A stretch of 64,000 nt of DNA from Methanobrevibacter millerae (GTDB lineage: Archaea > Methanobacteriota > Methanobacteria > Methanobacteriales > Methanobacteriaceae), in contig NZ_CP011266.1 of NCBI RefSeq assembly GCF_001477655.1, positions 914,001 to 978,000 on the forward strand. Reading direction: 5' to 3'. The translations under genes and the position numbers were made by a program. A model generated the notes under the pieces. The model was not told the DNA's origin. It saw nothing but the letters and a program-made list of their open reading frames with translations, and ran no database searches. Positions 1-64,000 of this stretch are shown here, piece by piece (within the stretch, counting starts at the first letter, position 1; the number at the start of each line of letters is the position of its first letter).

Positions 1-165
1 ATTTTAGGTATTGACTTTACTTTGGAAGAGACTTCCGCAGGTTCAGATGACTTGTTTGATTTGATTACAGATGTCAGATCTGAGTTAAGGGCTGCAAAGC
101 AATATGAATTGTCTGATAAAATACGTGATGAGTTAATTAACTTAGGTTATGAAATAAGTGATTAA
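1..165 (+). CDS. cysS: Cysteinyl-tRNA synthetase, C-terminal fragment (cut by window edge)
   Basis: The window opens inside a frame of 54 codons ending in TAA at 163-165. The encoded tail contains RSELRAAKQYELSDKIRDEL followed by NLGYEISD. This fits the conserved end of class I cysteinyl-tRNA synthetase, where the anticodon-binding helices close with a (S/A)D-x-IR-x-L-x-x-x-G-(Y/I) pattern. The enzyme charges tRNA-Cys with cysteine in the cytoplasm. The catalytic HIGH and KMSKS regions lie outside the window. A cysteine-charging gene beside metY and a cysteine desulfurase fits a sulfur-related neighbourhood. Confidence 0.75.
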   Translation: MLGIDFTLEETSAGSDDLFDLITDVRSELRAAKQYELSDKIRDELINLGYEISD

Positions 166-258
166 AGGAGATTTATATCTCTAATTCTTCTATTTTTTCT
201 ATTTTTCTTTTTAGTTTTATCAATTCTAAAAAATAATTTTTTCATTTTCGAGAAAAAT

Positions 259-392
259 ATAACAATGTTTATATAGTAAAATAACATATGTTATAATATA
301 ACAGTGTTTATTTTTTTATGTTATTTAGGTAAATCAAAACATTTATATATAAAAAATAACTATTGTTATATTGTCATTATAACACGTGACAT
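259..392. promoter_or_regulatory. Array of five ATAAC-type inverted repeats over the metY promoter (candidate operators)
   Basis: Four 14-bp sites follow ATAAC-N4-(G/T)TTAT: 259-272, 281-294 (a perfect palindrome), 298-311 and 356-369. A weaker fifth copy, ATAAC-N4-GACAT, is at 379-392. Three lie upstream of the TATA box at 342-349 and two lie downstream, over or just after the expected start of transcription. That placement is typical of repressor binding. I do not recognise the regulator. A role in methionine or sulfur control is inferred only from the downstream gene. Confidence 0.5.
325..349 (+). promoter_or_regulatory. metY promoter: TTTATATA box preceded by a degenerate TTAGGT box
   Basis: TTTATATA at 342-349 is a standard archaeal TATA box, predicting transcription start near 370-375. 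Just upstream, 325-338 reads TTAGGT-AA-ATCAAA. It resembles a degenerate copy of the TTAGGT-N2-ACCWAA boxes at 33038 and 48756 and sits at the same distance (3 bp) from its TATA box. The second half is poor, so the regulatory meaning is uncertain. Confidence 0.45.
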
Positions 393-425
393 ATTTTATA
401 AAAAAATTTATAAGGTGATGATTAA

Positions 426-1721
426 ATGACTAACAAAAATTATGGTTTAGCCACTTTAGGCGTAAGAGCAGGTCAAGAACCTGATCCCGTAACTGGGGCA
501 CAGGCTGTCCCAATATACCAGACAACTTCATATGTATTTAAAGATTCCGATGAAGCTGCAAGACGTTTCGCCCTTCAAGAATTTGGTCAAATTTATTCAA
601 GACTTACAAATCCAACCAGTGATGTATTTGAAGCAAGAATTGCTGCTATAGAAGGTGGAAATTCTGGTCTTTCAACATCAAGTGGTCTTGCTGCTATCTC
701 ATACGCAATCTTAAATATCACACAGCCTGGAGATAATATCGTTTCAGCAGATAACTTATATGGTGGAACTTACCAATTGTTTGATTACACATTCAAGGAT
801 TTGGCAAGAGAAGTTAAATTTGTCAATTCTCAGGATTTACAAGCATTTGAAGATGCAATTGATGAAAAAACAAAGGCAATCTACTGCGAATCTATTGGTA
901 ATCCAAAATTGGATGTACCGGACTTCGAAGCTTTAGCTGAAATTGCACATTCACATGACATTCCATTAATAGTAGATAATACTATTGGTGTAGGTTTAGT
1001 AAGGCCTTTGGAACATGGTGCTGATGTTATCGCAGCATCTGCAACAAAATATGTTGGAGGACATGGAACTGCTGTGGGAGGATACATTGTAGATTCAGGT
1101 AAATTCAACTGGGGAAATGGTAAATTCCCAAATTTCTCTGAACCTGATCCAAGTTATCATGGATTAGTGTTCTGGGATTCATTCGGAGATGTACCTGAAC
1201 TTGGTAATCTTGCATTTACTGTAAGAGCAAGAGCAAGATTATTGCGTGACTTGGGAGCAACTCAGGCACCTGTGCACAGTTTTATTTTCCTTCAAGGTCT
1301 TGAAAGTTTGGATGTACGTGTAAAAAGACATTCTGAAAATGCACTTAAAGTAGCTAAATTTTTAGAATCCCATCCAAAAGTAAAATGGGTTAACTATCCT
1401 GGTTTGGAATCTCACCCAACTTATGAAACAAATAAAAAATACTTAAAAGATAACTTTGCAGGTATTTTAGGATTTGGAGTAGAAGGCGGTGAAGAAGCAG
1501 GAAGAAAAGTTATTGAAAACTTGGAATTATTCTCAATTCTTGCTAATATTGGTGATGCAAAAAGTTTGGCAATACACCCTGCAAGTACTACTCACCAACA
1601 GTTAACTGTTGAAGAGCAAAAGGCAACTGGTGTAACACCGGATTTCATCAGGTTATCCATTGGTCTTGAGGATGTAAATGATTTAATTGATGATTTAAAA
1701 CAAGCATTAGATAAAATATAA
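426..1721 (+). CDS. metY: O-acetylhomoserine sulfhydrylase (PLP-dependent)
   Basis: Cys/Met-metabolism PLP enzyme of 431 residues, the usual length of the MetY/Met17 branch (gamma-synthases near 380 residues are shorter). It combines O-acetylhomoserine with sulfide to give homocysteine, the precursor of methionine. The PLP lysine is Lys208 in [10 protein letters not shown], Asp184 in VDNT contacts the pyridine nitrogen, and SRLTNPT near 58-64 is the family signature. The start is ATG with Shine-Dalgarno AAGGTGATG at 412-420. The acetyl donor enzyme MetX is encoded at 60678, far away, so the two steps are not in one operon. Control is probably through the operator array upstream. Confidence 0.93.
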
Positions 1722-1747
1722 ATAATTAAAAATTAGGGGAGATAAGG

Positions 1748-2932
1748 ATGTATTTAGATAATTCAGCAACAACAAGAGTAAATGATGAAGTATTGGAAGA
1801 AATGTTACCTTATTTTAATGAGGAATTTGGTAATCCATCAACTTTGTATTCAATAGGTCGTGAATCTAAAAAAGCTTTAGAACTAGCAAGGCAAAGAATC
1901 GCAGATTCTATAAATGCAAAAAGTGATGAAATTATTTTCACCAGTGGTGGATCTGAATCTGATAATTTAGCCATTAAAGGTATTGCCTTCAAATTGCAAA
2001 AGAAAGGTAGGCACATTATCACTTCCGAGATTGAACACCCTGCTGTTAAAGAAACTTTATACTTCCTTGAATCTCTAGATTTCAAAGTTACCTATTTGCC
2101 AGTGTATGAAAATGGTATTATTAAAATTGAAGATTTAAAAGAGGCTATTACTCCAGAAACAATTTTAATAACAATTATGCATGGTAACAATGAGATAGGT
2201 ACACTTCAGCCTATAGAAGAGATTGGTCAAATTGCTCATGACAATGGAATAGTTTTCCATACTGATGCAGTTCAAACCTTCGGTAAAGTTGAAATTGATG
2301 TTGAAAAGCAAAATATTGACTTATTATCCGTATCTTCCCATAAAATTAATGGTCCAAAAGGTGTAGGTGCGATATATATTAAAAAAGGTATTAGGTTGGT
2401 TCCTCTTATTCATGGTGGAGGTCAGGAAAGAGGAATCCGGTCAGGAACTGAAAATGTTCCTGGTATTGTTGGATTTGGAAAAGCAGCCGAACTTGCCTGC
2501 AGTAATTTGGAGGAGCATGCTCAAAAACAATCCAAAATTAGGGATGAAATAATTGAAAAAGTTTTAGATAAAATTCCTGAAGCATACTTGAACGGTGATA
2601 GGAATCAAAGATTACCTAATGTCATTAATTTCCGTTTTAAAGCTATTGAAGGTGAATCTTTAATTCTTTTATTGGATGCTAACGGTTATCAAACTTCAAC
2701 AGGTTCTGCCTGTTCATCTAAAACATTGGAAGCTTCTCCAGTTCTAACTGCATTAGGACTTGATCCTGTTGATGTGCATGGTTCTTTAAGAATATCATTA
2801 TCTCCAGATACTGGTGATTTTGATGTTGATGATTTTGTTGATGTAATTGCAAAATCTGTAGAAAGATTAAGACAAATGTCTCCTTTATGGAATAATGATT
2901 TAGATTATAATAAAATTGTAGGTAGGAAATAG
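1748..2932 (+). CDS. Cysteine desulfurase, NifS/IscS family
   Basis: Removes sulfur from cysteine as a persulfide for Fe-S cluster assembly and possibly tRNA thiolation. 394 residues, normal for class V aminotransferase-type desulfurases. Visible motifs are TSGGSESDN (65-73), His98 in EHPAVKE, Asp173 in FHTDAVQ, PLP-binding Lys199 in SSHKINGPKG, and the sulfur-carrying Cys322 in TGSACSS. The Shine-Dalgarno is GGGGAGAT before ATG 1748. The IscU-type scaffold follows 11 bp downstream, so the pair is one transcription unit and the likely product is sulfur for that scaffold. IscS and NifS cannot be told apart here, so I give no symbol. Confidence 0.93.
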   Translation: MYLDNSATTRVNDEVLEEMLPYFNEEFGNPSTLYSIGRESKKALELARQRIADSINAKSDEIIFTSGGSESDNLAIKGIAFKLQKKGRHIITSEIEHPAVKETLYFLESLDFKVTYLPVYENGIIKIEDLKEAITPETILITIMHGNNEIGTLQPIEEIGQIAHDNGIVFHTDAVQTFGKVEIDVEKQNIDLLSVSSHKINGPKGVGAIYIKKGIRLVPLIHGGGQERGIRSGTENVPGIVGFGKAAELACSNLEEHAQKQSKIRDEIIEKVLDKIPEAYLNGDRNQRLPNVINFRFKAIEGESLILLLDANGYQTSTGSACSSKTLEASPVLTALGLDPVDVHGSLRISLSPDTGDFDVDDFVDVIAKSVERLRQMSPLWNNDLDYNKIVGRK

Positions 2933-2943
2933 GAGTGATTATA

Positions 2944-3318
2944 ATGGATTATAGTGATAAAGTAATGGATCATTTTGCAAATCCAAGAAATTGTAGACCG
3001 ATGGAAGATGCAGATGGTGTTGGACAAGTCGGAAACCCTACCTGTGGGGATTTGATGACTATTTATATTAAGGTTGAAGATGACAAGATTGCTGACATTT
3101 CATTCCAAACATTCGGTTGCGGTGCAGCAATTGCAACAAGCAGTATGATTACTGAAATCGCAGTTGGAAAAACTTTGGATGAAGCATTGGCAATTTCCCG
3201 TAATGATGTTGCTGAAGAGCTTGACGGACTTCCACCTATTAAAATGCACTGCTCAAATTTAGCAGCTGATGGTCTTCAGGCAGCAATTGAAAATTATTAT
3301 GAAACCCATCAAAGTTAA
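2944..3318 (+). CDS. iscU: Fe-S cluster assembly scaffold, IscU/NifU N-terminal type
   Basis: Scaffold of 124 residues on which [2Fe-2S] or [4Fe-4S] clusters are built from desulfurase sulfur. The three cluster cysteines are Cys34 (NPTCGD), Cys59 (FGCGAAIATSS) and Cys103 (MHCSNLA), and the conserved Asp36 is present. The IscU LPPVK motif appears as LPPIK (96-100). An in-frame GTG lies nine bases earlier at 2935, but it is inside the Shine-Dalgarno AGGAGTGAT, so ATG 2944 is chosen. There is no NifU-type C-terminal extension. It lies directly behind the cysteine desulfurase. Confidence 0.93.
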   Translation: MDYSDKVMDHFANPRNCRPMEDADGVGQVGNPTCGDLMTIYIKVEDDKIADISFQTFGCGAAIATSSMITEIAVGKTLDEALAISRNDVAEELDGLPPIKMHCSNLAADGLQAAIENYYETHQS

Positions 3319-3367
3319 ATACTTATGCAAATAAACATAATTATAATAAATTATGGAGATGTTTATT

Positions 3368-3733
3368 ATGGCAAAAATATTAAAATGCGATGATTGTGGA
3401 AGTATTATCCAAGTTTTAGTGGAAGACGATGGTGATGCATGTGATACTCACATGATTGATATTCCAGTACAAACCGAAGGTGATAAATCACCTAAACACA
3501 AACCTGTAGTAGAAATCGATGGTGACAAAGTAACCGTAAAAGTAGGTGAAGCAGCTCACCCAATGGATGACGATCACTACATTCAATTTTTAGTTGTTGA
3601 AGCAGGTGCTGAACAATACGCAAAATGCTTCAAACCAGGAGATGTTGCAGAAGCAACTTTCACTGTTAACTCTACAGATGATGTCGTAGCATTTGCATTC
3701 TGTAACTTACACGGACTTTGGTCCAGTGAATAA
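3368..3733 (+). CDS. Superoxide reductase (desulfoferrodoxin-like, incomplete N-terminal iron centre)
   Basis: Reduces superoxide to peroxide without releasing oxygen, a defence of anaerobes usually fed by rubredoxin. All five ligands of the catalytic iron are present: His44, His64, His70, Cys112 and His115 (FCNLHGLW), plus active-site Lys43. The usual glutamate before that lysine is replaced by proline. At the N-terminus Cys7, Cys10 and Cys25 remain of the desulforedoxin site, but the fourth ligand is Asp26, so centre I is probably not built. GGAG at 3355-3358 supports ATG 3368 rather than ATG 3353. Three rubredoxins at 54.3 kb are possible electron donors. Confidence 0.85.
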   Translation: MAKILKCDDCGSIIQVLVEDDGDACDTHMIDIPVQTEGDKSPKHKPVVEIDGDKVTVKVGEAAHPMDDDHYIQFLVVEAGAEQYAKCFKPGDVAEATFTVNSTDDVVAFAFCNLHGLWSSE

Positions 3734-3812
3734 ATTTTAAGATTTTTTTCTTAATTTTTTTCTATTTTTTTATAACAAATCTTAATAATATCTTTTTCAT
3801 ATATATTATAAT

Positions 3813-4313
3813 GTGTCAAATTATAATAAAGTGATAATTTTTATTGTTTTTTTAATCGTTTTTTCAGGTGCTCTAATCTATTTGCATAATACTGAAAGCA
3901 GTATGAACAAAAATATGCCTGACATTAGTGATAGCATTGTATCAGGCGATTCAGATTACAATGCAGCTGTCGATTTATTAAATAATAAAAATTATGATGA
4001 ATCAAAAAATAAAGCCATTTCGGCCAATAATAATTTTAATCAAAGTTTGATTTTATTATTAAGTATAAAAGATAATCTCACATCGGATACTAATGATGTT
4101 CATAAAAAATATATCAACAGTGTAATTAGTGAACTTGAACTTAAAATGAATGCTACTGATTATTTGATGGAATCCATTGATTATTATAAAAACTATCAAA
4201 ACAGTACAGGTAATGAGTATTCAAGTCATGCCAATGAAATAATGAAGGATGCATTGGAATTTCAGAATGTGAGAAATGATTTAGTTAAACAGAATCCTAA
4301 TTTATTTAAATGA
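3813..4313 (+). CDS. Hypothetical membrane-anchored protein
   Basis: 166 residues that I do not recognise. Residues 7-25 (VIIFIVFLIVFSGALIYLH) form one hydrophobic segment that looks like an uncleaved signal anchor. The rest is polar, Asn/Ser/Lys-rich and predicted mostly helical. The start is GTG; ATG at 3811 is in another frame and stops at once. No Shine-Dalgarno is visible, and a TATA-like TTTTTTATAA at about 3766-3775 would give a very short leader. It ends 10 bp before the RecJ-like gene and may be co-transcribed with it. Confidence 0.6.
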   Translation: MSNYNKVIIFIVFLIVFSGALIYLHNTESSMNKNMPDISDSIVSGDSDYNAAVDLLNNKNYDESKNKAISANNNFNQSLILLLSIKDNLTSDTNDVHKKYINSVISELELKMNATDYLMESIDYYKNYQNSTGNEYSSHANEIMKDALEFQNVRNDLVKQNPNLFK

Positions 4314-4323
4314 GGTTTTTAAA

Positions 4324-6597
4324 TTGAAAAAGAATTGTCCAAAATGTAATGGTCTTGGATCTATTGTTGTAGATTATAAGGAATGCTCTAGTTGTGGAGG
4401 AACAGGTTATGAAGATGATGCATTTGATGTTGGAAGTCATTTTAAAGGAGTAAATAACAATGCTAGAGCAAAATTTGATTTAGGATCAGACCAAGATATT
4501 CCATGCGAAGCCTGTAACGGAAAAGGTCAGGTTGAAGTTTATGAAGATTGTGCTTACTGTAACGGAACAGGCCAGATTAATGTTTGCCGTGACTGCGGCA
4601 AGCCTTTAGATGAGAAATATGATATTTGTGCAGAATGTGGGGCTAAACGTAAGGAAGATAAAATGAAAAGAAAAGAAGCTGAAGAAAAACGTATTGCTCG
4701 TGAAAAAGAAGTTAAGGATGTTTATATTTTAGATTCATTGGTTCAAATGAGGGATATGGATCGTGATAAATTATATAAAGGTAAAATCACAAGAATAGAA
4801 AAGTATGGTGCATTCGTTACATTAAATAACAATGTTTGGGGATTGATGAGAGGTGAAGTCTCCGGTTATAATGTTGGTGATGAAGTTATTGTATTTATCA
4901 CTTCAATCAAGTCAAGAGAAGGGAAAATTGACTTTGCTCCTGCTTATGTTAGAAACCATAGGATTATCAAGTTAACCAAATCTATTCCACGTACTGTCAT
5001 TGATGAACTGGACAGTAAGATGGGCAGGATGGTTCGCATTGATGGTGAAGTTTTGCAGGTTCAGCAGACTTCAGGCCCTACAATATTTACCATAACTGAT
5101 GAAAGTGGTGTTGCTGAAGTGGCTGCCTTTGATGAAGCTGGAGTTAGGGCATATCCTGAAGTTAATGAGGGTGATGCTGTAGAAATTTTAGGTGATGTTA
5201 ATCAGCATGGCGGTAAAACACAGATTGAAGCATCTTCAATGACTAAACTTGAAGGAACTAAAAAGGATGACATCTTAAAATTGATTGATGATGCATTAAA
5301 TGAAAAAGCTAAACCTGAAGATGTTGAATTCTTGGTTAAAAGTGATATTTTAAACAAACTTAAACCTAAAATGCGAGAAGCTGCTCAAAAGATTAGAAGA
5401 GCGATTCTTGATGGAAGGACTATTTTACTTAGACATCATAATGATGCTGATGGTATATGTGCAGGAGTGGCTATGGAAAAGGCTGTTGTTCCTTTAATTG
5501 AAGAGATAAATCCTAGCAATGATGCACAGTATTATTATTTCAAGCGTTCACCATCCAAGGCTCCATTTTATGAGCTTGAAGATGTTGTAAAAGATTTGTC
5601 ATTTGCATTGGAAGACCAAGAAAGGCATGGTCAAAAGTTGCCGCTTATCGTTTTGCTTGATAACGGTTCTACAGAAGAGGACATTGTAGCATTGATGCAG
5701 GCAAAAATCTATGATATTGAAGTTGTTGTTATAGATCATCATTCTCCAGGTGATTTATTAACAGTTGATGAAATAGACGGTGAAATTGTAGGTGCTACCG
5801 TTGCAGTTGATGAATATGTGGATTCTCATGTAAATCCATATCTTGTTGGTGGAGATTCACAGTTGACTGCGGGAGCATTGGCAACTGAGGTTGCACATAT
5901 CATAAATCCAAAAGTCAAGCAACTGATTCAGCATTTGCCTGCTATTGCGGCATTGGGGGATCGTGCTGAATGCGGTGAAGTATATCAGTATTTGGAGCTT
6001 GCTTATGAGAAAAACTTTACAAAAGAGCATTTGGCGAAAGTGGCTGAATGTATTGATTTTGAATCATATTTCCTAAGATTTATGAACGGTAGAGGTATTA
6101 TGGATACTATTCTTGCTGTTGATAATTTTGATAAGCATTATAAAATGATTGATGCATTATACAAAGAATATGAAAAAAGAATTGATACCCAGCTTAAGGC
6201 TGTACTTCCAAACATCGAAACATCACAGTTTGAAAATGGCATTTACTTTAATATGATTGATGTTGAAAAATTTGCCCATAAGTTCACATTTCCTGCTCCT
6301 GGAAAGACCTGTGGTTTTGTTCATGACAGAATGATAAAGAAACTTGGTGAAGATAAACCTATTGTAACATTAGGTCATGGTCCTGATTTTGGAGTGTTCA
6401 GGGCAACTGATGCGGTCAATGAAAAATTCGGATTCAATGTTAATGATATTGTTTCCAATTTGGCCATTAAAGTTCCTTCCGCTGGTGTTGATGGTGGAGG
6501 CCATGAATGTGCAGGTTCTGTAAAGTATATTGAAGGTTTAGGTGAAGAAATTTTGTCCGAAATAGTAAATGAGGTAAAATCTTTATCTAAATTATAA
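4324..6597 (+). CDS. RecJ-like DHH phosphoesterase with DnaJ-type zinc finger, S1 and OB domains
   Basis: Large archaea-specific relative of RecJ, 757 residues. In order: a DnaJ-like cysteine cluster at 5-105 (CxxCxGxG repeats such as CPKCNGLG, CSSCGGTG, CEACNGKG, CAYCNGTG, then CRDCG and CAECG); a charged helix; an S1 domain near 150-210 (YKGKITRIEKYGAFVTL); an OB-fold near 235-310; DHH motifs LRHHNDADG (about 374-382) and IDHHSPGD (about 476-483); and the DHHA1 signature DGGGHECAG near the end. These proteins are single-strand nucleases or nanoRNase-like enzymes; the exact substrate is not visible here. The start is TTG 4324 behind GAGGT, with stop at 6595-6597. Confidence 0.88.
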   Translation: MKKNCPKCNGLGSIVVDYKECSSCGGTGYEDDAFDVGSHFKGVNNNARAKFDLGSDQDIPCEACNGKGQVEVYEDCAYCNGTGQINVCRDCGKPLDEKYDICAECGAKRKEDKMKRKEAEEKRIAREKEVKDVYILDSLVQMRDMDRDKLYKGKITRIEKYGAFVTLNNNVWGLMRGEVSGYNVGDEVIVFITSIKSREGKIDFAPAYVRNHRIIKLTKSIPRTVIDELDSKMGRMVRIDGEVLQVQQTSGPTIFTITDESGVAEVAAFDEAGVRAYPEVNEGDAVEILGDVNQHGGKTQIEASSMTKLEGTKKDDILKLIDDALNEKAKPEDVEFLVKSDILNKLKPKMREAAQKIRRAILDGRTILLRHHNDADGICAGVAMEKAVVPLIEEINPSNDAQYYYFKRSPSKAPFYELEDVVKDLSFALEDQERHGQKLPLIVLLDNGSTEEDIVALMQAKIYDIEVVVIDHHSPGDLLTVDEIDGEIVGATVAVDEYVDSHVNPYLVGGDSQLTAGALATEVAHIINPKVKQLIQHLPAIAALGDRAECGEVYQYLELAYEKNFTKEHLAKVAECIDFESYFLRFMNGRGIMDTILAVDNFDKHYKMIDALYKEYEKRIDTQLKAVLPNIETSQFENGIYFNMIDVEKFAHKFTFPAPGKTCGFVHDRMIKKLGEDKPIVTLGHGPDFGVFRATDAVNEKFGFNVNDIVSNLAIKVPSAGVDGGGHECAGSVKYIEGLGEEILSEIVNEVKSLSKL

Positions 6598-6608
6598 TTT
6601 TGATTTTT

Positions 6609-7514
6609 ATGGAGTTTTGGAATTATTGCCCTAACTGTGGAAAAAGGTTAATGCCTAATGAGGAGTTTTGCATTGGCTGTGGTGCCAAGACTATTTCTCA
6701 AGATAATGAAGGCAATTATTTTTTTACTCCACCGATTCATAATATTGGATTTTTTGATTTAAAAATTGACTTTTCACCATACATTAATATAAACACTGAT
6801 TTTAAATATGATGTATGTTCATGCGGTTATTTTAATAAAATTGATAATGAATTCTGCCCTCATTGTGGTGTTAAACGTGTTGATAAAGGATTATCAAGAA
6901 TCATTAAGAAATATGTAAAACCTAGATTTGATATTCATGATTTTGAGGCAAGTAATGATATAATCTGTGAATGCGGTGCAGTCAATTCAAACGATAGTGA
7001 ATTCTGTGACATGTGTGGTCGCAGACTTCATGAAGAACCAAAGGGTGATGATACATACGCCAATTTTGAGTTGGAATATGAAAATCCTATCTTTTGCACA
7101 TGCGGGGAGGAAAATTCTGAAGACAGTCAATTTTGTGAAAATTGTGGTCTTCCTTTAAATGGTTACAGGAATATAGATGACATAAAGATTCTGTGTGTAT
7201 GTTCTATTTTAAACGATGCGACATCACAATATTGTGTTGAATGTGGTAAAAATTTGGATGAAGAGATTTCTGAAATCATTTGTGTCTGTGGTACTAGAAA
7301 TCCGTTGAATACCAGATTTTGCTTATCTTGTGAAAAACCTTTGAATCCTGAAAGATTAATAAAATCCAAACTTGTATGCAGCTGCGGTAAAATAATGAAT
7401 TTCAATTCGGAATTCTGTCCGAATTGTGGAAAAAATATCAAAAAAATTATTTCCCGAAAGAAAACTATTTCTAAAACTATCAAATCTGTTAAAGATGTAT
7501 GGAATGGTGTATAA
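6609..7514 (+). CDS. Protein with seven tandem zinc ribbons
   Basis: 301 residues that I cannot assign to a named family. The sequence is a string of seven zinc-ribbon units: the first is CPNCG...CIGCG, and the other six have the tighter form CxCG-x(8-11)-C-x2-C. Linkers are acidic or aromatic, and there is no membrane segment. An upstream TTG at 6600 is in frame, but ATG 6609 is preferred. The stop is immediately followed by the ATG of the metallopeptidase gene (0 bp between), so the two are almost certainly translated together. Such ribbons usually mediate protein or nucleic-acid contacts. Confidence 0.75.
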   Translation: MEFWNYCPNCGKRLMPNEEFCIGCGAKTISQDNEGNYFFTPPIHNIGFFDLKIDFSPYININTDFKYDVCSCGYFNKIDNEFCPHCGVKRVDKGLSRIIKKYVKPRFDIHDFEASNDIICECGAVNSNDSEFCDMCGRRLHEEPKGDDTYANFELEYENPIFCTCGEENSEDSQFCENCGLPLNGYRNIDDIKILCVCSILNDATSQYCVECGKNLDEEISEIICVCGTRNPLNTRFCLSCEKPLNPERLIKSKLVCSCGKIMNFNSEFCPNCGKNIKKIISRKKTISKTIKSVKDVWNGV

Positions 7515-8492
7515 ATGAAGGAATGTCAAATTTGCGGAACTTTGAATTTTAAAAAGAATACATATTGTACTCACTGCGGATGCATGATAGTTGAAGAAAA
7601 CATTTGTCAATATTGTGGTGTAAAAAATCCGGACACAAGTACTGTTTGTATTAATTGTAATCGTCCTATTGATCCTGTAGCTATTGAAGATTTTGAAGAT
7701 TTGTTCAATATTTTTAATGTAAAATTATTGGTTGATTCAAAATTTACTATTGCCGATTATAATTCAATATTGAATAATATGTTTAAAAAACTGGATTATA
7801 TGAATATTGATGGAAAAACTCCTAAGGATAAGGTATTGCAAATAGCTAATGTTTTTACTATTGTTGTTCCCAAATCAAGTGGTGTTGTAAACGGAGAATA
7901 TGGAAGTCCTATTATCTTTTATGATGACCGTTTGGATGAAAGTTTGCAGATTTCAACCATTATTCATGAACTGGCTCATTTTCTATTGTTTGATTTTAGC
8001 GTTAATATCCTATGCAATATCTTCGATGTAAAATCTTCTTCTGTTGTAAAAAGTTTTGTTGAGTACTTTTTGACATTGGATGAAATGAGAATTATCAATG
8101 AGTTTTATGCTCATACTGTTGAAAACAGATTTATTCCATTAAAGTACCAAAGTTTCAACTCTTTTAAGCATTGTGTTTTCAGTAGCGGGATGACTACAAA
8201 TGACGTTTGGCAGGAAATGGAACTGGGCTTTACGATGGCTTATGATATTATTAGGCATTTGGAAAAATATATTGATGAAAATCTAAGGCAATCTATTAAA
8301 TTACAGTTTAAAATGGATATGGTTGATTCTAAAAATAGTATTGATTTCGATTCTCCTAAAGTGCTGTTGGATGATGATAAAAAAATAGAGGTTTTCATTG
8401 GTTTGATGGCATATCATTTTTATGATTTATATAATAATGAAGAAGCAAGAAAAGAATTAGAACCTATAAAAAATAGGTTTGAATTTAAATAA
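7515..8492 (+). CDS. Zinc-ribbon protein with HExxH metallopeptidase domain
   Basis: 325 residues. Two zinc ribbons at the N-terminus (Cys4/7/18/21 and Cys31/34/45/48) are followed by a region with the zinc-peptidase motif HELAH at 151-155. A second motif, EFYAHTVE about 45 residues later, could supply the third zinc ligand. There is no signal peptide, so it should act in the cytosol. It abuts the seven-ribbon protein upstream, which suggests that the ribbons of one or both recruit substrate or partner. A convergent winged-helix gene ends 8 bp beyond. I know of no characterised protein with this domain order. Confidence 0.72.
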   Translation: MKECQICGTLNFKKNTYCTHCGCMIVEENICQYCGVKNPDTSTVCINCNRPIDPVAIEDFEDLFNIFNVKLLVDSKFTIADYNSILNNMFKKLDYMNIDGKTPKDKVLQIANVFTIVVPKSSGVVNGEYGSPIIFYDDRLDESLQISTIIHELAHFLLFDFSVNILCNIFDVKSSSVVKSFVEYFLTLDEMRIINEFYAHTVENRFIPLKYQSFNSFKHCVFSSGMTTNDVWQEMELGFTMAYDIIRHLEKYIDENLRQSIKLQFKMDMVDSKNSIDFDSPKVLLDDDKKIEVFIGLMAYHFYDLYNNEEARKELEPIKNRFEFK

Positions 8493-8500
8493 CTATAAAA

Positions 8501-8782
8501 TTATTCTTCTTTATCTTTTATAGTCTCCAATACCTCTTTTCCCGTGTCTGTTAAACGGTATAATCTTCCTTTACGAGCTTCTTCATTTATGCATTCAACT
8601 ATTTCTTTGTTCTTTAGTTCGCTAAGTACTTTTGAAATATGATTTGTTCTGATACCACTGTCCTTTGCAATATTAGTTGGTATCTTTACTTCATCTCCAA
8701 TGGATTTCAATGTTTTTTCCCTATATTTTGAGATTTGCACATATGATGTCAATTTCAAAAGCTCGTCGTTATCTTTACTCAT
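8501..8782 (-). CDS. Small winged-helix transcriptional regulator
   Basis: 93 residues forming one winged-helix domain. A recognition helix around IRTNHISKVLSELKNKEIV is followed by a wing containing GRLYRLTDTGKEVL. It resembles archaeal MarR/ArsR-type regulators and has no ligand domain or cysteine sensor. The start is ATG at 8780-8782. A TATA-like element on the same strand near 8803-8813 gives an almost leaderless message. Repeats in the following 400-bp gap could be its own operators. The target is unknown. Confidence 0.75.
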   Translation of the reverse strand: MSKDNDELLKLTSYVQISKYREKTLKSIGDEVKIPTNIAKDSGIRTNHISKVLSELKNKEIVECINEEARKGRLYRLTDTGKEVLETIKDKEE

Positions 8783-9189
8783 AATATTTAATTTATATGT
8801 TCTAATATAAAAGATTTTACAATTTTTACATATTTTCTTAAAATTAATGTATTTTTTTATTCATTAATGTATCTTTTTGTACTTTTTATTTGTATTATTA
8901 ATCTATTATTTTTTTGTGTTTAAAATGCTAATACAATAAACAAAATATAGTATAATGTTTATTAATTACATATTATTTATTTTTTTCTAATTTTATTATT
9001 ATTTTATTCAATTATTTTTTAAACACAATAAATATATATGTTAATCATATGAATAAAACAATATTGTTATCATAATGTGTTTAAAATTACTTAAGTGATA
9101 ATCATATAATTCTTAAAAATTCTAATAGAAATATATAATTTATATAACATATTAAATTAATATTATAGAATTTATTTGACTATGATATT
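8783..9189. promoter_or_regulatory. Divergent intergenic region with repeated TGTGTTTAAAAT and ATTAATGTAT elements
   Basis: A 407-bp AT-rich gap between the winged-helix gene and the zinc-ribbon membrane gene. TGTGTTTAAAAT occurs at 8916-8927 and again at 9076-9087. A close inverted copy, TTTTTTAAACACA, is at 9015-9027. ATTAATGTAT occurs twice near 8843 and 8863, 20 bp apart. AACAATATTGTT near 9056-9067 is a palindrome. No gene or tRNA is visible. The paired sites suggest binding by the adjacent regulator, by inference only. Confidence 0.4.
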
Positions 9190-9777
9190 ATGAAATGTAA
9201 TGAATGTGGTTTTGAAAATAAGGATACCGCTAAATTTTGTAGTAAATGTGGTAAGGCATTAAGGTTAACTCCTGAGCCTCCAAAGGAAAATAATAATTCT
9301 AAAATAATTATTGCAGCATTGGTTATTGTGATTGTTATTTTAGCTGTAACATTCGGTTACTTTGCATTGAATAATAATTCCAATAATTCTGCTCCAGCCC
9401 AATCAAATTCACAAAGTTCCGGCGGTGCTGCTAACAATGGAACTACTCAGCAGACAGATTCGTCTCAGTCTTCCAGCCAACCAAAAGAATGGAAATTAAT
9501 CGGAAGTTATTCTGGTTCTGGAAGTGGTAGTCAATCGATTAGTGTTCCAGCAGGACAGATAATGATTAAGATATCTGCATATCCAATTAAAAACTATGCA
9601 ACTAATCATTTGTATGTAACTGGACCTAGTGGTAAAGCGGGTGTTGATTGGGGTTCAACAAGTGCTGTAGAGACAAGATCAGATTCAGTATCTTTTAACT
9701 CCTCTTCTGCAGAGACATTTACCATTGATTACTACGAAACCGTAAGTTGGAAAGTAGAGTTCTACAGGTATCAATAG
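9190..9777 (+). CDS. Zinc-ribbon, single-pass membrane protein with extracellular domain
   Basis: 195 residues. A cytosolic zinc ribbon (CNECG...CSKCG, residues 3-20) is followed by one transmembrane helix (about 38-58), a Ser/Asn/Gln-rich linker (60-100), and an outer domain of about 95 residues with beta-rich sequence (SGSGSQSISVPAGQIMIKI, WKVEFYRYQ at the end). This layout is common in Methanobrevibacter and places the ribbon inside and the beta domain outside. The TATA-like sequence near 9140-9150 gives a short leader. A clear terminator follows. The function is unknown. Confidence 0.7.
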   Translation: MKCNECGFENKDTAKFCSKCGKALRLTPEPPKENNNSKIIIAALVIVIVILAVTFGYFALNNNSNNSAPAQSNSQSSGGAANNGTTQQTDSSQSSSQPKEWKLIGSYSGSGSGSQSISVPAGQIMIKISAYPIKNYATNHLYVTGPSGKAGVDWGSTSAVETRSDSVSFNSSSAETFTIDYYETVSWKVEFYRYQ

Positions 9778-9787
9778 TTTTTTATTT

Positions 9788-9820
9788 AAGTGATTATCCA
9801 ATCACTTTTCTTTTTTTAGT
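9788..9820 (+). terminator. Hairpin-plus-T-tract terminator
   Basis: A perfect 8-bp stem, AAGTGATT (9788-9795) with AATCACTT (9800-9807), has a 4-nt loop and is followed by TTTCTTTTTTT. It lies 10 bp after the zinc-ribbon membrane gene. Confidence 0.75.
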
Positions 9821-9855
9821 AAAATTAATAATGGATAAAATATTAAAAGTTTACT

Positions 9856-10554
9856 ATGTTTGATTTAAATGTTAATGGAAGCAGTTATGAGACAAATTTG
9901 GAATTGGCTATGCAGGCTTCTAATTATGGTTGGCATCATTTAAGTTTTTCATACTCTCCTGATGAATTTGGTGATGCATTATCTTTTAAAAAGGATTTAA
10001 AAGATAAATTAAACGATTTTATAGATATTGATTATACATTAAGCATTAAATCAAATAATCCTTCTGAAATCAGAAAAATCGTACGTAAATATAGAAATAA
10101 GTCTTCATGTATTTCTGTTTTGGGTGGAAATTTGAAAGTTAATCGAAACTGTCTTGAAAATATTCAGGTTGATGTTTTATCAAAACCTTATTTTAAAAGA
10201 TATGATTCCGGTTTGAATCATATATTGGCTCGTGAAGCAAAGGATAATAATGTTGCAATTGAATTGGTATTTAATGATATTTTGAAATCTTATTTGGCTC
10301 CCCGATCTAAAATCCTAGCAAACTTTAGGGATATATATAAACTGCATAGAAAGTATGAATTTCCTTTAATTTTGTCTTCAGGTGCACAATCCATTTTTGA
10401 TATCCGTACAGTCATGGATTTTAAAGCCGTTTTTATGCAGACAGGATTAACTGATTTGGAAGTTGAAAACTCCTTTAAAACCGCAGAAAACATTTTGGAA
10501 TTTAATAAAGATAGAAAAAACATGATTCTGTCTGGCGTGAAGGTGGTTGAATAA
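9856..10554 (+). CDS. rnp3: RNase P protein component 3 (Rpp30 family)
   Basis: 232 residues of the archaeal/eukaryal RPP30 TIM-barrel family, one of the protein subunits that help RNase P RNA remove 5' leaders from pre-tRNA. The start FDLNVNG, the central LILSSGAQSIFDIR and the end ILSGVKVVE fit the family. The next gene, the Pop5 homologue, overlaps by one base (TAATG), the classical archaeal rnp3-rnp2 pair whose products bind each other. There is no obvious Shine-Dalgarno before ATG 9856, so initiation may be leaderless. Confidence 0.88.
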   Translation: MFDLNVNGSSYETNLELAMQASNYGWHHLSFSYSPDEFGDALSFKKDLKDKLNDFIDIDYTLSIKSNNPSEIRKIVRKYRNKSSCISVLGGNLKVNRNCLENIQVDVLSKPYFKRYDSGLNHILAREAKDNNVAIELVFNDILKSYLAPRSKILANFRDIYKLHRKYEFPLILSSGAQSIFDIRTVMDFKAVFMQTGLTDLEVENSFKTAENILEFNKDRKNMILSGVKVVE

Positions 10555-10910
10555 TGAAGCTTAAAGTTCTTCCCAAATCTCAAAGAAAACATAATCATTA
10601 TCTTGTATTGGATATCAAATCTGAGGAAGAGTTATCTAAAAATGATTTTACATCTATAGTATGGGATGCATGTGTTCGCTTCCAGGGAGAGAACAACACA
10701 TCTAATTTTAATTTATGGACTATTAATTTAATTTTAAAAGATGAAATTTCTTTTTATAATGAGTATAAAGCAATTTTAAGATGTCAAAGGGATTTTGAAG
10801 ATGAAGTCAGATCCAGTTTGGCATTGGTTAATAATTATAATAGAAAATCCATAGCGATTTCATGCGTAGGTATTTCGGGTACAATAAAAGGGTGTTCCAA
10901 ATTTATTTAA
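10554..10910 (+). CDS. rnp2: RNase P protein component 2 (Pop5 family)
   Basis: 118 residues of the Pop5/Rpp14 family, the catalysis-supporting RNase P subunit that forms a heterotetramer with Rpp30. Typical features are the opening KVLPKSQRKHNHYLVLDI, the middle LRCQRDFEDEVRSSLALV and the end SISGTIKGC-like GISGTIKGCSKF. ATG 10554 overlaps the stop of rnp3, so translation is coupled. Confidence 0.9.
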   Translation: MKLKVLPKSQRKHNHYLVLDIKSEEELSKNDFTSIVWDACVRFQGENNTSNFNLWTINLILKDEISFYNEYKAILRCQRDFEDEVRSSLALVNNYNRKSIAISCVGISGTIKGCSKFI

Positions 10911-11125
10911 TTACTTTTTGTTATTTTAAAATAGAAAACTTTATAAATATATTAAATATATAAATAACAATTGGATTTATGGAAAAAAGAAAAAAATATT
11001 TTAATTATGTGTAGTGATTAAAATTAAAAGTACCGTTTCATGGAGATTTGGTTTTAATTTTGTATTTTTTAGTAGTTGAACTTAAATTATATTTATAAAT
11101 ATTTATTAAATGTGAGGTATTAAAT

Positions 11126-11899
11126 ATGCAACCTTTACAAAATGCTGGATATGATAGGGCTATTACTGTTTTTAGTCCAGATGGAAGACTTTTCCAAGTT
11201 GAATATGCAAGAGAAGCTGTTAAAAGAGGTACCACATCTATAGGTGTTAAATGTCCTGATGGTATTGTTTTAGCAGTAGACAAAAGAACTACTTCTACTT
11301 TAGTAGAATCATCATCTATTGAAAAATTATTTAAAATAGATGACCATATCGGTGCAGCTACTTCAGGTCTTGTTGCTGATGCAAGAGCATTAGTTGAAAG
11401 GGCAAGAGTAGAAGCTCAAATAAATAAAATCACATACAGTGAACCTATTAGAGTAGATAGTTTGGCTAAAAAGTTATGTGACATGTTACAATTGTACACC
11501 CAAAATGGTGGGGTAAGACCATTCGGTTCCGCTTTGATTATTGGTGGAGTATATAATGGTGCATGTAAATTATTCGAAACTGATCCTAGTGGAGCTTTAA
11601 TAGAATATAAAGCAACTGCAATCGGTTCTGGAAGATCCGCTGCAATGGATATTTTCGAAGAACAATATAAAGAAGATTTATCAATTGATGATGCTATTGC
11701 ATTAGCATTAACTGCAATTAATGAAGCTACTGAACATGATACTACTTCAGATAATGTTGAAATAGCTGTTATTAAAAAAGAAGATGGCAAATATGTTAAA
11801 CTTTCAAAAGATGATGTAACTTCTTATATTGAAAACGTTCTTTCTGAAGAAGAAAGTGAAGACGAAGAAATCGAAGATTCTGAAGAAAGTGAAGAATAA
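11126..11899 (+). CDS. psmA: 20S proteasome alpha subunit
   Basis: 257 residues. The alpha-type signature GYDRAITVFSPDGRLFQVEY (12-31) is the N-terminal gate helix region; there is no propeptide and no catalytic threonine, as expected for alpha. Seven copies form the outer ring that docks the PAN or CDC48 ATPase. The C-terminus is a strongly acidic tail of about 25 residues (EESEDEEIEDSEE). The Shine-Dalgarno is GTGAGGT before ATG 11126. It heads the SBDS-exosome operon, an arrangement conserved in many archaea. Confidence 0.97.
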   Translation: MQPLQNAGYDRAITVFSPDGRLFQVEYAREAVKRGTTSIGVKCPDGIVLAVDKRTTSTLVESSSIEKLFKIDDHIGAATSGLVADARALVERARVEAQINKITYSEPIRVDSLAKKLCDMLQLYTQNGGVRPFGSALIIGGVYNGACKLFETDPSGALIEYKATAIGSGRSAAMDIFEEQYKEDLSIDDAIALALTAINEATEHDTTSDNVEIAVIKKEDGKYVKLSKDDVTSYIENVLSEEESEDEEIEDSEESEE

Positions 11900-11935
11900 A
11901 TTTTTTTTAATTGATTATGGTTGAGGGATGTTTCA

Positions 11936-12637
11936 ATGGTAAATGTAGATGATGCGATAATAGCTAAATATGAATATAGTGGTGAACATTTCGAAATTTT
12001 AGTTGACCCGGATTTGGCAGCGGAATTTAGAAATCCTGATGGACAGGACGTTGCCATTGAAGATCTTTTAGCTGTTGAAGAAATTTTCAAAGACTCCAAA
12101 AAAGGAGATAAGGCTTCTGAAGAAGCAATGAATAAAATATTTGAAACTACTGATCCTATTGAAGTTTCTAGAATTATCCTTGAAAAAGGAACAGTTCAAT
12201 TAACTGCCGATCAAAAAAGACAGATGCAGTCTGATAAAAGGAAACTTGTTATTAATAAAATAGCTAAAGAAGCTATTAATCCTCAAAATGGACTTCCTCA
12301 TCCTGTTCAAAGGATTGAAAATGCATGTGATGAGGCAAAAGTTAAGTTTGATCCTTTCACTTCTGTAGACCAACAAGTTCAAACAGCTCTAAAAGCAATC
12401 AAACCACTTATTCCAATCAGGTTTGAAAGAGTTAAAGTTGCTGTTCGTTTACCTGGTTCGGCTGCAGGTAGTGCATATTCTGTTATTCATGGATTTGGTG
12501 ATATTATAAATGAAGAATGGCAACAAGATGGTTCTTGGATTGGTATTGTGGAAATGCCGGGTGGCCTTCAAGATTCCTTTGCTGCTAAAATGGCTGAGAT
12601 TTCAAGTGGTGAAGCCGAGACAAAAACTATTAAATAA
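11936..12637 (+). CDS. Ribosome maturation protein, SBDS/Sdo1 family
   Basis: 233 residues with the three SBDS domains. The N-terminal FYSH part contains [19 protein letters not shown], the middle helical part [29 protein letters not shown], and the last part is a ferredoxin-like fold ending in [13 protein letters not shown]. In eukaryotes it evicts eIF6 from the new large subunit; the archaeal protein is thought to act similarly. A TTG at 11921 is in frame, but it overlaps the Shine-Dalgarno GAGGGATG, so ATG 11936 is chosen. It lies between the proteasome and exosome genes, as in other euryarchaea. Confidence 0.92.
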
Positions 12638-12667
12638 TTATATTCATTTTCATAGAGTGGGATTTTT

Positions 12668-13729
12668 ATGATATATGTGGAAGATAAAAATTTAGTAATT
12701 CCTGGTCAAATATTAGCTGACGACGACTATTACCCAGGAAGAGGAACTTTCAAGGAAGATGGTAAAATTTGTTCATCTTTGATTGGATTAGTTTCTTTGA
12801 GAAATAAGAAAATTCGTGTTATCCCTCTCAAAAGTAAATATGTTCCTAAAAAAGGAGATGTTGTTATTGGTAAAATTAATGATGTCAGATTCTCAATGTG
12901 GGATGTAGACATTAATTCTCCATATTCAGGAATTTTACCTGCTTTTGAAGTGTTTGGTAGGGATAAAAAAGAACTTAATAAAGTATATGATGTTGGTGAT
13001 GTACTCTTCTTAAGAGTAATCGATGTTGATGAAATTAAGAAAGCTAAACTTGGTTTAAAAGGCCGTGGTTTAGGCAAATTCAAAGGAGGAATTATTGTAG
13101 ACATTTCTCCAACAAAGGTTCCTAGATTAATTGGTAAAAAAGGTTCCATGATCAACATGATAAAAAATAAAACTAACTGTAAGATTGTTGTTGGTCAAAA
13201 TGGTCTCGTTTGGGTTAAAGGAGAAGAGGACATGGAACAACTCACCCGCGAAATTATCCATACTATCGAGGCTGAGGCACATACTTCCGGTTTAACCAAT
13301 AAAATTAAAAATAAATTATACTTGGCTATTGATGGTGAATTGCCTGTTGAAGAAACCGAAGAAGAATTTGTTTTGGAAAAACCTAAACTTCAAAACTTCA
13401 AAGAAGAATTAGAGCAAGAAGAAAGAGAAAAAGCTGAAGCTGAATCTCAAAAAGAAATTGCAACTGAAGTTGAAGATGACATCAAAGAAGATACAAAAGA
13501 AGATGTTGATGAAGAAACTGAAGTTGAAGATGACATCGAAAAAGATACAAAAGAAGATGTTGATGAAGAAACTGAAGTTGAAGAAGGCAGTGAAAAAAAA
13601 GATACTGGGGATAAACCTAATTTTTATGAAGTAATTAAGGAATTAAAAAAGAAAAAACAGAATAAAGATAAAAATTTATCCTACAGTGATAACTCAAATA
13701 ATAATTCATTTATATTGAATAATCGATAA
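12668..13729 (+). CDS. rrp4: Exosome RNA-binding subunit Rrp4 with long acidic tail
   Basis: 353 residues, against roughly 230-250 for a typical archaeal Rrp4. The N-terminal domain is followed by an S1 domain (about 63-135) and a KH domain with [15 protein letters not shown] (about 150-165). Together with Rrp41/Rrp42 it forms the cap that feeds RNA into the exosome. From about residue 230 the protein becomes an acidic/basic low-complexity tail with a tandem duplication and a lysine-rich end. The neighbours rrp41 and rrp42 confirm the identity. Confidence 0.93.
13466..13573 (+). repeat. Two 54-bp tandem repeats inside the rrp4 tail
   Basis: Units 13466-13519 and 13520-13573 differ at only two or three bases and each encodes 18 residues rich in Glu, Asp and Lys, starting EVEDDI. 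A third partial unit begins at 13574. The near identity points to a recent duplication. Confidence 0.85.
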
Positions 13730-13752
13730 TTTCTATTTATGAGGTTGATAAG

Positions 13753-14445
13753 ATGTCTGAGATGATTAGAGAGGATGGTAGGAAGTATAATGAATTACGT
13801 CCTATTAAAATTGAAGCAGGCGTTCTTGAACGTGCTGATGGTTCTGCTTATCTTGAAGTGGGTGGAAATAAAATTTTAGTTGCTGTTTATGGACCTAGAG
13901 AATCATATATTAGAAGGTTACTTGAGCCAAATACAGGTGTAATAAGATGCAGATATAATATGGCTCCATTTTCAGTTGATGACAGAAAAAGGCCAGGTCC
14001 TGACAGAAGGTCTTCCGAAATTTCAAAAATTACTGCTGATGCATTAAGACCTGCTTTAATGTTGGAAAATTATCCACGTTCAATGGTTGATATTTATATT
14101 GAAGTAATCGAAGCAGAAGGTGGAACCCGTTGTGCTGGAATCACCGCAGCTTCTGTTGCTTTAGTTGATGCAGGAATTCCTATGAAAGATATTGTTGTGG
14201 GATGTGCTGCAGGAAAAGTTAATGATGAAGTTGTACTTGACTTGTCTGAAGTGGAAGACAAAGAAGGTCAGGCTGATGTTCCTATAGCTATTATGCCAAG
14301 AACTGGCGAAATTACTTTGCTTCAAAGTGATGGTGATTTGACTGAAGAGGAATTCCAAAAAGCTATTGATTTGGCTATGGAAGGATGTATGAAAGTAAGC
14401 GAGCTTCAAAAAGAGGCATTAATGAAAAAATACTCTACAGAATAG
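13753..14445 (+). CDS. rrp41: Exosome 3'-5' exoribonuclease Rrp41
   Basis: 230 residues, RNase PH fold. Rrp41 is the catalytic subunit of the archaeal exosome and degrades RNA phosphorolytically. Visible hallmarks are [13 protein letters not shown], the basic RNA and phosphate contacts in [31 protein letters not shown], and the catalytic aspartates near [18 protein letters not shown]. The start ATG 13753 follows GAGGTTGAT. The partner rrp42 follows directly. Confidence 0.96.
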
Positions 14446-14454
14446 GTGGTTAAT

Positions 14455-15240
14455 ATGGATATAGTACCGGAAATTACAAGAGAAAGTATTACAAACCTCA
14501 TCATCAACGATAAAAGGGAAGATGGTAGGGCACTTGATGAATATAGGGATATTTCTATTGAAACTGATGTTATTTCTAAAGCTGAAGGTTCTGCAAGAGT
14601 AAAAATCGGTGGAACTCAAGTTCTCGTAGGTATTAAACCTCAACTTGGAAGTCCATTTCCAGACACTCCTGATTTAGGAGTATTAATGACTAATTGTGAA
14701 ATGCTGCCAATGGCTGATCCAACTTTTGAACCAGGACCACCTAGTGAAGATTCCATTGAACTTGCACGTGTTGTTGATAGGGGAATTCGTGAAAGTGAAT
14801 TGGTTGAATTGGATAAACTCTGTGTTGAAGAGGGTAAACATGTTTGGATGTTGTTCATTGATTTGCATGTAATTGATAACTGTGGAAATCTCTTTGATGC
14901 TGCAGAGCTTGCTGTTATGGCTGCACTTAAAAGTACAAAATTACCTACTGCATCAATTGTCGATGATGAAGTTGTTCTTGATAAGGAAAATACATTTGAT
15001 TTACCAATTAACAATGAAGTAGCAATGTGTACATTTGTTAAAATTGGTGAAAAAATGGTTTTAGATCCTTCATTATCTGAAGAACGTGTTGCTAGTGCTC
15101 GTTTAAATGTTGGTGTTACTAAAGAAGGTAGAATCTGTGCTATGCAAAAAGGTGGAGCACAACCATTAACTAAAGATGAAATATTTGCTGCTGTAAATAT
15201 AGCAGTTTCAAAAACAAAAGAATTAGTCGAATATCTTTAA
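14455..15240 (+). CDS. rrp42: Exosome complex subunit Rrp42
   Basis: 261 residues, RNase PH fold, inactive partner of Rrp41 in the hexameric ring. It lacks the Rrp41 catalytic pattern but keeps KREDGRALDEYR, GSARVKIGGTQVLVGIK and GNLFDAAELAVMAAL. GTG 14446 is in frame but lies in the Shine-Dalgarno AGGTGGT, so ATG 14455 is taken. The last 18 bp overlap the convergent mobA gene. The L37Ae and RpoP genes that often follow rrp42 in euryarchaea are absent here. Confidence 0.94.
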   Translation: MDIVPEITRESITNLIINDKREDGRALDEYRDISIETDVISKAEGSARVKIGGTQVLVGIKPQLGSPFPDTPDLGVLMTNCEMLPMADPTFEPGPPSEDSIELARVVDRGIRESELVELDKLCVEEGKHVWMLFIDLHVIDNCGNLFDAAELAVMAALKSTKLPTASIVDDEVVLDKENTFDLPINNEVAMCTFVKIGEKMVLDPSLSEERVASARLNVGVTKEGRICAMQKGGAQPLTKDEIFAAVNIAVSKTKELVEYL

Positions 15241-15834
15241 GTCCTCTGGATGATTAAGATTTCTAAATTCTTTTTTTAATATTTTTTTATTGTCAATCAA
15301 AACAAATTTCGTATCTATTTTTTCTATTATTCCTTTTATATGTAATGAGTCATTTAAAATTAGGTTATCTATTAATGGAATAATGTTTTTATTGTATATT
15401 GAGTGCAATGGTTCTGATGTTTTTAGTTTGTTTTCAGGGTCATGGTATGGCACAACAGCCTGAATGTTGCAGGTAATTTCATTAAAAAGAGTTTGAATTG
15501 TATTTTTAGTAACAAATGGATTGTCACATGGAAATACAATTGCATATTCACTGGAAATATTTTCAAGACCGGTTAATATTCCGGAAATGGGACCTTTATT
15601 TTTAATCTTGTCCTCTACAAACTTTAATTTGTAGCTATAGTCTTCAGGATTAATAAATTCCATATATTTATCAATCCTTTTGTTATCATTTAAAACAATT
15701 ATAACTTCATCTATTTCATTATTCAATGTGGAAAGTATGTATTTAATCATGGGCTTATCTTTAATAATTAAAGACCCTTTGTCCTTACCCATTCTCCTAC
15801 TTTGCCCTCCACATAAAATAATAGAAGATTTCAT
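15223..15834 (-). CDS. mobA: Molybdenum cofactor guanylyltransferase
   Basis: 203 residues of the MobA nucleotidyltransferase family. The GTP-binding loop LCGGQSRRMGKDKGSL is at 7-22, PCDNPFV around residue 100 carries the metal-binding aspartate, and VPYHDPENKLKTSEPLHSIY is the substrate region. It transfers GMP to molybdopterin to form the guanine dinucleotide cofactor used by formylmethanofuran and formate dehydrogenases. It is the last gene of a leftward cluster, 4 bp after the membrane protein gene, and its 3' end overlaps rrp42. Confidence 0.88.
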   Translation of the reverse strand: MKSSIILCGGQSRRMGKDKGSLIIKDKPMIKYILSTLNNEIDEVIIVLNDNKRIDKYMEFINPEDYSYKLKFVEDKIKNKGPISGILTGLENISSEYAIVFPCDNPFVTKNTIQTLFNEITCNIQAVVPYHDPENKLKTSEPLHSIYNKNIIPLIDNLILNDSLHIKGIIEKIDTKFVLIDNKKILKKEFRNLNHPEDLKIFD

Positions 15835-15838
15835 TTTT

Positions 15839-16600
15839 TTATTCCTTTACATAAACGTCCGCATTTTCATCAAATGGATTGGTACGTATTATCAATGCAA
15901 TCATGTATGGATAATGTTTGTTTAAGTATCTTAAATAATAAATCCATTCGTGAACTAGTTTGTTGTATATTCTTTGCATGTCTCCATTCAAATGATTGAA
16001 GTCCACATCGGTGACTTTACTTAAGTCTGGCCTGTGTTCCAGTTCTTCATCCAAATGAAGAATAGCAGTCAATAATCCTGAAAATTCTTCTTTTTCTAAT
16101 AAATTAGGGTTGTTAATCAAACCAACGATAAATTCTCTTTTTTCTATTAATAAGTTTCTCATGTTTGTTAGGTATTCTTCCCTGTCTTCAGGAGCAACAT
16201 TCGCCTTGAATGGAATGTCGATATTTTTAATTTCTTTTAGTTTGTTTTCGTAATCCTTATCGCTCCAGGTTTTAATTGATTCCAAATATTGGGTATCTGC
16301 TTTGTGTTGATTTACAGAGCTTAATTGTCCAATTAAATCATTTCCGATTTCAGAGAAAAATGTAGACATGATCATATCTAATTTTTCCATCATTGCTTCT
16401 TTTTCTTTTTTGCTTATAATTTCATCAAGTAAAAATGCAACAATAAGAATATCTACAGGAATGAATCCTAAATGTGTCCAAATATATGAAATAACATGTT
16501 CAGGGTCTTTTAAAATAAGTATATTTGACCCATAAATAACTATTATTGCTATAACCATTATTATTGAAAATTTAATTTTCCATTTATTATGGCTTTCCAT
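15839..16600 (-). CDS. Hypothetical membrane protein with two N-terminal helices
   Basis: 253 residues that I do not recognise. Two hydrophobic segments (about 10-28 and 40-60, with HLGFIPVDILIVAFLLDEII) are followed by a long, charged, helical cytosolic part. The Shine-Dalgarno GGAGAT sits upstream of ATG 16598-16600. It lies between cbiT and mobA with short gaps, so it is probably in the same transcript, but it has no visible cofactor motif. Confidence 0.65.
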   Translation of the reverse strand: MESHNKWKIKFSIIMVIAIIVIYGSNILILKDPEHVISYIWTHLGFIPVDILIVAFLLDEIISKKEKEAMMEKLDMIMSTFFSEIGNDLIGQLSSVNQHKADTQYLESIKTWSDKDYENKLKEIKNIDIPFKANVAPEDREEYLTNMRNLLIEKREFIVGLINNPNLLEKEEFSGLLTAILHLDEELEHRPDLSKVTDVDFNHLNGDMQRIYNKLVHEWIYYLRYLNKHYPYMIALIIRTNPFDENADVYVKE

Positions 16601-16617
16601 TTTATAATCTCCAAATT

Positions 16618-17181
16618 TTATCTTTTTTTAGCTGATATTATTGCTATTGGATTTTCACTCATCATCATAATACCTCGATCAAGAACTCTTCCTTTAGATA
16701 TATTAACTTCCATAATATTTGGATTATAGTTGAGTTCCTTTAATTTATTTATGGCTTCAACTTTTGTATCAACCAATATTGCAGTAACAATAATTCTGCC
16801 TTTGGAATTTAATTTGGAATCAATCAGCTCAAGAATGTTTTCCAATTGTTTGCCACTGCCCCCAACAATAGCAATATCAATATCTTCAATATCCTTGAGT
16901 GCTTCAGCCCCATCATTACAGATTAATGTGACATTATCTCCAAGGTCAAATTTATCGAGATTTTTTTGAGTCATTTCAATAGCTTCAGGATTTATATCAA
17001 TAGAGGTCACATGTTTGGCTCTCTGTGCAAATTCACAGGTAATACCTCCTGTTCCACACCCTACATCAACAACATTTTCCGAGTCTTTAACATCGGATTT
17101 ATAAAGTATAATTGCTCTAATGGCTTCTTTTGTTGGGCCTGGAACATCACATGATTTAATAAAATCCATATCTTCTAACAT
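16618..17181 (-). CDS. cbiT: Cobalt-precorrin C15-methyltransferase (decarboxylating)
   Basis: 187 residues of the CbiT class I SAM-dependent methyltransferases. The SAM-binding motif is VVDVGCGTGGITCEFA; VTSIDINPEAI carries the acidic ribose ligand; and IAIVGGSGKQLENIL is the CbiT signature. It methylates C15 and removes the C12 acetate group during anaerobic cobamide synthesis, needed for the methanogen corrinoid methyltransferases. AGGTGGGA upstream supports the start. The ubiX stop is immediately upstream. Confidence 0.9.
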   Translation of the reverse strand: MLEDMDFIKSCDVPGPTKEAIRAIILYKSDVKDSENVVDVGCGTGGITCEFAQRAKHVTSIDINPEAIEMTQKNLDKFDLGDNVTLICNDGAEALKDIEDIDIAIVGGSGKQLENILELIDSKLNSKGRIIVTAILVDTKVEAINKLKELNYNPNIMEVNISKGRVLDRGIMMMSENPIAIISAKKR

Positions 17182-17730
17182 TTATTCCCACCTTTTAAAT
17201 AAATTATTTTCTATTTTCAAGGAATCTAAAATTTTACCGACTACAAAATCGATTTGGTCATCAATGCTGTAGTGATTTGAATAAAATCCAGGCATTGCAG
17301 GTAAAATTACAGCCCCTTCTTGTGATAAGGTAAGCATATTCTGTATATGTGCGGTTCTTAATGGAGTTTCTCTTGGAACAATTACAGTAGTCCTTCTTTC
17401 CTTTAGGCTCACATCCGCAACTCTTGTAATTGTATTGTCTCCATATCCATTGGCTATTGATGATAATGTTTTCATTGAACAGGGTACAATAGCCAAGCTT
17501 TCAAATTTAAATGAACCGCTATTAACTGATGCCGTTAAATCATCAAATTCATAATAATTGTCTGCTAATTCTATTATGTCATCTATTTTCCAATCGCTTT
17601 CTGATTTGATTACGGTTTTAGCGGCATCGCTTATAATTAAACTATTTTCTATATTTAATTCTTTTAATGCTTCAAGCAGTCTTATTCCATAAATTACTCC
17701 ACTTGCTCCGGTTATTGCAACGACAATCAT
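17182..17730 (-). CDS. ubiX: Flavin prenyltransferase, UbiX family
   Basis: 182 residues, normal for UbiX/Pad1. The opening ITGASGVIYGIRLLEAL is the FMN-binding loop; VPCSMKTLSSIANGYGDN and VPRETPLRTAHIQNML are the conserved prenyl-phosphate and flavin regions. It builds prenylated FMN, the cofactor of UbiD-type decarboxylases. No ubiD lies in the window, so the partner must be elsewhere. The gene is 8 bp after the HD gene and abuts cbiT. Confidence 0.9.
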   Translation of the reverse strand: MIVVAITGASGVIYGIRLLEALKELNIENSLIISDAAKTVIKSESDWKIDDIIELADNYYEFDDLTASVNSGSFKFESLAIVPCSMKTLSSIANGYGDNTITRVADVSLKERRTTVIVPRETPLRTAHIQNMLTLSQEGAVILPAMPGFYSNHYSIDDQIDFVVGKILDSLKIENNLFKRWE

Positions 17731-17738
17731 TTTATCAC

Positions 17739-18965
17739 TTAAAACAGTTTAATTTGGTCATAATGAATTCCATGGAATTTTTCTCTATCTACTTCAGGTA
17801 AGTCCAGATAATGTTCTAATTTTAATTTTCCAAATCTTTCCTTTTCTTCTATAGGAACATAAACACTAATATCAGGAATGTTGAATCTTGCTTTGCTTAA
17901 TGCTCCTATTATATTTGATATTTCAGTTAAAGGGTACAATTTATTATCTACATTAACTTGAGTTTTCATTTCACTGAAACGAGGATATTCTGCGATATTT
18001 ATGAAAACATAATTTTTATCCATGTTGTAATCTTCAGCTATTTCTTCTTCAGCTTTTCTAAGGTTTTTTTGATCAATTTTATATAACTTTTCAGGATTTT
18101 TAAAATTGTCCAGACGTATGGTTTTCACTCTTTTTGGTATTATTCTGTTATCCAGTCTGTTTATCATATCTCTTACTATTTCATCGTCACTTTGTCTGAA
18201 AAGGGATATTATATCTGAATCGTCATATTTGTACATGTCATTTTCGTTTATTTTCCCTGAATTGATTTCTCTTTTCAATGCTCTTCTAAACATCGTATTG
18301 ACGATTCTTGTTGTATGGTGCTGGTAAACGCTAGGATACATAAAATATCGTGAAACTAAAGCTCCTTCTGCTGCCTGAACACCTTTGATGTCAAGCACTA
18401 AACCGTCTTCCAGTGTTAAATTGGATATTATTCTTTCATAATCAATTACTCCATAAGCTACTCCAGTATTGTGTGAGTCTCTTAAAAGATAATCCATTCT
18501 GTCCACATCTAATTCTCCAGAAATAATTGGTCCTAGCTTTCCCTTACCTTGGATTATGTCGCCAATCTCTTTTGTGTCAAACTTTTCATCAAGCAAATCA
18601 TGCATTGATGTTTGTTCAATCACAAATTTTGTCAATTCTTCATGTGGGAATGATAGTACTCCTTCTGAAACATGTGAAAATGGGCCGTGTCCAATATCAT
18701 GCAGAAGACCAGATATTCTGGCCAATTCTATTTCATCTTTGCTTAAGTTTAATTTGGTGGCCAGTTTTGATGCTAAGTACATTGTTCCAACACAATGTTC
18801 AAATCTGCTGTGGTTTGCTCCGGGGTAAATTAAATTTATTAATCCCAGTTGCTTGATTCTTCTTATGCGTTGGAATTGGGGCATATCCATTACTTTAACT
18901 TCAAATTCATTTAAATTTATATCTCCATAGACACTGTCTCTTATGAACTTATATTTTTTAGTCAC
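17739..18965 (-). CDS. HD-domain phosphohydrolase (dGTPase/SAMHD1-like)
   Basis: 408 residues from a GTG start. The metal site is complete: HSRFEHCVGT (first His), LLHDIGHGPFSH (HD pair) and DVDRMDYLLRDS (last Asp). Such proteins hydrolyse nucleotides, often dNTPs; the exact substrate is unknown. A longer frame to 19010 exists, but GGTGGTGATT followed by GTG at 18965 fits initiation, and this start overlaps the upstream gene by only 8 bp. It is the second gene of the leftward run that ends at mobA. Confidence 0.82.
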   Translation of the reverse strand: MTKKYKFIRDSVYGDINLNEFEVKVMDMPQFQRIRRIKQLGLINLIYPGANHSRFEHCVGTMYLASKLATKLNLSKDEIELARISGLLHDIGHGPFSHVSEGVLSFPHEELTKFVIEQTSMHDLLDEKFDTKEIGDIIQGKGKLGPIISGELDVDRMDYLLRDSHNTGVAYGVIDYERIISNLTLEDGLVLDIKGVQAAEGALVSRYFMYPSVYQHHTTRIVNTMFRRALKREINSGKINENDMYKYDDSDIISLFRQSDDEIVRDMINRLDNRIIPKRVKTIRLDNFKNPEKLYKIDQKNLRKAEEEIAEDYNMDKNYVFINIAEYPRFSEMKTQVNVDNKLYPLTEISNIIGALSKARFNIPDISVYVPIEEKERFGKLKLEHYLDLPEVDREKFHGIHYDQIKLF

Positions 18966-19257
18966 GTGAATCACCACCCCATATGTTATTCCATGTATTA
19001 TTTGCAACATCTATTACATTATTCGTAAAGTTTTCAATGCTTGATGTGTTATTATTTGTGTTGTTTTCGACTTTTGGAACGATGACCTGAACGTTTTGAA
19101 TGTTATGTGGTTCAAATGAATCATCTTGTATTGCAGTGAGTTTTGTGGAGTTTGTATTATCTATAGTAACTACGCTAGCAAATACACTACTTAATACAAA
19201 TGCCATTACTGACACTATCAAAAATATTAGTAAATACCCTTTGGTAGATTGTTTCAT
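18958..19257 (-). CDS. Small secreted or membrane-anchored protein
   Basis: 99 residues that I do not recognise. Residues 7-29 form a hydrophobic signal sequence (LLIFLIVSVMAFVLSSVFASVV), followed by an Asn/Thr-rich extracellular part with several possible N-glycosylation sequons (NNTNNNTSS, NFTNN, NNTWNN). It overlaps the HD gene by 8 bp and is therefore likely co-transcribed. A TATA-like AGTATAGTTTAAAA upstream on the minus strand (about 19312-19325) suggests this is the first gene of the leftward operon. Confidence 0.6.
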   Translation of the reverse strand: MKQSTKGYLLIFLIVSVMAFVLSSVFASVVTIDNTNSTKLTAIQDDSFEPHNIQNVQVIVPKVENNTNNNTSSIENFTNNVIDVANNTWNNIWGGDSRD

Positions 19258-19474
19258 AATAACACATTTTTTTATTTGATTTGGGAAATTTTAGTTTTAT
19301 TATTTTTAATTTTAAACTATACTTGTTATTTATTTTTATTTTAAGTTTTATATAATCTTTTCAATATTTTTTAAATTTTTTAAAATTTTCAAGATTATGT
19401 CAGAATTAGAATTTTAATTAATTAAATAATTTATAAAAAATATAATAAAAAAAGATGATGGTGGGTGGTGAAGT

Positions 19475-20089
19475 TCAATGATCTATAACAACACCATATA
19501 TGTCAGTAGTATTTACCCAAGTAGTTATTCCTTTAGTTTCATATAAAACACCATTTCTGTATTCCTGTGTTGTATCAGTATTATCACTGGTTAAATAGAC
19601 CTGGTCTCCTTTAATCTGTGATACTCTTTTAATAATTCTACCATATTCAGGGGAATTGGCCACTACAATATTACCAACTTTAATATTTTTAGTTTTTTCT
19701 ACAGTTACTGTTTGACCATCATTTAATGTAGGATACATTGAGTTTCCTTCAACATGATATACAATAGGGATTTTGTTTTCACCTATTGATGAATCTATCT
19801 TAACCTTAACGTTGTCTAATCCATATCCAAGGCAAATTCTTAAAATTCCTTGCTGTAAATCTTTTGCATTTCCAGTAGTGTTGTTCATTGACTGGAATGT
19901 GTAATCACAGATTTCTTTGTTCAATCTGTTTGTATCAACACCTGCAAAAGGTGAAACTATTGTTTGGGAAGTTACATTTTCACCATCTATATACACATTA
20001 ACGGAATCTCCAATAAACAGGAAATATCCTCCAAAAATAAGTATGATTAGTACTATAATACCTATAACTAAAGTACCTTTATTAGCCAT
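19475..20089 (-). CDS. Membrane-anchored S26-type (signal-peptidase-like) serine protease
   Basis: 204 residues. One N-terminal membrane helix (about 7-26) is followed by about 85 residues of unassigned outer domain, then the S24/S26 fold: EGNSMYPTLNDGQ (catalytic Ser) and GRIIKRVSQIKGDQVYLTSDN (candidate general-base Lys). A Ser-Lys dyad is the bacterial form; most archaeal Sec11-type signal peptidases use Ser-His. It may process a special substrate set. GTG 20098 lies within the Shine-Dalgarno AAGTGAT, so ATG 20089 is used. The gene follows aroD by 9 bp. Confidence 0.75.
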   Translation of the reverse strand: MANKGTLVIGIIVLIILIFGGYFLFIGDSVNVYIDGENVTSQTIVSPFAGVDTNRLNKEICDYTFQSMNNTTGNAKDLQQGILRICLGYGLDNVKVKIDSSIGENKIPIVYHVEGNSMYPTLNDGQTVTVEKTKNIKVGNIVVANSPEYGRIIKRVSQIKGDQVYLTSDNTDTTQEYRNGVLYETKGITTWVNTTDIYGVVIDH

Positions 20090-20098
20090 TAAAATCAC

Positions 20099-20773
20099 TT
20101 AATCCATGATATTTAAATCCATATTCAGTAATGCTCGCATTGTTTCAATATCAATTTGGCCAGGAGCTGTAACATCTCTGCCTGCAGCAAAAGTAATTGG
20201 TGAATCGAATTTAGAAGCCATAACTCTTGTATAACTTCCTAAATCACTCATAGAAATAGCAATTGTATTTTCACAGTGAGAAAGAATAGCTAATACTTTC
20301 AATGTATCATCCAAATCTTTTGGCATGAATGCAACTTTTGCAATATCTCCAAGTTCCTGTTCTTTATTGACAATATATGTTATTTCATCAATTTCAGGTG
20401 TTTTTTCAAAATCATGATAAGAAACAATAGTTTTTACTCCAGTGTCATGAATCATATTTATATATTCATCATCACTTTGAAGTTCAATATCCACATAATC
20501 AACTAAATCAGCACATTTGTATAGAATGTCAATTCTTTCCTTTTCAGATCCTTTAAATGATCCTCCTTCAGTTGAAATTCTATTGGTTGCAATCATAGGA
20601 AAATTAATTTCTTCAATTGTTTGCTTTATTTGTTTAAAATCAGGATTTTCAAGTGCGTCAATTCTAAATTCTAAAATATCTGCTCCTTTATTGATACAAT
20701 CATTTGCAACTTCGATTACTTCATCAATTTTACTTTGAAAAATTGGTATAGCTATTTTAGTTTGTGAATACAT
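20099..20773 (-). CDS. aroD: 3-dehydroquinate dehydratase, type I
   Basis: 224 residues of the class I aldolase-fold enzyme that dehydrates 3-dehydroquinate in the shikimate pathway. Recognisable parts are GADILEFRIDAL near the start, the catalytic His in VSYHDF, the Schiff-base Lys in DIAKVAFMP, and MSDLGSYTRVMA. The end TAPGQIDIETMRALL is typical. It lies upstream of the S26 protease gene; the pairing has no obvious biochemical link. Confidence 0.92.
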   Translation of the reverse strand: MYSQTKIAIPIFQSKIDEVIEVANDCINKGADILEFRIDALENPDFKQIKQTIEEINFPMIATNRISTEGGSFKGSEKERIDILYKCADLVDYVDIELQSDDEYINMIHDTGVKTIVSYHDFEKTPEIDEITYIVNKEQELGDIAKVAFMPKDLDDTLKVLAILSHCENTIAISMSDLGSYTRVMASKFDSPITFAAGRDVTAPGQIDIETMRALLNMDLNIMD

Positions 20774-20906
20774 TGATTGATATTTTTGATTGTTGTTATT
20801 AATTAATTTTTTCTTAATATTTAAATAAATTAACTAACATAATATATTACAGGTAAAATTTGATTATTTTATTATATTTTTTTAATTAAATGTTAAAGGT
20901 GTTATT

Positions 20907-21632
20907 TTGAAAATTACAGCTATAGGTGCCGACATTTCTAAAAATGATGTGTCCTGTAGTACTACATTGGTAGAAAATATAGAAAAAAATCTTTATAAAA
21001 TTAATGAGTTAGGTGCTAGCCATGTTGCTCTAACAAATGTCACAGGTGATGACGTTGTCATATCTGCATTTGTTGAAGATGATTTGCTTGAAAATATTAA
21101 TGAAGGTATCGTTAATATATTGAAAAATTGTGCAGAAAGCTTAGGGGATTTATCCGGCATATCTGATAATGCGGATGATGCAGGTGAAGGGATTTCATAT
21201 GCAGAAGCTAAATTCCGTGATGGTTTTTATACTGATGCCATTATTTTAGGCTTTGATACCTATGGTGGCGAACCTTTTGTTGCGGATGTTGCGAATTCAG
21301 CAATTAAAGCAGCTCGAGGAATGGATAATTTAACTGATGTTTCAGATTTAATAGAATCAAAAACCAGAAAAATTCCGGGTGTAGGATATGTTTCTTCTGA
21401 AACCGATGATCCAGTTGTAGTTGCTACTGTTGAAAATATTGAATCTGTTGGTGTTATAGCAAGTGCCATGATTGGTGCTGCATTAGGCAATAAAAATACA
21501 TATCTGGTTGAAAGAGGAACGGCTTGTAATATATTGCCTGGTAGTGTGATTTTTTCAGCTACTGCACTTATGAACGGGAATGTTATAGATTTAGCAGTTC
21601 CATTTCAAAATAAAACAAGAATTTTACGTTAA
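20907..21632 (+). CDS. Conserved hypothetical protein upstream of sucD
   Basis: 241 residues with no family that I can name with confidence. It is soluble and opens with ITAIGADISKNDVSCSTT. A glycine/alanine-rich stretch, VGVIASAMIGAALGNKNTYLVERGT, lies in the last third, and the end resembles a beta-strand domain (ALMNGNVIDLAVPF). The start is TTG 20907, preceded by AAAGGTGTT. Only 12 bp separate it from sucD, so it probably belongs to the sucD-hmgA transcript. Confidence 0.65.
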   Translation: MKITAIGADISKNDVSCSTTLVENIEKNLYKINELGASHVALTNVTGDDVVISAFVEDDLLENINEGIVNILKNCAESLGDLSGISDNADDAGEGISYAEAKFRDGFYTDAIILGFDTYGGEPFVADVANSAIKAARGMDNLTDVSDLIESKTRKIPGVGYVSSETDDPVVVATVENIESVGVIASAMIGAALGNKNTYLVERGTACNILPGSVIFSATALMNGNVIDLAVPFQNKTRILR

Positions 21633-21644
21633 GGATGTTATATT

Positions 21645-22505
21645 ATGATTTTATTAGATGAAAATACAAAATGTTTAGTTCAAGGAATAACCGGTAAGCA
21701 AGGTTCTTTCCATACAGAACAAATGTTAAATTATGATACTTGCATTCAAGCAGGTGTTACTCCTGGAAAAGGAGGTCAAGACTTTTTAGGTGTACCGATT
21801 TTTAACTCTATAGAAGAGGCAACCGAAGAGACTGATGTTAATGCATCAATTATTTTTGTTCCTGCAAAATTTGCAAAAGATGCTGCTTTTGAATCTATCA
21901 GACATTTAGATTTGGTTGTAATAATATCAGAACATATTCCTGTTCATGATTCCTTGGATATTATGGCTTATGCTAACCAAATGGACACTACTGTAATCGG
22001 TCCAAATACTCCGGGTGTCATCTCTCCTGGTGTCGGTAAATTAGGTATCATGCCTACACATATCTTTAAAGAAGGTAATGTTGGTTTGATTTCAAGAAGC
22101 GGTACTTTAACTTATGAAATTGCCAGCGAGCTTACTCGTGCAGGAATCGGTCAAAGTACCTGTGTTGGAATTGGTGGAGACCCTGTAATAGGTACAAATT
22201 ATATTGATATTTTAAAAAGATTTGAAGAAGATGATGGTACTGATTCCGTTGTTTTAATTGGTGAAATAGGAGGTAATGCTGAAGAAAAGGCTGCTGAATA
22301 TATTAAAAATGAAATGACAAAACCTGTCGTATCATATATTGCTGGCAGAACCGCACCTCCTGGAAAAAGAATGGGGCATGCAGGTGCTATTATTCAAGGA
22401 AACACTGGTACTGTGGTAAGTAAAACTGAAGCTTTAAATGATGCTGGTGTTGAAGTAGCTAAAAAACCATCTGAAATTGTAGAATTACTTAAAAAGGTAT
22501 TATAA
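21645..22505 (+). CDS. sucD: Succinate-CoA ligase (ADP-forming) alpha subunit
   Basis: 286 residues, standard for the CoA-binding alpha subunit. The start [18 protein letters not shown] is the Rossmann CoA-binding loop. The phosphohistidine lies in [10 protein letters not shown], and RSGTLTYE and [10 protein letters not shown] are conserved. In Methanobacteriales the enzyme works in the incomplete reductive citric-acid pathway towards 2-oxoglutarate. The beta subunit gene (sucC) is not in the window. The HMG-CoA reductase gene starts 1 bp after the stop. Confidence 0.95.
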
Positions 22506-22506
22506 T

Positions 22507-23709
22507 ATGAATCATAATGAAATTGTTGATAAATTATTGGCTGGTGAGTTAAAACTTTACCAGGTAGATAAGGAAGTTTCAGCAAAGGAAGCCACAGATA
22601 TCAGACGTGAATTTCTTGAAAAAAAGTATTCAATTCAGTTAGATAATATTGCTAATTATTCTTTGGATATGGAAAGGGCTTCCGCTAGAAATATTGAAAA
22701 TTCAATTGGTGTTTTGCAGTTGCCGATGGGTATTGCAGGTCCGTTAAAAATTAATGGTGATAAATGTAATCGTGAGGTTTTTGTTCCTCTTGCAACTTCT
22801 GAAGGGGCTCTTGTAGCTTCAATCAATAGAGGAGCATCTACAATCACTGCTTCTGGTGGTGTTAATGCACATGTATTATCTGATATTATGACTCGTGCAC
22901 CTGTTATCAAAACTGAAAATGCCACACAATCTATGGAAATAAAACAATGGTTTATTGATAATTTCGATGAATTAAAAGAAATTGCTGAAAGTACAACATC
23001 TCATGGTAAACTTTTAAAAATAGATCCAATATTGATTGCCGGTTCTTATGTCTATCCTCGTTTTGTCTACTCAACCGGAGACAGTATGGGAATGAACATG
23101 GTTACAATTGCAACAGAAAAAATTTTGGATAAATTGGCTAGCGAAACCACTGCTCGCCATATTGCACTAAGCGGTAATGCATGTGTTGATAAAAAGCCTG
23201 CTGCAATCAACATGGTTGAAGGAAGAGGAAAAAGTGTTGTTGCAGATATTTTGATACCTGAAGATGTTGTAAATAAAAAACTGAAAACCACTGCTGAGGC
23301 AATTGAAGAAGTTAACGTTGCTAAAAATTTAATCGGTTCAGCAATTAGTGGAAGTTTAAGTTATAATGCTCATTATGCAAACATGGTTGCAGCCATATTT
23401 TTAGCCACAGGTCAGGATGCAGCACATGTTGTTGAAGGGTCATTAGGTATTACAACTGCTGAAGCACGTGATGGGGATTTGTATTTCTCTGTTAATTTGC
23501 CTGATTTGCCTGTTGCTACTGTGGGTGGTGGAACAAGCCTTGAGGTAGCAAATGAAGGATTGAATATTTTAGGTGTTGCTGGTTCTGGAAAAGCACATGA
23601 ATTTGCAGAAATTGTAGCGAGTACTGTTCTTGCAGGAGAATTGTCTTTAGTTGGTGCATTGGCTGCGGGGCATTTGGCAAGAGCACACCAAGAACTTGGA
23701 AGGGGTTAA
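22507..23709 (+). CDS. hmgA: 3-hydroxy-3-methylglutaryl-CoA reductase, class I
   Basis: 400 residues. It makes mevalonate from HMG-CoA, the committed step for archaeal isoprenoid lipids. Seen are ATSEGALVASINRG (catalytic Glu), SMGMNMVTIATEK (NADPH region), GQDAAHVVEGS (catalytic Asp) and GAL-AAGHLARAHQELGRG at the end with the catalytic His. The length and motifs are those of the archaeal class I enzyme without a membrane domain. It is translationally close to sucD (one base apart). A small acidic gene follows. Confidence 0.96.
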   Translation: MNHNEIVDKLLAGELKLYQVDKEVSAKEATDIRREFLEKKYSIQLDNIANYSLDMERASARNIENSIGVLQLPMGIAGPLKINGDKCNREVFVPLATSEGALVASINRGASTITASGGVNAHVLSDIMTRAPVIKTENATQSMEIKQWFIDNFDELKEIAESTTSHGKLLKIDPILIAGSYVYPRFVYSTGDSMGMNMVTIATEKILDKLASETTARHIALSGNACVDKKPAAINMVEGRGKSVVADILIPEDVVNKKLKTTAEAIEEVNVAKNLIGSAISGSLSYNAHYANMVAAIFLATGQDAAHVVEGSLGITTAEARDGDLYFSVNLPDLPVATVGGGTSLEVANEGLNILGVAGSGKAHEFAEIVASTVLAGELSLVGALAAGHLARAHQELGRG

Positions 23710-23711
23710 AG

Positions 23712-23915
23712 ATGGAAGATATTGACAATATACTTTTGCCGGAAATTAATTTGGAAACTGATGATATTATAATGAATATTGCAGTAAAAAAAGATTATTC
23801 TACTATTGAAGACCTTGATGAAAGAAAAAAAGAATTTATCAATGATTTAAAAGCTTTTATTGAGGAATTTAGTCAGACAGAAGAGTCTTTAGAATTCATG
23901 AAGTATTATGACTAA
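23712..23915 (+). CDS. Small acidic hypothetical protein downstream of hmgA
   Basis: 67 residues with many Asp and Glu, predicted largely helical. There is no cysteine, signal sequence or motif that I recognise. ATG 23712 lies 2 bp after the hmgA stop and is preceded by GGAAGGGG at the end of hmgA, so it is likely translated from the same message. Its last 4 bp overlap the convergent DUF116 gene. Confidence 0.6.
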   Translation: MEDIDNILLPEINLETDDIIMNIAVKKDYSTIEDLDERKKEFINDLKAFIEEFSQTEESLEFMKYYD

Positions 23916-24556
23916 TCTTTTGAATTGATTATTTTTAATACTTCACTAACATCCACTTTTGTTTCATAACATCCTGTTTTTTTAAGTAAAATTCCTTGTG
24001 GACAAAAATCAGAAAGCAACATCATCATCTGACTTAAATCTTCATGGCATGCAACGCCAATTACGGATTTGAATCTGTTTTCCATCACAATCTTTTTAAC
24101 AAAACTTGATCCAGGAACAATATATAATTTATATCCTTTAGGGTCTGCTTTATTTTTGATAACGCCTATGGAACATAATCCGCAGCAGGTACAGTTAACG
24201 CCTTCTTTTTGCAATGTTGCAGGACAGTCTCTGTGTCTTAGACAATGTGGTAAAAATATTAATGTTTCATTTGCGGGAATTTGTCTAAATTTCTTTTTGT
24301 TAATGTCATTTCTCAGTTCTATGCTTAAATCATCAATCAAATGGTCATCTAATTTTATAAGTTTAGCTATTGATTTAAATGGAGAATATAATGTATCAAT
24401 TATGAATAAAAGGAATTTTGGAAATATTACAATTCCTCTTTTAATAAATATTCTTCCAAATATTATGAATATGACAAATAATATAATTATTAGAATAATT
24501 ATTAAAATTATCAATCTTCCGAGCAATGAATATATTAATTCAAAATCAAATATCAT
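23912..24556 (-). CDS. DUF116 family membrane protein with cysteine clusters
   Basis: 214 residues. One long hydrophobic segment (about 10-40, very Ile-rich) is followed by the DUF116 core: FLPHCLRHRDCPA, EGVNCTCCGLCSIG and VPGSSFVKKIV. The clustered cysteines suggest a metal or Fe-S site; the biochemical role of DUF116 is not known to me. A longer frame to 24586 exists, but AAAGGTTTT immediately before ATG 24556 favours the shorter form. It runs in the same direction as the gene at 24558-25010, one base away. Confidence 0.78.
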   Translation of the reverse strand: MIFDFELIYSLLGRLIILIIILIIILFVIFIIFGRIFIKRGIVIFPKFLLFIIDTLYSPFKSIAKLIKLDDHLIDDLSIELRNDINKKKFRQIPANETLIFLPHCLRHRDCPATLQKEGVNCTCCGLCSIGVIKNKADPKGYKLYIVPGSSFVKKIVMENRFKSVIGVACHEDLSQMMMLLSDFCPQGILLKKTGCYETKVDVSEVLKIINSKD

Positions 24557-24557
24557 T

Positions 24558-25010
24558 TTAAAACCTTTCAATAGTGTATGTGTCATGTTTTTTATTCAAT
24601 GCGACACCGTTTTGGGTTTTAGTTATTGTTAATCCAGACAGTGAGTCGCATGAACATAATACATCTTGTTCGGGGTGTGTTCCTGGAGTAATATTACAGT
24701 TCAGATTTACCTTTTCACCTACTGATAATACTTGTGATAATCTTTTAGTTGAAGGATGGTCTTTATTTAGAATAACTATTGGTGAGTCCTCTTCACGGGT
24801 TAAATAAGCCTGTGCTCTAATGGCTCTTTTATCTTTTTTAAAATTGGATACTGCTATAATGTCATCCTTTTCAAGGAATTGGACTATTTCTTCATTGTCT
24901 TGTGTAGCTATAAAGAGCATTTTATTATCATTAGCTACCTTTACAATACCAACAGTACCAGTTTCCCCTTCAAGAAACAATATTTCATCATAGCTAAAAT
25001 CAATATTCAT
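24558..25010 (-). CDS. Hypothetical protein, 150 residues
   Basis: Unrecognised soluble protein with a beta-rich pattern (ETGTVGIVKVANDNKMLFIAT, DDIIAVSNF, VNLNCNITPG). It has a short cysteine group NCN...CSCDSL near residues 103-122. The Shine-Dalgarno GTGAT precedes ATG 25008-25010. It is the gene upstream of DUF116 in the same transcript and ends one base before that gene starts, so it may work with the DUF116 protein. Confidence 0.6.
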   Translation of the reverse strand: MNIDFSYDEILFLEGETGTVGIVKVANDNKMLFIATQDNEEIVQFLEKDDIIAVSNFKKDKRAIRAQAYLTREEDSPIVILNKDHPSTKRLSQVLSVGEKVNLNCNITPGTHPEQDVLCSCDSLSGLTITKTQNGVALNKKHDTYTIERF

Positions 25011-25048
25011 ATTATCACAAAAATAAAAAAAGAAGAATAAATATTTAT

Positions 25049-25204
25049 TTATTCTTTTGCTTCAACATTGTCACTTTGGCAGGAAGGACAAACAACTTTT
25101 CTTCCTAATCCTTTAAACTCATTTCCACAGTCTAAACATCTATATCTTTTAGTTTTCAATTTTTTCAAATCGATATCGGCCATTGGCCCACCGGTAGAAC
25201 ACAT
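25049..25204 (-). CDS. Small zinc-ribbon protein (51 residues)
   Basis: ATG at 25202-25204 and stop at 25049-25051, with GGTGAT upstream as Shine-Dalgarno. The protein starts MCSTGGPMAD and has a classical two-knuckle zinc ribbon, CLDCG near residues 23-27 and CPSCQ near 39-43, on a basic background. Small ribbons of this kind often bind RNA or act as subunits of larger complexes. The 3' end lies in an inverted repeat, GAATAAATA (25035-25043) with TATTTATTC (25046-25054). Confidence 0.75.
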   Translation of the reverse strand: MCSTGGPMADIDLKKLKTKRYRCLDCGNEFKGLGRKVVCPSCQSDNVEAKE

Positions 25205-25242
25205 TTAAAATCACCTATATTATATTATAATATATTATATAA

Positions 25243-26271
25243 TTAAATTTTTCTTTTGTTTCTTCTGGTTTGAAAATCCAACTGTTTTATTTTATTGAAT
25301 GTCTTATCTTCTTTTTTTACACTGTATAATAGTCTATAAAAGAATAATGCCTGATTTAACAATTTGTCTTGTTCATATTCTATGGCTAACTTTTCCAAAT
25401 TTTTGATTATGAACGGATGTGCTCCTAATTTGATATGTTTGTCCTGCATTAGTTCCTGACATTCTTCCTCGGTCAATATAATATTATAATTATTTTCAAG
25501 CTGTTCTATTCGCTGTACGACAAACGGATCGTTTTCAAATTTCAGGCTATGCATATAGCATGCTATTGTCAGTTCGATGTTATTTTCCTCATAATAATAG
25601 AATCCCAAATTTCTATAAATTCTTGCAAGCTCATATCCTGAATATGCATACTTCAATGCATCCATTGTATAAAAGTAAAATTTATTGAATGTGGGTGTGC
25701 GCATTTTGTAGATGTCACATAGTTCAAGGATAATTTTTGTTGATACGGGATTAATCTGCAAGGCTTTTTTTAAAGCGGATTCTGCTTCATCCAAACGTGA
25801 AGCATCCCTTAGTAAAAATCCGTATGCATAATATAAATCATCCAATGGCTGATCTTCAGGTATGAATCTAAGCTTTTTTTCACATCCTACAAATTCATTG
25901 AAAATCAGTTCCTCCAATGGGTTTGAGAAACTGTGGTATTCATTGATCTTATCATTTTCATATAACTTTGGATGTGTTTTAAAAAATGAGTCAAGCTTTT
26001 CCAGAGCGGTTTCGTAGTCATTGTTCTGTATATAAAATTCGGCTTCAATCAATGTCTCCTTAATAGGATTTTCTTCATTCACAATTCTTGCAAATTCTTT
26101 CTGCTCTTCAGGGGTTAAGCATTCCCAAATCATTCTGGATATCTCTTTAATTATTTCTGTTGAATATTCATGGGTTTTATATATTTCAATTTGGGATATC
26201 AAATATTTCCGATTCAAATCCTTATTTTCGCCGAGGTTTCTTTTTATATCTTCAATGACTTTGTGATACAT
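25243..26271 (-). CDS. Tetratricopeptide-repeat protein
   Basis: 342 residues, all helical. TPR-like helix pairs are visible: LIEAEFYIQNNDYETALEKLDSF-like near 100, YAYGFLLRDASRLDEAESALKKAL (about 150-172), LARIYRNLGFYYYEENNIELTIACYMHSL (about 215-243), and LAIEYEQDKLLNQALFFYRLLY near the end. There is no membrane segment. It probably acts as a scaffold; the partner is unknown. It is divergent from the thermosome gene with 126 bp between them. Confidence 0.75.
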   Translation of the reverse strand: MYHKVIEDIKRNLGENKDLNRKYLISQIEIYKTHEYSTEIIKEISRMIWECLTPEEQKEFARIVNEENPIKETLIEAEFYIQNNDYETALEKLDSFFKTHPKLYENDKINEYHSFSNPLEELIFNEFVGCEKKLRFIPEDQPLDDLYYAYGFLLRDASRLDEAESALKKALQINPVSTKIILELCDIYKMRTPTFNKFYFYTMDALKYAYSGYELARIYRNLGFYYYEENNIELTIACYMHSLKFENDPFVVQRIEQLENNYNIILTEEECQELMQDKHIKLGAHPFIIKNLEKLAIEYEQDKLLNQALFFYRLLYSVKKEDKTFNKIKQLDFQTRRNKRKI

Positions 26272-26397
26272 ATATAAAATATTATAATTCTAGACTTATT
26301 AAAGTAATCTTTTTATATTATCACAAATCAATATTATTAATGTATAAAAATATAATTTTTATATTCTATTATGAAATAATTTTAAAGGTGAAAATAT

Positions 26398-28053
26398 ATG
26401 GCAAATCAACCAATATTTATTCTTCCTGAAGGGACTGAAAGATATTCCAAAAGAGATGCTTTAAGAATGAATATTACTGCCGCTAAAGTATTGGCAGGTA
26501 TTGTAAGAACAACTCTTGGTCCTAAAGGAATGGACAAAATGCTTGTTAATGGTATGGGAGATATTACCATTACAAATGACGGTGCAACTATCATGAGAGA
26601 AATGGATATTGCACAACCAGCTGCACGTATGCTTGTAGAAACAGCTAAAAAACAAGAAGAAATTGTTGGAGATGGAACTACTTCTGTTGTTGTTATTGCT
26701 GGTGAATTATTAGCTAAAGCTGAAGAATTATTAGAAGACGGTATTGCAACTTCTGTTGTTGTTAAAGGATTCAGAAATGCAACCGCAAAAGCTGTTGAAA
26801 TTTTAAACGAAATTGCAATAGATGCTGATGATAAAGAAACTCTTCAAAAAGTTGCTGTAACTGCAATGAGTGGTAAAGGATCAGATTATGCAAAAGAACA
26901 TTTAGCAGGATTAGTTGTTGATGCTGCTTTAAGAATTGAAGAAGATGGTGAATCTGATATTGATAATATTAACATTCAAAGAGTTTCAGGAGATTCTGTA
27001 GAAGATTCATTCTTGGCTGAAGGAATTGTTATTGATAAATCTCCTTTATCCAAAAATATGCCAGAGTCTGTTGAAGATGCTAAAATTGCAATAATGAAAT
27101 ATCCTATTGAATTAAAAGATATCAATACCAGCACTAAAATTGATATCACTTCTCCGGATCAATTTGCTGCATTTTTAGATAATGAAGAAGAAATGATTAA
27201 AGATTTAGTCAACCAAATTGTTGAATCCGGTGCAAATGTATTATTCTGTCAAAAAGGTATTGACGATTTAGCTGAACATTACCTTAAAAAAGCAGGAATT
27301 ATGGCATTCAAAAGAGTTAAAAAATCTGACATGGAAAGGATTGAAAAAGCTACTGGTGCTAAATTAGTCACTGACATAGAAGATTTATCTGAAGACAAAT
27401 TAGGTCATGCCGGTAAAGTTTATCTCAAAAAACTCTTTGATCACAAATTAACTTTCATTGAAGAGTGTGAAAATCCGAAAGCATCCTCAATTGTTTTAAG
27501 GGGAAGTACACGTTACGTAACCGAACAAATTGCAAGAGCTTTAGATGATGCTTTAGGTGTAGTAGCAGCCACTATTGAAGAAGGTAAAGTTCTCATTGGT
27601 GGAGGAGCTTGTGAAATTGATTTAATAAAAGAATTAAGAGATTATGGTGAATCTGTAAGTGGAAGAGAACAATTAGCTATTTTAAAATATGCTGAAGCTT
27701 TAGAAGTTATTCCAAGAACTTTAATTGAAAATGCAGGTTTAGACACCATCAATTTAATTGCTGATTTAAAGGCTGCTCACGAAGACTCAAATGCTATTGG
27801 TATTAATGTATTCACTGGTGAAGTTGTAGATATGAAAGATGCGGGAGTCATTGAACCTTTAAGAGTTAAAGTTCAAGCTCTTCAGTCTGCTGGTGAAGCT
27901 GCTGAAATGATATTGCGTATTGATGACATGATTGCAGCTAGAAATGCACTCAACTCTACCGGTGCAGATGAGTCTGGAAATGACAATAGTGGAATGCCTC
28001 CAATGCCTCCTGGTGGTATGGGTGGAATGGGCGGTATGCCTCCAATGATGTAA
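26398..28053 (+). CDS. Thermosome subunit (group II chaperonin)
   Basis: 551 residues. The ATP-binding and hydrolysis motifs are [18 protein letters not shown] and GDGTTSVVV (Asp catalytic); [10 protein letters not shown] is in the second equatorial half. The C-terminus is the flexible Gly/Met-rich tail ending [15 protein letters not shown] that points into the cavity. It folds cytosolic proteins as a double eight-membered ring. The Shine-Dalgarno is AAAGGTGA at 26384-26391. The gene appears monocistronic with its own terminator overlapping the stop codon. Confidence 0.97.
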
Positions 28054-28078
28054 ACTCCATTTACATCATTTATTTTTC
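28045..28078 (+). terminator. Terminator overlapping the thermosome stop codon
   Basis: A perfect 10-bp stem, ATGATGTAAA (28045-28054) with TTTACATCAT (28060-28069), has a 5-nt loop and is followed by TTATTTTTC. The stem includes the last two Met codons and the TAA stop. Confidence 0.75.
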
Positions 28079-28447
28079 TATTTTTATTCTAAAAATTTGT
28101 AATTTTAATTTAATATTCATCTATTTTTATTATTTTTATTTTTAATACTTGTTTATACATCAAATTTGATATAATACTAGTTATAGTTATTTTTTTAATT
28201 TTGATAAATTGACTTATCGTAGTTGATGAAATCATATTCTTTAAACTTTTTATAGGTTATTTTAATAATATTATTGCTTATTTCATTATTTTCACATATT
28301 TTAACTGTTTATTTTATAAATTAGTCATGTTTACTACCTTTAAATAAATAAATAACTTTATATAAGATATTCTTAATATATTATTAACATAATGGAAAAT
28401 AGGATTTTTCCATAGTTGTGAAATACGTTATAAGGAGGTAAAGTATT
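28079..28447 (+). promoter_or_regulatory. AT-rich gap, promoter and hairpin leader of the giant surface protein
   Basis: 28079-28350 is AT-rich with no gene that I can see. TTTATATA near 28358-28364 is the likely TATA box, so transcription should begin near 28388. The roughly 60-nt leader starts with an 8-bp hairpin, ATGGAAAA (28392-28399) with TTTTCCAT (28406-28413), and ends in a strong Shine-Dalgarno, AAGGAGGT, at 28432-28439. The hairpin could affect message stability or translation; this is inference. Confidence 0.5.
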
Positions 28448-31400
28448 TTGAAAAAACGAATATTTGTAGCGTTAATGATATTGATTGCATTTTTGTCAAT
28501 CGGTGTTATTTCTGCAAGTGAAATAAGTGTTAATGATACCTATATTGGTCAAGATTCTTCTTCAGAATTATTGACTGTTGATAATGGAGTTATAGGATCA
28601 GATTCTTCAAATATCTTATCAACTAACAACGTTGATGCAAACTTGGATGAAAACACTATTGGTGCAAGTAATGAGTCTTCCACTAAGAAGGCCGTTTATA
28701 TAGAGGCACCGGATATTAATTTATATTATAAGAATGGAACAAGATTTGTGGCTAGTTTATTCGATGTAGATAATAATAAGTTAGCTAATCAAAGTTTAAT
28801 AATTAGTATTTCTGGAGTTAATTATACTAGAGTCACTGATGATAATGGTCAGGCTTCAATTGCAATAAATTTAATTCCAGGAGATTATGATTTTAATATT
28901 TATTATAATGGTAATGATAATTATTCAAGTGCTGAAACATCTGCTTCATGTTCAGTATACCCTACTATATCTGGTAATGATATGGTAAAATACTATAAAA
29001 ATGGTACTCAGTATTATGCAACATTTTTGGATGGTGATGGTTCTCCTTTAGTTAATGCTGATGTTACTTTTAATATTAATGGAGTATTTTATACTCGTAC
29101 TACAAATGCTAGTGGTGTTGCTAAGTTAAATATTAACTTACCACCTGATGAATATATACTTACTGCTATACATCCTGATACAGGTTATATGTATACCAAT
29201 ATTGTTGATGTATTATATACTATATATGCCGATAATTTGACTAAAATATATAAAGACTCTCATCAGTATTATGCTACATTTTTGGATGGTGATGGTTCTC
29301 CTTTAACTAATACTGATGTAATATTTAATATTAATGGAGTATTTTATACACGTACTACTAATAGTGAAGGTACAGCTAAATTAAATATTAACTTACCATC
29401 TGGTCAATATATATTAACAGCATATCATCCTAAAGATGAATCTAGATTATCTAGTATTATTAAAGTATTAGGTTCTTCAACTACTACCCTAAATATCACT
29501 GATTATGTATATGCTAAAAATGATGAACAGATTATTAATGTTACTTTACTTAATCAACTAGGTTATGGTATTGATGATGAAGTTGTTGTTGTTCATGTTG
29601 ATGGAACATCATATTCATTGGAAACTGGTAGTGATGGAACTGCAAGTGTGATGGTGGATTTATCTCCAGGTTTATATACTATTGATTATTCATATGATGG
29701 TTCAAATACATATTCATCATCAAAAGCAACTAGTACTATAGAGATTAATGATGGTGAAATTGCTCACTTTGATGCAAATGATACTGTTATATATTATAAT
29801 AATAGTGAGTCTTTTGATGTTACTGTGTTGGATGCAAATAATACTGCTGTTGTTGGTGAAAATGTTTCTTTCAAAATCAATGGTGTTACATATAAAAGAA
29901 TAACTGATGCAAATGGTACTGCAAAAATTAATATTAACTTAAATCCTGGAATTTATGATATTTCATATGAATTGATTAGTGATATCTATCAGGATATTAT
30001 AGGATCTTCACAAATTACTGTAATTGATGGTAATACATCTATATTAACTGGTTCAAATACCACAATTGGTAAAGATTCAGGTGAAAAATTCAAAGTTACA
30101 TTATCTGTAGGTGACATTGGTTTGCCTGATAGGAAAGTAATTATAAATATTAATGGTGTTAACTATACCAGAACTACTGATGATGAAGGTATTGCTGAAA
30201 TTACAATTAATCTAAATGTTGGAAATTATACTGCGAAATATTATTATTTAGGTGAAAACAGAATTAAAGCTTCTCAAGGTGAAGCGGTCATTACTGTAAA
30301 AGAAAGAATTCCAACTTCATTGACATGGCAATCTTCAAGTTCATTTATTAGTGATAGTGACATTATTTTAAAAACTTTATTGGTTGACAAAGACAATAAT
30401 CCTTTAGCCAATAAGGATATTGTATTCACAATTAATGCAAAAACTTATTTGACAACTACTGATTCAAAAGGTATTGCTAATGTAACTACCAAATTATCTT
30501 CAGGCAGTTATTTAATTTCATATAAATTTGATGGTGATCAAGATTATATCTCCAGTGAGGGTTCACATCAAATATCCGTTTCCAAATCACAAACTGGTAG
30601 AGGATTTGGTTATTGGTCATTTGGTGGAGACATGTATAATATTGATTTGAGTGAATTCTCAAGATTAGGTACTACTGACATATTGTTAAACTTCTATGCA
30701 TTTACTGCTCATGGTGAATCTGAAGTATTGTCATGGATTTCAAAAGCAAATTCCTATGGAATCAATGTACATATATGGATGCAAGTATTCTATAGTGGAG
30801 GTAGTTGGGTTAACCCTGTATCCGGAGGATCACCTAATCAGGCATATTTCAATGAAGTCATTGAAGAAGCTAAATATTATGCTGGATTACCTGGCGTGGC
30901 TGGAGTCCACTTTGATTATTTAAGATATCCTGGTAATGCTTACCAGACTACTGGTGGTACTGCCGCTATTACAGAATTTGTAAAACAGGCTACAACTGCA
31001 TGTCGTGAAGTAAATCCAAATATTATAATGTCTGCTGCTGTAATGCCAGAGACTAGTAGTGATATATATTATTATGGTCAGGACATTCCTGCTATTACAA
31101 AATATTTGGATGTAATTGTTCCGATGCAATATAAAGGAAACTATAATTCTGGCACTAGTTGGCTTGCTTCAACAACTAAATGGTTTGTACAAAACTCAAA
31201 TGGTGCTGAAGTTTGGTCTGGTTTACAATCATATGTATCAGATTCTAATACTGCTAAATTAACATACACTGAATTGTTCAATGATGCTCAAACTGTTGTT
31301 GACAGTGGTGCAGATGGAGTTATAATGTTTAGATTTGGTCTTTCTGTATTCTTAAACTTCAATGATTTGGATAATCCTTCATATGGTGATACTGTTGAGG

Positions 31401-32947
31401 TTAATGATATAGTGGACGCCGCTTCTAGATTGAAAGCATTTATAGAAACCAATAGGACTTTACCTACTAAAATTGCAGTTGGTACTAACTCATTTACTAT
31501 TCCTCAATTCCTATACTTGATGAGTGAAGCGTCATTGGTATTGAATGGTACAGAAAAGGATATTCTAGCAATATTAGTAGATGAACCTGAAAGCAATTCT
31601 GGTCATGTTATTTCTAGTGAATTGGATAAGGACGCATACTTGGCTGTTTCTCAAGTAATCAGTGATTATTGCTCCAAGAATAATCAGGCTCCAAATAATG
31701 TTACTACTCTTATTGGAGATATAAAATATGAATCCTTAGTATATATGTATTCCAGAATTTTAGCATATGTTGATAATGAATTGGAATTGCCTACATTGGT
31801 ATTGGTAAACAATTTCTTGGACAATCCAACTATTACAGTTAATATGCTTCCAAGTTATTCAACTGTTGATTATAAGTATATTAATTATACTACAACCTGG
31901 TTAAACTACTGTCCAAATTGTGAACATTATGGTACTTTACTCATCAATCCAAAAGGTACATATGAAGGTGAGTTAACTTGTTATCACTGTGATTGTGATT
32001 ACTGTGGTGTTACAGGTCATGAAAAAATCGAGGGTTCAGATTTAGTATTGACTAGACTTTCAGATTCTGTTCCTACTGATGCTAATGACTCTGATGATGA
32101 TGTATCTATCCTAAGTATTATTGGTGGTGCAACATATATAGCAGAATATTTCGCGGCAAATGAAACATTCCCTGACTATGTGGTAGTGACTGAAGGGAAA
32201 TATACTGTTCAACAATTCTTATACTTGATGAGTAAAGCTATTATACAAATTGATTCATCCAACTTTACTGATATTGAGTTGTTTGACTTTAGCGGTCCTG
32301 GAACTCCATCAGGTGATGCTGTAAATGGTAATTTATCTAAATCTGAATATATTGATGTGGCTAATAGGGTTGCTAACTTCATTATTAATAATGATTTAAT
32401 TCCAAATTATGCTTCATCAAACTTAGGTAAAATAGCATATTCCTCATTGGTTGATACATTTTCACGAGTATTGCAATATTATGGTGAGAAAGATGCATTG
32501 CCAAGTTCAATTCATGTTGAGTACACATCTCCTTCATCCAAATCAATTGCTGATTTATCTAAATCCTTGATTGCTGGTTTGACTTCTGTAAGAGATCAGG
32601 CTACTGCACTGTTTAATTATGTAAGGGATTATATCTCATATTCATTCTATTATAACACTCAAAAAGGTGCGGAAGGTACTTTAACTTCAGGTAGTGGTAA
32701 CTGTTGTGACCAGGCTCAATTGCTTGTTGCAATGGCAAGGTCTGTTGGTTTAACAGCTAGATTTGCTACAGGATACTGTACATTCTCCAGCGGTTCAAGT
32801 TATGGACATGTATGGGCACAAATCCTGGTTGACGGAGCTTGGATTAATGCAGATCCAACCAGTACAAGAAACTCATTTGGTGTAATTAACAATTGGAATA
32901 CTGGTTCATACACTGATAGAAGAACTTATGATATTTTACCTTATTAG
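28448..32947 (+). CDS. Giant surface protein: Ig-like repeats, GH-like barrel, pseudomurein-binding repeats, transglutaminase domain
   Basis: 1499 residues from TTG 28448. A signal peptide (1-24) is followed by about seven Ig-like repeats of about 85 residues (80-710). A TIM-barrel region (about 715-980) resembles putative glycoside hydrolases, with VHFDYLRYP around Asp823. Pseudomurein-binding repeats follow (about 985-1130 and 1215-1370, SRLKAFIETNRTLP...FLYLMSEA pattern), with a cysteine-rich knuckle between them (CPNC...CYHCDCDYC, 1155-1185). The C-terminal transglutaminase-like domain has a complete Cys1419-His1454-Asp1469 triad, as in pseudomurein endoisopeptidases PeiW/PeiP. A role in wall attachment and remodelling is inferred; cleavage is unproven. 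Confidence 0.85.
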   Translation: MKKRIFVALMILIAFLSIGVISASEISVNDTYIGQDSSSELLTVDNGVIGSDSSNILSTNNVDANLDENTIGASNESSTKKAVYIEAPDINLYYKNGTRFVASLFDVDNNKLANQSLIISISGVNYTRVTDDNGQASIAINLIPGDYDFNIYYNGNDNYSSAETSASCSVYPTISGNDMVKYYKNGTQYYATFLDGDGSPLVNADVTFNINGVFYTRTTNASGVAKLNINLPPDEYILTAIHPDTGYMYTNIVDVLYTIYADNLTKIYKDSHQYYATFLDGDGSPLTNTDVIFNINGVFYTRTTNSEGTAKLNINLPSGQYILTAYHPKDESRLSSIIKVLGSSTTTLNITDYVYAKNDEQIINVTLLNQLGYGIDDEVVVVHVDGTSYSLETGSDGTASVMVDLSPGLYTIDYSYDGSNTYSSSKATSTIEINDGEIAHFDANDTVIYYNNSESFDVTVLDANNTAVVGENVSFKINGVTYKRITDANGTAKININLNPGIYDISYELISDIYQDIIGSSQITVIDGNTSILTGSNTTIGKDSGEKFKVTLSVGDIGLPDRKVIININGVNYTRTTDDEGIAEITINLNVGNYTAKYYYLGENRIKASQGEAVITVKERIPTSLTWQSSSSFISDSDIILKTLLVDKDNNPLANKDIVFTINAKTYLTTTDSKGIANVTTKLSSGSYLISYKFDGDQDYISSEGSHQISVSKSQTGRGFGYWSFGGDMYNIDLSEFSRLGTTDILLNFYAFTAHGESEVLSWISKANSYGINVHIWMQVFYSGGSWVNPVSGGSPNQAYFNEVIEEAKYYAGLPGVAGVHFDYLRYPGNAYQTTGGTAAITEFVKQATTACREVNPNIIMSAAVMPETSSDIYYYGQDIPAITKYLDVIVPMQYKGNYNSGTSWLASTTKWFVQNSNGAEVWSGLQSYVSDSNTAKLTYTELFNDAQTVVDSGADGVIMFRFGLSVFLNFNDLDNPSYGDTVEVNDIVDAASRLKAFIETNRTLPTKIAVGTNSFTIPQFLYLMSEASLVLNGTEKDILAILVDEPESNSGHVISSELDKDAYLAVSQVISDYCSKNNQAPNNVTTLIGDIKYESLVYMYSRILAYVDNELELPTLVLVNNFLDNPTITVNMLPSYSTVDYKYINYTTTWLNYCPNCEHYGTLLINPKGTYEGELTCYHCDCDYCGVTGHEKIEGSDLVLTRLSDSVPTDANDSDDDVSILSIIGGATYIAEYFAANETFPDYVVVTEGKYTVQQFLYLMSKAIIQIDSSNFTDIELFDFSGPGTPSGDAVNGNLSKSEYIDVANRVANFIINNDLIPNYASSNLGKIAYSSLVDTFSRVLQYYGEKDALPSSIHVEYTSPSSKSIADLSKSLIAGLTSVRDQATALFNYVRDYISYSFYYNTQKGAEGTLTSGSGNCCDQAQLLVAMARSVGLTARFATGYCTFSSGSSYGHVWAQILVDGAWINADPTSTRNSFGVINNWNTGSYTDRRTYDILPY
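29011..29356 (+). repeat. Nearly identical Ig-like repeat units, 255 bp apart
   Basis: 29011-29101 and 29266-29356 match at almost every base, so two neighbouring Ig-like domains share the stretch QYYATFLDGDGSPL and the following NINGVFYTRTTN. The offset of 255 bp equals 85 codons. The other Ig-like units are more diverged, so this pair was duplicated or homogenised recently. Confidence 0.85.
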
Positions 32948-33037
32948 GTATAATATCTCAAAACAACAATTTAAATTAGTTAATAATTAATTTTATTAAC
33001 TTATTTCTATTTTTTTTAATTTAAAGTAATTTAATTT

Positions 33038-33063
33038 TTAGGTTAACCAAAACTTTTTTATAC
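33038..33063 (+). promoter_or_regulatory. DtxR-type box and TATA element in front of the DtxR-family gene
   Basis: TTAGGT-TA-ACCAAA at 33038-33051 is a near-palindrome (one mismatch), followed 3 bp later by TTTTTATAC at about 33055-33063. The core resembles the TTAGGTTA half-site of bacterial DtxR/IdeR operators. Its position just upstream of the TATA box of a DtxR-family gene suggests autoregulation. The same arrangement recurs at 48756. Confidence 0.6.
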
Positions 33064-33107
33064 TCATAAAATAAATATATTATTATTTAAATTTAGGTGG
33101 ATTTTCC

Positions 33108-33812
33108 ATGGCTGATGATAAAATAAGTGAAAACATTGAAGAATACTTGGAAGTTCTTTATAAGAATGGAAGCAATAAAGAACAAGTATCAACCACTACT
33201 CTTTCTAAGGAATTGGGGATTGCTCCAGGTAGTGTTACCCAAATGCTTAAAAAATTAGAGACTTTGGGTTATATAAACTATACTCCATATAGGGGAGCTT
33301 CTTTAACTGATGATGGAATGAAAATTGCTCAAAAAATTACAAGAAAACATAGGATTTTAGAGAAGTTTTTATTAGATGTCTTAAAAGTCAAAGAAGAAAA
33401 TATCCATGATCAGGCTTGTGAAATGGAACATGCATTATCCGATGAAGCTGAAAGGGCGTTGTGTACAATGTTGCATCATCCTGACCTATGTCCTGACGAC
33501 AACATAATTCCTGCATGTGATTTGGATTTTGACAGTTGTCAGCAATGTTTTTCTGAAAAAGACTTTGATAATGTAATCAATAGGAAATTTAATTTACTTT
33601 CAATTTCAGAATTAAATCCGGATACTTCAGGTGTAATTTCATTTATTCGTGGAAATAGTGAATTATTAGATTCTATTTCTGAAGCCGGAATTGCTGTTGG
33701 TAATAATATTCACTATTATAATAATGATGGTATTGAATATTCTGTAACAATTGAAAATGAAGATTATTCTCTTTCATCAGAAATGGCAAATAATATTTTT
33801 ATTAGGGTATAA
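33108..33812 (+). CDS. DtxR/MntR-family metal-dependent regulator
   Basis: 234 residues. Winged helix at 1-75 (SVTQMLKKLETLGYINYTPYRGASLT), dimerisation and metal domain to about 145 (HRILEKFLLDVL, CEMEHALSDEAERAL, HHPDLCPDD), then a cysteine-bearing linker (CDLDFDSCQQC) and a C-terminal FeoA/SH3-like domain. The family represses or activates iron or manganese genes when metal is bound. The Shine-Dalgarno AGGTGGAT precedes ATG 33108. The extra cysteines in the linker are unusual and might add a redox or zinc site. Confidence 0.88.
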   Translation: MADDKISENIEEYLEVLYKNGSNKEQVSTTTLSKELGIAPGSVTQMLKKLETLGYINYTPYRGASLTDDGMKIAQKITRKHRILEKFLLDVLKVKEENIHDQACEMEHALSDEAERALCTMLHHPDLCPDDNIIPACDLDFDSCQQCFSEKDFDNVINRKFNLLSISELNPDTSGVISFIRGNSELLDSISEAGIAVGNNIHYYNNDGIEYSVTIENEDYSLSSEMANNIFIRV

Positions 33813-33923
33813 GCCCTTTTTTCTTTTTTATTTTAAAATTTTTTTATAATCAAATATTTTATATAACATCAACATCATAATATATAAGCATTAAAATAAT
33901 TTTTTTCTTTTTATGGTGTTTTA

Positions 33924-34439
33924 ATGCGTGGTAATTTATCAAACGAAATTGTGTCAATTAAAATAGAAGAAGGTAGTAAAAGGCCTATTTCTTTGCATGA
34001 GAAAAGTTTTTTTGGCAAAATTGAAGAGGATACATTGAATCTTTCTTTAATTGAAGCTTGTTATTTATTGGAAAAGGATCGTCTTGACGTTTATGAAGAT
34101 GATGTCTTATGCAGCGTATCATATCTGATTGATCTTTTAAAAGAACGAGATTTGTATGGCAGATATATTGTTTATCGTGATTTAAAGGATAGAGGGTATG
34201 TAATTAAGACAGGATTTAAGTTTGGTTCAGACTTTCGTTTATATGACAGAGGCAGGTCTCCTGGAAAGGGACATTCAGATTTCCTGGTCAAGATTATTTA
34301 TGAAAACTTTGATATCAATGCTTTGGATTTTGCAAGTTATGTTCGAGTTTCACATGGTGTTAACAAAAAATTGCTTCTGGCCATTGTCGATGATGACCTT
34401 GATATTACCTACTATAATGTGGAATGGACAAGACCATAA
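33924..34439 (+). CDS. endA: tRNA-splicing endonuclease
   Basis: 171 residues, the size of the homotetrameric euryarchaeal type. The catalytic triad is Tyr107 (FRLYDRG), His117 (GKGHSDFLV) and Lys148 (GVNKKLLLAIVD), eight lower than the numbering of the M. jannaschii enzyme. It cuts introns at bulge-helix-bulge sites in pre-tRNA and pre-rRNA. The Shine-Dalgarno is GGTG at 33914-33917. The trpS gene follows after about 107 bp. Some archaeal tRNA-Trp genes carry introns, so the pairing may be meaningful. Confidence 0.94.
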   Translation: MRGNLSNEIVSIKIEEGSKRPISLHEKSFFGKIEEDTLNLSLIEACYLLEKDRLDVYEDDVLCSVSYLIDLLKERDLYGRYIVYRDLKDRGYVIKTGFKFGSDFRLYDRGRSPGKGHSDFLVKIIYENFDINALDFASYVRVSHGVNKKLLLAIVDDDLDITYYNVEWTRP

Positions 34440-34546
34440 GTTTAATTAAAGAAAGATATTATCATTTAATAGGTTTGTATAATTACTATGATAATTTTTA
34501 TTTATATTTTTAATTTAATGTAATTGTGAGATAAAAGGTGAATAAT

Positions 34547-35635
34547 ATGATTGATCCATGGGCATCAACAAGTGTAGATTATGATAAGTTAGTCAATCAA
34601 TTTGGTATTGAAAAAATTTCAGATATTATTGGAGAAATAAAAGACCCTCAAAGATTAATGAAAAGAGGGGTTGTATTTGGACATAGGGAATTCAAGGAAA
34701 TAAATGATTTGATAAATAAAAAAGAAGATTTTGCAGTAGTAACTGGAATGATGCCAAGTGGACAAATGCATATAGGTCATAAGATGGTAGTTGACCAATT
34801 AATCTGGTATCAGCAAAAAGGTGCAATGTTATCTCTTCCAATCGCTGATTTGGAGTCATATGCTGCAAGAGACATGAGTTTTGAAAAGGGTAAAAAAATT
34901 GCAGTTGAAGAATACTTGACAAACTGGATAGCATTGGGACTTGACTTGGAACGTGATAATGTTAATGTATACTTGCAGTCACAGAACAAATCATTATTTG
35001 ACTTGGAATTTAAAGCATCAAGAAAAACCAATTTCAGTCAGCTTCATGCTATATACGGATTTGACAACTCAACCAATATAGCTCATGTTCAAGCTCCTTT
35101 AATGCAGGTTGCAGACATATTGCTTCCACAGATTGAAGAATTTGGAGGACCTAAAAAGGTTGTTGTACCTGTTGGTGTTGACCAGGATCCACATATCAGA
35201 TTAACAAGAGACATTGCCCACAGATTAAATGAAGAGCTCGGATTTTTACAGCCTGCTTCTACATATCATAGATTCCTAACTGGATTGACTGGAGATAAGA
35301 TGAGCAGTTCAAAGCCAAATACTGCAATATATCTAAATGAAACTCCTGAGGTTGCAGCCAAAAAAGTAAAGACTGCAAAAACAGGTGGAAGAGAATCACT
35401 TAAGGAACAGGAAGAATTGGGTGGTGAAGTAGACAAGTGTGTAATCTATGAAATGCTGGTATACCATTTGATTGATAATGATGGTGAGCTTGAAAAAATC
35501 CGTGAAGAATGCTTGTCCGGACAATTGCGCTGCGGTGACTGTAAGGCAAGAACTTCAGAGCTTATGCAGAATTACTTCGAAGACTTAAAAGACAAACAGG
35601 TTGAGGCAGCAGAAATTGCTAAAACAATTTTATAG
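34547..35635 (+). CDS. trpS: Tryptophanyl-tRNA synthetase
   Basis: 362 residues, class I synthetase of the archaeal/eukaryal type. The HIGH-equivalent is SGQMHIGHKM, and the KMSKS-equivalent is GDKMSSSKPN. The central VPVGVDQDPHIRLTRDIAHRL is typical. GTG 34538 is in frame but is inside the Shine-Dalgarno AAAGGTGA; ATG 34547 is preferred. The 3' end overlaps the candidate start of the SpoIIM-type membrane gene. Confidence 0.95.
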   Translation: MIDPWASTSVDYDKLVNQFGIEKISDIIGEIKDPQRLMKRGVVFGHREFKEINDLINKKEDFAVVTGMMPSGQMHIGHKMVVDQLIWYQQKGAMLSLPIADLESYAARDMSFEKGKKIAVEEYLTNWIALGLDLERDNVNVYLQSQNKSLFDLEFKASRKTNFSQLHAIYGFDNSTNIAHVQAPLMQVADILLPQIEEFGGPKKVVVPVGVDQDPHIRLTRDIAHRLNEELGFLQPASTYHRFLTGLTGDKMSSSKPNTAIYLNETPEVAAKKVKTAKTGGRESLKEQEELGGEVDKCVIYEMLVYHLIDNDGELEKIREECLSGQLRCGDCKARTSELMQNYFEDLKDKQVEAAEIAKTIL

Positions 35636-36224
35636 GGAAGTTAAATTAGCTTTTTTGGAAAACAAATTAGCTATTTACATTTCTATATTCATTCTTATTT
35701 TTTCTTTAATTTTAGGTTATATTTTAGAACCTTATCTGTACAGTTATTTTAATCCTGTAGTTGATGACTTGTCCCAAAAGGTGGAAACAGGTGTCATTCG
35801 GCTGACGTTTTTTGATATCTTTTTAAATAATATCTTAATCATTTTTCAGATGTTTGTATATGGGCTTCTGTTCTGTTTATCTGCTTTTGTTTTGGCATAT
35901 AATGGATTTTTCATAGGATATTATACGGCTATTCAGGATGACCTGTATAGAGTGCTTGCAATGCTGATTCCCCATGGAATATTTGAATTGACATCATGCA
36001 TTTTAGCTTGTGCATCAGGATTGGTACTGTTTAATTTTCTGTTCATATTTTTAAAATATTATTTGAAGGAAGATGTGTCCTTAAAAGAAGCATTTATAGT
36101 GAAATCATTTAAATTAAAACAGTCTATAGTGATTTTTATTGTTTCTGTTGTTTTGATGATAGTTGCAGGTTTTGTGGAAGTATATCTGACGATTCCTATA
36201 GCTCATTTTATACTTCAGAGATAA
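35601..36224 (+). CDS. SpoIIM/DUF95-type membrane protein
   Basis: Up to 207 residues with about five hydrophobic helices (IYISIFILIFSLILGYIL; ILIIFQMFVYGLLFCLSAFVLAYNGFFIGYY; HGIFELTSCILACASGLVLF; SIVIFIVSVVLMIVAGFVEVYLTIPI). HGIFELTS and the closing GFVEVYLTP-like GFVEVYLTIPI are hallmarks of the stage II sporulation protein M family, whose archaeal role is unknown. The start is uncertain: TTG 35601 (used here) or TTG 35616, both inside trpS. The gene converges with the HxlR gene with no gap. Confidence 0.8.
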   Translation: MRQQKLLKQFYREVKLAFLENKLAIYISIFILIFSLILGYILEPYLYSYFNPVVDDLSQKVETGVIRLTFFDIFLNNILIIFQMFVYGLLFCLSAFVLAYNGFFIGYYTAIQDDLYRVLAMLIPHGIFELTSCILACASGLVLFNFLFIFLKYYLKEDVSLKEAFIVKSFKLKQSIVIFIVSVVLMIVAGFVEVYLTIPIAHFILQR

Positions 36225-36605
36225 TTATCTGATTTCAAATGCTTTTTCATATTCCTTTAAAATCTCTTCCTTTTGTGAATCGTCATATCCCACATAATTC
36301 AATTCATTGAAATAGTATGAAGTGATTTCATATAAAATCTTATTTGTTTTTCTGCCTTTTTCAGTTAGTGAGTACTCTGTTTTCACCCTTGGGTTTTCTT
36401 CGATAATTGTTTTTTCAATCAAATCATTTTCTTCCATATATTTCAAGGTTTCAGCCAATACATGATTGCTGATAGTTGGATTGGCTTTTTTAAATTCGGA
36501 AAAATGTTTCATTCCTCTAAAGATATTTGATAATATGCAAAATATCCATTTTCTATTGAAGTAGTCTAGAGTGGATCCTATTGGGCAAATGTTATTTTCA
36601 ATCAT
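36225..36605 (-). CDS. HxlR-family transcriptional regulator
   Basis: 126 residues of the HxlR winged-helix family. The family signature CPIGSTLDYFNRKWIFCIL (7-25), with a cysteine near the N-terminus, is followed by the recognition helix ISNHVLAETLKYMEENDLI and a wing ending YSLTEKGRK. HxlR proteins often sense reactive electrophiles or redox stress through this cysteine. It is divergent from a DsbA-like oxidoreductase, its likely target. A candidate operator lies in the gap. Confidence 0.88.
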   Translation of the reverse strand: MIENNICPIGSTLDYFNRKWIFCILSNIFRGMKHFSEFKKANPTISNHVLAETLKYMEENDLIEKTIIEENPRVKTEYSLTEKGRKTNKILYEITSYYFNELNYVGYDDSQKEEILKEYEKAFEIR

Positions 36606-36619
36606 GATATCACTAGTTA

Positions 36620-36637
36620 AGTAATTATGGAGTTACT
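36620..36637. promoter_or_regulatory. Inverted repeat AGTAA-N8-TTACT between hxlR-type and dsbA-type genes
   Basis: AGTAA (36620-36624) and TTACT (36633-36637) are separated by 8 bp, about 15 bp upstream of the regulator's start and 60 bp upstream of the oxidoreductase gene. It is a plausible HxlR binding site controlling both directions. Confidence 0.4.
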
Positions 36638-36697
36638 AAGGCATTTATTAATTAAATATTGTATATATTCATTTAAATAGTTTATAGAGGAATTTAA

Positions 36698-37396
36698 ATG
36701 AAAATTACATATTGGAGCGATTTTGCTTGTCCTTATTGTTATATTGGCAATACCCGATTAAAAAGAGCTATTGAAGAATTGGAAATTAGAGATGATGTGG
36801 AATTTGATATTCATGCTTTTGAATTAGACCAAAATGCACCTAAAGATGTTGAGTCAACAACAGTTGAGAGATTCGCATTAAAATATGGGCTGTCCATTGA
36901 GGGTGCTCAAAAAGAAGTTGATAACATTTCAAAATTGGGAATTGGTGAAGGAATTGATTTTAAGTATTCCAAAACATTATACACCAATACTCGTGATGCT
37001 CACAGGCTGATGAAATTGGCACAGGATAAGTATGATTCAGATGTTGCCGACAGATTAAGCGATCTGTTGTTTGATGCATACTTTTCAAAAAATCTAAAAT
37101 TGGCAGATAGTAAAGTATTGATGGATATTTCCAAAAAAGCAGGATTGGATGAATTGGATACTGAAAATGTATTGTCTTCAAGTTTATATGATGATGAAGT
37201 CCAAAAAGATGAAGAAATTGCACTAGCTAACGGTATTCATGGTGTGCCATTTTACCTATTGGACGGTAAATATTCTGTTCCTGGTGCATTATCCTATGAT
37301 GATTTTAAAACTGTCCTGAATCAGATAATTACAGAAAATAGGATGGATGATGATAAAGATGCAAATGCATGCAGAGATGGTGTTTGCAGGTTATAG
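36698..37396 (+). CDS. DsbA-family oxidoreductase (FrnE-like)
   Basis: 232 residues, thioredoxin fold with helical insertion. The active site is CPYC in FACPYCYIGNTRL (about 11-14), and the cis-proline loop is GIHGVPFYLLDGKY. No signal peptide is present, so it acts in the cytosol, as FrnE-type proteins do. A second cysteine pair at the C-terminus (ACRDGVC) may shuttle disulfides. The Shine-Dalgarno AGAGGAA precedes ATG 36698. It is paired with the divergent HxlR regulator and followed closely by a UPF0173 hydrolase. Confidence 0.86.
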   Translation: MKITYWSDFACPYCYIGNTRLKRAIEELEIRDDVEFDIHAFELDQNAPKDVESTTVERFALKYGLSIEGAQKEVDNISKLGIGEGIDFKYSKTLYTNTRDAHRLMKLAQDKYDSDVADRLSDLLFDAYFSKNLKLADSKVLMDISKKAGLDELDTENVLSSSLYDDEVQKDEEIALANGIHGVPFYLLDGKYSVPGALSYDDFKTVLNQIITENRMDDDKDANACRDGVCRL

Positions 37397-37405
37397 GTGT
37401 TTTAG

Positions 37406-38104
37406 ATGAAATTGAGGTGGTTGGGTCATTCTGCTTTTGAGTTTGTCAGTGATGAAGGTATTGATATTTTAGTTGACCCCTTTATTCGAGCTAATCCAAG
37501 TTGTAAAATACCAATTGATGATTTAAATCCTGATGTTATTTGCATTACCCATGGGCATGCCGACCATTTTGGTGATGCAGTTGAGATAGCTAGAAATTCA
37601 AACTCTTTTGTTGTTTGCAATTATGAAATTTCAAATTATCTTCAAAGAAAAGGGATTGATGCAATTGGCATTAATGTTGGTGCTGTAATATCTTTGAATG
37701 GTATTAACATTAGAATGCTTGATGCAAGACATTCCTCTTCTTATGATTTTGAAATGGACATTGGTTATGCGGGAAACCCATGTAGTTTTCTTTTTGAATT
37801 TGAAAATTGTTTGAAAGTTTTTCATGCAGGTGATACTGCATTATTTTCAGATTTGAAGTTTGTGGTTGGTGATGTCTATAAACCTGATGTCGCTATTCTT
37901 CCTATTGGAAATATATTTACAATGGATCCGACAGAAGCCGCAATTGCTGCAGGGTGGATAAATCCTAAGTTTGTAATTCCTATGCATTATAACTCTTTTC
38001 CGTCCATTAAACAGGATGCTAATCAGTTTAGGCAATTGATCAAAAAGGAATCTCCTGATTGTGAGACAATATTATTGAATCCATTAGAGGAAATTGAATT
38101 GTAG
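37406..38104 (+). CDS. Metallo-beta-lactamase-fold hydrolase, UPF0173 family
   Basis: 232 residues. It opens KLRWLGHSAFEF and has the zinc motif THGHADHFGD (about 49-58), a later His in DARHSSS, Asp in VFHAGDTALF and His in VIPMHYNSFP. These match the UPF0173/UlaG-like subgroup of metal-dependent hydrolases, substrate unknown. ATG 37406 follows AGGTG with 9 bp between genes, so it is likely co-transcribed with the DsbA-like gene. Confidence 0.88.
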   Translation: MKLRWLGHSAFEFVSDEGIDILVDPFIRANPSCKIPIDDLNPDVICITHGHADHFGDAVEIARNSNSFVVCNYEISNYLQRKGIDAIGINVGAVISLNGINIRMLDARHSSSYDFEMDIGYAGNPCSFLFEFENCLKVFHAGDTALFSDLKFVVGDVYKPDVAILPIGNIFTMDPTEAAIAAGWINPKFVIPMHYNSFPSIKQDANQFRQLIKKESPDCETILLNPLEEIEL

Positions 38105-38185
38105 TTTTTAGGTTAATTTTTTATATTATTTAGTAAATATTATTAGTATAGAATTTATTTTCTTATTAATTAATTAGTGATATTT

Positions 38186-39382
38186 ATGATACGTTGTGTT
38201 TCATGTGGAGCAGAATATGATGATGACGAAGTGATTTACACTTGTGAAAAATGTGGAAGTGTACTTGAACTTGTCAGTGATATTGATGTCTCCAAAGATA
38301 TATTTGATGGCAGAAGAGATACCTTGTGGAAATTTAAAGAATGTATTCCAGTAGATGAAAGCAAAATAGTTTCTTTGGATGAAGGAGGAACACCATTCTG
38401 CAAATGTGATAAGTTAGGTGATGAATTAGGTGTTAACTTATATGTTAAAGTAGAAGGATCCAACCCTACTGGAAGTTTCAAAGACCGTGGCATGACTGTC
38501 GGTATGACTAAAGCTATGGAATTGGAAGTAAGCACTGTTGGTTGTGCTTCAACAGGTAATACATCAGCTTCCCTTGCGGCTTATGCGGCTCGTGCAGGAT
38601 TGCGCTGTATTGTATTCTTGCCTTCAGGAAAAGTTGCTTTAGGTAAATTGGCTCAAGCAATGTTCCATGGTGCTGAAGTAATGTCTATCAACGGTAACTT
38701 TGATGAAGCATTAGAAGCGATGACTGCTCTTGCATTGGAAAAACATTTATATTTATTGAATTCAATCAATCCTTACAGACTTGAAGGTCAAAAAACCATA
38801 GGTTATGAAATTTTAAGGGATTTAGGATGGCAGTCTCCGGATAGGATAATCTTGCCTGTTGGTAATGCAGGAAACATTTCCGCTATCTGGAAAGGTGTGT
38901 CTGAATTTTATAATGCAGGTTTTGTTAAAGACTTACCAATGATGACAGGTATTCAGGCTGAAGGGGCATGTCCTGTTACAAATGCATTCAGAAAAGGTGA
39001 CAGAAGAGTTGTGCCTGTTGAAAATCCTGAAACTATTGCAACTGCAATCCGTATTGGTGCACCTGTAAGTGACATCAAAGCATTGAATGCAATTTACGAT
39101 TCAAATGGTTATTCTGAAACCGTAAGTGATGAAGAGATTTTGGATGCTCAAAAATTGCTTGCAAGAACTGAAGGTATTGGTGTGGAACCTGCTTCTGCAG
39201 CTTCAATTGCAGGTCTTAAAAAATTAGTGGATCAAGGTGTAATTGATAAAGGTGAAACTATTACATGTGTTGTAACTGGACACTTGCTTAAAGATCCAAA
39301 TACTGCTATTGATGCTTGTACCAAGCCAACAGAAGTGGATGCAGACATTGATACTTTAAGAAAGTTATTGATGAATAAATAA
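38186..39382 (+). CDS. thrC: Threonine synthase
   Basis: 398 residues. An N-terminal zinc-ribbon-like segment (CVSCG...CEKCG) precedes the PLP core; the PLP lysine is in NPTGSFKDRGM and the phosphate loop in LPVGNAGNISA. It converts O-phosphohomoserine to threonine. GTG 38177 is in frame, but GTGAT there serves as Shine-Dalgarno for ATG 38186. Homoserine is shared with the metX-metY methionine branch also encoded in this window. An isolated TTAGGTTA half-site lies in the promoter region at 38108-38115. Confidence 0.94.
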   Translation: MIRCVSCGAEYDDDEVIYTCEKCGSVLELVSDIDVSKDIFDGRRDTLWKFKECIPVDESKIVSLDEGGTPFCKCDKLGDELGVNLYVKVEGSNPTGSFKDRGMTVGMTKAMELEVSTVGCASTGNTSASLAAYAARAGLRCIVFLPSGKVALGKLAQAMFHGAEVMSINGNFDEALEAMTALALEKHLYLLNSINPYRLEGQKTIGYEILRDLGWQSPDRIILPVGNAGNISAIWKGVSEFYNAGFVKDLPMMTGIQAEGACPVTNAFRKGDRRVVPVENPETIATAIRIGAPVSDIKALNAIYDSNGYSETVSDEEILDAQKLLARTEGIGVEPASAASIAGLKKLVDQGVIDKGETITCVVTGHLLKDPNTAIDACTKPTEVDADIDTLRKLLMNK

Positions 39383-39559
39383 ATTTTTCTCTTTTTTATT
39401 TTATCTTTAATTTTAATTTTTTTTAATTATTTTTCTATTTTTTTCTATAACCTTATTATATAATAATATTTTATATTTCAATTATTGCCTTAGTAATGTT
39501 TGATAAGTGTGGTATAATCGATTGAAATTTTTAAAATTTAACCATTTTTCACCAATAAC

Positions 39560-39606
39560 TTTATATATGGGAAAGTTTAAACTATTAGTATAAAAAAATG
39601 AGGTGA
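39560..39606 (+). promoter_or_regulatory. Histone gene promoter and Shine-Dalgarno
   Basis: TTTATATA at 39560-39567 predicts transcription start near 39590. TGAGGTGA at 39599-39606 lies directly before the AAAA-ATG start at 39611. This is a short, strong initiation region as expected for an abundant chromatin protein. Confidence 0.65.
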
Positions 39607-39610
39607 AAAA

Positions 39611-39808
39611 ATGGAATTACCAATTGCTCCTGTCGGAAGAATCTTAAAAAACGCTGGTGCAGCTAGAGTAAGCGACGACGCTAAAGAAGCATTAGCAGAA
39701 GCAATCGAAGATTACGGTAACGAAATCGCAGCAAAAGCTGTTGGATTCGCACGCCACGCTGGCAGAAAAACTGTAAAAGCAGAAGATATCAAATTAGCAA
39801 TTAAATAG
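39611..39808 (+). CDS. Archaeal histone
   Basis: 65 residues, one histone fold. It opens [21 protein letters not shown] and ends [15 protein letters not shown], matching HMf-type histones of Methanobacteriales with no tail. Histone dimers wrap DNA into extendable hypernucleosomes. Key features are the Arg in VGRI, and the dimer interface around [11 protein letters not shown]. The gene stands alone with its own promoter and a strong terminator. Confidence 0.97.
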
Positions 39809-39831
39809 ATGTATTCTGTTTAGTAAGAGTG

Positions 39832-39861
39832 GATAGTAATTTTTTAATTACTATCTTTTTT
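39832..39861 (+). terminator. Histone gene terminator
   Basis: A perfect 9-bp stem, GATAGTAAT (39832-39840) with ATTACTATC (39847-39855), has a 6-nt loop and is followed by TTTTTT. It starts 24 bp after the histone stop. Confidence 0.85.
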
Positions 39862-40216
39862 CTTTAAAACTTTTTTTAAAACTATTTTTTCATGAACAAC
39901 TTTTTTGTATAATTTTTCCCAATTTTTGATAACATTTATATGTAATGAAAACAAATATAATAAATGTCTAGTTCTCTAGAATTATTTCATTAATTACTAA
40001 ATTTTTATTTTTAGTTTTGCTAAAAATTATATGAAATTCAGAAGTATTTGTATTGAAAGTTTAACTCCTCTTGTTTTTTTCTTATGGAGTTATATTTAGT
40101 GATATATGAATTGTTCAAGAATTAGTATTATTAAAACTATAATAGATTATTCATTAATTATATAGTTTGAGTAATTTCTATAGTTAAAAAAATAATATAA
40201 CTATATATAATTACAA
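39862..40216 (+). other. AT-rich gap before the ribosomal L7Ae operon
   Basis: About 355 bp with no gene, tRNA or CRISPR that I can detect. TATA-like elements occur at about 39928-39936 and, more convincingly, at about 40199-40207 (ACTATATATAATT), the likely promoter of the L7Ae operon. Several imperfect inverted stretches based on AACTATA occur between 40130 and 40200. Nothing else is identified. Confidence 0.5.
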
Positions 40217-40278
40217 TTATTATAATTCAAGGAATTATAATAAGCCGATGGATGGCGTAGCCAGATGAAAAAGGAGGT
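40217..40278 (+). promoter_or_regulatory. 12-bp stem-loop and kink-turn-like hairpin in the L7Ae leader
   Basis: 40217-40228 and 40232-40243 are perfect 12-bp arms (TTATTATAATTC) with an AAG loop. Directly after it, TGGC (40253-40256), GTA loop and GCCA (40260-40263) form a hairpin flanked on both sides by GA (40251-40252 and 40264-40265). AUG lies before the first GA as a possible 3-nt bulge, the pattern of a kink-turn. GGAGG at 40273-40277 is the Shine-Dalgarno. L7Ae binds kink-turns, so autoregulation is plausible. The outer stem is weak, so this is a candidate only. Confidence 0.5.
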
Positions 40279-40284
40279 TTATTT

Positions 40285-40656
40285 ATGGCAAAAGCAATTT
40301 ATGTAAAATTTGATACACCTGAAGAATTAGCTAACCAAGCTGAAGAAGCATTACAAACTGCTCAGGAAACTGGTAAAGTAGCAAAAGGAACTAACGAAGT
40401 AACTAAATTTATTGAAAGAGGAGACGCAGCTCTCGTAGTTATCGCAGAAGATGTTGATCCTGCTGAAATCGTTGCTCACATTCCTGTTTTAGCTGATGAA
40501 AAAGAAATTCCATACGTCTACTTACCTACCAAAGAACAAGTTGGTGGAGCTGCTGGTTTGACTGTTGGTACCGCTTCCGCTTGTATTGTAGATGCTGGTG
40601 ATGCTGAAGCTGCTGTTGCTGAAATTGTAGAAAAAGTTGCTGAATTAAAAGAATAA
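40285..40656 (+). CDS. rpl7ae: Ribosomal protein L7Ae (kink-turn binding)
   Basis: 123 residues. L7Ae is part of the large subunit and also the core protein of box C/D and H/ACA RNPs and of RNase P in archaea. The RNA-binding region GTNEVTKFIERGDAALVVIAEDVDP and the loop VGGAAGLTVGTASACIV are conserved. Start ATG 40285 is preceded by a strong Shine-Dalgarno. It heads the order rpl7ae-rps28e-rpl24e-ndk-infB, conserved in euryarchaea. Confidence 0.97.
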   Translation: MAKAIYVKFDTPEELANQAEEALQTAQETGKVAKGTNEVTKFIERGDAALVVIAEDVDPAEIVAHIPVLADEKEIPYVYLPTKEQVGGAAGLTVGTASACIVDAGDAEAAVAEIVEKVAELKE

Positions 40657-40690
40657 ATAAATTCTTTTAATTGATCATACGGTGATTTAC

Positions 40691-40897
40691 ATGGAAGAAG
40701 GAACTCCTGCTGAAGTCATTGAAGTTTTAAAAAGAACTGGTATGACTGGTGAGGTAATGCAAATTAAATGCAGAATCCTCGATGGTAGAGATAAAGGAAG
40801 AATTTTAACAAGAAACATTATGGGTCCTGTAAGAGAAGGCGACATTTTAATGTTACTTGATACAATCAGAGAAGCTAAAGAAATTAGGACTCCTTAA
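40691..40897 (+). CDS. rps28e: Ribosomal protein S28e
   Basis: 68 residues, small-subunit protein near the mRNA exit region. [20 protein letters not shown] and the end [20 protein letters not shown] fit the family. GTG 40682 is in frame but belongs to the Shine-Dalgarno GGTGAT, so ATG 40691 is used. It lies between rpl7ae and rpl24e in one transcript. Confidence 0.96.
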
Positions 40898-40911
40898 GAA
40901 GGTGTAAGAAC

Positions 40912-41073
40912 ATGAGAACTTGTTCATTCTGTCAAAAAGAAATAGAAGAAGGTACAGGAAAGATGTACGTCAAAAGAGACGGTTCAATTTATTTCTTTTG
41001 TAGCAGCAAATGTGAAAAAAATATGATTAAACTCGGAAGAGTTCCAAGAAAAGTTAAATGGGTTAAAGAATGA
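40912..41073 (+). CDS. rpl24e: Ribosomal protein L24e
   Basis: 53 residues. The zinc-binding set is CSFC (4-7) with CSSKC (30-34), and the protein ends [16 protein letters not shown], typical of archaeal L24e. The Shine-Dalgarno is AAGGTG at 40899-40904. Its stop TGA overlaps the ATG of ndk (ATGA), giving coupled translation. Confidence 0.95.
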
Positions 41074-41522
41074 TTCAAAAAAGTTTTGTAATGATGAAAC
41101 CGGACGCTGTTCAAAGACGTCTTATGGGTAAAATATTGTCTCGTTTTGAAGATAAAGGTCTTCAAATTGTAGCTGTTAAATTAATGCAAATTGATGAAGA
41201 ATTAGCAAAAACTCATTATGGGGAACATGCAGATAAGCCATTTTTCCCAAGTTTAGTTGAATACATTACTTCTTCACCCTCTCTCGCAATGGTTATTGAA
41301 GGAGAAGAAGCAATCACCACTATCAGAAAATTAGTCGGTGCAACTAATCCTTTAGAAGCAGACCTTGGAACTATTAGAGGAGATTTTGCAATGGATACTG
41401 GAAGAAACATTATTCATGCTTCAGACTCTCCGGCTTCTGCAGAAAGAGAAATTGGTCTTTTCTTTAATGAAGATGAAATTTGCGATTATCAAATTGTGGA
41501 TAACAATTTAATTTACGAATAA
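41070..41522 (+). CDS. ndk: Nucleoside diphosphate kinase
   Basis: 150 residues. The conserved opening [18 protein letters not shown] is present, and the phosphorylated histidine is in [17 protein letters not shown]. It balances NTP and NDP pools by a phosphohistidine intermediate. ATG 41070 overlaps rpl24e by 4 bp. The position next to ribosomal genes and infB is conserved in archaea and suits GTP supply for translation. Confidence 0.97.
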
Positions 41523-41550
41523 ATTTAAAGTTATTATTTAAAAGATTATT

Positions 41551-43341
41551 ATGAAAATTAGATCCCCTATTGTATCAGTTTTAGGACATGTAGACCATGG
41601 AAAAACTACTTTGTTAGATTATATTAGAGGAAGTACTATTGCAGATAAGGAAGCTGGTGGTATTACTCAACATATTGGAGCTACTGAAATTCCAAATGAT
41701 ACTATAGATGAAATTTGTGGAAGTTTCATTTCAGCATTGACTATTAAAGATTTGATTCCGGGATTATTCTTTATTGATACTCCTGGACATGCTGCATTTA
41801 CCAGTTTAAGAAAACGTGGTGGAGCATTGGCTGATTTGGCTGTCTTGATTGTTGATGTTAATGATGGATTTAAACCACAAACTTTTGAAGCTTTGAATAT
41901 TCTTAAAATGTATAAAACTCCATTCATAGTAGTAGCTAATAAGATTGATATGATTTTTGGATGGGAAACTCATGAAGGTTTTTCTTTTAAAGAATCTTTT
42001 AATCAACAGGCTCAAAGTGTTAAACAGGCTTTAGACACTAAAGTTTATGAGATTGTTGGTACCCTTCACAAGGAAGGTTTCCAATCCGAAAGATTTGATA
42101 GAATCAGTGATTTTGCATCACAGATTTCAATTATTCCAATAAGCGCCAGATCAGGTGAAGGAATAATCGAAGTTTTAGCTATGCTTTTGGGACTTGCTCA
42201 AGAATATTTAACAGAACAACTTGAAATAAATGAGGATGCTCCAGCTAAGGGTACTGTTTTGGAAATTAAGGAAGAAACAGGATTAGGCCTAACTGTTGAC
42301 AGTATCATTTATGACGGTGTTTTAAGAACTAATGATGAGATTGCTTTGATGACTTCTAACAATGAGGTTTTAACCACAAAAATCAGGTCTATTTTAAGGC
42401 CACTTCCATTAGAGGAAATGAGAGATTCCAAAAAGAAATTCAAAAAATTTGATGAGGTTGTTGCAGCTGCAGGAATTAAGATAGCTGCTCCTAATTTGGA
42501 TGATGTTGTTTCAGGCTCTCCTTTGAGAGTTTTAAATGATGAAGAGGATGTGGAAGAGGAAATCTTAAAAGAAATCGAAGATATTACTATCAATACTGAT
42601 GATGAAGGTATTTTAGTTAAAGCAGACACTCTTGGTTCTCTTGAAGCTATTGTCCAGTTGCTAAAAGAGTTGGATATCCCAATTCGTGAAGCGGATATTG
42701 GTGATGTTAACCGCAGAGATATTATTAACTCTTCAATCGCTTTAAATGAAAATGAGGCTCATGGTGCTATTATTGCATTTAATGTGGGTGTTCATCAAAA
42801 TTCTGAAGAAGATCTTAATAACTCTGATGTCATGCTCTTTAAGGGTGATGTAATCTATCAGATTATTGAAGATTATGAAGAATGGATTAAACAAAGAGAA
42901 GAAGCTAAGAAGAAAGCATTTTATGATGCAATTATCAAACCAGCTAAGTTCATGTCACTTCCAAAATTAGTGTTCCGTCAAAGCAAACCTGCCATTATTG
43001 GTGTTGAAGCATTGAGCGGAACTGTAAAACAAGGTCAAAAACTAATTAATAAAAATGGTGAAAGTGTTGGAATAATTGCTAGTATGGAAGATAAGGGTGA
43101 AACATTACCTGATATTTCCAGAGGTCAAAGGGTTGCTATGGCTATTGATAATGCTATAGTAGGTAAAGATTTCGATGAAGGGGATGAATTATTTATAGAT
43201 ATTCCCGAAAATCATTATAAATTCATAGAAAGAGAGTTTAAGGATAAATTGACTGAAGATGAATTTGAGACTCTATATGAATTTTTAGAAATCAAGCGTA
43301 AACAAGATCCTGATTGGGGAAAATTTGGTCTTTTTGAATAA
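41551..43341 (+). CDS. infB: Translation initiation factor aIF5B (IF-2 homologue)
   Basis: 596 residues, standard archaeal length without the long eukaryotic N-terminus. The GTPase motifs are [12 protein letters not shown] (G1), DTPGHAAF (G3) and NKID (G4). The C-terminal domains II-IV follow, ending [15 protein letters not shown]. The factor promotes subunit joining and places initiator tRNA. There is no intein, although archaeal infB genes sometimes carry one. The Shine-Dalgarno before ATG 41551 is weak (AAAGATTATT). Confidence 0.96.
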
Positions 43342-43380
43342 TAATTAACGATGATAAAATAAATAATAAGGAGGAATACC

Positions 43381-43767
43381 ATGGCATTCAAAGTAGTTGT
43401 TTCTAATAAAGCAGATACTTATCAATTAGAAGTCGATGAAGCTAAAGCTCTCAATGGTTTAGTTATCGGCGATGAATTTGATGGTGGTATTGTTGGTTTA
43501 GATGGTTATACTTTACAAATCACTGGTGGTAGTGATAAAAATGGTTTTACCATGAAAAAAGATGTTCCTGGTACTAGAAGAATCAAAAGTTTATTAACCG
43601 GTGGTATTGGTTATCACCCTAAAGCAGATGGTGTTAAAAGGAGAAAAACCGTAAGAGGTAACACTATTGCTGATGATATAGTACAAATTAACAGCGTTGT
43701 TGTTAAAGAAGGAGCAAAACCAATAGCTGAAATTCTTGGTGCTGGTGAAGAAGAAGAGGAAGAATAG
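43381..43767 (+). CDS. rps6e: Ribosomal protein S6e
   Basis: 128 residues. The family core GLVIGDEFDGGIVGLDGYTLQITGGSDKNGFTMKKDVPG is intact, as is RIKSLLTGGIGY. It has the short archaeal form without the eukaryotic phosphorylated tail, ending instead in an acidic EEEEEE-like run. AAGGAGG precedes ATG 43381. It is followed by eIF2 gamma in the same direction. Confidence 0.96.
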   Translation: MAFKVVVSNKADTYQLEVDEAKALNGLVIGDEFDGGIVGLDGYTLQITGGSDKNGFTMKKDVPGTRRIKSLLTGGIGYHPKADGVKRRKTVRGNTIADDIVQINSVVVKEGAKPIAEILGAGEEEEEE

Positions 43768-43831
43768 TTTTACTATTTTTCTTATTTTTACTTTTATGTT
43801 GAATTTAAATTATTAAAAAAGGTGGTTATCT

Positions 43832-45046
43832 GTGAATGTACAGTCAGATGTTAACATAGGTTTGGTTGGTCATGTCGACCACGGTAAGACTACTCTTACT
43901 AAAGCATTATCCGGAGTATGGACAGATACTCACAGTGAGGAAACCAAAAGAGGTATTTCCATTCGTTTAGGATATGCCGATATAGAATTTAGAAAATGTC
44001 CTAAATGTGGGGAGCCTGAATGTTATACTACTGCGGATGTTTGTGAAATTTGTGGTAGTGAAACGGAATTGATTAGAAAGGTTTCTTTCGTTGATGCTCC
44101 AGGTCACGAAACTTTGATGGCAACTATGTTATCTGGTGCTGCTATAATGGATGGAGCAGTTTTAGTGATTGCTGCAAATGAACATTGTCCACAACCACAA
44201 ACTAAAGAGCATCTAATGGCACTTGATGTAATCGGTGTTAAGGATGTTATTGTAGTTCAAAATAAAATTGATATTGTTTCAAAAGAAAGAGCTATTGAAA
44301 GTTATAATGAAATCAAGGAGTTTGTTAAAGGTACTTGTGCTGAAGATGCTTTGATAATACCAGTTTCTGCTCAACAAGGTGCAAACATGGATATTTTGAT
44401 TGAAGCAATGCTTGAAAATATCGAACCTCCTGAAAGGAAGTTGGATGGCAGTGCTTTAATGCATGTTGCAAGATCCTTTGATATCAACAAACCGGGTTCC
44501 GGTGCGGATAAAATCAAAGGAGGAGTTATTGGTGGAACTTTAGTTCAAGGAAAATTAAGGCTTGGTGATACTATTGAAATCAGACCGGGCATTAATAACA
44601 ATAATCGCAGAATTTACTTGACTTCTGAGATTATTGGTCTTGAAGCTAACGGCAAACAGGTTGAGGAAATAGGTCCTGGAGGACTTGTTGGTATTGCAAC
44701 CAAGTTGGATCCGTCATTAACCAAATCAGATTCTCTTTCAGGTTCTGTGGCAGGTGAAGAAGGTACTTTGCCTGATGTATTGGATAGCTTTACCATGGAA
44801 TCTCATTTGCTTGATAGGGTAGTCGGTACTAAAGAGGAACGTGATGTTGCTCCAATTAAACTCAAAGAACCTTTAATGATTAATTGTGGTACTACAACTA
44901 CAATTGGTGTTGTCACATCAACCAAAAAAGGTGTTGTCGATGTTACACTCAAATTGCCAGTCTGTGCAAGTCCTGGTGATAGGGTTGCATTGTCCCGTCG
45001 TGTTGGTGCACGTTGGAGATTAATTGGATATGGTATTATTAAATAA
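43832..45046 (+). CDS. eif2g: Translation initiation factor aIF2 gamma subunit
   Basis: 404 residues. GTPase motifs [19 protein letters not shown] and NKID are present, with the zinc knuckle CPKC...[11 protein letters not shown] (about 51-75) that separates aIF2 gamma from EF-1A. It binds initiator Met-tRNA and GTP. The start is GTG 43832 behind GGTGG; the nearby ATG at 43836 is out of frame. Downstream PIN and RNA polymerase genes continue the operon. Confidence 0.95.
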
Positions 45047-45061
45047 TGTTTGAGGGCAATA

Positions 45062-45454
45062 ATGAGCATAAAAGAAGTTGTAATTGATACCAATTTTTTT
45101 ATGGTTCCTTTTCAGTTCAATGTAGACATTATCACTGAACTGGAAAAAGTATTACCTTCTTACAAATTAACTACTCCAAGCTTTGTTATCAATGAATTGA
45201 AGGGTTTGAAAAGAAATAACAAAGGTAAAATACGTTTAAATGCTAATTTAGCCTTAAAGTTAGCTAATTCTTCAAAAGTTGAAATAAAGGATATTTCATT
45301 GCTTGAAAACGAAACTGTGGATGATGCGTTACTGAGAGTTTCAGAAGTTTTAGCTACAAATGATATTGAATTAAAAAAACGTGCCAAAGCAAAGGGAATT
45401 ACAATTGTTTATTTAAGGCAAAAAAATTATATAACAGTTGACGGTAAGATATAA
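45062..45454 (+). CDS. PIN-domain nuclease (FCF1-like)
   Basis: 130 residues. The PIN acidic residues are visible: VIDTNFFM near the start, VINELKGL in the middle and DDALLRV...ATNDIELKKRAK near the end. Its place between aIF2 gamma and rpoE1 is conserved in archaea and points to a housekeeping RNA role, such as pre-rRNA processing, rather than a toxin. TTG 45050 is in frame but carries the Shine-Dalgarno TTGAGG, so ATG 45062 is preferred. Confidence 0.85.
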   Translation: MSIKEVVIDTNFFMVPFQFNVDIITELEKVLPSYKLTTPSFVINELKGLKRNNKGKIRLNANLALKLANSSKVEIKDISLLENETVDDALLRVSEVLATNDIELKKRAKAKGITIVYLRQKNYITVDGKI

Positions 45455-45514
45455 AATAGATTATACTTATTAAATTAATTAAAAATTCATAAAAAATAAA
45501 AATGAGGGATTGTT

Positions 45515-46075
45515 TTGTACTACAAGGTCAAAATTGAAGACACAGTGAGAATACCTCCTAGAAGATTTGATGAGCCTCGTGAGCAAGTTGCAATTGAAAC
45601 TTTAAACGAGACTTATAATGGTCGTCTGGATAAAAATTTAGGTTTGTTCATTTGTGTCAATGAAATTGAAGAACTTGGTGAAGGTAAACTTATTATGGGT
45701 GATGGTGCTTCATATCATAGTGTTATTTTCAACTCAATATTCTTTAAACCTGAACAGCAAGAGATTATTGATGGTGAAGTTATTGAAATAGCTGAGTTCG
45801 GTGCTTTTGTTAGAATTGGTCCTATGGATGGTTTAGTCCATGTATCACAAGTGACTGATGATTTCATTACTTATGATGCTAAAAGAGGAGCATTACTTGC
45901 AAAGGAATCTAATAAAACTTTAGATGAAGGAGATTTGGTTAGAGCAAGAACTGTAGCTATTAGTCTTAAAGACAATTCTGTTAAAGATACTAAAATTGGT
46001 CTTACAATGAGACAAAATAATTTAGGTAGATTTGAATGGATTGAAGAGGCTAAACAAAAAAGTAAGAAGGCTTAA
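45515..46075 (+). CDS. rpoE1: RNA polymerase subunit E' (Rpo7)
   Basis: 186 residues. An N-terminal RNP-like domain ([17 protein letters not shown]) is followed by an S1 domain (about 80-160, [26 protein letters not shown]). It forms the RNA polymerase stalk with Rpo4 and guides nascent RNA. The start is TTG 45515 preceded by GAGGGA. The E'' gene follows 2 bp after the stop. Confidence 0.95.
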
Positions 46076-46077
46076 AA

Positions 46078-46254
46078 ATGAAAGCGTGTACTGTTTGTAA
46101 AATGTTATCAAATAAAGATCGTTGCCCATCATGTGGTAATCCTACTTCCGATAACTGGAGTGGTCTTTTAATTATCACTAATCCTGAAGAATCTGAATTG
46201 GCTCGTGAATTAAATATTAAGATTCCTGGTGAATACTGTTTAAGAGTTAGGTAG
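46078..46254 (+). CDS. rpoE2: RNA polymerase subunit E'' / Spt4
   Basis: 58 residues, ATG 46078 to TAG 46254. A four-cysteine zinc site is formed by CTVC (4-7) and CPSCG (16-20), followed by SDNWSGLLIITNPEESELA, matching archaeal Spt4 (RpoE''). Spt4 pairs with Spt5 to form the elongation factor that clamps RNA polymerase. It is the direct neighbour of rpoE1, as in most euryarchaea. Confidence 0.94.
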   Translation: MKACTVCKMLSNKDRCPSCGNPTSDNWSGLLIITNPEESELARELNIKIPGEYCLRVR

Positions 46255-46261
46255 TGATTAA

Positions 46262-46771
46262 GTGTTACGTTTAGATGCAGAATTAAATAAAGATATAATC
46301 ATTGAACTTAAAAAACCGTTAGGTAAATTATATCCTGATTTTGAAGATGCGATTGATGAGATTAAATCTTCTGAGTTTTTAATTTCTGTAGGTGATGCAA
46401 CTTTCTCTAATCTCATAGATCATGAGATTTATCCTAATCTTGCTATTATTGATAATTTAGTTCAGAGAAAAAATTACAATCATGATGTTATACATACGGA
46501 AAACATTTTAAAAGCTAATAATCCTGCTGGAACTATTACTGATGATCTATGGGAAACCATAGGCAAAGCTCTTGAATTATGTAGCAATGGCGAATGCTAT
46601 GTAATTGATGTAGCTGGGGAAGAAGATCTTGCAGTTCTTCCTTGTATCTTGATGGCTAGTGAGGATACAACCATTTTATATGGTCAACCTAATGAAGGTT
46701 TAGTTATTTTAAAAGTTTCTGATACAATAAATAAAGCTCAAACGTTGATTGATGCATTTATTGAAGAATAA
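46262..46771 (+). CDS. GTP-dependent dephospho-CoA kinase (DUF359 family)
   Basis: 169 residues of the archaeal DUF359/UPF0218 family, shown to be GTP-dependent dephospho-CoA kinases. The conserved parts include KPLGKLYPD, SVGDATFSNLI, AIIDNLVQRK, NNPAGTITDDLW and YGQPNEGLVILKV. It completes CoA synthesis in the cytosol. The start is GTG 46262 behind AGTGATTAA. It sits between rpoE2 and rps24e, the arrangement typical of this family in Methanobacteria. Confidence 0.88.
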   Translation: MLRLDAELNKDIIIELKKPLGKLYPDFEDAIDEIKSSEFLISVGDATFSNLIDHEIYPNLAIIDNLVQRKNYNHDVIHTENILKANNPAGTITDDLWETIGKALELCSNGECYVIDVAGEEDLAVLPCILMASEDTTILYGQPNEGLVILKVSDTINKAQTLIDAFIEE

Positions 46772-46791
46772 ATATTAAGTGAGGCTTAATT

Positions 46792-47100
46792 ATGGAAATT
46801 GATATTTTTGAAGAAAAAGAAAATAAATTGTTTAATAGAAAAGAAATCAAATTCTATGTTGATTACGATGGAGAAGCTACTCCTAAAGTATTAGACATTA
46901 AATCTAAATTAGTTGCTTTATTAAACACTAAAAAAGATTTAATCGTTGTTGACAATGTTCAACCACACTACGGTGAACCTAAAGCAGTAGGTTATGCTAA
47001 AATTTATGATACCGTAGAAGATTTAGAATACATTGAAACTAAACATGTAATTGCTAAAAATACTGAAGCTGCTGAACCAGCTGAAGATGAAGAAGAATAG
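46792..47100 (+). CDS. rps24e: Ribosomal protein S24e
   Basis: 102 residues. MEIDIFEEKENKLFNRKEI and KKDLIVVDNVQPHYGEPKAVGYAKIY fit S24e. It ends in an acidic tail AEPAEDEEE. It is followed 9 bp later by rps27ae in the same transcript. Confidence 0.96.
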   Translation: MEIDIFEEKENKLFNRKEIKFYVDYDGEATPKVLDIKSKLVALLNTKKDLIVVDNVQPHYGEPKAVGYAKIYDTVEDLEYIETKHVIAKNTEAAEPAEDEEE

Positions 47101-47109
47101 GTGATTTTA

Positions 47110-47262
47110 ATGGTAAGAAAATCTGATCTTTACAAAGTAGATGGCGACAAACTTGAAAGAAAAAACCAAATTTGTCCTCGTTGCGGTGAAGGTGTATTCA
47201 TGGCAGACCATGGTGACAGAGTAGCTTGTGGTAAATGCGGATACACTGAAATGAAAAAATAA
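47110..47262 (+). CDS. rps27ae: Ribosomal protein S27ae
   Basis: 50 residues, ATG 47110 to TAA 47262. The zinc site is CPRCG (22-26) with CGKCGY (40-45), and [17 protein letters not shown] is the family signature. Unlike the eukaryotic form it has no ubiquitin fusion. The Shine-Dalgarno is GGTGAT at 47100-47105. It is the last gene of the ribosomal and RNA polymerase block. Confidence 0.95.
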
Positions 47263-47300
47263 GATTTTTAATTAAATCTTTTTCTTTTTTTAATTTTTTT
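47261..47300 (+). terminator. Terminator of the ribosomal block
   Basis: A 7-bp stem, AAGATTT (47261-47267) with AAATCTT (47274-47280), has a 6-nt loop, then long T-rich runs to 47300. It includes the rps27ae stop codon bases. Confidence 0.7.
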
Positions 47301-47314
47301 AAGTTGTGATTCTT

Positions 47315-48736
47315 GTGGATAATATAAGAAACGGTAGATTTAAAACAGGAATGACTGATGAAGCGGCTGAATACACTTCTTCTTTTGATGCCGATAAGTT
47401 GCTTTTTGAAGCGGACATTAAAACTAATTTTGCACATACTTCAATGTTAAAACATGAAGGAATTATTGATTCTGATATTGCAGATAATATTTTATGTGCT
47501 CTAGATTCTCTTAAAGAAGAAGGCTTTGATGCTTTAGTCTTTGATCCATCAGTTGAAGACGTTCACATGGCTATTGAAAATTATGTGACTTCCAAAATCG
47601 GACCTCAGGCAGGTTTCATGCATACTGCAAAATCACGTAATGACCAGGTTGCAACTGATATCCGTTTAGTCTTAAGGGAAAGGATTATCGGTATACAAAT
47701 TGGAATCTTGGAATTTATGGAAGGAATAGTTGAAATGGCTGGAGAGCATTTGAATGATGTATTTATAGGATTCACTCATTTGCAGCATGCTCAACCAATC
47801 ACTATTGCACATCATTTGATGGCACATGTTCAGGCTTTAAAAAGAGATTATGAACGTCTGGAAGATACTTACAAACGTGTTAATTTAAATCCGTTAGGTT
47901 CTGCTGCTATGGCAACTACCAGTTTTCCAATCAATCGAGAATTGACCACTAAATTATTGGGTTTTGATTCTTATTTGGAAAATTCAATGGACGGAGTTTC
48001 AGCAAGGGATTTTGTTGCTGAGACTGTTTTCGACCTAACAGCTTTATGTACCACATTATCCAAAATCTGTGAAGAACTAATTCTTTGGAGTACATATGAA
48101 TTTGGAGTCATTGATATGGCTGATGAATATTCATCAACATCATCAATCATGCCTCAAAAGAAAAATCCTGATGTTGCAGAGTTGGCTCGTGGAAAATCCA
48201 CAATTGTCAACGGTGAACTTGTTACTATTTTAACTATATTAAAAGCTATTCCATACACTTACAATCGTGATTTGCAGGAAATCACTCCTCATTTATGGAA
48301 TGCTTTAAAAGTAACTGAAGATACCTTGTCAATTGTTACCCGTATGTTGCTTTCTGTTAAGTTCAACACCGAAAGATGTGCTGAGCTAGCAGGCCGTAAT
48401 TTTGCAACTGCAACTGACCTGGCAGATATTATGGTTCGTGAAAAGCAAGTTCCGTTCAGAACAGCTCATAAAATCGTTGGCCGTATTGTAAATGAAGCAA
48501 CTTCAAACAATATGGTTGAAGAAGACATTACTTCTGATTTTATTGATGATATTGCTGTCGATTTAGGATTTGATAAGTTATACTTGGATGATGAGTTAAT
48601 ACAAAAAGCTTTAAACCCGACAGAAAATGTTAAGATTAGGCGTGTAGTCGGTGGGCCGGCTCCAGAAATGGTTGATTTAGCTCGTGATAACATTAAAGTA
48701 TTTTTAAATGAAGAATTTGAGAAAAAAGGAATTTAA
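47315..48736 (+). CDS. argH: Argininosuccinate lyase
   Basis: About 473 residues. The fumarase/ASL signature is [14 protein letters not shown] near residue 280; [12 protein letters not shown] and [11 protein letters not shown] are also present. It splits argininosuccinate into arginine and fumarate. A GTG at 47306 is in frame, but GTGAT there is a good Shine-Dalgarno for GTG 47315, which I prefer; the difference is three residues. It is separated from the ribosomal block by a terminator and has its own terminator after the stop. Confidence 0.95.
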
Positions 48737-48757
48737 TTTCCTTTAACTTATTTTTTT
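48725..48757 (+). terminator. argH terminator
   Basis: A 7-bp stem, AAAGGAA (48725-48731) with TTCCTTT (48738-48744), has a 6-nt loop and is followed by ACTTA and seven T residues (48751-48757). It shows that transcription at 48.8 kb is a separate unit. Confidence 0.65.
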
Positions 48758-48780
48758 AGGTTTACCTAATAATTTATATA
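48756..48780 (+). promoter_or_regulatory. Perfect DtxR-type palindrome and TATA box of an orphan promoter
   Basis: TTAGGT-TT-ACCTAA at 48756-48769 is a perfect palindrome in its 6-bp arms. TTTATATA follows at 48773-48780, 3 bp later. The box differs from that before the DtxR-family gene (33038-33051) at two positions and has the same spacing to its TATA box. The predicted transcription start is near 48803. No protein gene follows in this direction. Confidence 0.6.
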
Positions 48781-48802
48781 TTTCTTTTTATAAAATTAGT
48801 AT

Positions 48803-48915
48803 TGTTATAAGAAATTTATAACATGGTTATCTGGATAATATTCGGTTGTTTATGGAATACATTGAATAAATTCATGTAAGCTCAGCTTCCATTGATGGCT
48901 GAATATTTCTTTTTA
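48803..48915 (+). ncRNA. Candidate small non-coding RNA under DtxR-type control
   Basis: The promoter at 48756-48780 predicts an RNA starting near 48803. It would begin with a 7-bp hairpin, GTTATAA (48804-48810), loop GAAAT, TTATAAC (48816-48822). It would end with a 5-bp hairpin, TCAGC (48882-48886) with GCTGA (48898-48902), and a T-rich stretch, giving about 110 nt. The only frame inside is 18 codons (48823-48879, MVIWIIFGCLWNTLNKFM) without a Shine-Dalgarno. No tRNA or known RNA family is recognised. The target is unknown. Confidence 0.4.
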
Positions 48916-48930
48916 ATCATTATTTTGATT

Positions 48931-49950
48931 TTACTTTGTTTTATAGAAGCTCCATATCAGGTCTAGGGCTTCACCTGGTTCAAGGGCTGATGACCTTGTC
49001 TCTCTAAGTATTCTTTGGATGGAATATTTTTTTATGTGGGGATATTTTCTGTGAACTTCATAAAGAAGGGGACATCCGAATCCTTTAAACTCCTTTAAAT
49101 CATAGTTTCTGATTAAGGATTTTATCTCTTGCTTGCCTGTTGATAAACTTGCTGGAAGGTTTAGTCTATATAATGAATCGTCCTGTTTATTTATGCATTG
49201 TGTACCTGTTGCAAGCATATCTCCAAAGATAAGTATTGGAATTTCATTATCTTTTGCATATTGCTTTGCAATTTCACCAGTATTTTTTGAGCATCTTCCA
49301 CAGGGGTGAAGTTTTCCCGTCAATGACTCTGTGATTACATCCTGATAATTTGCCTTAAGATATTCATGCGGGACATTTAGTTTTTCTGTAATCATTTTTA
49401 TATTCTGTTTATACTGGTTTGGAAGGATTATTGTTCCAGGATCTATTGTGATGGCTATAGGATTAAAACCTAATGCTTTGGCTAAAATCAGTGAAAAGCT
49501 GCTGTCAACACCCCCTGAAAGGGCAACTACTGCCTCGGTATTTTTTGATTCATTAAATTCATTATTTTTCAGATAATTCTCATAATTGAAACTGTAGATA
49601 TTGTCTAGTTTATCTTTTATTATTTTTTTCAGGTTATCAATACCCACTAAATTCAAATCCAGATTTTCAACTGTCCTTTTGGATAGTCTTAATTTATATT
49701 CCTTTTGCAGGAAATCTCCATAGCTTTCAACGTGAATGCTTTCAAGATTAAGTTTTTCTCTGAGCTTTCCGACAACCCATCCCCCTTTTCCGATTATGGC
49801 GGACTTATCTGGCCGGTCTTCAGTTATAATCCATAGCTCATTTGTATCCTTGTTGAAGTAGGTCTCTTCGATATATATGCTGACCTCATCATGGCCAATT
49901 TCACGTCTTATGGAGTTGACTTCATCTAGAATGAACTTTTCATCGTACAC
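48931..49950 (-). CDS. PP-loop ATPase with N-terminal KH-like motif (possible tRNA thiolase)
   Basis: 339 residues. The N-terminal part has a KH-type GxxG motif, IIGKGGWVVGKLREKL (about 53-68), suggesting RNA binding. The PP-loop VVALSGGVDSSFSL follows near 140-155, binding ATP for adenylation. A cysteine pair in HPCGRCSKNTGEIA and a later one, GFGCPLLYE, recall tRNA-sulfur enzymes. No exact substrate can be read from the sequence. It may draw sulfur from the desulfurase at 1748. ATG is at 49948-49950, preceded by AGGTGAA. Confidence 0.75.
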   Translation of the reverse strand: MYDEKFILDEVNSIRREIGHDEVSIYIEETYFNKDTNELWIITEDRPDKSAIIGKGGWVVGKLREKLNLESIHVESYGDFLQKEYKLRLSKRTVENLDLNLVGIDNLKKIIKDKLDNIYSFNYENYLKNNEFNESKNTEAVVALSGGVDSSFSLILAKALGFNPIAITIDPGTIILPNQYKQNIKMITEKLNVPHEYLKANYQDVITESLTGKLHPCGRCSKNTGEIAKQYAKDNEIPILIFGDMLATGTQCINKQDDSLYRLNLPASLSTGKQEIKSLIRNYDLKEFKGFGCPLLYEVHRKYPHIKKYSIQRILRETRSSALEPGEALDLIWSFYKTK

Positions 49951-50024
49951 AATTTCACCTTATATTAAGTTTTGGCACTATACTATTTAAATTATAAAAT
50001 TAATATATCATATGAGGTTTTATT

Positions 50025-50585
50025 TTGATTAATGTTGATCTTTTTAATTATATAAATCATAATCTGCAAAATCCATTTTTTGATTTCATAATGCCTATAA
50101 TTACTCATTTGGGCGGATTCAAAATATTGATTGTGGCTTGTGTTTTAGTGTTTGTTTTATCCATCATATACAAGAATGATAATGTTAAAAGAATAGTTTT
50201 ATTGTGTGCATTGTCCCTTTTGATAGCTGGAGGAATTGCCGTTTTGTTAAAGAATGCTGTTCTGGAGCCAAGACCATTTGTTTCATTAAGCAATGTTCAT
50301 CTCTTAATTGCTGAAGATGATCCTAATTCATTTCCTTCCGGACATACTACCTCAACTTTTGCAGTCATATCCGTTTTGATGTTTAAATTACGAAATAAAT
50401 TATGGGCTGTTGTATTATTATTCTGGGGTATTCTTATTGGATTTTCAAGAATTTATGTCGGAGTCCATTATCCATTAGATGTCCTGGCAGGTGCTATCAT
50501 TGGAATCGTAACCGCTTATCTTGTTTATAGATATGAAGATAAAATCTATGATTTGTGGAACAGAATCATAAATTTCGTTTTATGA
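50025..50585 (+). CDS. PAP2-family membrane phosphatase
   Basis: 186 residues and about five to six membrane helices. The three PAP2 phosphatase motifs are complete: KNAVLEPRP, FPSGHTTS and SRIYVGVHYPLD. Such enzymes dephosphorylate lipid-linked substrates such as undecaprenyl or polyprenyl pyrophosphate at the membrane, which would serve pseudomurein or glycan carriers here. The start is TTG 50025 behind GAGGT at 50014-50018. It is divergent from the PP-loop gene. Confidence 0.88.
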   Translation: MINVDLFNYINHNLQNPFFDFIMPIITHLGGFKILIVACVLVFVLSIIYKNDNVKRIVLLCALSLLIAGGIAVLLKNAVLEPRPFVSLSNVHLLIAEDDPNSFPSGHTTSTFAVISVLMFKLRNKLWAVVLLFWGILIGFSRIYVGVHYPLDVLAGAIIGIVTAYLVYRYEDKIYDLWNRIINFVL

Positions 50586-50596
50586 TGGTTGGGTTG

Positions 50597-50627
50597 AAGG
50601 ATTATTTTTAATCCTTTCTTATTTTTT
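50597..50627 (+). terminator. Terminator after the PAP2 gene
   Basis: A 7-bp stem, AAGGATT (50597-50603) with AATCCTT (50610-50616), has a 6-nt loop, followed by TCTTATTTTTT. It could serve the convergent gene as well, since the other strand also ends nearby. Confidence 0.75.
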
Positions 50628-50647
50628 AAAAAAGAGTTTGGGAATAA

Positions 50648-50938
50648 TTAGTCTTTCAAGTCACTAATTTTTCCGATATATTCAAAGTCATCCTTGTTGT
50701 CTAGGTATTTAACACCTATTTCTTTTCCGTCGGGATGGAGTGTAATGATGGACATTCCGTCATTGACATCAATGGTAATTCTTCTTAATTTATCGCCATT
50801 TTCCGCTTCAATTATAACTACATCTCCATTTTCTACTAGTTTTCCTTCTTCAAAGTCATTGCTGATGTCTGTTGAGTACCAGTGTTGTGGTAACTTTAGT
50901 CTTAATCCTAATGTATCGAGTAAATCTTTTAAATGCAT
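50648..50938 (-). CDS. Hypothetical protein, 96 residues
   Basis: Soluble, acidic protein that I do not recognise. It begins MHLKDLLDTLGLRLKLPQHW and then has a beta-rich stretch (DVVIIEAENGDKLRRITID, MSIITLHPDGKEIG). There is no cysteine or membrane helix. AAGGTGTAATT upstream of ATG 50936-50938 gives a Shine-Dalgarno. A TATA-like CTTTATATAAC is at about 50976-50986 on the same strand. It is downstream of the flavodoxin gene. Confidence 0.6.
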   Translation of the reverse strand: MHLKDLLDTLGLRLKLPQHWYSTDISNDFEEGKLVENGDVVIIEAENGDKLRRITIDVNDGMSIITLHPDGKEIGVKYLDNKDDFEYIGKISDLKD

Positions 50939-51007
50939 AATTACACCTTCGTTATTATTAGTTTACCTTAATAGTTATATAAAGATTTTGTAACTTTGTA
51001 AGGGGTA

Positions 51008-51418
51008 TTAGGGTGAAACAATTTTTTTAGCGAATTCAACAAGATTGTTTACATCTTCATCGTTAGGGTGGCCTCTGTGAACAAATTTGAATGCTCCTCT
51101 GCAGTGGAATTCCTCTTCAGCCATTGTAATGTTGTTGTCTTCAGCTATCTTTTTGACTTGTTTGTATGTGGATTCGATTAGGGCCGCACTGCTGAAATTG
51201 ACGATTTTTCCGACATTCACATTAATGCTTTCTATGAATTTCTTGATTTCACTGTCCACTCCTGCCGCATAAACGGCACTTCCTAAAAATAGTATATCAA
51301 CGTCCTCTGTTAGTGGGCTATCTACGGTCAATGCTTCAACACCTACTGCTTCGCTTAAGGCTTCCGCAAGTTTTTTTGTGTTGCCTGTTTTTGTATAATA
51401 TCTGATTGCAATATTCAT
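51008..51418 (-). CDS. Short flavodoxin-like protein
   Basis: 136 residues. The phosphate loop of FMN is YYTKTGNTKKLAEAL (8-22), and FLGSAVYAAGVDSE and VNFSSAAL are the next flavin-loop positions. It is a one-electron carrier that can replace ferredoxin or serve specific reductases. It lies with the hypothetical gene at 50648, in a region that also holds rubredoxins and a candidate metal-controlled RNA. No DtxR-type box is visible upstream of its start. Confidence 0.85.
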   Translation of the reverse strand: MNIAIRYYTKTGNTKKLAEALSEAVGVEALTVDSPLTEDVDILFLGSAVYAAGVDSEIKKFIESINVNVGKIVNFSSAALIESTYKQVKKIAEDNNITMAEEEFHCRGAFKFVHRGHPNDEDVNNLVEFAKKIVSP

Positions 51419-51589
51419 ATTTTTTTGTATATTTTTTTATATATTTAAAATTATATTCAACATTGATTAAATTCTGCAATTATTTTTTTCCAAAAATCAA
51501 TATAATTGAACCAGTTAATATATATAGTAATTAATTACATAACTTTATTCATTAATAAAACTAATTTAATTCAATAAAGGTTAGATATT

Positions 51590-52381
51590 ATGGTAAGATT
51601 CTCATCATCATTGGATGATAAACAACCACAAAAAAGAAATCATCGGGGCTATGATGAATTCGATTCAGAGTATTCCAGATTAAATGAAAGACAGCCTGTG
51701 GCAGAAAGACCTGTTTATCAAAAGGAGCCTGCAAGCTATATCGAAAGACCCCAGCCAATTGAAAGATATGATGATTATGATGAATTGATTGTTGAAGAAA
51801 GGCCGCAGGTAAAGGAACCTTTACAATTCAATCCAAAGGACAATATACAATTCGGTGTTGAATACTCTCCAAGCTCAAAGCCTCCTGTAATCGGAAACAA
51901 CTATACCATAAGATCAAACTCAATCATATATAATGATGTTGTCATAGGCGACAATTTCAGAACAGGGCACAATGTAGTTATAAGGGAAAACACCAACATA
52001 GGTGATGATGTATTGATTGGAACAAACACCGTAATTGAAGGTGATGTAATCATTGGAAATGATGTGAGCATCCAGTCCAATGTATACATTCCGACAAACT
52101 CAGTCATTGAAGACAATGTTTTCATAGGTCCATGTGCCTGCTTTACAAATGATAAATATCCTGTTCGTATTAATTATGAACTTCAGGGTCCGCGTATAAG
52201 AAGAGGAGCTTCAATCGGTGGAAACACCACATTTCTTTCTAATGTTGAGGTTGGTGAAGGATCTATTGTAGCTGCTGGGGCTATAGTAATTCATAGTGTG
52301 CCTCCATTTTATTTAGCTATAGGAACTCCTGCAAGAATCAAACCGCTTCCAGACCATTTAAAAGTTCCTAATAAATTATAA
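51590..52381 (+). CDS. Hexapeptide-repeat acyltransferase with disordered N-terminus
   Basis: 263 residues. Residues 1-90 are polar and low-complexity, rich in Arg, Glu, Tyr and Pro. From about residue 100 the left-handed beta helix follows with repeated [IV]-G-x-x hexapeptides ([30 protein letters not shown]), then CFTNDKYP and [27 protein letters not shown] at the end. The best relatives are sugar O- or N-acetyltransferases of the WbbJ/WlbB type, used in glycan synthesis. The long N-terminal tail is unusual. The Shine-Dalgarno is AAAGGTTAG. Confidence 0.86.
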
Positions 52382-52505
52382 TTTTTCTTTTAATTTCTTT
52401 ACTTTTTTTTTATTGTTTTTTTTTATTTTCATGAGTGTTGGTGGAAATTATTTAATTTTGAACATTTTTCATTTTCTCCATTTTATTTTTCTTATATTAA
52501 GTTAA

Positions 52506-53957
52506 TTATATGAATCTTATTGCGTTAATAACTGAATTTAAATCCATTTTATTTATTTTTATTAGATTAAATAATCTTATTAGATTGTATGATGCTACAA
52601 TGGCGAACATTAGGTTCTGTACTCTTTTTAATCCAATTATTGGGATATGGTCATAATCATAGATTCTTTTGAAAGTTCCGTTGTGTGCTTCTACTGTCTT
52701 TGAACGTAGTTTATAGTCTTTTATTCCTTCTTCTGTGGACATTAATCGTTCTACTTTGTATGTAACTTCATGAACGTATCTTGTTATTGTTCTGTGGTTT
52801 GTTGTGTGGCAGGTTCCTTTGTGTTTGCATTTTTTGCAAGCTGTGTAGTTGGAATAGACTAATTTGATTTTATTTCCTCCTCCTTTTTCTTGTGGTGCTG
52901 GATATGAGCCGTCAAGGGTTAATTCTTGTTTTTCTGGGCAAATAAAAACATTTTTATATTCATCAAAAACAAAGTAATCTATAGCAAATGGATTGTCAGG
53001 TTGATTGCCTGAATTTTGTCTATTTTGCTGTTTTGTTGGAATTAAGGCAGTGATATCTATTTCTTCGAGATATTGCAGATTTGCTAGTGTTGAATATATT
53101 GTATCCGTGCTAATTTTTTGGGGTTTAAGTTGTAAATTAACGAGTATTTGATTCATTAATGCTGGGATTTGGTAATGGTCTGTGGGATTTTGAACTGCAT
53201 TAACTCCACAAATTAACTTTGATTTTGTATCTGTCCCCAATTGTATGTTATATGCAAATTTTGGATATTTTTGTCCTTTATCTTTTATTTTCATTAATCG
53301 AGTGTCATGATCATTTAAAGCCAGTGACACTTGGCCAGAATAATCTAACAACTGCCACCAATGAAACAAAATATCGACTTTTTCTTCGTCAGATAATGAA
53401 TTATCCATTAGAAATTTTCTTGCTGTTCTTCTAAGCTGTTTAATTTCATTTTTTGACAATTCTTCAACCATATAATGTCTAATTAATAGACTAATGTCTT
53501 TTTCTTTAATTATATTAAATGGTGAATTATATGCCTTTTTGATTGTCCCATCAATCGCAATATGTTCAAAATCAGTTAAACCCAGTTTATTAGCCACAAT
53601 TAGAATAAAACTCATAATAAACTTGAAAATTCCTTGAAAATCCTCACGATAATCTCGAATAGTTCGATCTTTAGGTTCAATAGCATGTGAAATTAAATTA
53701 TATAAATAATTAAATTTTGCATTATGGGCCAAGACCACAGAACTTGTTATTTTATTAATATAACCATAAAAAATTAGTTTAATCATATCTTTAAGTTCAA
53801 ATGGTGGTTTTCCTTTATCAGACGTTATTCGTTCAATTTTAAAGAAATTAAAAGCACTATCAACAATAATGGATGTAAGATACATAAGCTGAAATTCTTC
53901 ATCCATTTCATCAATTTCCCTACTTTTATCACTCAGAATAAGTGAATTCAAAATCAT
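52506..53957 (-). CDS. IS1182-family DDE transposase
   Basis: 483 residues, intact. The catalytic acids fit AIDGTIKKAY (first Asp), ISTDTIYST (second Asp) and SKTVEAHNGTFKR (Glu). A zinc-knuckle pattern, CKKCKHKGTC, lies near residue 380, as in this family. TTG 53966 is in frame, but GGAGTTTTGAT is a better Shine-Dalgarno for ATG 53957. Because the frame is open and the ends match, the element may still be mobile. Confidence 0.93.
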   Translation of the reverse strand: MILNSLILSDKSREIDEMDEEFQLMYLTSIIVDSAFNFFKIERITSDKGKPPFELKDMIKLIFYGYINKITSSVVLAHNAKFNYLYNLISHAIEPKDRTIRDYREDFQGIFKFIMSFILIVANKLGLTDFEHIAIDGTIKKAYNSPFNIIKEKDISLLIRHYMVEELSKNEIKQLRRTARKFLMDNSLSDEEKVDILFHWWQLLDYSGQVSLALNDHDTRLMKIKDKGQKYPKFAYNIQLGTDTKSKLICGVNAVQNPTDHYQIPALMNQILVNLQLKPQKISTDTIYSTLANLQYLEEIDITALIPTKQQNRQNSGNQPDNPFAIDYFVFDEYKNVFICPEKQELTLDGSYPAPQEKGGGNKIKLVYSNYTACKKCKHKGTCHTTNHRTITRYVHEVTYKVERLMSTEEGIKDYKLRSKTVEAHNGTFKRIYDYDHIPIIGLKRVQNLMFAIVASYNLIRLFNLIKINKMDLNSVINAIRFI

Positions 53958-54253
53958 ATAAATCAAAACTCCATATAATTAATTAAATAATTATAAAATT
54001 AACTATAATTAATTATATATTTGTAATTTGTAATATAAATAGATTTTAATAACTTATAGTAAGAATAAAAAATAAATAACTAATATTATCAAATATTAAC
54101 AATAATATTAATAGTATGGAAAAATTGAAGTTTAAAATCTCAAGAAATGAAAAAAATAAGAAAAATCAAGCAAAAAAATTGAAAATACATGATTGAACAT
54201 TATTTAAAATTAATTTAAAAAATTAGTAAAAAGTTGAACAGTTATTAATAACT
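53958..54253. other. Non-coding right part of the insertion sequence
   Basis: About 296 bp between the transposase start and the right inverted repeat. It is extremely AT-rich and holds the transposase promoter on the minus strand, with TATA-like stretches around 53985-54015. An open frame of 26 codons at 54116-54196 is lysine-rich and lacks a Shine-Dalgarno, so I do not call it a gene. Nothing else is seen. Confidence 0.5.
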
Positions 54254-54339
54254 AATAATTTCCGCCAACACTCTAACCAATTAACTATTTATATTATCTT
54301 ATTCTTAATATATATAACAAAACAAAGGAGATTTTTTTT

Positions 54340-54501
54340 ATGGCAAAATGGAAATGTAAACTTTGTGGATTTATATATGATGAAGATGAAGGCTTGCCTG
54401 AAAGGGGAGTTGAGCCTGGAACACCATTTTCAGAACTTGCTGATGCATTTAAATGCCCAAAATGTGGTGTTGGCAAATCAATGTTTAAAGAAGTAGAATA
54501 A
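54340..54501 (+). CDS. Rubredoxin (full-size)
   Basis: 53 residues. Two CxxCG knuckles (CKLCGFIYD and CPKCGVGKS) bind one iron, and WKCKLCG has the usual aromatic start. The loop between the pairs keeps the long insertion ERGVEPGTPFSELAD. It is the typical donor to superoxide reductase or rubrerythrin. The Shine-Dalgarno AAAGGAGAT (54325-54333) precedes ATG 54340. It is the first of three rubredoxin genes in a row, 75 bp before the second. Confidence 0.94.
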   Translation: MAKWKCKLCGFIYDEDEGLPERGVEPGTPFSELADAFKCPKCGVGKSMFKEVE

Positions 54502-54575
54502 TTTATATATTACAATCTACTATAAATTTAATTATTGAAAAACTAATTTTAGTTATTTAAAAGGAGATTAAAATT

Positions 54576-54713
54576 ATGGCAAAATGGAAATGTAATATGT
54601 GCGGATACGTATATGATGATGACGCTGAAGGAACTGCTTTTGAAGACCTCCCAGATGACTACAAATGTCCAATGTGTGGAGCAACAAAAGATATGTTTTC
54701 TAAAGTAGAATAA
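54576..54713 (+). CDS. Rubredoxin with shortened central loop
   Basis: 45 residues. CNMCGYVYD and CPMCGATKD are intact, but the loop is shorter than usual ([16 protein letters not shown], no PGTP segment). It opens MAKWKC like the first gene, so the two are likely duplicates that diverged. The Shine-Dalgarno is AAGGAGATT. It probably carries electrons for oxygen-defence enzymes. The third gene follows 12 bp later. Confidence 0.93.
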
Positions 54714-54725
54714 GGAGAGATAATT

Positions 54726-54836
54726 ATGGCATTCGTTTGTAAAGTATGTGGATACGTTCATGAAGCTGATGAATTACCAGATGACTTCACCTGTCCAATG
54801 TGCGGTGTAGACGCTAGTAATTTCGAAGAACAATAA
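54726..54836 (+). CDS. Minimal rubredoxin-like protein (36 residues)
   Basis: ATG 54726 to TAA 54836. The two knuckles CKVCGYVHE and CPMCGVDAS remain with only ELPDDFT between them. It lacks the N-terminal Trp and the acidic loop of the usual rubredoxin. The size is that of desulforedoxin, yet the cysteine pattern is CxxC/CxxC, not CC. AAGGAGAG precedes it at 54712-54719. It is the shortest of the three, and its stop lies in a terminator hairpin. Confidence 0.85.
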   Translation: MAFVCKVCGYVHEADELPDDFTCPMCGVDASNFEEQ

Positions 54837-54866
54837 ATTTTGTTCTTCCAAAACTATTTTTTTTAA
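54825..54866 (+). terminator. Terminator after the rubredoxin cluster
   Basis: An 8-bp stem, GAAGAACA (54825-54832) with TGTTCTTC (54841-54848), has an 8-nt loop holding the stop codon, followed by CAAAACTA and a run of T. Confidence 0.8.
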
Positions 54867-54867
54867 T

Positions 54868-55464
54868 TTATTTAACCAAAACTTCTTTATTTTTAAATTC
54901 AACACTTATTTCACCATTATATTTTTCAAATATTTTTTCAATATCTCTGAAGTCCTTTGAAACAACTTCATATATGACCTTATCAGAATAATCTTTGGCA
55001 ATTACTTCTAAATTGTTGTTTCTGACTTCACCGTCTGCTAGTTTGATGTCTGAATATTCAAAAATAAGTTTATATATATCATAAAGTTCTACTTCCAATA
55101 TTTCAGCTTCATTAATAGCTTCCAAAACGGATTTTGAATATGCTCTGACTAGTCCTCCGGCACCAAGCTTGATTCCGCCGAAATATCTGGTAACAACAGC
55201 AGTCACATTATGCAGTTCATTTTTTCTCAAAACATTAATCATTGGCTTACCTGCAGTTCCGCCAGGTTCGCCGTCATCATCAAAACCTTCGCCATCTGAT
55301 ACAATATATGCTGTACAATTATGTGTAGCATCGTTGTATTGCTCATTGACCTTCAATATGATTTCTTTGCTTTCCTTTTTAGTCTTGGTTGGAAATAAAT
55401 GGCATATGAACTGTGATTTTTTGACATTTATTTCACTTTCAACCGCTTTTGCTATTGTCTTCAT
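54868..55464 (-). CDS. YigZ/IMPACT-family protein (UPF0029)
   Basis: 198 residues. The UPF0029 signature is DDGEPGGTAGKPMINVL (about 62-78), followed by VTRYFGGIKLGAGGLVRAYS. A C-terminal DUF1949-type ferredoxin-like domain ends the protein. YigZ-like proteins may bind RNA or ribosomes, and eukaryotic IMPACT modulates Gcn2; the archaeal role is not known. ATG is at 55462-55464. It converges with the rubredoxin cluster. Confidence 0.88.
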   Translation of the reverse strand: MKTIAKAVESEINVKKSQFICHLFPTKTKKESKEIILKVNEQYNDATHNCTAYIVSDGEGFDDDGEPGGTAGKPMINVLRKNELHNVTAVVTRYFGGIKLGAGGLVRAYSKSVLEAINEAEILEVELYDIYKLIFEYSDIKLADGEVRNNNLEVIAKDYSDKVIYEVVSKDFRDIEKIFEKYNGEISVEFKNKEVLVK

Positions 55465-55678
55465 TATATTTAATTATATTTTTAAATTTTATATATTTTT
55501 ATCAAAGGGCATGTTATTCTTTAATATTGGCTGTATTCTAACGGCGACTATTTTGGTTTTTTCAGTAAAAAAAGCTCTAATTAACTATTTTAATTTATTA
55601 TTGATAATTTTTCTAACAAAAAAGTATATATTATACATTGGACATATTATTTTTAATTAATTTTTATGGTGTTAAAAT

Positions 55679-56089
55679 ATGGCAAGTCGTTCTGCAACTG
55701 TTTTAGTGATTTTGGTAATTGCTGTTATAGCATTTGGCTTTGCTAGTGCTTTTGCCGCAATGACAGGCACATATCATTTAAACTTTGATTTAGGAAATAA
55801 TACAAATCAGACTCCATTGATTGGAAATACTAGTGATAATTCCGGATCCAGCAGTAGTAGTTCACAGGGTTCCGGGTCTGTTCAAACTTATACTGATTCA
55901 GGTAGTTCAAGTAGTAGTTCTTCATCAAGCCAGGTAGAAACTACAGAAGACCATTCTTCCAGTGGTGGAAGTAGTTCTTCTGGTGGTAGTTCTTCTGGTG
56001 GTAGTTCTTCTGGTGGTAGTAGTTCTGGTGGTAGTTCTTCTGGTGGTAGTAGTTCTGGTGGTAGTAGTTCTGGTGGTAGTTCTACATAA
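55679..56089 (+). CDS. Secreted Ser/Gly-repeat protein
   Basis: 136 residues. Residues 8-26 (VLVILVIAVIAFGFASAFA) are a signal sequence or membrane anchor. An Asn/Thr-rich part follows to about residue 60, then Ser-rich stretches and the repeat block of SSGGS units. There is no folded domain, so it is probably an extended surface or wall-spanning stalk, possibly O-glycosylated. TATA-like AAGTATATATTATA near 55622-55635 and Shine-Dalgarno GGTG at 55669-55672 precede ATG. The gene converges with arfB. Confidence 0.75.
   Translation: MASRSATVLVILVIAVIAFGFASAFAAMTGTYHLNFDLGNNTNQTPLIGNTSDNSGSSSSSSQGSGSVQTYTDSGSSSSSSSSSQVETTEDHSSSGGSSSSGGSSSGGSSSGGSSSGGSSSGGSSSGGSSSGGSST
55959..56086 (+). repeat. 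15-bp tandem repeats encoding SSGGS
   Basis: About eight units of GGTGGTAGTTCTTCT or GGTGGTAGTAGTTCT, differing only in the choice of TCT and AGT serine codons. Such arrays expand and contract by slippage, so the length probably varies between strains. Confidence 0.88.
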
Positions 56090-56097
56090 TAAACTCC

Positions 56098-56790
56098 TTA
56101 AAAATCAAGTAATTTTTCAACATCGAAGAGTACTGTATCAATAGCTAAATTGAAGAGTTGTTGTCCGTATTCTTCGTCAACATATACTCCATTTTCTTCA
56201 ACGTCCAATGCTCCTTCTTCTATGTTGGGATCATTTTCACGTGCTTTTTTAAATCCATGCAGACCAACTTCAACGTATTTGTTCACGTCTGCTTGATGGT
56301 GTAACTCTTCTTCGTTTATTATTCCAAGAACCTTTGCCATGGACAGCTCCCCGCTTCCCGCATGAGGTCCTTCTGTGGATATTATCTTATTGTTCATTAC
56401 GATAATCAAATCTGTTTTTTCTTCAATGTCCCAGATTTCTGGCATTAATGGTAAGTTTCCGCCATGTGCGTTAACTATAACTACTTTTTCAATATCCAGA
56501 AATTTCTTTGCTGATTTTAATGTTTCTATTACATTTTCCTTTAGTTCTTCAAGGGATACGTGCACGCCATGGTCAATTTCATCCAGTTCATATGCAGGAA
56601 ATATCACTCCCAGAAATTTTGCTCCTGATCTTAAAGATGACTGAAATGCAATGTGTGCACCTATCTTTGCGTCAGTATCAATTGGCAGTGCGGGACCATG
56701 ATTCTCTAAATGAGATCCAAGTGCAATTATTCCTACCTTATGGACACCGGGGTCACGAATATTTCCAGCTCTGTATCGTAATTCTGCCAC
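56098..56790 (-). CDS. arfB: FAPy deformylase ArfB (creatininase family), riboflavin/F420 pathway
   Basis: 230 residues. Metal residues of the creatininase fold are seen in GSHLENHGPALPIDTDAK (Glu, His, Asp), VNAHGGNLP (His) and AGSGELSMAK (Glu). It removes formate from the formylamino-pyrimidine made by ArfA, an archaeal step to riboflavin and coenzyme F420. GTG 56799 is in frame but part of the Shine-Dalgarno GGTGAT, so GTG 56790 is used. It follows the PUA gene with at most 10 bp. Confidence 0.87.
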   Translation of the reverse strand: MAELRYRAGNIRDPGVHKVGIIALGSHLENHGPALPIDTDAKIGAHIAFQSSLRSGAKFLGVIFPAYELDEIDHGVHVSLEELKENVIETLKSAKKFLDIEKVVIVNAHGGNLPLMPEIWDIEEKTDLIIVMNNKIISTEGPHAGSGELSMAKVLGIINEEELHHQADVNKYVEVGLHGFKKARENDPNIEEGALDVEENGVYVDEEYGQQLFNLAIDTVLFDVEKLLDF

Positions 56791-56799
56791 TTGTATCAC

Positions 56800-57282
56800 C
56801 TACAGTTCGAAGTTCCAAATTTCATCGCCGACAAAATGCTTTGTTTCGATTGCCTTTCCGGAGTCATTTTCAACCATTTCTTCACCGGTTATTAGACTCA
56901 CTCCGATTGCCAATGGCTTGTGGTGTGTTTCATCTACAATCAAAACAATGTCTCTAGGTTCTATTCCCTCATCTGCAGCTACAATTCCCGGACTCATAAT
57001 GTCTGCACCGTTTGTCACGAAGCGTACTGCTCCCATATCTACTGTAACGGTTTTGCCGTCAATTGCATTAGCTAAAGCTGCTTTGAGTGTTGGAAATGCT
57101 TTTTCATCAATAATTATGATATAAGGTTCACCATCAACTAATATAAACGAATTCGGTTCAGCCTCTAGAATTTCAACATTCTTTTTGTTTTCAAGAAGGC
57201 TACCATAATCTCCTAATTCATTTTTTATCTGTTTTATCTTTTTCTTTTTTAAGAAATTTCTTTTTTTAACTTTAATTGCCAT
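56800..57282 (-). CDS. PUA-domain RNA-binding protein (MCT-1/Tma20-like)
   Basis: 160 residues. A basic N-terminus (KKRNFLKKKKIKQIK) leads into a pre-PUA part, and the PUA domain (about 75-150) shows MGAVRFVTNGADIMSPGIV and DIVLIVDETHHKPLAIG. PUA domains bind tRNA, rRNA or, in MCT-1/DENR, the initiation complex. The archaeal proteins of this architecture are probably ribosome- or tRNA-linked. It is upstream of arfB in one transcript, with no obvious shared pathway. Confidence 0.86.
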   Translation of the reverse strand: MAIKVKKRNFLKKKKIKQIKNELGDYGSLLENKKNVEILEAEPNSFILVDGEPYIIIIDEKAFPTLKAALANAIDGKTVTVDMGAVRFVTNGADIMSPGIVAADEGIEPRDIVLIVDETHHKPLAIGVSLITGEEMVENDSGKAIETKHFVGDEIWNFEL

Positions 57283-57321
57283 GGTTTATTTCCTTTTCAA
57301 TTGATTAATAATAATATTATT

Positions 57322-57824
57322 TTATAAATTAATAAATTTTTTTCTAAACGAATATCTTGAATCTCTGTAATATACATTGTCATAGTTTATTTCATGATTG
57401 AATTCTGTATTCATGTATGGGGGTCTTTGCTTGCATACTTCAGAATATTTGTTGCATTTTTTGTAATCAGATGTCTTATGCTGCGGTTTATCAGATTTTT
57501 TTTCTTATTTGAATATCTTATGTCTGGAAGCTGCTTCAGGTAGTATCTGTGCAGCACCGTGTGGTAATGGGGTTCCTTTCTGAAGTATAGCTTGTTTTTT
57601 TCTATCATCTCTTCGGTAATCTTGTTGAAATGCTTTGGTATTATGCCTTTTTTGGATTTGAGGTATGTTTCTTTTGTCAGTGGTTCTCCATAGATTTCAT
57701 AGTAGTTGAAATCGGTAAAATACAGTGCTGTACTGATTACTGTTTTTCCGACATGGGGCTTGTCATAGCAGTTCGATAGAATGTAGGTTAGGAGTTTCAT
57801 ATATTCATTTTTGTCAAAATGCAT
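57322..57824 (-). pseudogene. Panacea (DUF4065/SocA-type) gene, frameshifted near its 3' end
   Basis: The first frame (57411-57824, 137 residues) has the Panacea pattern YFTDFNYYEIYGEPLTKETY and GIIPKHF, then stops after SKDPHT. A second frame (57322-57414) continues as MNTEFNHEINYDNVYYRDSRYSF, matching the usual Panacea C-terminus (I-x-Y-x-x-V-x-YRD-x-x-YS). The switch lies at a run of five G on the plus strand (57419-57423); one more G restores DPPYMNTEF in a single frame. It may be a real mutation or a sequencing error. Panacea domains are found in antitoxins; no toxin gene is adjacent. Confidence 0.6.
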
Positions 57825-57900
57825 AGTGTTTTATTGTTTGAAATCATATATTTAAAAGAAAAGTGCAAGAGAGCATTTGATAACTAATTATTTGCTAAAA

Positions 57901-57924
57901 ATACTAACATTTATATATTAGTAT
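57901..57924. promoter_or_regulatory. Inverted repeat enclosing a TATA box (LSm promoter)
   Basis: ATACTAA (57901-57907) and TTAGTAT (57918-57924) are a perfect 7-bp inverted repeat. The loop between them contains TTTATATA, the likely TATA box. A protein binding this palindrome would block the box directly. The expected transcript starts near 57940 and reaches LSm 130 nt later. Confidence 0.5.
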
Positions 57925-57995
57925 GATTATATAATTTATTATTAGTTTTAATTAGGTTTTGTCTTATCTTAACTTGATTATATTATTTCTAATAC

Positions 57996-58023
57996 AAGCA
58001 ATTGTTTTATATGGTTGCTTTTT
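57996..58023 (+). terminator. Hairpin with T-tract in the LSm leader (possible attenuator)
   Basis: AAGCAA (57996-58001) pairs with TTGCTT (58015-58020), followed by TTT and A/T-rich sequence, 47 bp before the LSm start. It resembles a weak terminator inside the 5' leader, so it could be an attenuator, or the end of a short leader RNA. Confidence 0.4.
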
Positions 58024-58060
58024 AAAAAACTTTTAAAAAATACAATTAATGGTAATATAA

Positions 58061-58300
<240 letters not shown>

Positions 58301-58366
58301 ATATTATTCAATAATTGTTTAAGCTAACTATAGATTAATAATAAAAATAATGGAGGAGGTGTATCA

Positions 58367-58555
58367 ATGGCAAAGGGAACTCCATCAATGGGTAAAAAGA
58401 ATAAAAAGACCCATATTAGATGTAGAAGATGTGGTAAAAACACTTATCACATACGTAAAAAAGTTTGTGCTTCTTGCGGATTTGGTAGATCCAGTAAATT
58501 AAGGAGATACAGCTGGCAAAATAAAAAACCAACTACTAGACAAAGATTAGTTTAA
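58367..58555 (+). CDS. rpl37e: Ribosomal protein L37e
   Basis: 62 residues, basic. The zinc ligands are CRRCG (19-23) with CASCGFG (34-40); it opens [21 protein letters not shown]-like and ends [16 protein letters not shown] precedes ATG 58367. It is co-transcribed with LSm. A weak inverted repeat (GATTA...TAATC) and T-run at 58575-58612 may end the transcript. Confidence 0.96.
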
Positions 58556-58695
58556 GTTGGTGTAAAATTATTGGAGATTATTAAATTAATCTTCACAAAA
58601 CCACTTTTTTTAGATATCATCACTAAATTTTTAGGCATGGTTAAATTTATATACTCGTTTTATCTTATTTTTATTTAACTTTTGAGGTGTATATC

Positions 58696-59106
58696 ATGTC
58701 TCAATTAGATGATTTAGCACAAAAAGAAAATGTTAATTTGGATGAATGTATTGTATTTACAAAAGACAGCGGCGATTTTTTAGCGGTCAACATCAAATAT
58801 GTCGGCATCAAGCAAAGACAGGACAGATTGATGAGCGTTAACTTTTCAATGTCTCCAAAACAGGTAAAGCAGCTTGATGAATTTTTTTCTGATTTCAACA
58901 GCGGTGAGCTGTTTTTCTATGACATTTCCCAAACAGGTGCAATTCCTGTCAATTACCGGGGACTGTCTAATGTAAGCAAAAAGGTAAGTAACAATCCCGA
59001 TGCAATATTTGAGGTTTCATTGATAATGCAGCAGGCAAGCAACATGCCTAAAGATAATTATCTTGAACCTACCTGTGACTGTTGCAGTCTAAAGCATATT
59101 CTCTAG
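58696..59106 (+). CDS. Hypothetical protein, paralogue A of a tandem pair
   Basis: 136 residues, unknown family. It has an internal LMSVNFSMSPKQVKQLDEFFSDFNSGEL and ISQTGAIPVNYRGLSN, both shared in weaker form by the next gene, then a cysteine-rich end CDCCSL. There is no signal or membrane segment. The in-frame GTG 58687 is part of the Shine-Dalgarno GAGGTGT, so ATG 58696 is used. It is followed 10 bp later by paralogue B. Confidence 0.65.
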   Translation: MSQLDDLAQKENVNLDECIVFTKDSGDFLAVNIKYVGIKQRQDRLMSVNFSMSPKQVKQLDEFFSDFNSGELFFYDISQTGAIPVNYRGLSNVSKKVSNNPDAIFEVSLIMQQASNMPKDNYLEPTCDCCSLKHIL

Positions 59107-59116
59107 AGGTTAATCT

Positions 59117-59500
59117 ATGTACAGCGACGAAAACTACATTAAAATTACAAAAGTTAAGGACAACGAGTCTATTGAAATTCATCAAAACTATGTAAGGCTT
59201 CGTGAAAGTACTCATAACAAGCTCATGGCTTTTAATATCAAGGCACCTCTTTTTGAGACTGCAGAAATCGAAAGATTTTTTGACGGTTTCAATTCTTCCG
59301 AGAAGCTAAAGGTTAATATTGGTGGCACCGGAAGCTTTGGTGTTAATTTCAGAGGCATTATCGATGGCAAGGAAAAGAACTTTTCTCAAAATCAGGACCA
59401 TATTATTCTTTTGCTTGAAGAGTATTACTGTCCAACAAAAGAAGATTTAAAGAATTTTAAAAGAGTTTCAAAATTCATGCCGAGAGGCTATTTTAACTAA
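59117..59500 (+). CDS. Hypothetical protein, paralogue B of a tandem pair
   Basis: 127 residues. The core LMAFNIKAPLFETAEIERFF and GGTGSFGVNFRGIID aligns with paralogue A (LM-x-x-N, E-x-FF-x-x-FNS, TG-x-x-x-VN-x-RG), so the two come from an old duplication. The cysteine end of A is missing here. The Shine-Dalgarno is AGAGGT at 59104-59109. It probably shares a transcript with A and may form a heteromer. Confidence 0.65.
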   Translation: MYSDENYIKITKVKDNESIEIHQNYVRLRESTHNKLMAFNIKAPLFETAEIERFFDGFNSSEKLKVNIGGTGSFGVNFRGIIDGKEKNFSQNQDHIILLLEEYYCPTKEDLKNFKRVSKFMPRGYFN

Positions 59501-59506
59501 CTCTTT

Positions 59507-59842
59507 TTATAATTCATCTTCTACTGCATCCCAAAAATCCTGTGCCCAACTTTTTTGAGCATCAATTACCAGATCCAATAATCTTACTTTACCGTCTCTG
59601 AATCTAAAGAGTCTATAATCGATTTGAGGTTTTTTAGCTGTTCCTTCTTTATTGCAGTCAAGATATATTCCTTCCATGTATTCTTCTTCAAAGTCCCCTG
59701 CTTTTACAAAATCTCCTACAAGGGAGTATCCGTTTGTTACACTTTTGTCAAGTTCTTCTATTGTTTTTAACCATCCGCCTTGAGCTCTAAATTTCATGTC
59801 AGGGTCTATTTTTGTTATTTCTTCTTTCCAATTTAAAATCAT
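59507..59842 (-). CDS. Hypothetical protein, 111 residues
   Basis: Acidic soluble protein with several Trp residues (NWKEEI, GGWLKTIEEL, KSWAQDFWDAVEDEL), not recognised. There is no signal peptide, cysteine motif or nucleotide-binding loop. ATG is at 59840-59842. It converges with paralogue B, 6 bp between their ends, and is divergent from the RNase III gene. Confidence 0.6.
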   Translation of the reverse strand: MILNWKEEITKIDPDMKFRAQGGWLKTIEELDKSVTNGYSLVGDFVKAGDFEEEYMEGIYLDCNKEGTAKKPQIDYRLFRFRDGKVRLLDLVIDAQKSWAQDFWDAVEDEL

Positions 59843-59988
59843 TTTACCAAATCCTTAGTTGATTTTTTTGTATGAATACTATATAAGCAAAGAGATAGAG
59901 CATTTGACAAGTAATATATCACAATTGTTATATATGATGAAGTTTATATAAATTAAAAGTCATAATTATTTATTATTATATAAATAAT

Positions 59989-60672
59989 ATGTCTGGGCTT
60001 AACATGAATTTATTTGAAAAATTTGGTATAGAACCAAATAATGAAGACTATTATAAAATGGCCTTCATGCATGGTTCATACGCAACAGTACATGGAATCA
60101 AATATGATTATGAACGTTTGGAGTTTTTAGGTGATTCTATATTGAATATGTTAGTTTCCGAGTATCTATATAAAAAGTATCCAAAATATGGCGAAGGAAA
60201 ACTAACCAAGCTTCGAGCAAACTTTGTATGTCAGACAGCATTGATTCATTATTCTCATGATTTGGGATTAAAGGATTATCTCAAGGTATCTGTTGATGAA
60301 ATGAATTTGACTGATAATGAAGTCTTGTCAATAACTTCAGATATATTTGAGTCATTTTTGGGAGCACTGTTCCTTGATCAGGGTTTTGCTTTCACTAAAA
60401 GATTCATAGCCAAAATCATATTTGTATATATTGATGAGGAAAAGGTGTTCTTCCACGATTACAAATCAAAAATCAAGGAATACTGTGATTCTCATGAAAT
60501 GAAAATAAGATATGAACTCCTTGAAGAACATGGAGTTCCCCATGATAAAACTTTTGTCATGGCCATTTATCTTGATAATGAAGAGATGGGTATTGGAAAA
60601 GGAAAGAATAAAAAAGAAGCCGAGCAATCTGCTGCAAAAGAAGCAATAATGAATTTAACTATGATTAGGTGA
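59989..60672 (+). CDS. rnc: Bacterial-type ribonuclease III
   Basis: 227 residues, full length. The RNase III signature [11 protein letters not shown] (42-52) includes Glu45 and Asp49; the second metal site is Asp118/Glu121 in [16 protein letters not shown] double-stranded-RNA-binding domain covers about 160-226 ([31 protein letters not shown]). It cuts double-stranded RNA, for example in rRNA precursors. RNase III is widespread in bacteria but uncommon in archaea, so transfer from a bacterium is likely. The stop overlaps the Shine-Dalgarno of metX. Confidence 0.94.
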
Positions 60673-60677
60673 TTTTA

Positions 60678-62144
60678 ATGGATAAGGATTCAGTAGGTAT
60701 TGTTGAGACAAAATTTTTAAACATAGATTATCCATTTGTATTGGAAAGCGGAAAGTCTCTTGACAATATTACTGTAGCTTATGAAACTTACGGAGAATTA
60801 AACAAGGAAAAGAACAATGCTATATTGATATGTCACGCATTGACTGGGGATGCTCACGCGGCAGGCTGGCACAATGGAGACAGAAAGCCTGGCTGGTGGG
60901 AAATGATTATCGGTCCGGGAAAAGTATTGGACAGTGAAAAATACTTCATAATCTGTTCTAATGTATTGGGTGGATGTAAAGGAACGACAGGTCCTAGTTC
61001 AATCAATCCAAAGACTGGTCATGAATATGGTCTTGAATTTCCGGTCATAACCATTAAGGACATGGTTGATGTTCAAAAGGCATTGGTTGATTCATTTGAC
61101 ATTCATCAGTTGTATGCAGTTATTGGAGGATCAATGGGTGGTATGCAGGTTCTTCAATGGGTTGTATCCTATCCTGAAATGATGAAAAAGGCAATTCCGT
61201 TGGCTACAACTGCAAGATCTTCTCCTCAGCAAATCGCATTCAATGAAGTAGGTCGCCAGTCAATATTTTCAGACCCTAACTGGAATGAGGGCAATTACTA
61301 TGGTACTGGAAAATCTCCTAAAAACGGATTGTCTGTAGCTCGTATGATAGCTCATATCACATATTTGAGTGATGAGTCAATGTATCTTAAATTTGGACGT
61401 GACTTGCAGGATAAGGATGAAATAAGCTATGACTTATCTATGGATTTCCAGGTTGAAAGTTATTTGCATCACCAGGGTGAAAGCTTTGTAAAGCGTTTTG
61501 ATGCAAACAGCTATTTGTATATTACAAAGGCAGTTGACCTGTTTGATTTGTCTGTGGACAACTCTGTAATTGAAGGATTCAGAAATGTCAAATGTAAGCT
61601 GGAAGTTATATCCGTTGATTCAGATTGGCTATATCCGACTGAACAAAGTACTGAAATAGTTGCCGCACTCAATGCAAATGATGTGGAAGTGTCATTTTCT
61701 GAAATTAAATCCAATTATGGTCATGATGCATTTCTTCTTGAAAAGGGTCAGCTAAATTATCTGTTGTCTAAATTCCTTTCTGATAATATTGTTGCAGATT
61801 TGATGACAACTGATGTCACGACAATCAGAGAAGAGGATAACGTTAAGACTGCCGCTAAATTGATGCTTGAGCAGAACGTAACCCACCTGCCTGTTGTCAC
61901 TGATGACAATAAGCTGATAGGTATTGTTACCAGCTGGGATTTGTCAAAATCAATTGCAACAAACAGTGAAAATCTAAAGGACATAATGACAAAGACTGTC
62001 AAGTTCTGTCGCTCAAGCGATTCAATTGAAGATATTTCAAGAATGATGCGCAAATATGACATTTCATGTTTGCCTGTCGTTGATGAGAATTTTGTTGTTG
62101 AAGGAATGATAACTACCGATCAGATCAATAACATGTTTTCATAA
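60678..62144 (+). CDS. metX: Homoserine O-acetyltransferase fused to two CBS domains
   Basis: 488 residues. The alpha/beta-hydrolase part (1-365) shows the nucleophile Ser152 in GGSMGGMQ, the aspartate in [12 protein letters not shown] and histidine in NYGHDAFL. It transfers acetyl from acetyl-CoA to homoserine, making the substrate of MetY. From about 370 two CBS domains follow ([12 protein letters not shown]...; [18 protein letters not shown]...), which usually sense adenine nucleotides or SAM. GTG 60669 lies in the Shine-Dalgarno GGTGAT, so ATG 60678 is used. Confidence 0.93.
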
Positions 62145-62168
62145 CTCTTTTTTTATTAATTTTTTAAG

Positions 62169-62873
62169 GTGTTTAGTATTATCTCCAGAAGAGACAAGTT
62201 TTTATATGGGTGTAAGAGTGCCATTCCTATAGCATTCGGGTATATTCCAATGGGCATAGGTTATGCTGCGTTGGCCTTAAAGGCAGGATTTAATCCCTTT
62301 CAGACTGTTTCATTCTCCATTCTGGTTTATGCTGGTGCCGGAGAAATAATTGGTGCGACAATGGTGGCAAATGGAGCCACTGCAATAGCCATCATACTGA
62401 CTAACTTTGTCGTTAACTTAAGGTATATGGTAATGAACACTGCAGTATACAACAAGATGACTGAAAACTCCCTTGCCATTAATGTATTGTCTGCTCATTT
62501 AGTTACAGATGAATCATTTGCCCTGTTTTCATTTGAAAAGGAATCATCATCATGGTTCTATATTGGTCTTGCATTGACTTCATGGCTTTCATGGATTTTG
62601 GGTGCTGTCATAGGAGTGTTTGTGCTGGACTTTTTGCCGGTGATAGTTACTAACAGTTTCAACATTTCATTATATGCACTATTTATTGCTATTCTTGTCC
62701 CCGCTGTTAAGAACAATAAGCGTCTGGGTTTGCTAGTTGTAATAACTGCGATATTGAATGTAATATTGCAGTTTGTTGTAGGCAACTGGTCATTGATTTT
62801 ATCAACCCTTATCGGTGCGTTGATTGGAATGTATATTGTTGACGATTCATTCATGGAGGCATCAAATGATTGA
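62169..62873 (+). CDS. azlC: Branched-chain amino-acid exporter, AzlC subunit
   Basis: 234 residues, about seven membrane helices. AIPIAFGYIPMGIGYAALALKAGFNPFQT and ILVYAGAGEIIGATM near the N-terminus are the AzlC signature. With AzlD it forms a two-component exporter for branched-chain amino acids. The start GTG 62169 has no clear upstream Shine-Dalgarno (AAGGTG overlaps it), so the first residues are uncertain. Its 3' end overlaps azlD by 8 bp. Confidence 0.9.
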   Translation: MFSIISRRDKFLYGCKSAIPIAFGYIPMGIGYAALALKAGFNPFQTVSFSILVYAGAGEIIGATMVANGATAIAIILTNFVVNLRYMVMNTAVYNKMTENSLAINVLSAHLVTDESFALFSFEKESSSWFYIGLALTSWLSWILGAVIGVFVLDFLPVIVTNSFNISLYALFIAILVPAVKNNKRLGLLVVITAILNVILQFVVGNWSLILSTLIGALIGMYIVDDSFMEASND

Positions 62874-63180
62874 TATTAACATAGTCATATTGGGATGCGC
62901 TCTTGTAACATTCATTCCACGTCTGATTCCGGCAATTTTTGTCGATAAGTTGAATTTCGGACCGAAAGTTGAAAAATTCCTGAATCTGATTCCATATACC
63001 GCCCTTGCTGCCCTGATTTGTCCTGGAGTACTGACAGTTGACAATCAGTTATGGTATATCGGTTTGATTGGTGCGGTTGTTGCAGCAGGCCTATCCTGGA
63101 AAAAGGTCCCGCTTGGTGCTATCGTAATATTGACTGTGGTTATTTTAGTGACGGTTTATTCTATTATTCCCATGATTTAG
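62866..63180 (+). CDS. azlD: Branched-chain amino-acid exporter, AzlD subunit
   Basis: 104 residues, four membrane helices. It has the AzlD features FIPRLIPAIF and PYTALAALICPGVL. A longer frame to 62824 exists, but GGAGG at 62856-62860 supports ATG 62866. The gene overlaps azlC by 8 bp and the convergent GNAT gene by 17 bp. Confidence 0.9.
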   Translation: MIDINIVILGCALVTFIPRLIPAIFVDKLNFGPKVEKFLNLIPYTALAALICPGVLTVDNQLWYIGLIGAVVAAGLSWKKVPLGAIVILTVVILVTVYSIIPMI

Positions 63181-63685
63181 CTTCAAGTTTCATGGCGATT
63201 TCATTGAAGATTTCGCCTAAATAGTTTTCATTCTGCATTTCAGTGTAATATCTGAAGCCCAGTTTTTCTAAAACTTTTTTTGACCGGATATTTTCAGTTC
63301 TATATGTTGCGTATATTGTTTTAAGATCCAAATCATTGAAAACATGTTCAATTAATGCTTTTGATGATTCTGTGGCATAACCGTTTCCCCAGTACTCCTC
63401 AGCTATCCAGTATCCAAGTTCGGCTGAGCCTTCACCCCACCAGTGATTTGTGTCCGGATGAAACAGAAGTCCCACACACCCTATCGGAATGTCATTTTTG
63501 ATTATTGCATAGGTTTCTCTTTTGGAAAAGACTGTTTTAATAATATTTAAACTGTCATCTATACTTTCATGTGGAGGCCATCCTGCTATCGGACCAACAT
63601 TAGGATTTTTTGCAAAATGAAATAGGCATTTTGCATCAGATTCCATCCATGGCCTTAATGTTAGACGGCTTGTTTTCAATATCAT
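63164..63685 (-). CDS. GNAT acetyltransferase, RimJ/RimL-like
   Basis: 173 residues. It opens LKTSRLTLRPWMESDAKCLF, typical of the RimJ/RimL group; the acetyl-CoA loop is YWGNGYATESSKALIEHVF, and the end has NIRSKKVLEKLGFRYYTEMQNENY. It may acetylate protein N-termini or small molecules; the substrate is unknown. ATG is at 63683-63685. Its 3' end overlaps azlD by 17 bp. Confidence 0.88.
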   Translation of the reverse strand: MILKTSRLTLRPWMESDAKCLFHFAKNPNVGPIAGWPPHESIDDSLNIIKTVFSKRETYAIIKNDIPIGCVGLLFHPDTNHWWGEGSAELGYWIAEEYWGNGYATESSKALIEHVFNDLDLKTIYATYRTENIRSKKVLEKLGFRYYTEMQNENYLGEIFNEIAMKLEAKSWE

Positions 63686-63755
63686 TGTTGATACTTTTTT
63701 AAATTAAATTATTAAAGTTTATTCAATACTATAATATAACCTATTAAGTGATAAT

Positions 63756-64000
63756 ATGAGTTGCTGGAAATATTGGCCTAAAATTGAAGAAATCGCTTCA
63801 AAGTTGGAAAGTTATGGAATAGATGAAATAGGTGATTTGGGCAGTGTTGATTTAAGTGAAATAACTTCTCTTCTTGATGAGATAGAAGTTATAGCTCATG
63901 ATGAAACAATAGATTTTGATTCTGCAAAACACATTCTGGATGATGAGAAAATGAATCAGGCACTTCCGCTAATCAGGAAATTCTATCTATATGTCGGTGC
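63756..64000 (+). CDS. Hypothetical protein, N-terminal fragment (cut by window edge)
   Basis: ATG 63756, preceded by AAGTGATAAT as Shine-Dalgarno, runs open to the window end (81 full codons). It starts MSCWKYWPKIEEIASKLESYGIDE-like, is acidic and looks helical, and is not recognised. Its length cannot be judged here. Confidence 0.55.
   Translation, partial: MSCWKYWPKIEEIASKLESYGIDEIGDLGSVDLSEITSLLDEIEVIAHDETIDFDSAKHILDDEKMNQALPLIRKFYLYVG

Follow-up and report, generated by a model that had tools for sequence, protein, structure and literature searches.

A single open reading frame (ORF) of Methanobrevibacter millerae SM9 joins a DUF4015-type barrel, pseudomurein-binding repeats (PMBR) and a transglutaminase-like (TG) cysteine-enzyme domain, and this combination is old and class-wide, not peculiar to the protein of the window (the whole stretch of 64,000 nucleotides that was analyzed). 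We consider it moderately probable that the protein is a secreted, wall-bound pseudomurein autolysin of Methanobacteria, with a barrel that would cut the glycan and a cysteine domain that would cut the peptide cross-links. The strongest evidence comes from viral or proviral-looking loci, in which the barrel is paired with C71-like or C39-like peptidase domains. Because viruses combine the same barrel with known wall-cutting types, the fused protein probably serves the cell itself in remodelling its wall.

According to the proposed mechanism, the Ig-like repeats would form a stalk and the PMBR would hold the protein on pseudomurein, the glycan backbone of which consists of GlcNAc and N-acetyltalosaminuronic acid. 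The barrel would cleave this strand using D823 and probably E868, while the C-terminal Cys-His-Asp domain would cleave isopeptide cross-links; glycan and peptide of the wall could thus both be opened by a single protein as the cell grows, divides or releases vesicles. A literature search found no pseudomurein glycan-cleaving enzyme described, and the pseudomurein-cutting enzymes named in the literature found are the peptidases PeiW, PeiP and PeiR. The barrel family is a nearly class-wide candidate, and the first, for such an activity, and the barrel-PMBR-TG protein is a candidate for the methanogen's own autolysin. If true, this would give a handle on the wall growth of rumen methanogens and supply an improved reagent to lyse methanogens for DNA work and genetics; two-activity lysins of methanogen viruses would become recognisable.

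Domain architecture

The ORF spans exactly 28448-32947 (+) and encodes 1499 amino acids (aa) from a TTG start. Its features are as follows.

28434..28438, +: GGAGG, ribosome-binding-like site 5' of the TTG start (read from the sequence)
28448..32947, +: whole gene, 1499 aa, TTG start; neighbour order partly conserved among relatives
28448..28519, +: signal-peptide-like N-terminus, aa 1-24 (hydrophobic stretch, read from the sequence)
28685..30592, +: Ig-like stalk of about seven repeats (Big_3_5 and related), aa ~80-715 (Pfam Big_3_5, direct repeats)
30596..31378, +: DUF4015-type (beta/alpha)8 barrel, predicted glycan-cleaving, aa 717-977 (PF13200, AlphaFold2 model, Cwp19 match)
30914..30916, +: codon of D823, invariant acid at the end of strand 4 (106/106 distinct barrels; position from the model)
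31049..31051, +: codon of E868, invariant acid just past strand 5 (106/106 distinct barrels; position from the model)
31403..31465, +: pseudomurein-binding repeat 1 (weak), aa 986-1006 (custom HMM)
31601..31705, +: pseudomurein-binding repeat 2, aa 1052-1086 (custom HMM, 46 bits; PF09373)
31910..32005, +: Cys-rich (zinc-ribbon-like) insert between the PMBR pairs, aa 1155-1186 (varies among relatives)
32312..32416, +: pseudomurein-binding repeat 3, aa 1289-1323 (PF09373 best stretch aa 1293-1323; custom HMM)
32426..32506, +: pseudomurein-binding repeat 4, aa 1327-1353 (custom HMM)
32552..32857, +: transglutaminase-like cysteine-enzyme domain, aa 1369-1470 (PF01841, AlphaFold2 model)
32702..32704, +: codon of C1419, nucleophile (invariant in 41/41 domains)
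32807..32809, +: codon of H1454 (invariant in 41/41 domains)
32852..32854, +: codon of D1469 (conserved in at least 90% of 41 domains)

Four Pfam families match far beyond chance level: Big_3_5 (Ig-like; 97 bits over seven stretches, E 9.1e-28), the 'putative glycosyl hydrolase' DUF4015 (PF13200; 32.2 bits at aa 786-906, passing the gathering score of 27), PMBR (PF09373; 60.3 bits in four stretches, cut-off 24.9) and Transglut_core (PF01841; 82.2 bits at aa 1369-1470, cut-off 23). The initial annotation, made from the sequence alone, had read the ORF as one protein joining a glycoside-hydrolase-like barrel, PMBR and a Cys-His-Asp transglutaminase domain, and both the Pfam search and the AlphaFold2 model (mean pLDDT 87.2 over aa 712-1499) agree with it. 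Its label for the barrel is correct, since AlphaFold2 gives an eight-stranded barrel with high confidence.

Two putative catalytic domains

Conservation of the barrel was assessed on 106 distinct sequences, obtained from 133 domain matches by removing duplicates and rows with fewer than 225 matched residues; 46 barrel rows were used for the tree built by the careful method. Nine residues (D823, Y824, R826, E868, Q878, M893, Y895, W905 and Y929) are invariant in all 106, and the predicted model places D823, E868, Y895 and Y929 at or just past the C-terminal ends of strands. A barrel lacking catalytic acids had been named at the outset as grounds for refutation; the barrel has two invariant acids of the catalytic type, D823 and E868. 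D932 is missing from all six barrels of genus g12 within this set.

The top structural match of the barrel is Cwp19 of Clostridioides difficile (5oq2_A; Z 23.0, rmsd 3.4 Å, 255 aligned residues, 13% identity), followed by PgaB (Z 22.3); chitinase-like lectins with the shared fold are also among the matches. Cwp19, a lytic transglycosylase of the GHL10 type, is secreted, bears wall-binding repeats and contributes to autolysis (PMC6016235); its candidate residues include Asp196-Tyr197, following strand 4, and Tyr297, where strand 6 ends (PMC5765458). By analogy, the D823-Y824 and Y895 pattern of the window barrel resembles this arrangement. The two proteins differ in that Cwp19 acts on bacterial murein, carries CWB2 repeats and lacks a cysteine domain. 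Moreover, the GHL10 model (PF02638) gave no match to the window protein in the Pfam search at E up to 10, and relative L091 reaches 27.3 bits against a cut-off of 27.9; the structural match to Cwp19 nevertheless indicates the same barrel fold as GHL10. The C-terminal domain of PgaB, a poly-GlcNAc glycosidase of family GH153, shares the fold but is part of a periplasmic exopolysaccharide enzyme, and no equivalent of its strand-7 glutamate was located in the window barrel.

Membership of GH18 was ruled out for the window protein. The GH18 motif, D-x-D-x-E with the catalytic Glu, lies after strand 4, and HxDYxRYPG occupies its place in the barrel; in a profile alignment to SleL, the catalytic Glu stands opposite a Leu. 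The window protein has no PF00704 match in the Pfam search, whereas L091 passes that model (39.6 vs 29.6 bits). The lack of this glutamate at its expected place, together with the uncertainty about the catalytic pair of Cwp19 itself (PMC5765458), counts against the autolysin reading and makes the proposed barrel chemistry tentative.

The triad Cys1419/His1454/Asp1469 had been reported as intact, and both the numbering and the conservation across 41 TG/C71-type domains bear this out: the motifs SGNCCDQ, YGH and INAD start at 1416, 1452 and 1466, and D1421 is likewise invariant in 41/41. Sequence and model (pLDDT 88.7 for the domain) agree on a Cys-His-Asp triad in a transglutaminase fold. PeiP (8z4f_B, Z 12.8) and PeiW (8jx4, Z 12.7) stand in the tied top group of fold matches together with TglA and 3isr, and animal transglutaminases rank lower (Z 9-10.4). 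Pseudomurein-binding repeats precede the catalytic domain, as in Pei / peptidase family C71, and in a Foldseek search the model as a whole is matched best by PeiP 8z4f; the resemblance to PeiW/PeiP initially proposed therefore holds for the PMBR and cysteine-enzyme half. Plain membership of C71 (PF12386) was rejected on the score, 19.4 bits against a gathering score of 22, while relatives L091 (23.7) and L086 (24.6 bits) clear that cut-off. In sequence, the domain is nearer to the general Transglut_core (82 bits). Cys-His-Asp enzymes can run either reaction via an acyl-enzyme, and whether the putative TG activity is cutting or cross-linking cannot be told from the sequence; fold and triad fit both.

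Distribution and viral loci

The barrel is present in 133 of the 151 genomes of the class and in 20/20 genera; the phylum-wide search covered genomes of the class only. As a weak control, 14 well-known outgroup genomes yielded DUF4015 in one and PMBR in none. Barrel, PMBR and TG lie in this order within one ORF in 9/17 genera sampled, and among the best 30 hits in Methanobrevibacter, 29 are the fused protein. PMBR and TG are absent from the available stretch of 52/106 barrels, some of which are cut by locus ends. Orthologs keep the same chromosomal place in 7 of the 14 relatives examined; no conserved neighbours were recovered for L086, L089, L091, L094 and L112, and the order was only partly recovered for L031 and L039. 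The single-ORF order and the orthologs in place rule out a recent fusion or chimeric artefact. Rumen bacteria have acquired the barrel on its own.

Eight distinct viral or proviral-looking loci contain the barrel. In seven of them it forms a fusion with a C71-like or C39-like domain (L057/L115, L062, L075, L116, L119, L126 and L124, of which L119, L124 and L126 were found later and lie outside the 106-barrel set), and in L063 a C71-like domain sits in the gene next to the barrel gene. C71 is the catalytic type of the lysins PeiW and PeiP, and C39 that of PeiR (PMC6189367). Tail-family-matching genes precede the barrel genes of L057 and L062, and an integrase gene lies downstream in L062, L063 and L075. 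L116 was taken as proviral because its lysin is of a viral type (phrog_6007 endolysin, 20.4 bits) and because the locus resembles L062 and L075.

The domain labels are to be read with the following limits. Because the custom C71 and TG profiles recognise each other, the label follows the higher-scoring profile; for L063 (38% identity to L057 over 143 residues) and L124, the C71-like label comes from resemblance to L057 or from the profile score and not from a Pfam match. Only one of the C39-like domains, that of L116, passes Pfam (27 vs 22 bits); the best solved relative of that of L062 is 22oc 'P210 WT' (E 2.6e-22). PHROGs returned nothing for the C71-like gene of L063, for the L075 lysin or, in L075 and L116, for the genes that lie upstream of it. 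A tblastn search with the barrel against 50,697 deposited phage genomes gave no match, and a viral scan using L057's own barrel gave 33 pattern hits with zero relatives.

Judged from these sequences, the lysins of viruses are most likely built on the barrel-PMBR chassis, combined with a C71 or C39 peptidase domain. The earlier suggestion of a bifunctional enzyme attacking both glycan and peptide gains support from the viral and proviral-looking pairings; the TG domain of the window protein falls under the C71 cut-off.

Known relatives and competing explanations

PeiW and PeiP, pseudomurein endoisopeptidases from Methanothermobacter viruses whose family C71 hydrolyses the epsilon(Ala)-Lys isopeptide bond, share with the window protein PMBR followed by a C-terminal Cys-His-Asp domain of transglutaminase fold, but as described they are viral and have neither barrel nor Ig stalk. 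PeiR, the C39 lysin of an M. ruminantium provirus, is described with two PMBR and a peptidase and no barrel (PMC6189367); L062, L075, L116, L119 and L126 resemble it in combining PMBR with a C39-like domain, in place of which the window protein has TG. A 2025 survey of the pseudomurein classes detected just two homologs of peptidoglycan hydrolases (PMC12352652), and a 2025 study of M. smithii vesicles reports no (auto)lysin in them, with the suggestion that wall-remodelling enzymes may differ from characterised ones (PMC12134362).

Several observations count against the autolysin reading: the TG sequence nearer to Transglut_core, the tie with TglA and 3isr, the barrels lacking PMBR and TG, the missing phage-genome match, the g12 barrels without D932, and a 2025 paper proposing that transglutaminases of these archaea form, and do not cut, pseudomurein cross-links (PMC11915815). 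The last names the exported group OG0000044 as the best cross-linking candidate and, in the text available, leaves a barrel unmentioned; like the window protein, its members are exported and come from pseudomurein archaea. An enzyme whose barrel cuts glycan while TG acts as a transpeptidase, making Glu-Lys cross-links in new pseudomurein, would suit the Transglut_core score and the ability of such triads to run either reaction. We consider it fairly unlikely, given that viruses, wanting only destruction, use the same chassis with C71- or C39-like domains, and that in fold the TG domain is level with PeiP and PeiW, which rank above animal transglutaminases. A display role, with the barrel as a sugar-binding module and TG as a covalent anchor to the wall or to partners, draws on the chitinase-like lectins among the structural matches and on the long Ig-like stalk. 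The N-terminal hydrophobic segment, Ig-like repeats and PMBR beside a C-terminal TG are those of the group-III 'transglutaminase-type' adhesin-like proteins of M. smithii and Methanosphaera, for which no wall-enzyme role is given in the available text of the 2024 survey (PMC11532034). That survey lists the domain types of the window protein, each in few proteins; a putative glycosyl hydrolase domain is among them, in a single protein of M. smithii that the available text does not identify with the TG type (PMC11532034). Display without wall cutting is distinctly unlikely, however, since the catalytic-type acids are invariant in all 106 barrels, most viral forms are stalkless and paired with lytic peptidase types, and L091, L094 and L102 have no Ig family in Pfam.

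Returning to the autolysin, its secreted appearance, and the barrel taken up alone by rumen bacteria, where it could serve attack, would also fit a wall hydrolase used as a weapon against other methanogens. Such a use appears highly improbable: no immunity-like neighbour was noticed, and near-universal presence in the class and the same place in 7/14 relatives fit housekeeping better. A broader scheme, which we hold to be unlikely, would make the protein a machine of pseudomurein-wall growth: the barrel, as founding member of a pseudomurein glycan-cleaving family, would open strands while TG would re-form cross-links in new material. Viruses would have captured this barrel as half of their lysins, and rumen bacteria would secrete it as an enzyme against methanogens.

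Domain architecture and predicted fold

The protein begins at a TTG codon with a GGAGG site 5' of it. From the N- to the C-terminus, Pfam finds Ig-like repeats, DUF4015, pseudomurein-binding repeats (PMBR; four stretches) and Transglut_core, all above curated cut-offs, in keeping with the glycoside hydrolase-like barrel, wall-binding repeats and transglutaminase (TG) domain proposed in the initial annotation; the Cys-His-Asp triad that it named can be read in the sequence as C1419, H1454 and D1469.

28448-32947, forward strand: open reading frame of the barrel-PMBR-TG protein, 1499 aa
31910-32005, forward strand (aa 1155-1186): extracellular zinc-ribbon-like insert, CxxC...CxxCxCxxC, between the PMBR pairs

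The insert is found in some orthologs (e.g. L003, L005, L010, L014, L016 and L096) and is unmatched in others. A second SM9 protein (L079, C1:1888500-1896500; 1148 aa) has PMBR and TG without the barrel.

An AlphaFold2 model of aa 712-1499, computed from 33 input sequences, has a mean pLDDT of 87.2 and a pTM of 0.51, and because of the latter the relative placing of the domains is uncertain. The predicted structure contains the anticipated barrel, eight strands alternating with helices. By VIA-align, for which rows no more than 1 Z apart are counted as tied, the barrel is nearest to Cwp19 (5oq2_A, Z 23.0, rmsd 3.4 Å, 255 aligned; 5oq3, Z 22.8) and PgaB (4p7q, Z 22.3, rmsd 3.0, 254 aligned), followed by chitinases and other barrels at Z ~19-21, including the spore cortex enzyme SleL (Z 19.8). 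Cwp19, which combines a GHL10 domain with three wall-binding CWB2 repeats, has been described as secreted, active as a lytic transglycosylase and involved in autolysis (PMC6016235). For its active site, Asp196 and Tyr197, which follow strand 4, and Tyr297, where strand 6 ends, have been proposed among other residues, and it carries a glycine where the strand-7 glutamate is usual (PMC5765458). In our model, D823-Y824 end strand 4 and Y895 lies directly past strand 6, similar strand positions at which these residues may correspond to Asp196-Tyr197 and Tyr297. D823, Y824 and Y895 are invariant in 106 distinct barrels, as are R826, E868, Q878, M893, W905 and Y929; D888 is kept in 105 and D879 in 100.

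The resemblance to the pseudomurein endoisopeptidases PeiW and PeiP, also claimed initially, holds for structure, PeiP being the top Foldseek match of the whole model (8z4f_A, E 1.2e-11), but not for the C71 (Pei) profile, whose score of 19.4 bits falls short of the cut-off of 22. When the TG domain was modelled separately (pLDDT 88.7), its top matches were TglA (9crn, Z 13.3), 3isr (13.1), PeiP (12.8, rmsd 2.5, 130 aligned), PeiW (12.7) and 3kd4 (12.3), with animal transglutaminases ranking lower (Z 9-10.4). C1419, D1421 and H1454 are invariant across 41 TG or C71-like domains.

Distribution in Methanobacteria and rumen bacteria

Searches with this barrel found it in 63 of 67 Methanobrevibacter genomes and, class-wide, in 133 of 151, representing all 20 genera (86 of the 91 most complete genomes). 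Of the 30 top-ranking Methanobrevibacter matches, each from a different genome, 29 carry TG in the same open frame, the sole exception being L019. Neighbouring genes, thermosome and DtxR-like (named from sequence), are the same in 7 of 14 relatives; gene order is partly kept in two more, where contig ends cut in, and absent in five. Many Methanobrevibacter genomes have a further tandem gene pair with a C-terminal barrel and without PMBR or TG (L042, L049, L050, L052-L056).

Across 40 regions from 17 genera, barrel, PMBR and TG share a single reading frame in nine genera. These nine take in members of family f3 (L089, L093) and of f4 (L091), the sole family outside the order. L091 links the domain families concerned, since it passes the Pfam cut-offs for GH18, DUF4015, PMBR, Transglut_core and C71 at once, with GHL10 narrowly below. 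A split version is seen in genus g5 (L097), where a TG gene adjoins two PMBR-barrel genes, all separate; genus g12 barrels have neither PMBR nor TG and have lost D932.

Barrels without PMBR or TG were found on six rumen contigs labelled Kiritimatiellae, Lentisphaerae, Verrucomicrobia, Coriobacteriaceae or uncultured bacterium (L041, L043, L044, L045, L047, L048), preceded in at least some cases by a signal-like N-terminus. These genes have 58-62% G+C on contigs of 59-66%, whereas the methanogen and virus loci that were measured have 30-34%. Five distinct bacterial-contig barrels form one clade (100/100) nested in a Methanobrevibacter clade of barrel-PMBR-TG proteins (98/97), so the barrel probably passed from archaea to rumen bacteria. 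The secreted-looking bacterial barrel is a possible anti-methanogen enzyme.

Pairing with lysin-type domains in viral and proviral-looking loci

Eight distinct loci came from viral searches and from two stretches of cellular genomes that look proviral, and in all eight a C71- or C39-type domain is fused to or adjoins the barrel. The architecture is barrel-PMBR-C71 in L057/L115 (C71, 44.1 bits), barrel-PMBR-C39-like in L062, L075, L116, L119 and L126, and Ig-barrel-Ig-C71-like in a single frame in L124; in L063, an Ig-barrel gene is followed 83 bases on by an Ig-C71-like gene. The barrel genes of L057 and L062 come after genes with tail-family matches, and an integrase gene lies downstream in L062, L063 and L075. 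Seven viral barrels form one clade (100/100), with L126 on a long lone branch. The C39-like lysin domain of L062 (10944-11429) matches a solved structure, 22oc, titled only 'P210 WT' (E 2.6e-22).

Lytic enzymes of both types are known, PeiW and PeiP belonging to C71 and PeiR to C39 (PMC6189367). A virus lysin must breach the wall, and the barrel's repeated pairing with two different types of wall peptidase is therefore the strongest reason to suppose that pseudomurein is a target of the barrel as well.

Proposed action on pseudomurein

From the observed domains, fold, invariant residues, distribution and pairings, we infer the catalysis, the bonds cut and a role in growth. Most likely, the protein would be secreted and held on the wall by its four PMBR, three being the reported minimum for optimal binding (PMC3124540); the barrel would cut the pseudomurein glycan and the TG domain its peptide. 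The chief rival to a peptide-cutting TG half is that it cross-links pseudomurein instead, as has been proposed for the exported transglutaminases of group OG0000044 (PMC11915815); an enzyme that both cuts and links would, if true, be still more remarkable.

In a literature search that reached few subscription journals, we found no description of an enzyme cleaving the pseudomurein glycan. Adhesin-like proteins of M. smithii and M. stadtmanae with TG and PMBR have been classed as group III in a survey that also records, for M. smithii, a single protein bearing a 'putative glycosyl hydrolase domain', and in which we found no wall-enzyme role given (PMC11532034).

Follow-up and report, generated by a model that had tools for sequence, protein, structure and literature searches.

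Small RNAs that respond to iron are familiar from bacteria, where RyhB, PrrF, FsrA and IsrR are controlled by Fur, and trans-acting small RNAs also occur in methanogens, among them sRNA154, which is linked to nitrogen. To our knowledge, no iron-responsive small RNA has been described in archaea. The described system closest in logic to the RNA presented here is MrsI (ncRv11846) of Mycobacterium tuberculosis, which carries an IdeR box and is induced by iron starvation (PMC8628891). IsrR is an iron-repressed RNA (PMC9410917). The classical IdeR/DtxR site of Actinobacteria is a 19-bp palindrome for two dimers, and a 14-bp consensus, TTAGGNNNNCCTAA, has been proposed from crystal structures for a single IdeR dimer (PMC8464063).

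We analysed a 64,000-nt window of Methanobrevibacter millerae DNA (GCF_001477655.1, NZ_CP011266.1, positions 914,001–978,000, forward strand), to which all window coordinates below refer. Positions 48756–48918 probably constitute the gene of a DtxR-repressed, iron-starvation-induced, trans-acting small RNA. The original prediction of a DtxR-controlled sRNA at this site is supported on sequence grounds, by strong covariation, the absence of a conserved reading frame and a perfect box in every member. The sRNA shares with MrsI a length of roughly 100 nt, a DtxR/IdeR box in the promoter, an intergenic location and a structured fold (PMC8628891). MrsI, however, is bacterial, differs in sequence and structure, and has experimentally shown induction and targets (hypF and bfrA), whereas the Methanobrevibacter sRNA is a prediction from sequence. 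With the RNAs of other bacteria, RyhB, PrrF, FsrA and IsrR, it shares the predicted logic of silencing by a metal-loaded repressor under ample iron; unlike these Fur-controlled RNAs, it has a DtxR-type box and a TATA promoter, and belongs to an archaeon. The Methanosarcina mazei RNAs sRNA162 (PMC3510493) and sRNA154 (PMC11549558) are likewise trans-acting methanogen small RNAs, but come from another archaeal order, answer to other cues and lack a metal box.

As far as we know, the RNA would represent a new family and the first iron-responsive regulatory RNA to be recognised in archaea; a literature search, which covered few subscription journals, found no iron-responsive small RNA of archaea and nothing linking archaea to DtxR-controlled RNA. 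The RNA is compact and occurs in many Methanobrevibacter from ruminants and from the gut. With a defined operator, one cognate repressor, a covariance model and strains that have naturally lost it, it renders the question of RNA-based iron management in archaea directly testable. The host methanogens matter for enteric methane and rely heavily on iron-sulphur enzymes.

A DtxR-type operator beside a TATA box

The element begins on the forward strand with the operator TTAGGTTTACCTAA (48756..48769), a perfect match to TTAGGNNNNCCTAA. It equals the published one-dimer consensus of Actinobacteria at all 14 bp but, in contrast to the operators known there, stands beside an archaeal TATA box and precedes a noncoding RNA (PMC8464063). 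The TATA box, TTTATATA (48773..48780, +), follows after 3 bp (TAA). Both this spacing and the resemblance of the box to DtxR/IdeR half-sites had been noted before, and both hold.

The comparison covered 67 Methanobrevibacter genomes and 84 genomes from 18 other genera of the order, 151 in total; the window's own genome, a single contig of 2.54 Mb, is referred to as G000. The first relatives came from a DNA search, the entire element being alignable in eight genomes. A covariance model, R1, was trained on the RNA part alone, with the promoter left out, and found the RNA in 44 of the 67 genus genomes at E values up to 1, as a single copy in each. A second model, built on 40 members and run across the order with stricter large-search filters, found it in 48 of the 151 genomes, all inside the genus, and did not find it in the 84 genomes of the 18 other genera. 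Together the two models place the RNA in 49 of 67 genus genomes, always in single copy, and a search for the box-plus-core pattern added one further genome (G032) to give 50 carriers; named carriers include M. millerae SIG13 and M. thaueri SIG19.

A perfect TTAGGNNNNCCTAA lies just upstream of the RNA in all 49 members recovered by the promoter-free models, with a TATA box (A[AC]TTTATATA or TTTAAATA) no more than a few bp further on in every one. Since the models were blind to the box, box and RNA confirm each other independently.

Structure and coding potential of the RNA

The R1 match spans 48803..48918 (+) and is supported by folding and by the covariance models. It starts with a 5′ hairpin, TGTTATAA-GAAAT-TTATAACA (48803..48823, +), which had been predicted together with a second hairpin at the 3′ end of a transcript of about 110 nt. 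The 5′ hairpin stands, and the putative transcript would measure about 115 nt, both of its ends being placed by inference. The 3′ element, originally read as a terminator hairpin, is instead one long bulged stem (48825..48918, +), with covariation in helices 1–3, that runs into T-rich DNA. Within it lie an apical hairpin, TACAT-TGAATAAATTC-ATGTA (48858..48878, +), which corresponds to helix 3 and recurs in individual folds, and the bulge GCTCAGC (48880..48886, +), a candidate interaction site that is invariant in 44/44 members listed.

The window's RNA folds with −28.1 kcal/mol (z = −3.4), and one of 200 shuffles folded equally well. In the 40-member alignment both sides had changed in 32 of 38 modelled pairs, so that the covariation sought across the genus genomes proved strong; the covariation score was 0.38, against 0.15 for shuffled alignments and about 0.10 or less when the alignment was slid. 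Pairing is possible in 87.5% of cells of this alignment, which was itself fitted to the model. Because of that fitting, members were also folded singly. All 44 were more stable than their dinucleotide shuffles, every z lying below −2 (mean −4.9), and 43 showed the closing stem, the apical hairpin and an unpaired CUCA bulge, with CUCA unpaired in all 44. The sequences of the long stem and the 5′ hairpin vary between relatives while their pairing is maintained. Many members carry a longer, C-rich apical loop, GUUCCUCAAUGAAUUC, which is absent from the clade of G000. By these measures, 48803–48918 is a conserved structured RNA and no chance fold. Rfam release 15 had no family reaching its gathering score, and a permissive threshold gave only chance-level matches.

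The window also holds an 18-codon frame, MVIWIIFGCLWNTLNKFM, with its ATG at 48823, which would fit a small peptide gene. This frame is not kept in relatives, however, and substitutions track base pairing rather than codons. The original prediction would have been undone by a conserved coding frame; we found no frame across the core that is open in all 44 members, the three frames being open in 10/44, 7/44 and 29/44. We rejected a peptide-coding role, which we consider the least credible of the readings weighed here.

A probable autonomous unit between argH and a convergent gene

The RNA lies between argH (47306..48736, +), present at every locus where the contig reaches that far, and a convergent PP-loop gene (48931..49950, −) whose profile matches, of QueC/TtuA type, are weak. 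The same two genes flank all 44 loci checked, with argH beyond the contig in one. The product of the convergent gene resembles a protein in which a KH-type motif (GKGG) stands ahead of a PP-loop domain bearing SGGVDSS and a CGRC motif, features that make a tRNA-thiolation type enzyme likely. A separate terminator for argH had been proposed: the GGAATTTAATTTCC repeat and T-run on which this was based are real and are kept in relatives, and termination there is a plausible reading of them.

The RNA is directly 3′ of argH in nearly all genomes, an arrangement also expected if the stretch were an argH 3′ UTR or processed tail, or a transcript antisense to the convergent gene, with a merely box-like sequence in front. 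We regard this as scarcely tenable. A separate box and TATA precede the RNA in every member. In two genomes, G053 (L074) and G054 (L084), the orientation of the sRNA is reversed with respect to both flanking genes, an arrangement that no 3′ UTR could adopt and that implies a promoter of its own. In G027 the stretch from box to RNA is gone, although argH keeps its tail. As to antisense action, the end of the convergent gene is about 200 bp away in many genomes. We rejected both forms of this explanation. The gap between the inverted sRNA and argH is about 1.2 kb in G053 and 0.25 kb in G054.

Box and RNA are also lost together: at 15 argH loci lacking the RNA, both the box and the core are missing. 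This joint loss, with the inversion in two members, argues for an autonomous unit, and we predict that it is transcribed independently, under the operator of an iron repressor. The G022 locus resembles a decayed remnant. On an argH tree the distribution requires five changes, consistent with a single gain plus about four losses; the M. smithii-like genomes, which lack the RNA, fall outside. As these losses occurred mostly without loss of dtxR, the sRNA is not essential. In RNA-free genomes (L268, L267, L265 and others), the interval from argH to the PP-loop gene holds a small gene on the minus strand whose product is a CxxC zinc-ribbon-like protein.

DtxR and its candidate boxes

The window includes the gene for the sole DtxR-family protein of G000 (33108..33812, +; PF01325, PF02742 and FeoA matches). 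Across the genus, exactly one DtxR-family match was obtained in 60 of the 67 genomes and none in the other seven, of which several are incomplete assemblies. Upstream of dtxR is the box TTAGGTTAACCAAA (33038..33051, +), 2 bp before TTTTTTATA. The near-identical box and TATA originally noted at this gene are therefore present, with one mismatch and a spacing of 2 bp where the sRNA has 3 bp, and dtxR is probably autoregulated through TTAGGTTAACCAAA.

Exact TTAGGTNNACCTAA occurs only five times in the 2.54-Mb genome. Two copies are upstream of feoB, one is near a rubrerythrin gene, one is at the sRNA and one precedes a DUF6110-like gene and a P-type ATPase; in total, three boxes precede feoB-feoA. 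We strongly infer that the sRNA would be repressed by iron-loaded DtxR. When iron is present, the single DtxR would bind TTAGGNNNNCCTAA beside the TATA box and keep the transcription machinery from assembling; under iron scarcity, it would release the site, and the RNA of about 115 nt would be made alongside the feo uptake genes.

The DtxR family includes manganese sensors, and the metal sensed could be manganese instead of iron. An MntR model gives one full-length profile match to the window's DtxR, scoring well under the cut-off of that model, and a P-type ATPase gene lies behind one of the boxes. For the metal-binding domain, however, IdeR gives the best alignment (2e-13; MntR, 4e-4), and the protein retains the His-Glu-His and Cys-Glu-His positions, the metal ligands of IdeR/DtxR, including the cysteine. 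The placement of the box before feoB-feoA likewise speaks for iron, and with a single DtxR-family protein in G000 there is little room for another regulator. We judge it very improbable that the RNA is real and its box serves a different regulator or a manganese response.

Other boxes were seen elsewhere in the sample. A one-mismatch box with a TATA box is present in several genomes ahead of an O-acetylhomoserine sulfhydrylase-like gene (L012, L013, L015, L018, L019, L020) and in G025 ahead of an ammonium-transporter-like gene (L010), from which the DtxR regulon may extend to sulphur and nitrogen metabolism. In G060 (L009) and G059 (L011), a paired-box promoter lies ahead of a small Cys-rich ORF, ending in FFFGCNCH in G060, that may newly be counted to the iron regulon. 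Two intergenic sites of G000 (L040 and L049; G000:C1:723874 and 1445027) have a similar arrangement of TTAGTCATACCTAA and, some 72 bp further on, TTAGG-CCTAA, and share a CATTGCTTTTA stretch, a layout that perhaps marks a repeated metal-regulated or mobile element.

Mode of action and candidate targets

The RNA would present a 5′ hairpin and a long stem exposing the invariant GCUCAGC bulge, joined in most relatives by the C-rich apical loop GUUCCUCAAUGAAUUC. Exposure of the bulge and the loop suggests that they act by pairing, most likely with ribosome-binding sites or other RNA targets. Such pairing would adjust translation, yielding an iron-sparing or uptake-limiting response.

Searched for in five genomes, AGCTGAGC, which complements the core exactly over 8 nt, gave no shared site at a start codon; it occurred inside or antisense to genes, and in tRNA genes. 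A relaxed search with AGAAGCTGAGC, allowing one mismatch, gave too many sites to resolve among the matches listed. Energies of full-length duplexes were uninformative, 136 of 1000 shuffles being equally good.

The lack of a shared mRNA target for the exact core complement in the five genomes would also be expected of a DtxR-controlled structured RNA that binds a protein through the invariant bulge, as a decoy or scaffold, and pairs with no mRNA. Such a role is the main rival to pairing, and one we hold to be unlikely. The bulge is invariant while the stems vary freely, but a pairing seed would equally give an invariant element of 7 nt. The invariant octamer GCTCAGCT (48880–48887) recurs, in the same genomes, in the D-arm part of tRNA-Thr, in the 5′ part of the gene (L232, ~1502), and in other tRNA-like stretches. 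As GCUCAGCU is also found in tRNA D-arms, one candidate for the partner is a protein that binds or modifies tRNA. The resemblance to tRNA is short, however, and was noticed after the fact. A specific form of this idea, a new archaeal RNA class in which an iron-starvation decoy would mimic the tRNA D-arm with its GCUCAGC bulge and sequester such a protein, strikes us as very improbable; if true, it would mean that translation is retuned under iron shortage.

Also set against protein binding, and in keeping with our preferred reading of a pairing RNA, is the match of the second conserved loop to a feoB ribosome-binding site in G044. A search of 16 genomes for exact complements of the apical loop gave a single meaningful site, that of G044 feoB1, whose ribosome-binding site, AATTCATTGAGGAAC, is perfectly complementary over 15 nt to the loop of G044's own sRNA. 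The next best complementarity was 12 nt among 768 start regions, a set that includes both copies of the G044 feoB1 locus and is partly enriched for the 12-mer, so that the comparison of 15 with 12 is conservative. The match is limited to one genome and one paralogue, and the main feoB copies of G044, G059, G060 and G000 have a different ribosome-binding site. We consider it a lead and no general target. Since the sRNA and feoB1 would be derepressed together, the likely sense of such pairing is a brake on FeoB, which is speculation. At the feoB1 locus of G044 (L341:10402-14677), two feoB genes lie in tandem, both with DtxR boxes of their own in front; feoB1 is the first, extra copy, with two boxes upstream, and G060 retains a stretch with two boxes that is very similar but lacks the extra feoB.
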